This document shows, one piece after another, positions 1 to 32,600 of a stretch of 32,600 nt of DNA (its first letter is position 1; the number at the start of each line of letters is the position of its first letter). A program made the position numbers and the translations under genes. The notes under the pieces are model-generated. The model was given only the letters and a program-made list of their open reading frames with translations, had not been told where the DNA came from and ran no database searches. This stretch comes from a candidate division FCPU426 bacterium (GTDB lineage: Bacteria > Oederibacteriota > Muellerivitia > Muellerivitales > Muellerivitaceae): positions 1 to 32,600 of the forward strand of contig DAIDGV010000022.1 of the NCBI GenBank assembly GCA_027452205.1, in the 5' to 3' direction.

Positions 1-168
1 CCCCGACCAAGAGCCGGCTCGGATCTTTGAAAACCGAGCGAAAGGGACCCATTGGGGGATGGGTGGAGCGGGGCTATTGTTTGACCGGACATTATCCCAA
101 ATCGGTGACGGATGGCGGTCTGAGTGGAGAAGGTCGAAAAAGAAAAAGTACTGAACGGAAAATTTACG

Positions 169-192
169 AGGGAATTAAGTATGTAATTCCCT
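169..192 (-). terminator. Hairpin at the end of the lipoprotein gene
   Basis: Perfect 9-bp inverted repeat AGGGAATTA / TAATTCCCT with a 6-base loop. It overlaps the first bases of the lipoprotein stop codon (191-193), so the gene ends inside the stem. No clean T-run follows on the minus strand, so it may stabilise the mRNA 3' end rather than act as an intrinsic terminator. The rest of 1-168 shows no gene. Confidence 0.35.
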
Positions 193-589
193 AAAAATAT
201 CCCAAGAGGGTGACCGAGGAGCCGCCGCCGTTGGTGTAATTGGGCGCCTGGAAAGTGGAACCGTTCTCTTGAATGAGGATGGTCACGGCGCTTTGTTGGT
301 TGGCGGCGATATTGGGAAGATCGTTGGTGGCCATTAGGTAAACATAGGTGCCCTGGTAATTGCCCTCGCTTTCGTAAGCGTTGAAGGTGGCGGACCAAGG
401 AAGGGTCTGGCTGATGGCCTGGGAATTGCTGCCGTAACCGCTCAGGGCATAGACGATATTGACGGTGACGCCCGAGGAACCGGTCACGGTGTAGGTGCCC
501 TGCACTTGTTTAGGGCCGGTGCCGCAACCGGTGGCCACCCAGACGAGAAGGGAAAGGCCCAATCCCGAAAATAGCTTTGTTTTCTTCAC
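191..589 (-). CDS. Small lipoprotein with a predicted beta-sandwich domain (MmpS-like?)
   Basis: 132 residues with a GTG start; GAGGG lies 7 bases upstream. Residues 1-21 form a lipoprotein signal peptide ending VATGC, with Cys22 as the lipidation site, so the mature protein should be membrane-anchored. The remainder is Thr/Ser/Gly/Asn-rich and looks all-beta. The order 'TYTVTG...VNIVYALSG...TLPWSATF...VTILIQENG' resembles the extracellular domain of MmpS-like and related small secreted proteins, but I cannot confirm homology. It is divergent from the hydrolase at 695. Function unknown. Confidence 0.75.
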   Translation of the reverse strand: MKKTKLFSGLGLSLLVWVATGCGTGPKQVQGTYTVTGSSGVTVNIVYALSGYGSNSQAISQTLPWSATFNAYESEGNYQGTYVYLMATNDLPNIAANQQSAVTILIQENGSTFQAPNYTNGGGSSVTLLGYF

Positions 590-694
590 GTTAAATCCCT
601 CGACCCAAGGGGCAACCCTTGGCTTTGTTCCTTTGCTTATGATACGTTCAGACGTCCGAGAAAACCAATCCGTACTTCACACCGGAGGCCTCCC

Positions 695-1279
695 TTGCGC
701 AGTCCCTTATTAATGAGCCGCAACGATACCGGACTCTTGGTCATCGATATCCAGGAAAAGCTCATGGGCAAGATCCACCGGGGCCCGGAAGTGATCCAGA
801 ACACCCTGCTCCTCATCAAAAGCGCCAATTTGCTGGGAATGTCGGTCTATGCCACGGAACAATATCCTAAGGGCCTAGGCCCGACGGTGCCGGAACTGAA
901 CAGCTTGCTGCCCCAAAAACTGGGGAAGATCTCCTTCAGCGCGGGGGTCTTGAAAGAAGCGGTGGACCACTTCAAGAACCGGGGCCTGATGAAGGTGCTT
1001 CTGGCGGGGGTGGAAGCCCATGTGTGCGTGCAGCAAACGGCTTTGGACCTCTTGGCCGAGGGGTTTCAAGTTTATTTGGCCTCGGACGCGGTGGGAAGCC
1101 GCCATGAGGAGGATTGGCTGCTGGCCTTGCGGCGCATGGAAAAGGCCGGGGTGACCCTGACCACCAGCGAAGCCGCTTTGTTCGAGTGGGCGGAGAAGGC
1201 CGGTACGCCGGAATTCAAAGAGTTGAGCCAGTTGGTGATCGCGGCGGATGAGCAGAAATCGAGATCGACGGAAGAATAA
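695..1279 (+). CDS. Isochorismatase-family cysteine hydrolase
   Basis: 194 residues of the isochorismatase/nicotinamidase alpha-beta fold. The expected catalytic triad is visible: Asp18 in LLVIDIQEKL, Lys78 in LGKISFS and Cys111 in EAHVCVQQTALDL. The 'TEQYPKGLGPTVPEL' stretch is typical of the ISOC/YcaC-like branch. Members hydrolyse amides or vinyl ethers; the substrate here cannot be told. The TTG at 695 is preferred because GGAGG (684-688) sits 6 bases upstream; the in-frame ATG at 713 has no ribosome site. It lies 13 bases before the SPFH gene, so the two are probably cotranscribed. No signal peptide: cytoplasmic. Confidence 0.9.
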   Translation: MRSPLLMSRNDTGLLVIDIQEKLMGKIHRGPEVIQNTLLLIKSANLLGMSVYATEQYPKGLGPTVPELNSLLPQKLGKISFSAGVLKEAVDHFKNRGLMKVLLAGVEAHVCVQQTALDLLAEGFQVYLASDAVGSRHEEDWLLALRRMEKAGVTLTTSEAALFEWAEKAGTPEFKELSQLVIAADEQKSRSTEE

Positions 1280-1292
1280 ATAGGAGGAAGAG

Positions 1293-2138
1293 ATGATCAA
1301 CTATATTTCGGGTTTGGTCTTCGTGGTGTTGCTTCTGATAGGCGGTGTGGTCTCTTTCAGCTTGGGCGCGGCGAACCCCGGTTTAGGGGTGGTGGTCGGC
1401 GTTCTGTGGCTCATCAGTGATGTCATCCTTTCCAACGGTATCCAGCTAGCGGCCCAATGGGAACAAGGAGTGGTCTTCCGCCTGGGCCAATACCATGGCA
1501 TCAAGGGCCCGGGGCTTTTCTTTATCATCCCCCTGATCGATCAGGTCAAGCTGGTGGATACCCGGATCCGGGCCATGGATATCCCGGCCCAGCAGATGAT
1601 CACCAAGGATAACGTGCCGGTGAAGATCAACGGCGTTATCTTCTTTAAGGTCGATCAAGTGGCGGACGCCCTGATCAAGGTGCAGGATTACCGTTACGCC
1701 ATTTCCCAATATGCCCAGACCGCTTTGCGGGACGTGATCGGGCAAATGAGCCTGGACCAACTCTTGAGCGAACGCGAACAGATCGCCAAGATGATCGAGA
1801 CCGCGGTAGAGAAGGATACGAAAGGCTGGGGATTGGAAGTGACGGGCATCAATATCCAGGACGTGGATATGCCGGAAGAACTCAAGAAGATGATGTCCCG
1901 CCAAGCCTCGGCGGAACGCGAGAAGCGCGCGACCATTACCAAGGCTGAGGGTGATAAAGAAGCGGCCATTAACTTGGCCGCGGCGGCCACCACCATGGCC
2001 ACCAGCCCGGGCGCGATGCAGCTTCGCACCCTACAGACCCTCGACGGCTTAGGGCCGACGGCGTCGAACACAGTGGTCATCGCGGTGCCGATCGAGCTGA
2101 TGGAGATCGTGAAGTCCCTCGCCAAGAGCAAGTCCTAA
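1293..2138 (+). CDS. SPFH/Band 7 protein, slipin (stomatin/prohibitin-like)
   Basis: 281 residues. Hydrophobic segments at about 4-26 and 30-50 anchor it in the membrane. The SPFH domain follows (about 52-220), with typical 'EQGVVFRLGQYHGIKGPGLFFIIP', 'DTRIRAMDIPAQ' and 'ISQYAQTALRDVIGQMSLDQLLSERE' order (quoted in parts). A charged coiled-coil stretch (ASAEREKRATITKAEGDKEAA) precedes the C-terminus. Slipins oligomerise into membrane microdomain scaffolds and often sit beside an NfeD-type partner; none is found here, the neighbour being a hydrolase instead. AGGAGGAAGAG precedes the ATG. A strong terminator follows. Confidence 0.92.
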   Translation: MINYISGLVFVVLLLIGGVVSFSLGAANPGLGVVVGVLWLISDVILSNGIQLAAQWEQGVVFRLGQYHGIKGPGLFFIIPLIDQVKLVDTRIRAMDIPAQQMITKDNVPVKINGVIFFKVDQVADALIKVQDYRYAISQYAQTALRDVIGQMSLDQLLSEREQIAKMIETAVEKDTKGWGLEVTGINIQDVDMPEELKKMMSRQASAEREKRATITKAEGDKEAAINLAAAATTMATSPGAMQLRTLQTLDGLGPTASNTVVIAVPIELMEIVKSLAKSKS

Positions 2139-2151
2139 CGCTTGTTTTGTC

Positions 2152-2187
2152 AAAGGCCGGTCTGGTCGTCCGGGTCGGCCTTTTTTT
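2152..2187 (+). terminator. Intrinsic terminator after the SPFH gene
   Basis: Stem AAAGGCCG (2152-2159) pairs with CGGCCTTT (2176-2183), followed by a run of T to 2187, 14 bases after the stop codon. Confidence 0.85.
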
Positions 2188-2317
2188 ACCCGCTTGTTAC
2201 CCGCAAGAAGGCTGGAAAAACGTTTTCTTTCGCATGATCAAGCGCATAGACCGCCCTTGCCATTTAGGCGTAAACCATAGAACATGAATAAAGGTCATTT
2301 CCGCGATCGAGGGAACC

Positions 2318-3115
2318 ATGCCGCGTAAGAAAAAAGAAGAGACCCCGTCGTCCAAACCCAAATCACCGGCTAAGCCCAAAGCCAAGGCCCCCGCTAAACC
2401 CAAGGCCGTTAAAGTAACGGCCAAGACCGCTAAACCCAAAAAAGAAACGACGGGTAAGGCCGGCAAGCCCTGGGCGGTCAAGACCCCGGTGTCTAAAGAT
2501 CCCATCAAGGCGCCGGTGGCCAAAGCCGCCAAGACCCCCGCGGCCAAAGCCCCTATCGTCCCCGAGTCGATCCCAGTGACCACCTTCAAACCACTAACCC
2601 GCCAGGGTGAGACCCAGTTGATCGCCTTTATCCGGGACCCCCAATGTGTCTTCACCTATTGGGAGATCACCCCGCAAAGATTGGACGATGTCAAAAAAGA
2701 GCTTCAGGAAGAGTTCAAGACCAGCCACATGGTGCTGCGGCTTTATGAGATATCTCCCAATGGGGAGAGGCACTTGGCGCAGGAGATCCGGATCGAGCCC
2801 GACCAGATCAACCAATATATCGAGATCAAACCCCATGGCGCCGTCTATCAATTGGAGATCGCCCAAAAGACCTCCTCGGGCAGGATCATCAGCTATGTCA
2901 CCTCCAAGCCGGTAGCGACAGAGTTGAGATCCGCTTTGGACGCCTCGGACCCGCCAGCGCCTTCTGCCGGGTCTCCCGGCCCCGGGATGGATGCCGCCCT
3001 GGAAGCTTATTTTGAAGAGTTGGGATATGGGAACTCCGCCGAACATCCCACCGGTGTTTCTTCCATGGACAGCCGCCAAAGGAAACAAAAGGCGCATTGG
3101 TCGTCCTCTTTCTAG
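2318..3115 (+). CDS. DUF4912 domain protein with a histone H1-like N-terminal tail
   Basis: 265 residues in three parts. Residues 1-85 are Lys/Ala/Pro-rich low complexity resembling a histone H1 tail. Residues about 95-205 match DUF4912 (FIRDPQCVFTYWEIT, LRLYEISPNG, PHGAVYQLEIA). Residues 210-265 form a Pro/Gly-rich tail. DUF4912 has no assigned reaction but is regularly found beside GH57 branching enzymes, as here with a 15-base gap. I infer a role in alpha-glucan metabolism, perhaps binding or organising the polysaccharide, with the basic tail contacting an anionic partner. GAGGG lies just upstream of the ATG. Confidence 0.85.
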   Translation: MPRKKKEETPSSKPKSPAKPKAKAPAKPKAVKVTAKTAKPKKETTGKAGKPWAVKTPVSKDPIKAPVAKAAKTPAAKAPIVPESIPVTTFKPLTRQGETQLIAFIRDPQCVFTYWEITPQRLDDVKKELQEEFKTSHMVLRLYEISPNGERHLAQEIRIEPDQINQYIEIKPHGAVYQLEIAQKTSSGRIISYVTSKPVATELRSALDASDPPAPSAGSPGPGMDAALEAYFEELGYGNSAEHPTGVSSMDSRQRKQKAHWSSSF

Positions 3116-3130
3116 GACGGGGAGGCATTT

Positions 3131-4729
3131 GTGTCTGGGACGTCCACTGGCCTGGTCTCACTGGTCCTTCATTGTCATCTTCCTTTTGTCCGTCACCCCG
3201 AGCATGATTATTTCCTCGAGGAGTACTGGTATTACGAGGCTCTCTTTGAGACCTACCTGCCCTTGCTCGACGTTTTCGACCGTTTGGAACAGGACCATAT
3301 CCCGTTCCGAATGACCCTTTCGGTGTCGCCCACGCTGCTGGCCATGTGCCAGGACCCATTACTGCAAAAGCGCGCGGTGCGTTACGCGGACCAACTGTTG
3401 GAATTGGTCGAGAAAGAGAAAAAGCGGGTTGGGGACGATGAGGCTTTCGGTCCGGTGGTGCGGATGTATGAGGAGAAATTGACCCGTTCCCGCGACCGGT
3501 TGGTCCAAAAATACCAAGGCAACATGGCGGCAGGCCTCAAGTCCTATCAAGATAAGGGCCGGTTGGAGATCATCACTTGCGCGGCCACCCATGGGTTCCT
3601 TCCCTTGTTGCGCAGCCACGAGGCGGCGGTGCGGGCCCAGGTCGAGACCGGACTGCGGTCCCATGAGGATTTTTTTGGACGACGTCCTAAAGGGTTTTGG
3701 CTTCCTGAATGCGCTTATGAACCGGGCTTGGACCAATTCCTGAAGGACGCCGGTATGCGGTATACCTTTTTAGAGACCCATGGCCTACTTCAAGCCAGTC
3801 CCAAACCCCGTTACGGAACCTTCGCGCCGGTGGATTGTCCCTCGGGGGTGACGGTCTTCGGCCGGGACCTGGAAAGCGCGAAGCAAGTTTGGAGCTCGAA
3901 AGAGGGTTATCCGGGCGACCCCGATTACCGCGAATTCTACCGGGATGTGGGTTATGACCTGGCCGAGGAAGAATTGAACCCTTATTTACGGCCCGATGGA
4001 TTGCGGCGCTTCACAGGCCTGAAGTATTACCGGGTGACCGGCCCCACGGACCAAAAAGAACCTTACCGGCCCGAAGCGGCCTTGGCCAAGGCCCGGCAGC
4101 ACGCGGGGGATTTCTTGGAGAAGCGCCGCGGTCAATTTCGGCAAATCGGCTTCTTGATGGACCGCCCCCCTTTGGTCACCTGCCTTTACGACGCCGAGCT
4201 TTTTGGTCATTGGTGGTATGAGGGACCGGATTTCATCGAGGCTATCTTTCGCCAGAGCGTCGGGGCGGAAGACCTTTCCTTCGCGACCGGGTCCGATTAT
4301 TTGGAACGGTTCCCAGAGAACCAGACCACCCAACCGGTCTTTTCTTCCTGGGGGCAAGGAGGCTATTCGGAATTTTGGCTCAACCAGACCAACGATTGGA
4401 TCTATCCGCCACTACATAAAGCCTGTGCTGAAATGAGCTTTCTGGCCCGACAAACCGAGGGTGCGGAACCTCTAGTGCGCCGGGCCCTGGACCAGGCCGC
4501 CCGGGAACTGCTGTTGGCCCAGGCCAGTGATTGGGCTTTCATGATGCGTTCCGGACATTACCGGGATTACGCCGAGAAAAGGGTGAAGCTTCACCTGACC
4601 CATTTTCATCAACTAGCGGACAGCCTGCAAAAGGCCCAAATTTCCGAGGCTTTTTTGAACGACCTGGAAGAGAGGGATAATCTTTTTCCCAGGATCGATC
4701 CCAGCCTCTTCCTGGCGGAACCCTGGTAG
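3131..4729 (+). CDS. GH57 1,4-alpha-glucan branching enzyme (DUF1957 type)
   Basis: 532 residues, the usual length for GH57 branching enzymes of the Thermus/Thermotoga type. They cut alpha-1,4-glucan and re-attach the chain by an alpha-1,6 bond during glycogen synthesis. Visible motifs: HCHLPFVRHPE near the N-terminus; Glu193 in FWLPECAY, the expected nucleophile; Asp354 in LYDAELFGHWWYEGP, the expected acid/base. The C-terminal helical domain (about 420-532) is present. The start is GTG, with GGAGG 5 bases upstream. It follows the DUF4912 gene and precedes a sugar kinase, giving an alpha-glucan operon. No signal peptide: cytoplasmic. Confidence 0.93.
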   Translation: MSGTSTGLVSLVLHCHLPFVRHPEHDYFLEEYWYYEALFETYLPLLDVFDRLEQDHIPFRMTLSVSPTLLAMCQDPLLQKRAVRYADQLLELVEKEKKRVGDDEAFGPVVRMYEEKLTRSRDRLVQKYQGNMAAGLKSYQDKGRLEIITCAATHGFLPLLRSHEAAVRAQVETGLRSHEDFFGRRPKGFWLPECAYEPGLDQFLKDAGMRYTFLETHGLLQASPKPRYGTFAPVDCPSGVTVFGRDLESAKQVWSSKEGYPGDPDYREFYRDVGYDLAEEELNPYLRPDGLRRFTGLKYYRVTGPTDQKEPYRPEAALAKARQHAGDFLEKRRGQFRQIGFLMDRPPLVTCLYDAELFGHWWYEGPDFIEAIFRQSVGAEDLSFATGSDYLERFPENQTTQPVFSSWGQGGYSEFWLNQTNDWIYPPLHKACAEMSFLARQTEGAEPLVRRALDQAARELLLAQASDWAFMMRSGHYRDYAEKRVKLHLTHFHQLADSLQKAQISEAFLNDLEERDNLFPRIDPSLFLAEPW

Positions 4730-4833
4730 CGCTTTCTTTTCATCCCGCTCTTTTCCCGTCAAAATGCTTTTTTAGAACAGTTTCCTAATGGTATCCTTTC
4801 GGATACGCTTCCAAATTCCTTCGGAGGGTTGCC

Positions 4834-5784
4834 TTGCGAACCGTCATCGGCGTTGATCTGGGCGGAACCAATATCGTTTCCGCGGTGGTGAACGAAAGAG
4901 GAAAGATCCTCGGCAAGGATAAAAGGCCGACCCTGGCCCACCTGGGGGCCAAGGACGTGATGCTCCGCATCGCCGATAGTGCCCGTTCGGCCAGTCATAA
5001 AAGCGGTATCCCTTGGGCTTCCCATTTGGGCGTGGGTATCGGTTCACCCGGCCCCTTGAGCCAAAAAAGGGGAGTCGTCCTCTATACCCCCAATCTCAAT
5101 TGGAAGAACGTGCATCTCGTTGATTTCCTTCAAAAAGAGCTCAAGAAAAGGGTTTATCTGGAGAACGACGCCAATGCGGCGGCCTTGGGCGAAAGCTGGG
5201 TCGGCGCGGGCAAGGACGAGACGGTCGTCCTTTGCGTCACGCTAGGCACCGGGGTGGGAGGCGGCATTATCCTTAATGGCCGCATCTTTGAGGGCGCGAC
5301 GGGCGTGAGCAACCATATCGGCCATATCGTGGTCGATCCTAATGGTCCCAAGACCCCTTATGGCAACCGGGGCATCCTGGAACAATATGCTTCCACTACC
5401 GGGATCGCCCGGTTGGCCAAGGAAATACGATTGAAACCCCTTCCCGGTCAGCCCGCGGATGCCCGGACCTTCGAGGAAATGGCTTTGAAAGGCAACCGTA
5501 AGGCCAAGAAGGTCTATGAGATCGCCGGCAAGATGCTGGGTATCGGCATGGTCTCGGCCATCCACCTGGTGAACCCCAGCGTAGTTATCTTCAGCGGCGG
5601 GGTCTCAAAGGCTGGAGATATGCTCTTTAAGCCCATGCGTAAGATCCTGGAGGAACGCTGCTTCAAATCCCACCTCAAGGGGCTCAAATTCCGCCTAGCC
5701 AAGCTGGGGGATAACATGGGCGCGGTTGGTGCCGCCCGGGTGGCTTGGCTGCATTTGCCTAGTTCTGTCAAGAACAAGCGCTAA
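4834..5784 (+). CDS. ROK-family sugar kinase (glucokinase-like) lacking the zinc site
   Basis: 316 residues. ROK kinases phosphorylate glucose or related sugars with ATP. The phosphate-binding motif DLGGTN (8-13), catalytic Asp112 in ENDANAAALGE and GTGVGGGII (138-146) are intact. Two family features are missing. The Cys-x-Cys-G-x-x-G-Cys zinc knuckle is replaced by T-P-Y-G-N-R-G-I (174-181). The sugar-contacting Glu of the usual GEIGH is His161 (NHIGH). Fold and ATP site look sound, so it may be an active zinc-free enzyme with altered specificity. The TTG start has GGAGG 6 bases upstream. A role feeding glucose phosphate into the glucan module is inferred. Confidence 0.85.
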   Translation: MRTVIGVDLGGTNIVSAVVNERGKILGKDKRPTLAHLGAKDVMLRIADSARSASHKSGIPWASHLGVGIGSPGPLSQKRGVVLYTPNLNWKNVHLVDFLQKELKKRVYLENDANAAALGESWVGAGKDETVVLCVTLGTGVGGGIILNGRIFEGATGVSNHIGHIVVDPNGPKTPYGNRGILEQYASTTGIARLAKEIRLKPLPGQPADARTFEEMALKGNRKAKKVYEIAGKMLGIGMVSAIHLVNPSVVIFSGGVSKAGDMLFKPMRKILEERCFKSHLKGLKFRLAKLGDNMGAVGAARVAWLHLPSSVKNKR

Positions 5785-5867
5785 ACCCAGGATCTCCAAT
5801 TTAGAGTATTAAGGCCTAAAACGCTTTCAAAATATGGGTTTTTGGCTGGGTTTTATGATGAAAGTTG

Positions 5868-5896
5868 TTGAATTCCCTAGTGTCCCTCCCTAGAAT
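5868..5896 (+). promoter_or_regulatory. Sigma-70-type promoter of the Lys/Ala-rich peptide gene
   Basis: TTGAAT at 5868-5873, a 17-base spacer, and TAGAAT at 5891-5896. This predicts a transcript start near 5903 and a leader of about 87 bases before the ATG at 5990. Confidence 0.6.
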
Positions 5897-5942
5897 GCGG
5901 GACTTAATCGGCTACCTACTTGGGTAGGGGCTGGTTGGGTTA

Positions 5943-5970
5943 TTAAGAATAGCGGTACCGCTATTGTTAA
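5943..5970 (+). promoter_or_regulatory. 28-base near-perfect palindrome in the leader
   Basis: The 18-base core AATAGCGGTACCGCTATT (5948-5965) is a perfect palindrome. One G/G mismatch on, TTAA flanks on both sides extend the symmetry to 28 bases. It lies between the predicted transcript start and the ribosome site (AAGGAGG, 5976-5982). In RNA it would form a hairpin just before the ribosome site; in DNA it could be an operator. Confidence 0.5.
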
Positions 5971-5989
5971 AATTTAAGGAGGCCGTTTA

Positions 5990-6223
5990 ATGAAGCGTTT
6001 TATTGCTGCCTTGTTGACTGTGTTGTTCGTTGGAACCGGCGTTGTCATGGCTGATGAAGCCGCTGCTCCTGCCGCTGCTACTCCGGCTGCCGCTGCTCCG
6101 GCTGCGAAGCCTGCCAAGAAGGCCATGAAGAAAAAGGCCATGAAGAAGGCTGTCAAGAAGGTGAAGAAGGCGAAGAAGGCCGAAGCTGCTCCGGCTGCCG
6201 CTACTCCTGCTGCTGCCAAGTAA
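5990..6223 (+). CDS. Exported Lys/Ala-rich low-complexity peptide
   Basis: 77 residues. Residues 1-21 are a signal peptide (MKRFIAALLTVLFVGTGVVMA, cut before DEA). The mature part has three blocks: Ala/Pro (22-44), a strongly basic MKK/VKK/KKA block (about 44-64) and Ala/Pro again. The basic block resembles histone H1-like or AlgP-like repeats, but the signal peptide sends it outside the cytoplasm, so a nucleoid role is unlikely. It may bind anionic surface polymers such as LPS or polysaccharide (inference). It has its own promoter, a structured leader, a very good ribosome site and its own terminator, suggesting high expression. Confidence 0.75.
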   Translation: MKRFIAALLTVLFVGTGVVMADEAAAPAAATPAAAAPAAKPAKKAMKKKAMKKAVKKVKKAKKAEAAPAAATPAAAK

Positions 6224-6274
6224 TATTGGTTCCTGCATGAGATGGTTTCGGGCTCAGGCCTGAAACTCAATGAT

Positions 6275-6307
6275 TCGGGTGGGCCTTTGGGTCCACCCGA
6301 TTTTTTT
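6275..6307 (+). terminator. Intrinsic terminator after the Lys/Ala-rich peptide gene
   Basis: An 11-bp stem TCGGGTGGGCC / GGTCCACCCGA (one G-T pair), 4-base loop TTTG, then seven T (6301-6307). Confidence 0.93.
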
Positions 6308-6409
6308 GCCCAAAATCCCGGTTCCCCTTTTTTTTACTTTCTATTGGTCTACAAACGATTTCCCTGTGCTAATCTTTGGGGGTCTTCTAGGCTCTGGGAG
6401 TATATATAA

Positions 6410-6844
6410 ATGAAATCCTTCTATTTAACGCTCTTAGTCATCCTCAGCTTAGGTTCTTTTTCCTGCTACGACATGATGAACACCACCCTCAGCGCCAGCC
6501 TGGACGCTTCTTCTATGGCCTCTTCGGATAGCGACAACACCGAGACCACCGTTGAACAGTCCCAAATAGTCCCCCAAGCCCTTCCGGATACGGTCTATTT
6601 GAAGGATGGCTCCATTATCCATGGCCGTGTGATCGAGGAAGTGCCCGGAGAATCCCTCAAGATACGCACCCGGGTGGGCAATGTTTTCACCTATCAGATG
6701 ACCGATGTAGCCAAGATTTCCCATCATCATGCCCCGGTGAACGAGGATGATGATCAGGTGCAAGACCCTAATACCGCTCCGGGTGCCCCGCCGGATGGAG
6801 CGGATGCCGAGGTGGATGAACCGGCGGAGGGGCAAGAACAGTAG
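6410..6844 (+). CDS. Exported protein with YLKDGS-x-IHG domain (paralogue 1)
   Basis: 144 residues. Residues 1-18 are a signal sequence; Cys19 could be lipidated but the box (SFSC) is weak. Residues 20-58 are Ser/Thr-rich. Residues 60-105 form a compact beta-rich domain, DTVYLKDGSIIHGRVIEEVP...GNVFTYQMTDVAKISH (in parts), which recurs in the next gene. The C-terminus (110-144) is acidic and Pro-rich. The domain resembles small SH3-like barrels found at the start of bacterial envelope proteins. GGGAG lies 9 bases before the ATG. Function unknown. Confidence 0.8.
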   Translation: MKSFYLTLLVILSLGSFSCYDMMNTTLSASLDASSMASSDSDNTETTVEQSQIVPQALPDTVYLKDGSIIHGRVIEEVPGESLKIRTRVGNVFTYQMTDVAKISHHHAPVNEDDDQVQDPNTAPGAPPDGADAEVDEPAEGQEQ

Positions 6845-6941
6845 GTCTATGACGGATAGCAGAATCTATCCGGTTGGGGTTGGGTAGATTGTCTCATCCG
6901 GCCTGGGGATCTGAGCCGGAAAGTTAAACCGAGGGGGAGTT

Positions 6942-7907
6942 ATGAAAAAGTTGTATTTGTTATTCGTCTTCTTATTCCTCATTCTGGGCTGGACGACCCA
7001 AGCCCATGCCGAAGATGTGGTCTATCTGAAGGACGGCTCGGTCATCCACGGGTCGATCACCGAGGAAGTCCCCGGTGTTTCGGTCAAGATCGAGACCACT
7101 GACGGAAACATATTCGTTTACAGAGTGAAGCAGATTTCCAAGATCACCCATAGCGCCGCGGCAGCACCGGCCGCCGAGGATCAAGCGCCTGAGAGCGACA
7201 CGACCGTGGTTGTGGTCAAGCACCACCGTCCGGCGCGCATTAGCGACTGGAAGGCCGATCCGAACGCCAGCTTCTCCGTTGGTTCGATCTACTTCGGTGT
7301 GGGATTGGCCTCCGCGGGGGTCGTGGACCAGTACAACACCCTTTTGAACAACATCGGGGCAAACGCCTATAACTTCACTCCCCTGGTCTACTCGGGGGAT
7401 ATCGGGGTGGGCTGGTTCACCAATCATATCGGCCTGAAATGGACCGGTACCTATGCCTTCAACTGGGATTACGAACAAACCGATTACTACTATGGCGGCT
7501 ATTACATCGGCAGCACCTATATCAATAACTTTATCGACATGTACGGTTCTGAGTTGGAATTGGACCTGTCCTTGGACGATGTCCAAACTTCCGCTTCGCG
7601 GCCCAACGCGCGCCGGGTCTTCTCGGTCTATGTTCCGATCATCGTGGGGTTCTGGGCGGTGGATTTCGTCAACGAGAATACCGGTTATGACTGGTACGGC
7701 ACCACGACGGATTTTGGCAGCGGTCTAGGACTCCGCTTTTTGAGCGAAGATCACTGGATGTTCGATATGAACTTCATCTACCGTGGGGATAATCCGGGAA
7801 CTTTGAAGAATAGCACTTATGGCAATCTTCCGTTGCTCAACGGCAAGAACATGACCGCGGACGTGAGCGGTTTTGCTGCCAACTTCAATTTTGGGCTGAC
7901 CTTCTAG
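6942..7907 (+). CDS. Probable outer-membrane beta-barrel protein with YLKDGS-x-IHG domain (paralogue 2)
   Basis: 321 residues. The signal peptide ends AHA|ED (cut after 23). Residues 25-70 repeat the domain of the preceding gene (DVVYLKDGSVIHG...GNIFVYRVKQISKITH). A short Ala/Pro linker leads to about 230 residues rich in aromatic and Gly residues with alternating strand patterns. It ends in Phe (NFNFGLTF), the usual C-terminal signature of outer-membrane barrels. The aromatic stretch near 180-200 (YEQTDYYYGGYYIG) fits an exposed loop. A GAGGGGGAG ribosome site is present. The shared domain suggests the two neighbours interact or arose by duplication and fusion. Specific function unknown. Confidence 0.8.
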   Translation: MKKLYLLFVFLFLILGWTTQAHAEDVVYLKDGSVIHGSITEEVPGVSVKIETTDGNIFVYRVKQISKITHSAAAAPAAEDQAPESDTTVVVVKHHRPARISDWKADPNASFSVGSIYFGVGLASAGVVDQYNTLLNNIGANAYNFTPLVYSGDIGVGWFTNHIGLKWTGTYAFNWDYEQTDYYYGGYYIGSTYINNFIDMYGSELELDLSLDDVQTSASRPNARRVFSVYVPIIVGFWAVDFVNENTGYDWYGTTTDFGSGLGLRFLSEDHWMFDMNFIYRGDNPGTLKNSTYGNLPLLNGKNMTADVSGFAANFNFGLTF

Positions 7908-7932
7908 TAGTAAGTAGACGGACCTGAAAAAG

Positions 7933-7967
7933 AAAAAGCCCGGCGGGGAAACCCGCCGGGCTTTTTT
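7933..7967 (+). terminator. Strong bidirectional terminator between converging genes
   Basis: A perfect 15-bp stem, AAAAAGCCCGGCGGG paired with CCCGCCGGGCTTTTT around a GAAA tetraloop. Its A- and T-tracts serve both strands. It lies between the barrel gene and the oppositely oriented ilvD. Confidence 0.95.
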
Positions 7968-8066
7968 ATTGCCTGGAAAAGCTCGCTTTTTCGGCAAGAT
8001 ATCCGTAACAGCGCAGGCGTTTCGCCCCACGGCCTAACGCCTTTGGGGCAGAAGGCACCCCTTTAT

Positions 8067-9761
8067 TCACTTCGCGAACTCGTCCGTGACGGCGCCTTCG
8101 GATGCGCTGGAAACAAGATAAGCGAACTTGGCCAAAACGCCCTTCTTATAAGGATTTGGGATTGGCTTCCAAGCCTTCTTGCGTTTCTTCAATTCCGCCG
8201 GGCTCACATGCAGTTCCAGCTTCTTCTTCTTGGCATCGATGGTGATCTTGTCGCCGTTCTTAATGAGGCCGATCGGGCCGCCCACTTGGGCCTCGGGGGA
8301 GATATGTCCCACCACCAAGCCGTGGGTGCCGCCGCTAAAGCGCCCGTCGGTCAATAAGCCGACGCTTTCGCCCAAGCCTTGGCCGACCAAAGCGCCGGTA
8401 ATGGCCAGCATTTCCCGCATGCCCGGCCCGCCCTTGGGGCCCTCATAACGAATGACCACCACATCGCCCGCCTTGATCTTGCGTTGTTGGATGGCCTCGT
8501 AGGCCGCTTCCTCGCCGTTGAACACCTTGGCGGGGCCGGTATGGGTAATGACCTTTAAACCCGAGATCTTCGCCACCGCGCCCTCAGGCGCCAGGTTGCC
8601 GCGCATAATGACCATCGGGCCGGTGGGCCAGAGGGGGTTCTCCAAGGGACGGATGATGGGTTGGTTCTTCGACAGGGGCTGGGCCAGTTTTAGGTTCTCA
8701 CGAACGGGCTTTCCGGTCACGGTCATGCAATCGCCATGCAGCATCTTGGCGTCCAAGAGCAGCTTCATGACCGCCGGGATGCCGCCGATGCGGTCCAGGT
8801 CAACGGCCGCGTATTTACCGCTGGGTTTCAGGTCCGCCAGGTGGGGCACCTTATCGCTGATGCGGTCGAAGTCGTCGATGGTCAGGTTCACGCCGATGGA
8901 CTTGGCGATGGCGATCAAGTGCAGTACCGCGTTGGTCGAACCGCCCAGGGCCATGACCACCGTGATGGCGTTCTCGAAGGCCTTCTTAGTCATGATGTCC
9001 TTGGGGGTGATGTTCTTCTTGATCAGCTCCACCACCGCCTGGCCCGCGCGGTCGCAAAGCAGGCGCTTGGGCTGGCCGATGGCCGGCTGGCAGGAATCGT
9101 GGGGCAGGGCCATGCCCAGGGCCTCAATGGCGGAAGCCATGGTATTGGCGGTGTACATGCCGCCGCAGGAACCGGGGCCGGGAATGGCGGCCTTTTCCAC
9201 TTCATCCAAACGCTTGTGGTCGATCTTGCCCGCGTCATATTGGCCCACCGCCTCGAAGACCGAGACAATGTCCAAAGGTTCGCCGTGGCAGAGTCCCGGC
9301 ATGATGGCCCCGCCGTAAACGAAGACCGCGGGAATGTTCAAACGGCCGATACCGATCAGGCAGCCCGGCATGTTCTTGTCGCAGCCGCCGACGGCCACGA
9401 TGCCGTCAAAGCGCTGGGCCGAGGCGACGGTCTCGACGCTATCGGCGATGACCTCGCGGGAAGCCAGGGAGAATTTCATGCCCACATGGCCCATGGCGAT
9501 CCCGTCGGAAACGGTGATGGTCCCAAAGGTCTGCGCCATGCCTTCGGCGCTTTGGATGCCGCTCTTGACCCGCTCGGCCAACTCGTTCAGGTGCATGTTG
9601 CAGGGGGTAATTTCACTCCAGGCGGAAGCCACGCCAATGATGGGTTTCTTGAAATCCGCGTCCTTGAAGCCGACGGCCCGCAGCATGGCCCGGTTGGGGG
9701 CCCGCTTGTCGCCTTCGGTCATGATGGAAGAATTGCGCTTCATGGGGTTGGGTTTCGGCAT
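8067..9761 (-). CDS. ilvD: Dihydroxy-acid dehydratase
   Basis: 564 residues, full length for IlvD. The enzyme dehydrates dihydroxy-isovalerate and dihydroxy-methylvalerate to the 2-keto acids of valine, leucine and isoleucine synthesis, using an iron-sulfur cluster. Diagnostic motifs: [40 protein letters not shown] and GRFSGGTHG. The ATG has AAGAGG upstream. No other branched-chain gene is nearby. It sits 91 bases downstream of a YfhO gene, with a possible hairpin at 8024-8049 after its stop. Cytoplasmic. Confidence 0.97.
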
Positions 9762-9852
9762 GGTGTACCTCTTTCAGGAGTAGGAAAAACAGGGGGGCAT
9801 TTTAGCAGGGGGGCGAAAGCGACAACAAGACAACTCGTTATTTATCGAGGTC

Positions 9853-12237
9853 TTAGACCAGCAGGAAACATCCGAAAGAGAAGATAAAAGCCCCCAAAAA
9901 GACCAAAAAGACGAAGAAGCCCAGGCGCAGGCTTAAGGGGGCATAGTTGAGTTTGATCCGGTTCTGGCCCGGTTCCAAGGGAACGGCGGTCAGGACCATA
10001 TCGGCGACCTGGGGTTCCAAGCGTTTCCCGTTCACGGTGGCTTCCCAGCCGGGCAGGAAGGTCTTTTGCAGCACCAACAAACAAGGGACCGAAGTGAATG
10101 CATTGAGGACCAAATGGGTATCGCTCCATTCTTTGATCCGGGGTTCGGCAAAAGGGTGCTGATGTTTGGCGGAGGGGAAGCCGGGGGTGGATTCGACCAG
10201 GACCACCCGGGCCGGGTCCAGGTCCGGTGATTCCAGGGCCTCCACCGAATCGGGCCAGGGAGAGACCTGATATTGGTCCGCCAGCCAGGCTCTGGGCTGG
10301 GTCGAGGGAGTGCCGTAAACATAAGGCAAGTGTGTTTGAAGGGGTTTAAAGTCCTTTGGCAGCACGAAAGGCGTGTCCAAGACGATCTGGTCGATGCCCA
10401 AGACCGACAGAAGATGAGGGTGCTGGGTGAAGCCGGTCAGGTCCCGGTCCTTATAGACCCAGGCGAACCAGCCCAGGTCGGCCAAGAGCGTGTCATAGCG
10501 GTCCAGCGGCGGGCTGGTATAAAAGGGCAGCACCGGCGAACCGGAGACCAGGTTCATGTTCGGGAAGGCATATTCACCATATTGGGGTGGCAGGGGGGAA
10601 TTATTCCGCACGATCAAGGGCAGGGCCCGGTCTTGGGTGGCGGGCACTTGAGGGGCCGGAAGATCTTGAGTGGAATAAAAGGCGCCGCCCAGGGGCATGC
10701 GGAAGGCGACCAGATCCACCAGCACGAGAACTAAGAACAAGGTCTTTTGTAGGGAGCGGTCCCAATGGCCCCGCATCCAGACCAAAAGGTTCAAGGCCGC
10801 CAGGAACAAGAGCGGACCCCAAACCCGAGCGTTCTTCAGGTTCAAATTATCCTCGATAGAATCCAGTTTCGCGGGCAGCACTGCCAGGTAATGGGAGAGG
10901 GACTGGGTATGCAGCGAATCGCCCATCAAACTGTGCTGGATGAACCAGGTGGCTGCCCAGGTCAAAAGAGGCTGGCCCCAACGGAGCAATAACCAACCCA
11001 GAGCCACCAAACCGATGGAAAGAGAAAAAAGGAACCAGGCCAATCCCCGGCCCCGGCTGTGGTCGGCCTTCTCGTCGAACCAAGCGTCCCAAGCGAAGGC
11101 GGCGCCGATACCCAAGGCCCAAGTGGCCAGGAACCAATAGCGGGCCGGGTCCCGGAAAAAGGAAAAGACCGGGAGGGATTGCACGAAGGGATAGACCACA
11201 AAGAATTTACCCAGGGCCATGGCCAGGGCAAAAAGGGTCACCACGCCCAGCCAAAGCCGTTGGGGCCGCTTGGAGAGGAAGAACCAAGTAATAAAGAAGA
11301 GTCCGGCGATGGAAAAGGCCACCTGCATCTCGACGAATTGGTATTGCCACCAATAGTCCGAGTTGAACCGGTCATATTGGTCCCGGCCAAAGAACCAGGG
11401 AAAGATCAGGGTCATGAAATTGACCGGGGTCCAGGAATGGAAATAGCGGTCCAGGTCGCTCCAGGCCTGTCCGCCCAGGAATGTTCCGGTAAAGAGGGTC
11501 ACGGGCAGCGTGAATAAAAGGGTCCCCGCCGTCACGAAAGCGAAAGAGACCGCGCGCCGCACCCAAGTGCCTTGGGGATAAAAGAAAACCCAGAAGAGAA
11601 AGAAGAGTCCCTCTAAGAAGACCACTTGCGGATGGCCGGAAAAAAGGCAAAGACCCCAAGCCAGTGAAGCGCTGAAAAGCCAGACCGGATGTTTTCGGTC
11701 CTGGTAGCGCAGCAAGCAAAGGAAAGCCCAGGGGAAAAAGGCGTGGGCCCAGGTCACGTTCTGGTGGTCCAATTGGGCCATTTGATGGCCGTTATAGGTC
11801 CAAAGAAAGGCGAGAAGCAGGCTGGCCGTGGCCGACAGCTTCAATTCCCGGCCTAAAAAGTAGGCGCCGTAAAGGTAAAGAACGAAGGGAAGCAGGAAGA
11901 GCAGGTTGCTGAGAAGGGCGCCGTTGAAAAGAGTTTCGATCACCCAAAGAAAAGGTGAAAGAACGCCCGCTGGGGCGGAAGCGATCGGCGCGCCGTTATA
12001 GGCCAAGTCGGTCAGGAAAGGCAGGCGGCCTAGGGCCAGGTGGTCGTGCACCCAGGTGAAGACAGGGTAGTAAAGGGCGGTCGAGTCCAGCGAGAGGAAC
12101 AGTTTGGAGCGCAGGGAGGCCCAGTCCTTGAAGAAGACCATCAAGGAAGCGGCCAGGGCCAACAGCGGCCAGCCTTCGTTCAGGGCGAAGGACGGGGCGC
12201 GGTTGGATCGTTTTTTAGGCTTTCGCGTTCTTTTCAA
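9853..12237 (-). CDS. YfhO-family multi-span membrane protein (copy 1)
   Basis: 794 residues. Residues 1-16 are basic. About a dozen membrane segments follow (about 22-520). Then comes a periplasmic beta-rich domain ending in LVLQKTFLPGWEATVNGK...VPLEPGQNRIKLNY, a hallmark of the YfhO family, and a last membrane helix. YfhO proteins are GT-C-like and are linked to glycosylation of wall polymers or lipids. The TTG start has GGAG 4 bases upstream, and the gene overlaps the end of the dapF homologue by 23 bases, so they are translationally linked. Donor and acceptor are unknown. Confidence 0.85.
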   Translation of the reverse strand: MKRTRKPKKRSNRAPSFALNEGWPLLALAASLMVFFKDWASLRSKLFLSLDSTALYYPVFTWVHDHLALGRLPFLTDLAYNGAPIASAPAGVLSPFLWVIETLFNGALLSNLLFLLPFVLYLYGAYFLGRELKLSATASLLLAFLWTYNGHQMAQLDHQNVTWAHAFFPWAFLCLLRYQDRKHPVWLFSASLAWGLCLFSGHPQVVFLEGLFFLFWVFFYPQGTWVRRAVSFAFVTAGTLLFTLPVTLFTGTFLGGQAWSDLDRYFHSWTPVNFMTLIFPWFFGRDQYDRFNSDYWWQYQFVEMQVAFSIAGLFFITWFFLSKRPQRLWLGVVTLFALAMALGKFFVVYPFVQSLPVFSFFRDPARYWFLATWALGIGAAFAWDAWFDEKADHSRGRGLAWFLFSLSIGLVALGWLLLRWGQPLLTWAATWFIQHSLMGDSLHTQSLSHYLAVLPAKLDSIEDNLNLKNARVWGPLLFLAALNLLVWMRGHWDRSLQKTLFLVLVLVDLVAFRMPLGGAFYSTQDLPAPQVPATQDRALPLIVRNNSPLPPQYGEYAFPNMNLVSGSPVLPFYTSPPLDRYDTLLADLGWFAWVYKDRDLTGFTQHPHLLSVLGIDQIVLDTPFVLPKDFKPLQTHLPYVYGTPSTQPRAWLADQYQVSPWPDSVEALESPDLDPARVVLVESTPGFPSAKHQHPFAEPRIKEWSDTHLVLNAFTSVPCLLVLQKTFLPGWEATVNGKRLEPQVADMVLTAVPLEPGQNRIKLNYAPLSLRLGFFVFLVFLGAFIFSFGCFLLV

Positions 12238-13105
12238 GGAACTCCAATAACTCGCCGGTCACGGTGCCGGTGGCGATCTCTTCCACGGGCCCCCGCATGG
12301 TCAGGTCAAAATGTTCGCTGACCTTGATGGACAGGTCGCCGCCGGGCATGTGCACGGTCAGGTCCCGTCCGGTCCGCTTCGTTTTCACGCAGGCGGAGAC
12401 CGCCGCGCAGGAGGAAGAACCGGAAGCTAAAGTATAACCCGCTCCCCGTTCCCAAATGCGGATGGTGATCTCTTTCTCGTTGTTCACCTTTACGAACTGC
12501 ACATTGCTGCGGTTGGGGAACTGGGGATGATGCTCCAAAAGGGTGCCTAGGGTGTGGATGTCCTTCTCGGCCAGGTCGATATCGTCATAGAAAACAACGC
12601 AATGGGGATTGCCCACCGAAACGCAGGTGACCTTCACCTCTTTGTTCACGGTAGGGATCACCAAGGGTCTCTCGACCACCTCACCGGTGAAACCAGATAC
12701 TGGGATGATAGTCGCGTCAAAGGTCGCCTTGCCCATCTCGACGGTCACGGTCGGGGCCTTGCCGAGCATGATGTGCAATTGGGCCTGCACCTTGCCGCCC
12801 GCGGTCTCGATCTCGAAGAAAGTCTTTTCGGTATAGCCGTGTTCGAAGAGGAATTTGCAGAAGATGCGAAGACCGTTGCCGCTCTTTTCCGCCTCGCTGC
12901 CGTCGGGGTTATAGATGCGCAGTTTGGCTTCGGAGGTCGCGGACTTCTCCAGGGCCAGAATGCCGTCGGAACCAACGCCGGTATTGCGGTTGCAGATACG
13001 GATGATGTTCTGGGGGGTCAGCTTGAAGGAGAGGACCGCCGGGTCCATCACGATATAGTCGTTGCCCAGCCCGTGGGAGCGGACGAATTGGTTCTTGGTC
13101 AGCAT
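12215..13105 (-). CDS. Diaminopimelate epimerase homologue with both catalytic cysteines replaced by serine
   Basis: 296 residues with the complete DapF double-domain fold: FVRSHGLGNDYIVMD, NTGVGSDG, NPDGSEAEKSGNGLR, VGNPHCVVF, FPNRSNVQFV and ERGAGYTLASGSSSCAAV. DapF interconverts LL- and meso-diaminopimelate with two cysteines acting as acid and base. Here both are serine: Ser75 (KSGNG instead of CGNG; codon AGC) and Ser228 (ASGSSS instead of ACGTGA; codon TCC). The usual GAGE is GAGY. Expected substrate-binding Asn and Glu-Arg residues remain. It may have a different activity or be a binding protein. No lysine genes are near; YfhO follows directly. Confidence 0.88.
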   Translation of the reverse strand: MLTKNQFVRSHGLGNDYIVMDPAVLSFKLTPQNIIRICNRNTGVGSDGILALEKSATSEAKLRIYNPDGSEAEKSGNGLRIFCKFLFEHGYTEKTFFEIETAGGKVQAQLHIMLGKAPTVTVEMGKATFDATIIPVSGFTGEVVERPLVIPTVNKEVKVTCVSVGNPHCVVFYDDIDLAEKDIHTLGTLLEHHPQFPNRSNVQFVKVNNEKEITIRIWERGAGYTLASGSSSCAAVSACVKTKRTGRDLTVHMPGGDLSIKVSEHFDLTMRGPVEEIATGTVTGELLEFLEKNAKA

Positions 13106-13131
13106 GGAGCTTCCTTTTTATTGAATTAAAG

Positions 13132-13217
13132 TCTTGAACCACAAAGGTCACCAAGAAAATCACGAAGTGAAGGAAACGGTGAACCTTTGTGTCCTTTGTG
13201 AACTTCGTGGTTCAAGA
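13132..13217. repeat. Palindromic intergenic repeat (GAACCAC...GTGGTTC type)
   Basis: 86 bases with perfect 11-bp terminal inverted repeats TCTTGAACCAC / GTGGTTCAAGA. Inside are short AAAGG-TCAC / CACGAAGT-like words that largely pair across the centre. This layout matches a MITE- or REP-like palindrome common in environmental bacterial genomes. It sits between the dapF homologue and the FkbM gene, and the FkbM stop codon (13212-13214) lies in its right arm. Confidence 0.75.
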
Positions 13218-14102
13218 TTTTGATCTTACACAAAACAAATTCGTATAAACGTTACTGTCGCCGGACAGGCCCAAAAGGGCCTTTGGCTTCGCGGGCCGAA
13301 GGATAGCGTCTTTTTCGGATATTTCCCACAATTTAAAGCCCAGCTTTTTCAGGCTCACCAGGTATTTCTGCGGGTCCGACCCATTGAGCTTCAGGCTCCC
13401 CGGGGAAAACTCGGTGACCAATTTCACGCCCCGGTTCCTTTTCAGGATGCCCCGCATGCCCTCAAAGGCCTTCGCTTCGGACCCTTGGATGTCCATTTTA
13501 ATGAAATGCACCTTCTTGTCCAATTGACGGAAGAAATCGTCCAAGCGTAACGTCTGCACGGTGATGGAAGCACGACCATCCTTGGAATCGTACAGACGAT
13601 GGTCCCCCTTGTTCGTCGGGTTGAGGAAAAGTTTCATCCTTTGGGTCTTGTTCGAAACGGCACTATTGACCAAGGTCACGTGGGTATAACCGTTGGCCTC
13701 CACGTTCTTTTGGAGCAAGGCAAAATTGGTCGGGTCCGGCTCGAAGGCATAGACCCTTCCTTGGGGGCCTACCAGCCGCGCGGCCAAAAGGGTGTAATAA
13801 CCGATGTTGGCGCCGATATCGACGATCGTCTGGCCCTTCCTGATTTCTTTTTGGAAAAGGGCGGTCTCGAGGGGTTCGTAAACTTCCCGGGTCGCCAACT
13901 CCAAAGTATCGGTCTCATCCAGCCACATGATATGGCCCTGGACCAGGACCTTCTTGGGTTTGAGCCAACGGTAAACGGCATCGTAGAGAGCGCGGATGGG
14001 TTTGATCCGGCCCAAACCGTGGCCGCCCAGGGCCCGGGATGTCTTTTTAAGCAGGTCCAACAAAGGATGGCGCAAAGGGACCTCGCGGAGTTTGGCTTTC
14101 AA
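13212..14102 (-). CDS. FkbM-family SAM-dependent methyltransferase
   Basis: About 296 residues from the TTG at 14102. The SAM-binding motif VDIGANIGYYTLLAARLVG and downstream YAFEPDPTNFALLQKNVEANG, then VHFIKMDIQGSEAKAFEG, are typical of FkbM O-methyltransferases, which often cap or modify glycans. The start is uncertain. The frame is open upstream to 14315, but that would overlap the YfhO gene by over 200 bases. The TTG at 14102 overlaps the YfhO stop (TTGA); another TTG at 14075 has GAGG 5 bases upstream. The last codons and stop lie in the palindromic repeat. Glycan methylation is inferred from the neighbours. Confidence 0.85.
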   Translation of the reverse strand: MKAKLREVPLRHPLLDLLKKTSRALGGHGLGRIKPIRALYDAVYRWLKPKKVLVQGHIMWLDETDTLELATREVYEPLETALFQKEIRKGQTIVDIGANIGYYTLLAARLVGPQGRVYAFEPDPTNFALLQKNVEANGYTHVTLVNSAVSNKTQRMKLFLNPTNKGDHRLYDSKDGRASITVQTLRLDDFFRQLDKKVHFIKMDIQGSEAKAFEGMRGILKRNRGVKLVTEFSPGSLKLNGSDPQKYLVSLKKLGFKLWEISEKDAILRPAKPKALLGLSGDSNVYTNLFCVRSKS

Positions 14103-16381
14103 GCGGCGGCTTGGGGTTCTTTGGAAGCGTAAAGCCACATGACGTAAAAGAGGGCCGACAGGGTCCATAAGAAGAAAAGTCCCAGCAGTGGATAGAACCA
14201 AAGGGGTTCGTATTTGAATTGCACTTGGTGATGGCCTGCGTGAACGAAAAGGGCCCTGAAGGCGTCGTTGGCGGTATGGATGTCGGCGGGTTGTCCGTCG
14301 ATCCAGGCTTTCCATCCGGGAAAGGCCATCTCGGAAAAGACCACCCAGCTATTCCGGTCCAGTTGAAGCTCGAAGTCCTGGGAATCCAGGGTCTCGCCAT
14401 TGAGCTTGAAGCTGAGCTTGACGGGGGTCTTGGGCAGCTGGGTGCTCAGGGGCGCGGGTAGTTTTTCCTCAAAAAAGGCCTGCCGGGCCGGATCGAAATC
14501 GGGCAAGCTCATGGACCGGATCAGGGACTCGTGATCCGGCACGACCTCGATATCGGCGGGCGCCGTCACATAGTGGGAAGGTCCGGTGCGGGTATAGAGC
14601 TGCGCATACTTCAGGTCCTCGTGGATGTACCCTGGTTGCTCGCCTTGGTCATGTTGGAACAACAAGTTGTTGATGTTCATCAGGGCCATTTGCTTCTCAA
14701 TGAACAAGTGATGCAGATCCGTGTTGGCGGTCAGCACGATGGGGCTGTAGCCGCTGCCATCCCGCAGTTTCTCGGCGATGGTGAGGTTCTCCGGGAAGGG
14801 AATGCCATATTCACGATCGCCGACCTTGACGGGAAAACGCATGGAAGGATCGAAATAAAAACGGTTCTCCGGGGAAAGTTGGTGGAACCGGGAGAAGGGC
14901 GGATAATTCTCCTCGAAGTTGTAGTTGGTCGCCGTATCCGTTTTGAAATCGTTCCAACCGGACAAAAGAAGGGGCAGGACCAAGGCGGTCATGAGGGTCC
15001 AACGGCCCAAGTTTTTCCAGGAATGGGTCATTTCCCAGATGGTCAGGCCCAAGGAACCCAGGGCCAAGGCGAGGATCTCCCGCCAGGTCTGGTCGGGCCT
15101 GGAAAAAGCGATGACCAGGAAGAAGAGGGCGTAGCCCAGCGCGCCCAGGATCAGCCCCAGGTTGTTCTTCTCTTCGTCCAGTTTACGTTCCAAGGTCTGG
15201 AATCCGTAAGCCAGCAGGACACAGCCGAAAAGGACATAACTTTGAACGAAGCGGAAAGGCGCGCGGCTTAGATCGATGGTCGGTAGATAATTACAAAGGA
15301 ACTGGTGTAGGGGAAAGAAACGGCCCCAGGCGGTCAAGACCGAAAAAACACCCATCAAGGTCATGAAGACAAGATTCTTTTTGTCTTTGCGCCGAAAGGC
15401 CAGGACGAAAAAGAAGGGTAACCAGATACCGATATAGCCGAAGTTCGCCAGGAAGTCGTTGCCGACATTCTGCTGGTCGCTGATGGCCTGGATGGCGGTC
15501 TCGATGGTCTGGCCTGGCGGTAGGGTCAAAGTGGGAAAAAGAAACTCATAGGTGGTCGAAGGTTTCATCGAAAAGGTGCCGGCGAAGTTCTCGTAAGGTT
15601 GTTTGGACTCGCGGTTCGAGCGGTCGGAAAATTCCTTGGCGGGGATCAGGTGGGTGAAGAGCGGCAAGCCGCCCCAAAAAGCGAACAAAAGGACCAGTCC
15701 TAATTTTTTCCAAGGCAGTCCCTTGGGGGCGGCGCTGTCCGGGTTTTCCCAAGTAAAGAAACGGAAGAGGGCGTAGAAAAGGGCGGTGTAAAAGATCCAA
15801 GAGGTGGACTGGAAGGAACCGCAGCAAAAAATGAGCCCGAAGACGGCCCCGGCGCCGAAAGCCCAGCGGGGCGCCCAGTTCTGGCGCAGTTTCTCGATGA
15901 AGACCATCAGCAGCGGGAACAAGGCATATTCGGCCAGGATATGCAGGTGGATCAGTTCCCACCAGAAGAAACCTGACAAGGCGTAAGTGAAGGCCCCGAC
16001 CCGGGTGGCGTTCGCCGATAAGCGCAGGGTCTTGAGCCACCAATGCATTCCCGCCCCGGCCAGGGCCATGTGCAGGAAGAAGAAAAGGCTCATGCCGAAT
16101 CCCAGGGGGAAGAAAAGGGTCAGGTAGTTCGGCAGGTAGCAGGCCATGGCGTTGGGGTTGGCGAAATAAGGCTGGCCGCCGAAGATAAAGGGATTCCAAA
16201 GAGGGAAGTGTCCGGAAAGGATCTGCTCTTTCAATAATTGCCGGAAGGGACCGAATTGATAAAGGAGGTCATTTGCCCAGTAGGCCTGTCCCAGGAAAAG
16301 GCAGGGGAAAAAGGCGATGGCCGCCAGCAGCAGGTATAGGGTGTAGGGTTTGAGCAGCTTGATGTTCTGAATGATCCTCAT
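14099..16381 (-). CDS. YfhO-family multi-span membrane protein (copy 2)
   Basis: 760 residues from the ATG at 16381, which overlaps the stop of the GT2 gene as ATGA and has GGAG 6 bases upstream; a start at 16423 is possible but less likely. Multiple membrane helices cover about 15-500. An early loop has ANDLLYQFGPFRQLLKEQI, where YfhO/GT-C proteins carry acidic catalytic residues. The C-terminal beta domain (FPGWKAWIDGQPADI...HAGHHQVQFKYEP) and final helix match copy 1. Two divergent YfhO copies in one region suggest two different acceptor or donor steps in one glycan pathway (inference). Confidence 0.85.
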   Translation of the reverse strand: MRIIQNIKLLKPYTLYLLLAAIAFFPCLFLGQAYWANDLLYQFGPFRQLLKEQILSGHFPLWNPFIFGGQPYFANPNAMACYLPNYLTLFFPLGFGMSLFFFLHMALAGAGMHWWLKTLRLSANATRVGAFTYALSGFFWWELIHLHILAEYALFPLLMVFIEKLRQNWAPRWAFGAGAVFGLIFCCGSFQSTSWIFYTALFYALFRFFTWENPDSAAPKGLPWKKLGLVLLFAFWGGLPLFTHLIPAKEFSDRSNRESKQPYENFAGTFSMKPSTTYEFLFPTLTLPPGQTIETAIQAISDQQNVGNDFLANFGYIGIWLPFFFVLAFRRKDKKNLVFMTLMGVFSVLTAWGRFFPLHQFLCNYLPTIDLSRAPFRFVQSYVLFGCVLLAYGFQTLERKLDEEKNNLGLILGALGYALFFLVIAFSRPDQTWREILALALGSLGLTIWEMTHSWKNLGRWTLMTALVLPLLLSGWNDFKTDTATNYNFEENYPPFSRFHQLSPENRFYFDPSMRFPVKVGDREYGIPFPENLTIAEKLRDGSGYSPIVLTANTDLHHLFIEKQMALMNINNLLFQHDQGEQPGYIHEDLKYAQLYTRTGPSHYVTAPADIEVVPDHESLIRSMSLPDFDPARQAFFEEKLPAPLSTQLPKTPVKLSFKLNGETLDSQDFELQLDRNSWVVFSEMAFPGWKAWIDGQPADIHTANDAFRALFVHAGHHQVQFKYEPLWFYPLLGLFFLWTLSALFYVMWLYASKEPQAAA

Positions 16382-17394
16382 TTTTTCTCCAGGGGTTTTA
16401 GTGTGTAGCTCTTCTTCGTCCACTTCGCTTGGAAGACTTTCACATCGGGGCTGGGCTTGCGCAAATTCGTGAAGAATCCGGCCATGAGGCCGAACCCGTA
16501 AAAGGTATGGCGGTAAAGGATGAGGATGGGCACTTTAAAGACATCCATGAAGCGGCGGTGCCAAGAAGCGGCCGAAACGCCCGTGATGACCGACAGGATC
16601 AGGAAAAGACCTAGGGGCACCCAGGACCAGGGTGAGCGCAGCACTTGCAGCCAAAGGGAATCGCCGGGGATCACGCAGGCGCCGAAGAGAGCCAGAATAT
16701 AGAAGACGAAGAAAGCGGGCGCCAAATGGATGACGTCGGATAGGCAAGGGTACACCTTCATCTGCTGAGCCCGGCCCCGGCCATAGCGGAAAGCTTGCAC
16801 GCAGAAAGCGCCTAGGCTCTTGCGGCGGGAGCGGTAAACGGCCACCCGCGGGTCATAGACCAGGCGGTAGCCCTTGTGCAGCAGGCGGTTCAAGAATTCG
16901 TTCTCTTCGTTGGGATAAAGGTCGGAGCGGAAACCGCGTTCTTTCAAAAAGGTCGAGCGGCGCACCATCATGTTGCAAAGGATCAGTTCTTTCTCGGTGG
17001 CTTCGCGCACGCTTCCGATGGCGGCATAGCGGGAGCGCACCTTGAAGCTTCCCATCCAGGAGGCCAGGACCGCGTTGACGGTCCGTTCGAAAGGGGTGGC
17101 GTCGGGCGGCACCAGGTTGGGCCCGCCGGCCACCGCAGTACGTTCGTCCTCGAAATGCGAAAAGAGATGGGAAACATTGCCGGGGATCACCTGGCTGTCG
17201 TCGTCCAGGAAATAGACCAGGGGGCTTTTGCACTTTTGAACGCCCAGGTTGCGTTGGTAAGAGGGGTTCTTGCCCTCGCAAATGAAGACCTCTTGGGGCC
17301 TTTCCTTCAAGGGCAGGCGGCTCAGGGCTTTGAGGGCGGATAGGCCCTTTTCCGCCTTGGCGGCCGCGATCACGACGCTGTAAGTGGGGTTCAT
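16378..17394 (-). CDS. GT2-family glycosyltransferase with C-terminal membrane helices
   Basis: 338 residues. An N-terminal GT-A domain begins TYSVVIAAAK; the metal/nucleotide motif is in LVYFLDDDSQVIPG (about 73-86) and a PNEENEFLNRLL segment supplies the likely base. About three hydrophobic segments lie at 220-310, as in membrane-bound ExoA/succinoglycan-type transferases. It transfers a sugar from an NDP donor at the inner face of the membrane; sugar unknown. It is joined by 4-base ATGA overlaps to the flippase-like gene upstream and YfhO downstream, so it is translated as part of one chain. Confidence 0.88.
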   Translation of the reverse strand: MNPTYSVVIAAAKAEKGLSALKALSRLPLKERPQEVFICEGKNPSYQRNLGVQKCKSPLVYFLDDDSQVIPGNVSHLFSHFEDERTAVAGGPNLVPPDATPFERTVNAVLASWMGSFKVRSRYAAIGSVREATEKELILCNMMVRRSTFLKERGFRSDLYPNEENEFLNRLLHKGYRLVYDPRVAVYRSRRKSLGAFCVQAFRYGRGRAQQMKVYPCLSDVIHLAPAFFVFYILALFGACVIPGDSLWLQVLRSPWSWVPLGLFLILSVITGVSAASWHRRFMDVFKVPILILYRHTFYGFGLMAGFFTNLRKPSPDVKVFQAKWTKKSYTLKPLEKK

Positions 17395-18359
17395 GACTTC
17401 TTCGAGGCGGCCGAACTGAGCTGGATGGCCGCGGGGATGCCCAGAAGCGCGATCAAAAGGGGCCCGGCGATCTGCATCAGGAACGAAAAGGACAAAAGGG
17501 CCGACGGGGCCGCTTGGCTATTGGCGAAAAGGATGAACAAGGCCGCCTCCCGGGTTCCGAATCCCATCACCGAGATGGGGAGCAATTCTACCACAATGAC
17601 CACGGGCAACAGCAGGGCCAAGGCCGTCCAGCTCAGGGGCAGTCCTAAGGCCAAGGCGCAGAAATAAGCGCGGATCACGGTCACTTCCCAGACCAGCACC
17701 GAATAAAAGAAGGGCAACAGCAACCGTCCGGGAGGGTTGAACAATTCCAGCAGGTGCTTGTAGAACTCGTGGCCATGGGTCTTGATGTTGTCCGCCAGGG
17801 TCTTGGGGGCCAGGCTCAAGAGCAGGGGCTTGATATAGGTGCGCATCCATTCGGGGTGGAGGAACAAAAAGATTAGTCCGATGCCCAGACCCAGCCCTAA
17901 CAGGGCCGCCAGAGCGGGCATTTGGTTCTGCGACTCAATGACCAAGTTGATGAGCCCGATGGAAGCCAAAAGGCCCAGGGTGACCAGGTCATAGACCTTG
18001 TCGGCCACGTGGGTGGAAAAAGCCGCCGGCAGGGACATTTTTCCCAATTTGCTCAGCCCAAAGACCCGCACCACGTCGCCCAATTTACCCGGGGTGACGA
18101 TGGAAAGAGGTTGGGCGGAAAGATAGATGCGCAGGGATTCACCTAACTTTAACGGGGACTTGAGCCGTCCCGCCAGGGTGTGCAACCGCACACCCTTGAG
18201 CAATATTTCGGGCAGCACAAAGGCCAGGGCCGCGCCCAGCCACACCGGGTCGGCATGCCGGAGCACATCCCAGGTCTGGGTCAGGTCGACTTTTTTCACC
18301 AACAGGTAGAAAAAGAGGGCGATACCGATGAGGAAAGCGAAACGGGAGAAGAATTTCAT
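17391..18359 (-). CDS. Flippase-like integral membrane protein (UPF0104 / lysyl-PG synthase TM type)
   Basis: 322 residues from the ATG at 18359, which overlaps the GT4 stop as ATGA. A longer frame to 18662 lies inside the GT4 gene and is rejected. About eight membrane segments run through the whole protein. The order LKGVRLHTLAG, LSAQPLSIVTPGKLGDVVRVFGLSK and LPISVMGFGTREAALF fits the UPF0104/flippase-like family, related to the membrane half of MprF. By context it probably moves a lipid-linked glycan or supports its assembly at the inner membrane. Confidence 0.85.
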   Translation of the reverse strand: MKFFSRFAFLIGIALFFYLLVKKVDLTQTWDVLRHADPVWLGAALAFVLPEILLKGVRLHTLAGRLKSPLKLGESLRIYLSAQPLSIVTPGKLGDVVRVFGLSKLGKMSLPAAFSTHVADKVYDLVTLGLLASIGLINLVIESQNQMPALAALLGLGLGIGLIFLFLHPEWMRTYIKPLLLSLAPKTLADNIKTHGHEFYKHLLELFNPPGRLLLPFFYSVLVWEVTVIRAYFCALALGLPLSWTALALLLPVVIVVELLPISVMGFGTREAALFILFANSQAAPSALLSFSFLMQIAGPLLIALLGIPAAIQLSSAASKKS

Positions 18360-19450
18360 TTCTTGAGCAGTTCCTTCTCTAAGGGTTGCACACATTTTTC
18401 CCACTGCCATCGATGGACCCATTGGCTGGACCGGGCCGCGGCTTTTTTCGACCGCAGGGTCTTCAGGATGGCCTTGGCGAAAGAGGTGGGGTTGGCGTCG
18501 CTCAAGGTGACTTGGTCCTTCAACTGGGCGCTTTCCCCCACGCTGGTGGCCACGACGGGTTTGCCACAGGCCAGGGCTTCCCGCAGTTTCATCGAGGCAC
18601 GGTGGTGGTTGGCGGGCACATCGGCGTAATAGACAAGGCTGACATCGGCGCTCTTCACGCAAGCGGCCACCTGGGTGGTGGTCAACATGCCGGTGAAATG
18701 CACCGAAGGCCCGACTTGCAGTTCCTGGGCCATTTTCTTGAAACGGCCCTCGTCGGGCCCGCCGCCGGCGACCAGTAACTGCACGTCCGGCATATCGTGA
18801 TGCACTTTCTTAAAGGCATGCAGGGCCGGGTCCAGGTCGCAGGCCACGTTCAAGTGGGCGGTAAAGACCAGGATGGGCTTTCGCTTCTTCGCGTTCAATA
18901 AAGCGGCGGCCTTGGAGGGAAGGTCCTCCGGCTTTACCGGTCTCTTATTAAAGATGGCCTCGTTCACGCCCTGGGACACCTGGATGGTCCTGGCGGGGTC
19001 CACTTGGAAGAAGTCCAGGATGGAATCCCTCAGTTTCGGGTTGTGATAAGTCACCCAATCGGCCCGGCGGGGCCAGGGCTTTTGGATGGCGGCGTGGATC
19101 TTCTTGAAAAGCCCGTGGCTATAGGCGAAATCTAGGTCGTCGATGTCGATGACGGTCTTGGCGCCCAGTATCTTTTGCCAAAGCATGGCCGGGATGACCG
19201 TGGGGTAAGGTTTTACCGCGAAGACCACTTGGTGGCGGGTCAGGAAGGTTTTCCAAAAGTAATAGGGCATGGACAGGGCCATATCGATCCAAAGGGGCAG
19301 GGTGGGTAGGGGCTTGATGAAGGTGACCCGGTGGCCGCGCTTTTCGAAAGCTTCGGCGATGTAAAAGGCCCGCAGGGCGCTGCCCGTTCCCCAACCCTTG
19401 GCGGAGAGAATGAGCATGGATAGGTGTTTAGGGGTGTTCAGGGCTTTCAT
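18356..19450 (-). CDS. GT4-family glycosyltransferase
   Basis: 364 residues with two Rossmann (GT-B) domains. The N-terminal acceptor half has SAKGWGTGSALRAFYIAEAFEKRGHRVTF. The C-terminal donor half has PILVFTAHLN, LLVAGGGPDEGRF and SMKLREALACGKPVVATSVGE, the conserved GT4 nucleotide-sugar motif. It adds a retained-configuration sugar to a lipid-linked or soluble acceptor in the cytoplasm; donor unknown. It is the first gene of the 4-base-overlap chain running to the FkbM gene. No good ribosome site is seen before the ATG, so the start could be Met12. Confidence 0.87.
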   Translation of the reverse strand: MKALNTPKHLSMLILSAKGWGTGSALRAFYIAEAFEKRGHRVTFIKPLPTLPLWIDMALSMPYYFWKTFLTRHQVVFAVKPYPTVIPAMLWQKILGAKTVIDIDDLDFAYSHGLFKKIHAAIQKPWPRRADWVTYHNPKLRDSILDFFQVDPARTIQVSQGVNEAIFNKRPVKPEDLPSKAAALLNAKKRKPILVFTAHLNVACDLDPALHAFKKVHHDMPDVQLLVAGGGPDEGRFKKMAQELQVGPSVHFTGMLTTTQVAACVKSADVSLVYYADVPANHHRASMKLREALACGKPVVATSVGESAQLKDQVTLSDANPTSFAKAILKTLRSKKAAARSSQWVHRWQWEKCVQPLEKELLKK

Positions 19451-19511
19451 GGGGTGTGATTTTAGGGGTTTCGGAGAGGTTCAGCCACCCCTGAAAGGGG
19501 CTTTTTGAGCC

Positions 19512-20054
19512 CTATTTTTGTTGCTGGGACTGGTTTTCGAAGGGTTTGGAACCGGTCGGGGGGAAGGTGAGGACCTCGAACTGGGGTTCTTCTTCCTTTT
19601 GGGCGGGCCGGGTGATGGGTTTCCAGTCGGCCAGGCTCTCATCCACGATGGACTCGTTCCCATAGAGGTCATAACGCAGGTTCCGCATCAGGTTCAGGGT
19701 CATGTTCTCCCGTTCATCCAACCAGTAGTGGGAATTGCGCAGCACTTTCAGGTTGGCGGAACTGAGGAACTTTTGGAAGTCGATGAGCTGAAGGACGATG
19801 TGGGGGGAAGCGATCAGGATGGAGCTGTCGAGGGTGGCCAGCAGCTTGAGGTGGCTTTCCTCGTCCATTTTTTGGTTGGCTTCGCTCAAGGCGTAAATGA
19901 GCTCGCGGTATTGTCCTTGCCGGGCCCGGCGTTCTTGAAAGATATGGTCGAACCATTGGCGGCGGAAGTTGTAATAGACGATCAGTCCGCCTAAGAGAAC
20001 GAAGGCGAGGGCGATCAGGCCGATGGTGATGGAAAGATCCAGGTCGATATCCAT
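19512..20054 (-). CDS. Membrane-anchored protein of unknown function
   Basis: 180 residues. One N-terminal membrane helix (about 9-30, IGLIALAFVLLGGLIVYYNF) is followed by a basic helical segment (FRRQWFDHIFQERRARQGQYRELIYAL, in parts), a helical middle and a Gln/Pro-rich tail. The most likely layout is a cytoplasmic helical domain tethered to the membrane. It starts 4 bases after the stop of the next gene upstream and ends 62 bases before GT4. I do not recognise a family; a role in the envelope cluster is by position only. Confidence 0.7.
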   Translation of the reverse strand: MDIDLDLSITIGLIALAFVLLGGLIVYYNFRRQWFDHIFQERRARQGQYRELIYALSEANQKMDEESHLKLLATLDSSILIASPHIVLQLIDFQKFLSSANLKVLRNSHYWLDERENMTLNLMRNLRYDLYGNESIVDESLADWKPITRPAQKEEEPQFEVLTFPPTGSKPFENQSQQQK

Positions 20055-20058
20055 AAGC

Positions 20059-20823
20059 TTAGTGTAACCCTATGGCGTCCGCCGGGTATTCTTTTTTGAT
20101 TAGGCTCAGAAAGAGCTTCATATTCTCAAGTCTTTGGGCCATGTAGAGATATTCCCTTTGGCGGTCCGCGGGCCAGGAGGCGGGCGCCTTGACGGTAAGA
20201 GGGGCGGCCTTGCTGTAAAAACCGGTCTTACTATCCTGCCACCATTCTTTCCAACCCAGATGGGTCTGGATGAGGGAGTTGGTCCTCAGAACGGTCAATC
20301 CGGTCTTGATCCAAGCGTCCCGTTTTTTCAAAAAGGCGTCATATCGTTCTTCTTTGGCGGAGCCCGCGCCCTGCTTGAGGACGGTCTCACCGTCAGCGAT
20401 GGTCCTTTCCATCAGGTCAATGGTTTGGCGGGCCATGATCTTGTCGATCTCAGGAAGCGGCCCTTTCAAAGGGGGCGGTGGTTTAAGACCTAAATATTTT
20501 TCGGCTATTTGGGAAGGCTCGGGAAATAGGTCCTTATCCAAACGGAAGAACAAGCCCATGTAAAAGAAGAAGACCAGGGTGAATAAAAGGGCCATCACTT
20601 GATAGGCGGTCCACCGGATGGCGCGATTCTTTTCTTGGGAACGGATGTGAAGGATGAAAAAGACGAGCGCCAAGACCATTTCGGCGAAGAAAACGTAAAG
20701 AAGAACGTAGGAACCGGGGAAAAGGAACAGGACAATGGGTAAAGCAAGGAACAGGAATCCCAGGTTCGACCATGGGGTTGGGGAAAGGATCTGGGTTTTA
20801 GAAGGTCTTTTTTTCTTGGCCAT
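20059..20823 (-). CDS. Three-helix membrane protein of unknown function
   Basis: 254 residues. A basic start (MAKKKRPSK) precedes three membrane segments at about 20-38, 40-58 and 72-92. A 160-residue soluble part rich in Lys, Glu and Ala follows, with helices around RQTIDLMERTIADGETVLKQ and YMAQRLENMKLFLSLIKKEY. The short PPPPLKGP linker after the helices marks a domain boundary. It is paired with the membrane-anchored gene downstream, 4 bases apart, and the two probably act together. No family recognised. Confidence 0.7.
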   Translation of the reverse strand: MAKKKRPSKTQILSPTPWSNLGFLFLALPIVLFLFPGSYVLLYVFFAEMVLALVFFILHIRSQEKNRAIRWTAYQVMALLFTLVFFFYMGLFFRLDKDLFPEPSQIAEKYLGLKPPPPLKGPLPEIDKIMARQTIDLMERTIADGETVLKQGAGSAKEERYDAFLKKRDAWIKTGLTVLRTNSLIQTHLGWKEWWQDSKTGFYSKAAPLTVKAPASWPADRQREYLYMAQRLENMKLFLSLIKKEYPADAIGLH

Positions 20824-20886
20824 GGCCTCAGTTTAATCGGTCTTGGGTTTGACGCACGGGAATAAGATAAGAATCAAGGTATATTT

Positions 20887-22164
20887 TTAATCTGAGCAGT
20901 CTTCGAGGTATCGATCGAATAAGCATTTATATTTTTGAATGAGTTCATGGTCTGGATTGTTGATTTGTTCTGGATCAAAACCGTTCGTAACGATATTTTT
21001 AATGGTGTCATACAGTTTCTTTCTTTCATCGGCAACTCTAATTGCTGCAGTATATTTAATTTTTGGCGGGTTGATGTCTTCTTGGTTTATATAAGTTATG
21101 TACTTTTCGCACCAACCTTTGGCTTGATCATAATTCGCCTCTTTTATTTCGAGTGCGGCCAAATGTAGGCAAAGTGAACGCTTATAATCTCTGTTGATTT
21201 TGGGGTTCTCCAAGATTGGGTTAGCTATAGCCAACTGATCTTCTCTTGTGTATTTGTTCAATAGTTGGAAGGTCTCGTTAATGTATGGTCTGAAGCCTTG
21301 TGCGTGTTCTGATGCCCCATCGCCTATGTTTTCTAAAAATATTCTTTCAAATATTTTCTTGGTTTCGTCGAGATTTGGGGAGCAGTTTTTTAATTGGTAA
21401 CTTAAAGCGTCATAATGCAAATAACCAAAAACGCCCCAGTTGTTGATGCAGTATTGAATATTGGGTGTTTCAGAAAGAATTTTTGTTGTCAGGTCACAAA
21501 CAACGTTTGGGGATTCTACGTCGCATTCAAGATTGAATAAAAAGGCATAAGCGTTGACATACATTTCGGTCATGCCTTTTTCTGGAGATTTTTCTTTTTC
21601 ATAGATATCAATCGCTTTTAAGTAGTATTTTTTAAGAACTTGGATGTCAGTCAGTGTAGCTGTTGATTTTGTCTGGTGGACGGGATCATGAATGAATTTT
21701 TCTGCTTGTGAGTATGGAATTTCCATGCAGAAATAAAAAAGAATTTTACTTCCCGGTCGTCCATAGTCGAGGCCCTTGGCGGTAATGGATTCTAGATACT
21801 GTTTATCAGGAAACACAGCGTTGGAATATTGAGTGGCAAAATTATCGAGATCAGATTCTTTGGCATCTCCAAGACTTAATAATTTTGTGTATAGCCAGAA
21901 TGCTTTTTTATTGAGATCGATTTCTTCGTCAAACATCATTTGGCATGCTTCGGGTGTTATGCCGTTTTCACACATTTCATTGAATCGGTTAATTGCGGTT
22001 AATTTTTGTGCGGAAGAAATCGTTTCTGTCGGGGCGGGAGTGGTTATGTCAGATGTGGCTGATGTTGTGGTAGGTGTAGTTAGAGACGGAGTTTGAGCGT
22101 AAACGGCAGAAATGGTGAAATAGATAGATAATGAAAGATAGAAGCTGATTTTATCGAACGTCAT
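20887..22164 (-). CDS. Exported orphan protein, AT-rich, unknown function
   Basis: 425 residues. The signal peptide is about 1-23 (cut after AVYA), followed by a Thr/Pro/Ser-rich linker (24-50), then a largely helical domain with many Cys (MCENGITPEACQMM, DCSD at the end). Helical repeats with YYLKAIDIYEKEKSPEKG and YDQAKGWCEKYI resemble TPR/Sel1-like solenoids, but I cannot confirm them. Base use is clearly different: bases 21061-21120 have 22 G/C of 60, against 41 of 60 for 22321-22380 in the next gene. It overlaps the radical SAM gene by 14 bases and has no visible ribosome site. Likely acquired, or a fast-evolving orphan. Confidence 0.75.
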   Translation of the reverse strand: MTFDKISFYLSLSIYFTISAVYAQTPSLTTPTTTSATSDITTPAPTETISSAQKLTAINRFNEMCENGITPEACQMMFDEEIDLNKKAFWLYTKLLSLGDAKESDLDNFATQYSNAVFPDKQYLESITAKGLDYGRPGSKILFYFCMEIPYSQAEKFIHDPVHQTKSTATLTDIQVLKKYYLKAIDIYEKEKSPEKGMTEMYVNAYAFLFNLECDVESPNVVCDLTTKILSETPNIQYCINNWGVFGYLHYDALSYQLKNCSPNLDETKKIFERIFLENIGDGASEHAQGFRPYINETFQLLNKYTREDQLAIANPILENPKINRDYKRSLCLHLAALEIKEANYDQAKGWCEKYITYINQEDINPPKIKYTAAIRVADERKKLYDTIKNIVTNGFDPEQINNPDHELIQKYKCLFDRYLEDCSD

Positions 22165-23632
22165 GGCCGGTCAAAACCGCAGCGCCGCGTTTGGCGACTT
22201 CCCAGCCGCCTTTGAGGGTCCAGAGGGGATCGTTCAAGCGGATCTTGGAGAGCAAATACTTGGGGCGGAAAAGGATCTCACGATAGGCCATTTGGCGTAA
22301 GCGGACCAGGTCTTGGCTGGTCAGGGCTTCGGTGCGGACGACCGGCACCGGGGCCAGGGGCGAATACTGCGACCAATCCTTATGGTTCAGGCAGTTGTTT
22401 TTCTCATACCAGGGGTACATATCGGTGTTGGGGAAAGGCGTGGAGAAGCAGAACTGGGTATAGAAGGGGTCGATCTCTTTAATGAAGTTGATAGTCTCAC
22501 GCCAGGTTTCTTCGGTCTCGCCGGGTAAGCCCACAATGGTCATGCCGTAGAAGAGGATGTCCGCTTCTTTACAGGCTTTGGCGCAGGCGCGGATATCGTC
22601 CTTGGTCACGCCCTTATTGATGTTGTTCAGGATCACTTCCGAGCCGCTTTCGATACCCACGGCCAATTCGCGGCAACCGGATTCACGCATGGTCTTGAGG
22701 GAAGGCACATCCGTTAGGTTGGCGCGGGTGCAGCAGACCCACTCCATATTCACTTCATCTTTAATAAGTTGATGGGCCAGGTCCGCGGTGCGGTCGGAGT
22801 TCAGGGCTAGGATGTCGTCGAAGAACAGCACGTTCTTCACGCCGAAGGACTTCTTGAGCCACTTCAGTTCCTCGGTCACATGATGGTGGTTGCGTGGACG
22901 GTATTTTTCCAAAGCGTAAGCGCAGAAAGAACAGCCGAAGGGACAGCCCCGGGAGGTCTGGATCATGGCGAAATCTTCTTGGAAGACGCCGGTGTGATAA
23001 GGGGCGATAGAGGGCAGCAGGTCGTAAGCGGGGAAAGGCGCCGCGTCGACATCCATCAGGAAAGGCGGCAGGGTCTTTTGGAAACCCTTTTGGTCGGTGT
23101 TATAGGCCAAGCCCGGCACGCCCACGAACCATTCGGTGGACATGGGGGGGATGGTGCCCTTGTGGCTGATGTGGGATTCCAATTCTTTCGCCAAACCCGG
23201 CAGGATGGCGTCCATCTCGCCCATCAGGTAAAGGTCCACCTCAGGGCGGCGGGTGGTCTGTTCGAGCAGGGGCGCGTATTCGGAAATGATCTTGTTGCGG
23301 ATGACAGTGACGCAGTTGGGGTTGGTGGCTTTCGCCAGTTGTAATACTTTGAGGTCTTCTTCTTGGCAGTCGAAGGCCATCCGGGCCACGACCATGTGGG
23401 GCTCAAAGCTGCTCAGGACCCGGCCAATATGTTCGAGCTTTAAATTGAAACCGTTGGCGTCGATGACCTTGACGTCAAAACCGGTGGCCCGCAGCGAAGC
23501 GGCGCCCTGGAGAATGGAAAGAGGAGGATAGACGGAACCCACATCCCGGTGCTCATAGCGTTCCTCACGGACGACCGGGAGGTCCTTCACACGGGGAGGG
23601 TTTATCAAAAGAATTCTAAGTTTAGCGCTCAT
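22151..23632 (-). CDS. Radical SAM protein with cobalamin-binding-like N-terminal domain
   Basis: 493 residues. The N-terminal Rossmann-like domain (about 5-160: LRILLINPPRV, YPPLSILQGAASLRATG, VKVIDANG) has the B12-binding fold of class B radical SAM enzymes but no DxHxxG motif. The radical SAM core has the canonical CX3CX2C in RGCPFGCSFCAY (Cys230, 234, 237), then FFDDILAL and AVGIESGSEVILNNINKG. Such enzymes methylate or rearrange unreactive carbons, and many with this layout act on lipids or polyketides. Context suggests modification of an envelope lipid or glycan (inference). Confidence 0.88.
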   Translation of the reverse strand: MSAKLRILLINPPRVKDLPVVREERYEHRDVGSVYPPLSILQGAASLRATGFDVKVIDANGFNLKLEHIGRVLSSFEPHMVVARMAFDCQEEDLKVLQLAKATNPNCVTVIRNKIISEYAPLLEQTTRRPEVDLYLMGEMDAILPGLAKELESHISHKGTIPPMSTEWFVGVPGLAYNTDQKGFQKTLPPFLMDVDAAPFPAYDLLPSIAPYHTGVFQEDFAMIQTSRGCPFGCSFCAYALEKYRPRNHHHVTEELKWLKKSFGVKNVLFFDDILALNSDRTADLAHQLIKDEVNMEWVCCTRANLTDVPSLKTMRESGCRELAVGIESGSEVILNNINKGVTKDDIRACAKACKEADILFYGMTIVGLPGETEETWRETINFIKEIDPFYTQFCFSTPFPNTDMYPWYEKNNCLNHKDWSQYSPLAPVPVVRTEALTSQDLVRLRQMAYREILFRPKYLLSKIRLNDPLWTLKGGWEVAKRGAAVLTGHDVR

Positions 23633-23666
23633 CTATAATCCTATCCCTGCTACCGCGAACTTCGTT

Positions 23667-23738
23667 TAATTTTGAATTATGAATTAAGAGTTATGAATTA
23701 GTTAAAATTCATCATTCTTAATTCAAAATTCTTAATTG
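23667..23738. repeat. AT-rich palindromic intergenic repeat
   Basis: About 72 bases made of GAATTA/TAATTC words (TTTTGAATTATGAATTAAGA on the left; its approximate complement on the right). It can fold into a long imperfect hairpin. It resembles the AATTC-type palindromes scattered between genes in several bacterial phyla. It separates the radical SAM gene from the single-helix protein gene. Confidence 0.6.
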
Positions 23739-23742
23739 CCTT

Positions 23743-24384
23743 TCAACCCGCGGCATCCAGGCGGTATTTCGCGAAAGCAGCTTGCGCCTCGGCGTTCGAG
23801 GCGTCCCGAATGTCCTGCCAGCGTTGGACGTGATCGGGGTAGTTCAAGTCCCTCAATACCATCTCGGTTTGACTATCGGAAAAGTGCCACTCTTTGAGAA
23901 GGACCTGGTCGCCCAGGGGCTCCGAATCACTGCCACGGCTGTTCCAGCGGCGGTATTGCTTGGCCCAGTCCTTGACGGCCACGGTCTTGGCCTTGTCGCC
24001 ATCCCACATGACGGAGATGAAGTAGAGCTGTTTCTTATAGAAGAGCAGGTCCGCCGAGGTGGCGCTGGTCAGGCCGTTCTTGGGGGTCACGGTCACGATC
24101 TGAAACTGCGGATCGTTATTGAACTTATGGATGGCTTTCTTGAGGTCCGGATGGGCCTTGAGGAAGTCGTCCTCGCTGGTGCCTAAAGCGAAATCGCTGG
24201 TCTGGCGGGGCAGGGGGATCTTGGGGCCCGCCATGGCGTCCTGGATAATGCCGGTGCTCCAAATGGCCACACTGGCGATGATGAAGGCGATGATACCCAG
24301 GGCTACCCATTTCCACTTGGGGGCGTCGTGCGGCGCGTTCTCCGGCGCGGCCTTTTTAGTGGCTGGTTGCTTGGACAGGGACAT
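23743..24384 (-). CDS. Single-helix membrane protein of unknown function
   Basis: 213 residues. A cytoplasmic Lys/Pro-rich start (1-22) leads to one membrane helix (about 25-45, WVALGIIAFIIASVAIWSTG). A 165-residue domain, probably periplasmic, follows with GTSEDDFLKAHPDLKKAI, FQIVTVTPKNGLTSATSADLLFYKKQLYFISVMW (in parts) and an Arg/Trp-rich C-terminal half. It overlaps the end of the second radical SAM gene by 29 bases, so the two are linked. No family recognised. Confidence 0.7.
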   Translation of the reverse strand: MSLSKQPATKKAAPENAPHDAPKWKWVALGIIAFIIASVAIWSTGIIQDAMAGPKIPLPRQTSDFALGTSEDDFLKAHPDLKKAIHKFNNDPQFQIVTVTPKNGLTSATSADLLFYKKQLYFISVMWDGDKAKTVAVKDWAKQYRRWNSRGSDSEPLGDQVLLKEWHFSDSQTEMVLRDLNYPDHVQRWQDIRDASNAEAQAAFAKYRLDAAG

Positions 24385-25885
24385 GGGTCTTACTTTCTGG
24401 AAGGGGTTCGCCGTAGTCCTGGACGTGGCCCAGCAGGGACTTCAGCCCCCGCCAGAGCAGATCGACTTGCCTGAAGGAGCGCACGGTCAAGATCTGTCCG
24501 AGGACGAACTTGGGATGCTTCATCAGGTTCCAGGTCTTGGTGGCCCATTCACTCGCGTTGATTTGGGTCTTCAAGATCGGGTGGCTCATATCGTACTTCT
24601 CGTAGTCGGTCTTACCGACCAGCAACCAATCTTTGTTCACGGCCTCTTTCCAGAGCGGAGCGCCCGGATAGGCGATAACGACGGAGGCTTGCATGCAATC
24701 CCCGGCGCGGACTTTATAGAGAAGCAGTTCTTTGGTGACCTCGTAGGTCTTCTTGACGTCCTCTTCGGTTTCCCAGGGATAACCCATCATGGTGGTCAAG
24801 AGAACGACCAGGCCCTTGTCCTTGGCCAGCTTGACGCCTTTGCTGATGAGGTCCACGGTCTCGCACTTGGCCAAATGCTTGATGCTGTAGTCGGAACCCG
24901 ATTCCAGGCCGATCTTGAGCAAACGCCAACCGCAAGCCACCAAGAGATCGACGACTTCCTCGGTGATGATGTCGGCGCGGCAATTGGAAGAAAATTGGAA
25001 ACGGCCCAAGAGCTTGCGCTCGGTCAGCAATTTCTTGAATTCCTTCAACCATTCCACGTTATAAATAGGGCCAGATTCGTTGTCGTCGAAAAACTCCCAG
25101 ACCCCGTACTTGTTGATGCAGATCTCCATCTCGTCCACGACGCTCTTGGGCGAACGCAAGCGGGCGGTTCGGCCCCAAAGGGCATGCTGCCAGATGCAAA
25201 AGGTACAAACGCCGACGCTGTTCGGGGAAGCTTCGGAAGCGCCGCAGCCGCGGCCAGTGAGGATATAGGCGGTGGGGCGGAGCAAATAGGCCTCGCCATA
25301 ATCCCGGAAACGGGTCAATTCACGGTCGATAAAAGGAAGGTCGTCCAAGGCTTCGGTCAGTTTGTGGGGGCCGGTGGTGGCGTTCTTGCCGTTCTCGTCG
25401 CGGTACCAAACGCCCGGGCCCAGGGGCTCCTTGCCCGCCAGGGACTGGACGATGTTACGGCCCACGATGTCGTAATCGCCGCCGGTCATGACGTAATCGA
25501 CCCTGGAATTGATGAGGGATTCCTCAGGGAAGAAGGACACATGGTCACCCATGAGGGCGATCTTGGCCTTGGGGAAACGGTTCTTTAACTCGGCGATATA
25601 GCGCCAGTGGCGGTTGACGACCGGGGCCTTGGTCTCCAAAAAGATGATCTCGGGGTCGAAAGCGTTCAGGTAGCCGTCGAATTCCTCGTCGCTCATGCGG
25701 CGGTTGATGCCGTCCAGCCAAAGGACTTCATGGCCCAGGTGTTTGAGGTTGGTGGCCAAATGGCCGGGAACCAAGGGGAAGATGCGCACTTCGAGAGTTT
25801 TGGAGAACTTCAGGTGACGATTCTGGGTTAACAGGGGCAATTCGCCGTCTTTACGGAAAGGGGGGTAAAGGATAGCTGCTTTCAT
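24356..25885 (-). CDS. Radical SAM protein with cobalamin-type N-terminus and expanded CX12CX2C motif
   Basis: 509 residues. The N-terminal domain (about 1-150) has B12-binding topology (AAILYPPF, HLATNLKHLGHEVLWLDG, DPEIIFLETKAPV) but no DxHxxG. The radical SAM core starts at GRGC214 and reaches C227TFC230, so 12 residues separate the first two cysteines instead of 3. The rest is typical: EFFDDNESG, LLKIGLESGSDYSIKHLAKCETVD and TTMMGYPWETEEDV. The motif was checked on the DNA and needs no frameshift. Probably active with a loop inserted at the cluster. Substrate unknown; UDP-xylose synthase is next upstream, 68 bases away. Confidence 0.85.
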   Translation of the reverse strand: MKAAILYPPFRKDGELPLLTQNRHLKFSKTLEVRIFPLVPGHLATNLKHLGHEVLWLDGINRRMSDEEFDGYLNAFDPEIIFLETKAPVVNRHWRYIAELKNRFPKAKIALMGDHVSFFPEESLINSRVDYVMTGGDYDIVGRNIVQSLAGKEPLGPGVWYRDENGKNATTGPHKLTEALDDLPFIDRELTRFRDYGEAYLLRPTAYILTGRGCGASEASPNSVGVCTFCIWQHALWGRTARLRSPKSVVDEMEICINKYGVWEFFDDNESGPIYNVEWLKEFKKLLTERKLLGRFQFSSNCRADIITEEVVDLLVACGWRLLKIGLESGSDYSIKHLAKCETVDLISKGVKLAKDKGLVVLLTTMMGYPWETEEDVKKTYEVTKELLLYKVRAGDCMQASVVIAYPGAPLWKEAVNKDWLLVGKTDYEKYDMSHPILKTQINASEWATKTWNLMKHPKFVLGQILTVRSFRQVDLLWRGLKSLLGHVQDYGEPLPESKTHVPVQATSH

Positions 25886-25953
25886 GGGAGGCTGACCTCG
25901 GGTTTCATTCTCTAAATATATGGAACGGATGCCCTTTGAGAAGGGGAACTACA

Positions 25954-26910
25954 TTATATCCTACCGCGATACCATTCAATGGTCTGACGCAGACCTTCTT
26001 TTAATGAAATACGGGGCTCCCAGCCCAGGATTTGTCGTACTTTCGTGATATCCGGCTTCCGGCGGATGGGATCGTCGGTCGGCAGGGGCTTGTGGATGAC
26101 CTTGGTCTGAGGGGTACCGCAAAGCTCGATGACCAACTGGGAGAATTCCTGGATGGTGGTTTCCTGCGGATTGCCCAGGTTGAACACCTCGCCCCGGGTC
26201 TTGGGTTTGGAAATGACCGTCCAAATGCCTTCTACCAGGTCCGAAACGAAGCAAAAACTGCGGGTTTGGCTGCCATCGCCATAGACGGTCAGATCGTTGC
26301 CCTTGAGGGCCTGGGTGATGAGGTTGGAGACCACCCGGCCGTCGTTCTCATTCAAACGGGGGCCATAGGTGTTGAAGATGCGGATGATGCGCGCGTCTAC
26401 GTTGAATTTATGAAGATGCTCGTAGACCAGGGCTTCGCCCAGGCGCTTGCTCTCGTCATAGCAGGACCGGGGACCGAAAGAGTTCACGTTGCCCCAGTAG
26501 CTCTCGGTTTGGGGGTGGACCAGGGGGTTGCCATAGACTTCCGAGGTGGAGGCGAAAAGGAACTTGGTCTTGCCTTTGCTCTTGCGGCAGATGTCCAGCA
26601 GTTGCAGGGTGCCCAGGGAGTTGGTCAGGATGGTCTCGATGGAGTTCTGCATATAACCCACCGGAGAGGCGGGGGAGGCCAGGTGGAAGATGTAATCGGC
26701 CTTGCGGAAGCGGGAAGGCAGGGGTTTGACCACATCCCGTTTCATGAACTTGAAGTTACGGTGTTTGCGAAGGTGGGCGATGTTGTCCTTGCTGCCGGTG
26801 ATCAGGTTATCCACGCAGGTCACTTTGTGGCCCAGGGTGATCAGGTAATCACAAAGATGGGACCCGACAAAACCGGCCCCGCCGGCGACGATGGAATGAA
26901 TGGGTTTCAT
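25954..26910 (-). CDS. UDP-glucuronate decarboxylase (UDP-xylose synthase)-like SDR enzyme
   Basis: 318 residues, extended short-chain dehydrogenase. The NAD site is VAGGAGFVGSHLCDYL (8-23). HLASPASPVGYMQNSIETI and STSEVYGNPLVHPQTESYWG are hallmarks of UDP-xylose synthase, and GPRSCYDESKRLGEAL contains the YxxxK catalytic pair. The enzyme oxidises UDP-glucuronate at C4, decarboxylates it and reduces it to UDP-xylose, a donor the neighbouring glycosyltransferases could use. A related UDP- or dTDP-sugar epimerase/dehydratase activity is the main alternative. Cytoplasmic. Confidence 0.88.
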   Translation of the reverse strand: MKPIHSIVAGGAGFVGSHLCDYLITLGHKVTCVDNLITGSKDNIAHLRKHRNFKFMKRDVVKPLPSRFRKADYIFHLASPASPVGYMQNSIETILTNSLGTLQLLDICRKSKGKTKFLFASTSEVYGNPLVHPQTESYWGNVNSFGPRSCYDESKRLGEALVYEHLHKFNVDARIIRIFNTYGPRLNENDGRVVSNLITQALKGNDLTVYGDGSQTRSFCFVSDLVEGIWTVISKPKTRGEVFNLGNPQETTIQEFSQLVIELCGTPQTKVIHKPLPTDDPIRRKPDITKVRQILGWEPRISLKEGLRQTIEWYRGRI

Positions 26911-27039
26911 TTGGGCCTCGTAGAAGGGTGGTCAAAAACCTTAACGGGCGAAAGTCTATCACAGAGGGAAGGGCTGGGCTAGCAAAGCCGAAGGCCGATT
27001 GACGGTTAACCTTTCGTTAACACCCGAAAGGGCACGGGT

Positions 27040-28185
27040 TCAGCGAATGGGGTAGTTGCTGCCTCCGTAGGGGTTCACGTCCGAAGGAGTGGGTGTGGGA
27101 GTGACCAGGATGACGGTGGGATGATCCTTGAGTGGTTTGAGCCGGATGACCGAATTGTTCTTTATGTCGGTCAAATAGAGCCGGTCCTGATCGTCGCAGG
27201 CGATCCCCATATAGTGAGGATCGTAATTGGGGCTGATGATCTCGTCTTTGGCCCGCCACATGCCGACGAACTCGTACTCGCCGTTGCGGGCGTTATAAAA
27301 ATTGATGCCGTCGTTCTGGCCGTCCACCACCGCCACCCAACTTTCCTTGGTGACGACCACATCGTTGGGTTCCTTGAACTGATAGGGACCGTCCCCGAAC
27401 CAACCGCTTTGGGTCACGCCCGCGCCGCCATCATTGAAGACTTCATAACGGAAATTGCCGGTGTCGGCCACGATGGCCTGGTCGATGTTATTGATGGCCA
27501 TACCCTTGGGGTTGTTCAACAAAAAGTCGTTGGTCCCAAAGGATCCCCAGGTGGCGTTGTATTGGCCCAGGCCGCTGAAGATCTCCACGCGGGAATTACC
27601 CGAATCCAGCACCCAGAAATTACCGAAATGATCGATGCAAATGGAGCGGGGTTGGTTGAACTGGCCCGGCGCGGACCCCTGGGTGCCCCAGGTGGAAAGC
27701 ACCAGCCCGTTCTCGTCCAGGATCACGATGCGGTTGTTCTGGGTATCGGACACATAAAGTTTCTTGGAGGGATGCACGAAGACCTTGGTGGGGTGGTTGA
27801 ATTGCGGCGGGTTGCGCCAGTCAGCCCGGGGGCCGAAGGAACCGATGCTCTTCAACGGCGTGCCGTCTGCGTCCCAAATAACGATGCGGTTGTTGCCGCT
27901 ATCGGCGATGAACATGTGGCCGCTATTGGGAGAGACCGCGATGCCCTCCGGATCGTTCAAGGGGTCCGAACTGTTGGTCCACATGGCGTCAAAGGTATAA
28001 AGCTTCTTGCCCAAGGCCACGTTGACCGTTGCGGTGATGGTGGGCGTGCAGGTCGCAGTGCAGGTGGGCGTGTCGGTGGAGGTCATGGTCTCGGTGGGTG
28101 TATGGGTCGGTTTTTTGGCCCAGGAAAGCAGGGGACAAAATAGGATCAGTGCGCCAACGAACGATATATAGGAAAGTCTATTCAT
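27040..28185 (-). CDS. Exported NHL-repeat beta-propeller protein with Thr/Pro linkers
   Basis: 381 residues. The signal peptide is about 1-23 (cut after SWA). A Thr-rich linker (PTHTPTETMTSTDTPTCT, in part) leads to six or so NHL blades (about 65-345) with repeating 'DPEGIAVSPNSGHMFIADSGNNRIVIW' type strands (in parts). A second TPTPTPSD tail follows. NHL propellers bind proteins, sugars or peptides and are common as secreted proteins in uncultured bacteria. No catalytic residues recognised. No ribosome site is seen before the ATG. It lies 87 bases downstream of crp1 on the same strand. Confidence 0.85.
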   Translation of the reverse strand: MNRLSYISFVGALILFCPLLSWAKKPTHTPTETMTSTDTPTCTATCTPTITATVNVALGKKLYTFDAMWTNSSDPLNDPEGIAVSPNSGHMFIADSGNNRIVIWDADGTPLKSIGSFGPRADWRNPPQFNHPTKVFVHPSKKLYVSDTQNNRIVILDENGLVLSTWGTQGSAPGQFNQPRSICIDHFGNFWVLDSGNSRVEIFSGLGQYNATWGSFGTNDFLLNNPKGMAINNIDQAIVADTGNFRYEVFNDGGAGVTQSGWFGDGPYQFKEPNDVVVTKESWVAVVDGQNDGINFYNARNGEYEFVGMWRAKDEIISPNYDPHYMGIACDDQDRLYLTDIKNNSVIRLKPLKDHPTVILVTPTPTPSDVNPYGGSNYPIR

Positions 28186-28272
28186 GGTTTGTCAATGCTA
28201 TCCGATGGGTCCGATAAAAGGCAAATTAAACAAGGTGGTCCGCAAGGCGCAAAACCCAGCTTTTTTTCAAGG

Positions 28273-28932
28273 TCAGTCTTTTTCCCTTTGATCGACCAGG
28301 GCCTGGACGCTTTTGACCGTGATCTTGCCCCGGGTGCTCACCACCAGACCCTCCGCTTCCAGCCGGGCGAAGGTGCGGATGCAGGTCTCCACGGTAGTGC
28401 CGACCATCTCGGCGATCTCCCGGCGGGTCAGGGGGATGGTGTTGCCGAATTCCTCGACCAAGCTCACCAGGATATGAAGGACGCGTTTCTCCACGGTCTC
28501 CTGCTCAAAGGTCTGCATATCCTTGGATTGGCGCAGGCGGTTGGAGAGTTGCAACACCAGGGCCTTGGAGACCTCGGGGTTCTTATCCATTACCTCGGTG
28601 AAATCCCGGATGGGAATGGAGACCACGACGGAGTCGGTCTCGGCCACGCAGTGACAAGCGTAACTGCCGGCGCCGAAACAACAGCAGGTGCCGAAAAGGT
28701 TGTTGCTGCCGACCATGCAAAGGGTCTGGTCCTTGCCATTGGCACTATGGACCATGGATTTGATGTGGCCTTCCTTGATGAACCAGACATGCTCCGCGGG
28801 ATCCCCTTCGAAGAAGATCGAATCCCCTTTGGCGTATTTTTTCTCGACCATTTTTCGTTCCAAGGCGCCAAGCTCGGCGGGAGTCAATTTTTTGAAGATC
28901 TCCAAAGTGGAAAGAAAGGACTGGGTCGTCAT
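28273..28932 (-). CDS. Crp/Fnr-family regulator with a cysteine cluster (paralogue 1)
   Basis: 219 residues from the ATG at 28932, with GGAG 8 bases upstream; a longer frame to 29013 lacks a ribosome site. The cyclic-nucleotide-type beta-barrel covers 10-115, the dimer helix about 115-140 and the winged helix 145-210 with IPLTRREIAEMVGTTVETCIRTF, keeping the Glu and Arg that read the TGA core in CRP/FNR. The phosphate-binding cassette, normally GE...RSA, is FGTCCCFGAGSYACHC: no cAMP Glu or Arg, but Cys83, 84, 85, 93 and 95 plus Cys72. It is therefore unlikely to sense cAMP; a redox, NO or metal signal is inferred. A matching binding site in its own promoter suggests autoregulation. Confidence 0.9.
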   Translation of the reverse strand: MTTQSFLSTLEIFKKLTPAELGALERKMVEKKYAKGDSIFFEGDPAEHVWFIKEGHIKSMVHSANGKDQTLCMVGSNNLFGTCCCFGAGSYACHCVAETDSVVVSIPIRDFTEVMDKNPEVSKALVLQLSNRLRQSKDMQTFEQETVEKRVLHILVSLVEEFGNTIPLTRREIAEMVGTTVETCIRTFARLEAEGLVVSTRGKITVKSVQALVDQREKD

Positions 28933-28986
28933 GAAGGAGGCTCCTTTTGTGGTCCCAAAGCCGTATCGGACCGGTTTCTGACATTG

Positions 28987-29028
28987 AGCATAGAAGGGCG
29001 GGGGTCCGATCAATATGAGCTATGTCAC
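28987..29028 (-). promoter_or_regulatory. Fnr-type site and -10 of crp1
   Basis: On the minus strand GTGAC-ATAG-CTCAT (29028 to 29015), centre 29021.5. TATGCT (28992 to 28987) would be the -10 of a start at 28980, placing the site at exactly -41.5 (class II geometry). The same site also reads as CRP-like TGTGA-N6-TCATA. Confidence 0.55.
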
Positions 29029-29076
29029 ATTGAAAAAAGGGGAACCTTATTTGGTGTTTTTCCAGCGGGAAGGACC

Positions 29077-29118
29077 ATGACTATGGTCATAACTTGCGGG
29101 AAAATAAGACCTTACATT
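29077..29118 (+). promoter_or_regulatory. Fnr-type site and -10 of the phosphoribosyltransferase gene
   Basis: ATGAC-TATG-GTCAT (29077-29090), a perfect inverted repeat with centre 29083.5. TACATT (29113-29118) matches 4 of 6 positions of TATAAT and predicts a start at 29125, so the site is at -41.5. Confidence 0.6.
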
Positions 29119-29154
29119 TACAGGGAGAAAGCTTGAACGCAGAGGGAGAGTGTC

Positions 29155-29817
29155 ATGGTCCAGTTCGCGTGGGAAAAACCTTTTTTCAAGGACCGTCAAG
29201 AGGCGGCCCAAATCTTGATCGGTAAATTGTCCGGTTACCGGGGTACGAATCCCCTGGTGTTGGCCATTCCCCGGGGGGGAGTGGAAATGGGATGGATGAT
29301 CGCCGAGGCCCTGAAGGGTGACCTGGACCTGGCCCTGGTCCATAAGATCGGCATGCCCGATCAACCTGAGTTCGCCATCGGCGCCGTAGGCGAGAACGGC
29401 GTTTCTTTCATGGTGTCCTATCTGCCGTCCTTGAATATCCCGGAGAGCTGGATCCGGGAAGAGGTGAAAAGGCAAATGGGCCATTTGCGGGAACAGCGAA
29501 AACTGTATTACGGCAACCATCCCCGGATCAGCACGGCGGACCGAACGGTCATCATCGTGGATGACGGCATTGCCACGGGTTCCACTGCGCTGGCGGCGGT
29601 CCGGAGCGCGGCGGCGGAATTCCCCAAACGCATCGTGGTGGCCTCGCCGGTCATCCCGCCGGATACCCTGGAGCTGATCCACCGGGAGGCCGACGAGGTG
29701 GTCGTGATCGCGGCCCCGAAGGAATTCAAAGCGGTGAGCGATTTTTACGAGAAATTCCCGGAGGTGTCCGACAAAACGGTGGCGACCCTGATGAGCCGTA
29801 GGCCGGTCGTTTCCTAG
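29155..29817 (+). CDS. Phosphoribosyltransferase-fold protein
   Basis: 220 residues, type I PRTase fold. The PRPP-binding loop TVIIVDDGIATGST (131-144) is intact, and an early PRGGVEMG (39-46) matches the family's N-terminal loop. The helical hood DLALVHKIGMPDQPEFAIGAVGENG (in parts) is typical of the stand-alone PRTases found in stress and dormancy gene sets. The reaction and base substrate are unknown. An Fnr-type site lies at -41.5 of its promoter, and GGGAG precedes the ATG. Its TAG stop shares the CTAG at 29814-29817 with the stop of the convergent thioredoxin-like gene. Confidence 0.88.
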   Translation: MVQFAWEKPFFKDRQEAAQILIGKLSGYRGTNPLVLAIPRGGVEMGWMIAEALKGDLDLALVHKIGMPDQPEFAIGAVGENGVSFMVSYLPSLNIPESWIREEVKRQMGHLREQRKLYYGNHPRISTADRTVIIVDDGIATGSTALAAVRSAAAEFPKRIVVASPVIPPDTLELIHREADEVVVIAAPKEFKAVSDFYEKFPEVSDKTVATLMSRRPVVS

Positions 29818-30137
29818 GCGCGGAGTTGGGAAGAGGCGAGGAGCATTTTTTCGACCCGGTTGGCGCCGGTGAAGGCCTTGAGAATCCGGCCCTGATGGAA
29901 CAGGCAGAGGGTCGGTAAGTCGTGAATGCGGTGAAAAAGGACGATGTCCAAAAGCTTGGAGACATCGGCATAGACCAAGCGCACCGGGCGGCCAAAGGCC
30001 CGGTTCAAACTGATGGCCAATTCATTACTGATGACGGTCCTTTGGTCCGGGGCCTGGAAATCCACCAGGACGGGGCCCTGGGCCTGCACCACTTGGGTCT
30101 GCCAGGTATCGCGGTTCAGTTCTTGGAAGGGCGTCAT
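29814..30137 (-). CDS. Thioredoxin-fold protein lacking the CxxC active site
   Basis: 107 residues, full thioredoxin length. VLVDFQAP (23-30) and the cis-proline region IHDLPTLCLFHQG (71-83, Pro75) align with thioredoxin, but the WCGPC position reads D-Q-R-T-V (31-35). It cannot act as a dithiol reductase. It may be a chaperone-like, binding or adaptor protein (inference). It is the last gene of the response regulator-crp2-orf67-trx series, 6 bases after orf67, and its stop overlaps that of the convergent PRTase. Confidence 0.85.
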   Translation of the reverse strand: MTPFQELNRDTWQTQVVQAQGPVLVDFQAPDQRTVISNELAISLNRAFGRPVRLVYADVSKLLDIVLFHRIHDLPTLCLFHQGRILKAFTGANRVEKMLLASSQLRA

Positions 30138-30143
30138 GGCCGT

Positions 30144-30347
30144 TTACCGGGAAGCTTGCCGCCAGGACTGCGTGGATCCGTTGTCCTTGCGAAAATTTTG
30201 ATGGGAACGATGAGCGGCCTGGAACAAAGGGTTCAATCCTTTGACCTCGGTCCGGTTCCAGGAGATGGCGTTGTCGCCATTGAAGGGGGCCGATGAATGA
30301 AAAAACCTTTGGTAAAGGGAAGGGCGGGCTTTTGCGAAGGTTTGCAT
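30144..30347 (-). CDS. Small basic protein of unknown function (orf67)
   Basis: 67 residues, basic, with an Arg/Asn/His/Ser-rich composition and no signal peptide or membrane segment. The case for a gene is its position: it starts 10 bases after the crp2 stop and ends 6 bases before the thioredoxin-like start, in the same tight spacing as the rest of the operon. Against it: only a weak ribosome site (GGAA) and no recognised family. It could be untranslated spacer. Confidence 0.4.
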   Translation of the reverse strand: MQTFAKARPSLYQRFFHSSAPFNGDNAISWNRTEVKGLNPLFQAAHRSHQNFRKDNGSTQSWRQASR

Positions 30348-30357
30348 GACCGTTCCG

Positions 30358-31068
30358 TTATTTGTTCTCTAAGCGGTTCATCAATAATTGGACGTCCTTG
30401 ATGGTGATCTTACCGCGGGTGGAGGAAACCAAACCCTCTTCTTCCAAATGGATGAAGGTGCGGATGCTGGTCTCGACGGTGGTGCCGGACATCTCGGCGA
30501 TCTCCCGGCGGGTCAAGGGAATGGTCTTTCCGAATTCCTTCACCAGGTTCACCAATACGTGGAGGATGCGGGTCTCAACGGGTTCCTGCTCGAAGGTCTG
30601 CATGTCCTTGGATTGGCGAAGGCGGTCCGAAAGGGTGCGGACCAGGACCGCTCCGATCTCGGGATACTTGCCCAGCAGGGCCATGAAATCCGTCATCGGG
30701 ATGGAGACAACGACCGTATCGGTCTCGGCCATGCTGTTACAGGGATATTGGCCCTGGCCGAAAGCGCAGCAACTTCCGAACATGCTTTTTGGCCCGGTCA
30801 TGCAAAGGGTCTGGCAGCGGCCCGAGGGATTATTGTGCATGGCCTTCACATAACCTTCCTTGACGAACCAAACGGAGTCGGCGCTGTCCCCTTCGGAAAA
30901 GATGGCTTGGTGCTTGTTGAAGTGTTTTTCCACCATGTGGCGTTCAATGTCGGCCAGGGCCAGGGCGGGCAATTTGCGGAACATGTCCATTGTTCCCAAG
31001 AAGCTCTTGGGCGCGTTCTTCATCATCGCGATCTTCGACATCAGCGGTTTGTTGGTCATGGTCAACAT
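30358..31068 (-). CDS. Crp/Fnr-family regulator with a cysteine cluster (paralogue 2)
   Basis: 236 residues; GGAGG lies 5 bases before the ATG. Domain order as in paralogue 1, with a 17-residue N-terminal extension. Its cassette reads FGSCCAFGQGQYPCNS, again without the cAMP Glu and Arg. Four cysteines line up with paralogue 1: Cys89 (Cys72), Cys100 (83), Cys101 (84) and Cys110 (93). The recognition helix GTTVETSIRTF is nearly identical to paralogue 1, so both should read the same DNA word. It is cotranscribed with the response regulator (10 bases apart). Confidence 0.9.
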   Translation of the reverse strand: MLTMTNKPLMSKIAMMKNAPKSFLGTMDMFRKLPALALADIERHMVEKHFNKHQAIFSEGDSADSVWFVKEGYVKAMHNNPSGRCQTLCMTGPKSMFGSCCAFGQGQYPCNSMAETDTVVVSIPMTDFMALLGKYPEIGAVLVRTLSDRLRQSKDMQTFEQEPVETRILHVLVNLVKEFGKTIPLTRREIAEMSGTTVETSIRTFIHLEEEGLVSSTRGKITIKDVQLLMNRLENK

Positions 31069-31078
31069 AAGGGCCTCC

Positions 31079-31495
31079 TCAAGATACGGTGTTCGACTTC
31101 ACGGCTGACGGGCCGTCCGTGCCCTTCCGGCGGAGGAAGCTCCCAACGATGGCCGGAAGAGCCTTCGTATCGATGGGTTTGTGGATATATTCATCGCAAC
31201 CGGCCGCCCAGGCCCGGTCCTCGTCACCCTTTTGGGAATAGGAAGTGACGATCACGATGGGAATATCCTTGAATTGGGGTTTCGCTTTGATCTGGCGCGT
31301 CAGTTCCACGCCGTCCACGTCGGGCAATTGGAGATCCATTAGGATGAGCTCGGGTTGGAAGTCCTGGAGCAGACTCAATGCCTCCGAAGCGCTATGGGCG
31401 ATCCGGACCTTATAGGCCTCCACCTCCAGCACCAGCTTCTCCAACTTCAGGTTCATGGGATTGTCATCGATGATCAGAACCGGTTCGCCCGACAT
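31079..31495 (-). CDS. Receiver-only response regulator
   Basis: 138 residues from the ATG at 31495 (GGAGG 5 bases upstream); a longer frame to 31639 covers its promoter and is rejected. Receiver domain complete: acidic Asp10/11 (LIIDDNP), phospho-acceptor Asp54 (LILMDLQLPDVDG), Thr84 (VIVTSYS) and Lys106 (YIHKPID). No output domain follows beyond about 122, so it works by protein contact (CheY/Spo0F/DivK-like). No histidine kinase is in the window. It is first gene of the operon with crp2, orf67 and the thioredoxin-like gene. Confidence 0.9.
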   Translation of the reverse strand: MSGEPVLIIDDNPMNLKLEKLVLEVEAYKVRIAHSASEALSLLQDFQPELILMDLQLPDVDGVELTRQIKAKPQFKDIPIVIVTSYSQKGDEDRAWAAGCDEYIHKPIDTKALPAIVGSFLRRKGTDGPSAVKSNTVS

Positions 31496-31579
31496 ATTGC
31501 CCTCCAAGTTTCGCCGCGGAACTGCCGCGACAACCTTAAATAGAGCAAGCCGGATGCCAGAAGTGGGACCTGGAATAAC

Positions 31580-31659
31580 ATTATATTTCTGGGAAAAAAA
31601 GGCTGAGAAGACCGAATTAGGGTGTCGGCGCCATAACAACTATGGTATTGGCGCCATAG
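31580..31659 (-). promoter_or_regulatory. Promoter of the response-regulator operon with repeated palindromic elements
   Basis: A perfect TATAAT (31585 to 31580, minus strand) with no -35 box at the proper spacing, suggesting an activator-dependent promoter. Upstream, GGCGCCATA occurs twice (31627-31635 and 31650-31658), 23 bases start to start. The inverted repeats CCATA-N5-TATGG (31631-31645) and CTATGG-N8-CCATAG (31640-31659) overlap them. No clear Fnr-type site was found here. Confidence 0.5.
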
Positions 31660-31671
31660 CCGCTAGGGCAT

Positions 31672-31702
31672 AAAAAAAAGGCCCCGGTTTTGGACCGGAG
31701 CC
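31672..31702 (-). terminator. Intrinsic terminator of the Hsp20 gene
   Basis: On the minus strand, GGCTCCGGT pairs with ACCGGGGCC around a 5-base loop, followed by eight T. It lies 20 bases after the Hsp20 stop. Confidence 0.9.
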
Positions 31703-31722
31703 TCTTTTGAACGGAGAAAAGG

Positions 31723-32190
31723 TCATCCGACCTTGATCTCAACGGTTTTGGATTGGGTCTCCTCGCTCTTGGGAACGGTCACGCTCAGCACGCCGTCCTT
31801 GAAAGCGGCCTCCACCTTATCCGCCTTGATCCCATCGGGAAGAACGAAACTGCGCTGAAAAGAGCCGTAATAGCTTTCCAGACGGTGGAATTTCTGCCCT
31901 TCGGTCTTCTTTTCCTCTTTTTTCTCGCCCGTGAGGGTGATCACATTCTTATTGATGGTGATCTTGATGTCTTCCTTCTTCATACCCGGTATCTCGGCGC
32001 GGATGGAATAATCCTTCGGTGTTTCCGAGATATCAACCGCCGGGAAAAGCTCCCCCCCGGTCATGGGGAATTCCCAATCCTTGGGCATATCCAGGAAATT
32101 CTCGAAGGCTTGTTGGATATTCCGGTCCCAGCCAAAGGGCCGCCATAACGATAACTTCTTCTCTTGTCCATTGGTCTTCACTAGGGCCAT
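31723..32190 (-). CDS. Hsp20 small heat-shock protein
   Basis: 155 residues from the ATG at 32190 (GGAGG 6 bases upstream); the frame to 32253 has no ribosome site. The N-terminal arm (1-48) precedes an alpha-crystallin domain (about 49-142) with VDISETPKDYSIRAEIPGMKKEDI (in parts), ITLTGEKKEEK and AAFKDGVLSVTVPK. The C-terminal EIKVG holds an I-x-V anchor motif used in oligomer assembly. It is an ATP-independent holdase for unfolding proteins, and sits in the redox/stress island. Its own promoter was not resolved; the Fnr-type site at 32320 points away from it. Confidence 0.95.
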   Translation of the reverse strand: MALVKTNGQEKKLSLWRPFGWDRNIQQAFENFLDMPKDWEFPMTGGELFPAVDISETPKDYSIRAEIPGMKKEDIKITINKNVITLTGEKKEEKKTEGQKFHRLESYYGSFQRSFVLPDGIKADKVEAAFKDGVLSVTVPKSEETQSKTVEIKVG

Positions 32191-32319
32191 AAGGCACCTC
32201 CTCATCAAAATTAAAATCCTAGATTTAAGATAGGGATCCAGACGGATGGGCACTATGACCTAGGATGGGTTCGGAACCCTTTTTATCGAACGCCCGTTTC
32301 TCCAAGGAAAATGCGAACC

Positions 32320-32361
32320 TTGACCATGGTCATAAAAAGTCCAAGGGTGGGTCCTTAAACT
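32320..32361 (+). promoter_or_regulatory. Fnr-type site and -10 before the structured RNA
   Basis: TTGAC-CATG-GTCAT (32320-32333), centre 32326.5. TAAACT at 32356-32361 matches 4 of 6 of TATAAT and predicts a start at 32368: site at -41.5, with the transcript opening in the first stem of the RNA below. Confidence 0.6.
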
Positions 32362-32365
32362 TCAA

Positions 32366-32459
32366 GGAGAAGGGGGATTCTTTATCTGGCACCTTTCTTT
32401 AAGGGTGTTAGCGGGTTCGACCCGACGTAGCGAGAAAAAGAACTCCCCCTTCTTTTTTT
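32366..32459 (+). ncRNA. Candidate small structured RNA or leader (about 92 nt)
   Basis: Three helices fit together. The outer stem GAAGGGGGA (32369-32377) pairs with TCCCCCTTC (32444-32452), extended by further A/G to T pairs. Inside are CACCTTT-CTTT-AAGGGTG (32390-32407) and CGGGT-TCG-ACCCG (32412-32424). A T7 run ends it (32453-32459), so the outer stem doubles as an intrinsic terminator. The predicted transcript start (32368) opens the outer stem. The zinc-ribbon gene begins 17 bases later, so this may be an independent small RNA, or an attenuator read through into that gene. It matches no RNA family I recognise. Confidence 0.45.
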
Positions 32460-32475
32460 ATTTAACGAGGGACAG

Positions 32476-32598
32476 ATGAAAAAAACGGCGAAGAAATCGG
32501 TGAAGTTAATGAAGACCTGCGCCATGTGCGGGGCGAAGGTCAGCAAAAGCAAAGGGTCAATAGCGAAAGGAAAGTTCTATTGCGCGGAGTGTAAATGA
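32476..32598 (+). CDS. 40-residue zinc-ribbon protein
   Basis: Very short gene: ATG at 32476, TGA at 32596-32598, GAGG upstream. A Lys-rich start (MKKTAKKSVKLMK) is followed by a zinc ribbon with two CxxC pairs: Cys15-Cys18 (TCAMCGAK) and Cys36-Cys39 (YCAECK). Such minimal zinc ribbons act as nucleic-acid or protein adaptors, or as metal stores; role unknown. It sits directly after the terminator-like RNA, whose read-through could control it. The window ends 2 bases after the stop codon, so any continuation of the operon is not seen. Confidence 0.75.
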   Translation: MKKTAKKSVKLMKTCAMCGAKVSKSKGSIAKGKFYCAECK

Positions 32599-32600
32599 GG

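Follow-up and report, generated by a model that had tools for sequence, protein, structure and literature searches.

Three palindromic sites in the window, by which we mean the whole 32,600-nucleotide stretch analyzed here, are with a probability of about 0.85 the operators of a class II activator of the Crp/Fnr family. On this reading, a dimer of Crp1 and/or Crp2 would bind the sequence TATGAC-N4-GTCATA centered at -41.5 and recruit RNA polymerase to promoters whose -10 hexamer is TANNNT. The bound protein would activate crp1 itself, giving positive feedback, and would also activate a phosphoribosyltransferase gene, a small RNA and some 15 to 25 more promoters of genes for iron-center repair, respiratory, redox and stress proteins. 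The box, its geometry, its restriction to a lineage, the autoregulatory arrangement and the conserved fold of the boxed RNA were each established by computation. The window is the whole of contig C22 of a 2.89-Mb genome (G000) that is 99.4% complete, and its features are listed in the table.

Features of the window that bear on the proposed regulon (positions are those of the window)
Feature	Position	Strand	Details	Evidence
Candidate box, fourth and weaker, TATGACGGATAGCAGA	6848..6863	+	followed after 21 nt by TAGATT (6848-6890)
crp1, Crp/Fnr-family regulator	28273..28932	-	219 aa	PF00027, PF13545, alignment, structure model
crp1 promoter -10 hexamer TATGCT	28987..28992	-	predicted start 28980	sequence, geometry test
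crp1 promoter box TGTGACATAGCTCATA	29014..29029	-	read 29029-29014; center 29021.5	sequence, model score, orthologues
Phosphoribosyltransferase promoter box CATGACTATGGTCATA	29076..29091	+	center 29083.5	sequence, model score
Phosphoribosyltransferase promoter -10 hexamer TACATT	29113..29118	+	predicted start 29125	sequence, geometry test
Phosphoribosyltransferase, putative regulon member	29155..29817	+	220 aa	PF00156
crp2, crp1 paralogue	30358..31068	-	near-identical recognition helix	61% identity over 214 aa
Single-domain response regulator	31079..31498	-	upstream of crp2	PF00072
Hsp20, possible weak member	31723..32193	-	below model threshold	PF00011
Small-RNA promoter box CTTGACCATGGTCATA	32319..32334	+	center 32326.5	sequence, model score, RNA homologues
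Small-RNA promoter -10 hexamer TAAACT	32356..32361	+	predicted start 32368	sequence
Small RNA, three-way junction	32368..32458	+	outside Rfam	fold z, homologues with covariation

The original prediction was that three sites sharing NTGAC-N4-(G/C)TCAT each stand before a TATAAT-like hexamer at the same distance, and both the sites and the hexamers were found in place when the sequence was read directly. The spacing between box and hexamer is 21 nt in all three promoters, and the hexamers, all of the form TANNNT and each matching TATAAT at 4 of 6 positions, fall at exactly -12 to -7 when the box center is set to -41.5. A box near -41.5 combined with a sigma-70-type -10 hexamer is the arrangement of a class II Crp/Fnr promoter, and all three have it relative to their predicted starts. 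We scored the window with a model of box plus -10 hexamer whose training set excluded the window, using 30 Markov resamplings of the window as the null. The three promoters ranked first to third in the 32.6 kb with scores of 27.3, 21.5 and 21.2, compared to 17.0 for the best of the resamplings and 14.1 for the next new candidate, the fourth box of the table, which lies 86 nt before an ORF at 6942-7907 and whose score is within the range of the shuffled maxima. Divergent use of the box at 29076 toward crp1 and of that at 32319 toward hsp20 was rejected, neither having a -10 hexamer at the required geometry.

Genome-wide, the three window sites extend to the full box TATGAC-N4-GTCATA. We counted matches with at most one mismatch in G000, in the other members of its eight-genome family and across the phylum, with the reversed motif and the same half-sites around an N6 spacer as controls. 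There were 26 sites in G000 compared to 1 for the reversed motif and 4 for the N6 spacer, and the corresponding counts in the four relatives in which the box is also enriched, out of seven, were 35, 0 and 4 (G001), 16, 1 and 2 (G003), 10, 0 and 1 (G004) and 29, 2 and 3 (G005). Genus g3 of the family has 4 to 7 sites, and elsewhere in the phylum most genomes have 0 to 11, with similar control counts. On these counts the box is confined to part of one FCPU426 family. When proteins closely related to Crp1 were searched for, the loci returned were mostly labeled candidate division FCPU426. G019, of another family in the phylum, has 21 sites compared to 7 for the reversed motif and is without a close Crp1 homologue; it may be an independent case. 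The earlier suggestion of a real, local regulon thus survives in its first part, upheld by the held-out model and the controls, but not in its second, the sites being spread over the genome and the family.

The position of these sites relative to promoters was then compared across genomes. Among 38 intergenic sites with one unambiguous downstream gene, TANNNT occurred at -12 in 37%, compared to a mean of 1.5% over offsets, and -12 was the single best offset. With the window excluded and sites read in both orientations, 24 of the 70 intergenic cases had TANNNT at -12, compared to about 1% at other offsets (binomial p of about 1e-29, a value that assumes independent sites, which those of relatives are not). 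The per-genome results guard against this effect of kinship: the best hexamer offset was -12 separately in G000, G001, G003 and G005. Box sites inside genes showed no -12 peak and no rise in mean hexamer score. These results demonstrate the predicted concentration of sites at -41.5. Genes were called with a home-made procedure based on length and GC3, which can misplace an individual start and hence its distance, and some of the sites labeled as inside genes lie in spurious short ORFs. Since TANNNT stands at -12 of only about one-third of the intergenic sites, part of the sites may work in another way or have arisen by chance.

Crp1 belongs to the Crp/Fnr superfamily by its domains (PF00027, E of 2.4e-20; PF13545, E of 1.3e-14) and by its predicted fold, which matches CRP, GlxR and FNR chains (pLDDT of 81.5); the pTM of the model is 0.56, which leaves the arrangement of the domains unsure. 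As had been claimed, the recognition helices of Crp1 and Crp2 are near-identical when aligned (REIAEMVGTTVETCIRTF and REIAEMSGTTVETSIRTF), making Crp2 a candidate co-regulator of the box, and no box was found in the crp2 promoter. The label "Fnr-type" holds for the family but not for canonical FNR, whose N-terminal cysteine motif carries an oxygen-labile 4Fe-4S cluster. This motif is absent from both proteins, and residues 1 to 71 of Crp1 are free of cysteine. Cysteines are found instead in the beta-roll, at C72, C83, C84 and C93 of Crp1, and are kept in an alignment of 13 proteins of the Crp1/Crp2 subgroup. They lie within or next to the residues aligned to the cAMP phosphate cassette of CRP; the cassette of cAMP-binding CRP (G-E-...-R-S/T-A) is not present in Crp1, in which FGTCCCFGAGSYACH aligns with FGEMSLLDEGERSAS of 4ev0. 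The regulators would respond to low oxygen, to nitric oxide or to redox stress, perceived through these four cysteines of the ligand pocket. A broader proposal, that this FCPU426 subgroup has turned the former cyclic-nucleotide phosphate cassette into a four-cysteine, possibly metal- or Fe-S-containing, sensor of NO, oxygen or redox state, which governs a self-amplifying class II regulon and a family of three-way-junction small RNAs, is tentative and somewhat closer to doubtful than to probable.

We infer from their helix-turn-helix residues that Crp1 and Crp2 bind the box. Where CRP has R-E-T-V-G-R they have V-E-T/S-C/S-I-R, so that V-E-x-x-x-R occupies the positions of R180, E181 and R185 of CRP. 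In a published correlation, regulators that lack R180 have boxes that lack G at position 3, and E181 is paired with A6 (PMC1274295). These residues fit a TATGAC half-site, without G at position 3, which supports binding by Crp1 and Crp2 but does not prove it, and the recognition helix, being common to several paralogues, does not single out the binder. The box and its geometry could thus be real while the binder is another Crp/Fnr paralogue, for example one of those on contigs C17, C8 and C3, and Crp1 and Crp2 are mere neighbors. G000 does encode more homologues of this kind, paralogues without the cysteine set keep VETCIR-type helices, and the genes of some have boxes of their own. We nevertheless consider this unlikely, as box abundance tracks the genomes that have Crp1 orthologues and crp1 stands behind a box in each of the five genera in which it occurs. 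The other four crp1 genes encode products 65 to 73% identical to Crp1, and a box with a -10 hexamer at the class II position precedes each of the five (G000, G005, G001, G003 and G004). Their promoters scored 20.4 to 27.3; the 886 gene starts scored for comparison had a median of -3.2 and a 90th percentile of 19.9, the latter raised because the loci were chosen for boxes. The autoregulatory arrangement is therefore conserved. A close variant of the box, TGTGACTGGCATCACA/TATGACTGGCATCACA, is conserved at three loci (L047 of G004, L048 of G006 and L049 of G002), where it precedes a response-regulator gene in the vicinity of crp homologues.

The genes behind the boxes include nitrosative, respiratory and stress functions, as the original prediction had anticipated. 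ScdA/RIC-type genes, for the repair of iron centers, are among them, with ScdA_N and hemerythrin domains in G000 and homologues in G001, G003 and G005, and relatives of the window phosphoribosyltransferase come after boxed scdA in two other genera (G001 and G003). Other members encode a multihaem NrfB-like cytochrome, ResB, Rieske proteins, c-type cytochromes, hemerythrin, a P-type cation ATPase, radical SAM proteins, an H+-pyrophosphatase, COX2 and a nitroreductase. Fatty acid desaturases, an AAA_33 protein, DnaK and sigma-54 activators are also boxed. This content, from which alone the signal is inferred, fits a regulon for oxygen, nitric-oxide or redox stress. The window genes around the boxes also include one for a thioredoxin-like protein, and the response regulator gene, which has no box here, has a relative in G003 that is preceded by a scoring box. 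Before hsp20 (32220-32260, minus strand) there is a lone half-site, TATGAC at 32254-32259, whose partner is missing, and TATCTT at 32232-32227 has precisely the spacing of a class II -10 hexamer. The interval that separates hsp20 from the response regulator gene contains a TATGGTATT core with GGCGCCATA on both sides (31635-31668).

The third box precedes a small RNA in which a closing helix, also an intrinsic terminator, encloses two hairpins, and which folds far better than shuffled sequences (z of -4.95). Homologues were found in G005 by BLAST (E of 1.7e-5), in G004 with a covariance model of two sequences (E of 1.5e-13) and, with a model of three, in G001 (4.4e-8), in G000 as a second copy (0.006) and in G003 (0.0096), giving six RNAs in G000 and four other genomes. 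The second G000 copy is diverged and boxed (L173:1501-1575, minus strand, equal to G000:C15:19495-19569). Weaker matches on contigs G005:C56 and G001:C13 (E of at least 0.026) were rejected, having no matching box and -10 hexamer. No copy of the RNA was detected in three of the eight family genomes, which all belong to genus g3, or in the rest of the phylum. Although promoter sequence was absent from the models, each of the six RNAs is preceded by a box with a -10-like hexamer at promoter spacing (TAAACT, TATATT, TAGACT with a spacer of 20 nt, TATTCC, which is weak, TATATT and TATCTT); the 20-nt spacer is that of the G004 promoter. In the six-RNA alignment, 93% of cells paired, compared to 27 to 54% for slid structures, a figure that leans toward the structure to which the alignment was fitted; seven pairs were changed on both sides, and single-sequence folds were clearly better than shuffles for four of the six. 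GUAAGAAAAAG is a conserved unpaired segment. Against Rfam 15, the RNA from G000 or G005 gave no match above the gathering score, even at lax thresholds, and matches at 31665-31707 were set aside as terminator-like and low scoring. We conclude that this is a new small RNA family outside Rfam, which may act in trans by pairing with mRNAs, in the manner of FnrS.

That the structure is instead a cis-acting leader or terminator of the downstream gene is improbable. In the window, an ORF of 40 codons does follow it at the contig end (32476-32598, plus strand; lysine rich, with two CxxC pairs, zinc-ribbon-like), but the downstream genes differ at the other RNA loci, and a T run follows the closing helix in the window and G005 while a GC-rich hairpin plus T run comes directly after the RNA in G001, G003 and G004. 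With differing neighbors and terminators after five of the six, the best reading is that of a small RNA in its own right. That common GTCAT/ATGAC words and hexamers picked by eye produced the whole pattern by chance is scarcely credible, for although the observation was post hoc and TGAC-N4-GTCA is found inside genes too, the held-out model, the N6-spacer control and the geometry test contradict it, and the reversed and in-gene controls and the orthologous promoters also speak against it.

Taken together, the original prediction appears largely right but too narrow, the sites probably belonging to a genuine genome-wide stress regulon of these uncultured soil bacteria of candidate division FCPU426. 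Our literature search found no regulon for this uncultured lineage, for which the gain is a defined operator, a fixed promoter geometry and an apparently autoregulated regulator. The member list spans iron-center repair, respiration and protein quality control, and to it come a small-RNA family and a placement of cysteines that is unusual for this widespread superfamily of regulators. Purified protein and reporters in laboratory strains would allow the regulon to be tested although the organism is uncultured.

Three known systems invite comparison. The targets of DosR/DevR of mycobacteria resemble those found here (Hsp20, phosphoribosyltransferase, nitroreductase, cation ATPase and AAA_33 protein), which serves as a lead only, DosR/DevR being a response regulator of a different family and box, without homology to Crp1 or Crp2. 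HcpR1 of delta-proteobacteria recognizes wyTTGACnnnnGTCAArw before nitrosative-stress genes (PMC1274295), and its characteristic targets are hcp and frdX. Compared by box and targets only, the two regulons share a TGAC-N4-GTCA core and nitrosative-stress genes and differ in the outer base, position 3 being A here and not T; hcp was not seen among our boxed targets, and no small RNA was seen in the HcpR1 study (PMC1274295). The box of E. coli FNR is TTGAT-N4-ATCAA, different from TATGAC-N4-GTCATA, its cysteines are N-terminal and not in the beta-roll, and the small RNA here has no Rfam match to FnrS. The likeness to FNR and FnrS lies in the Crp/Fnr fold, in a palindromic box with a 4-nt spacer and in a position that is predominantly class II (-41.5 +/- 4 at 19 of the 23 promoters activated by FNR, and -42.5 at fnrS; PMC3688515), and it extends to an activator that drives a small-RNA gene, as is predicted here from sequence.
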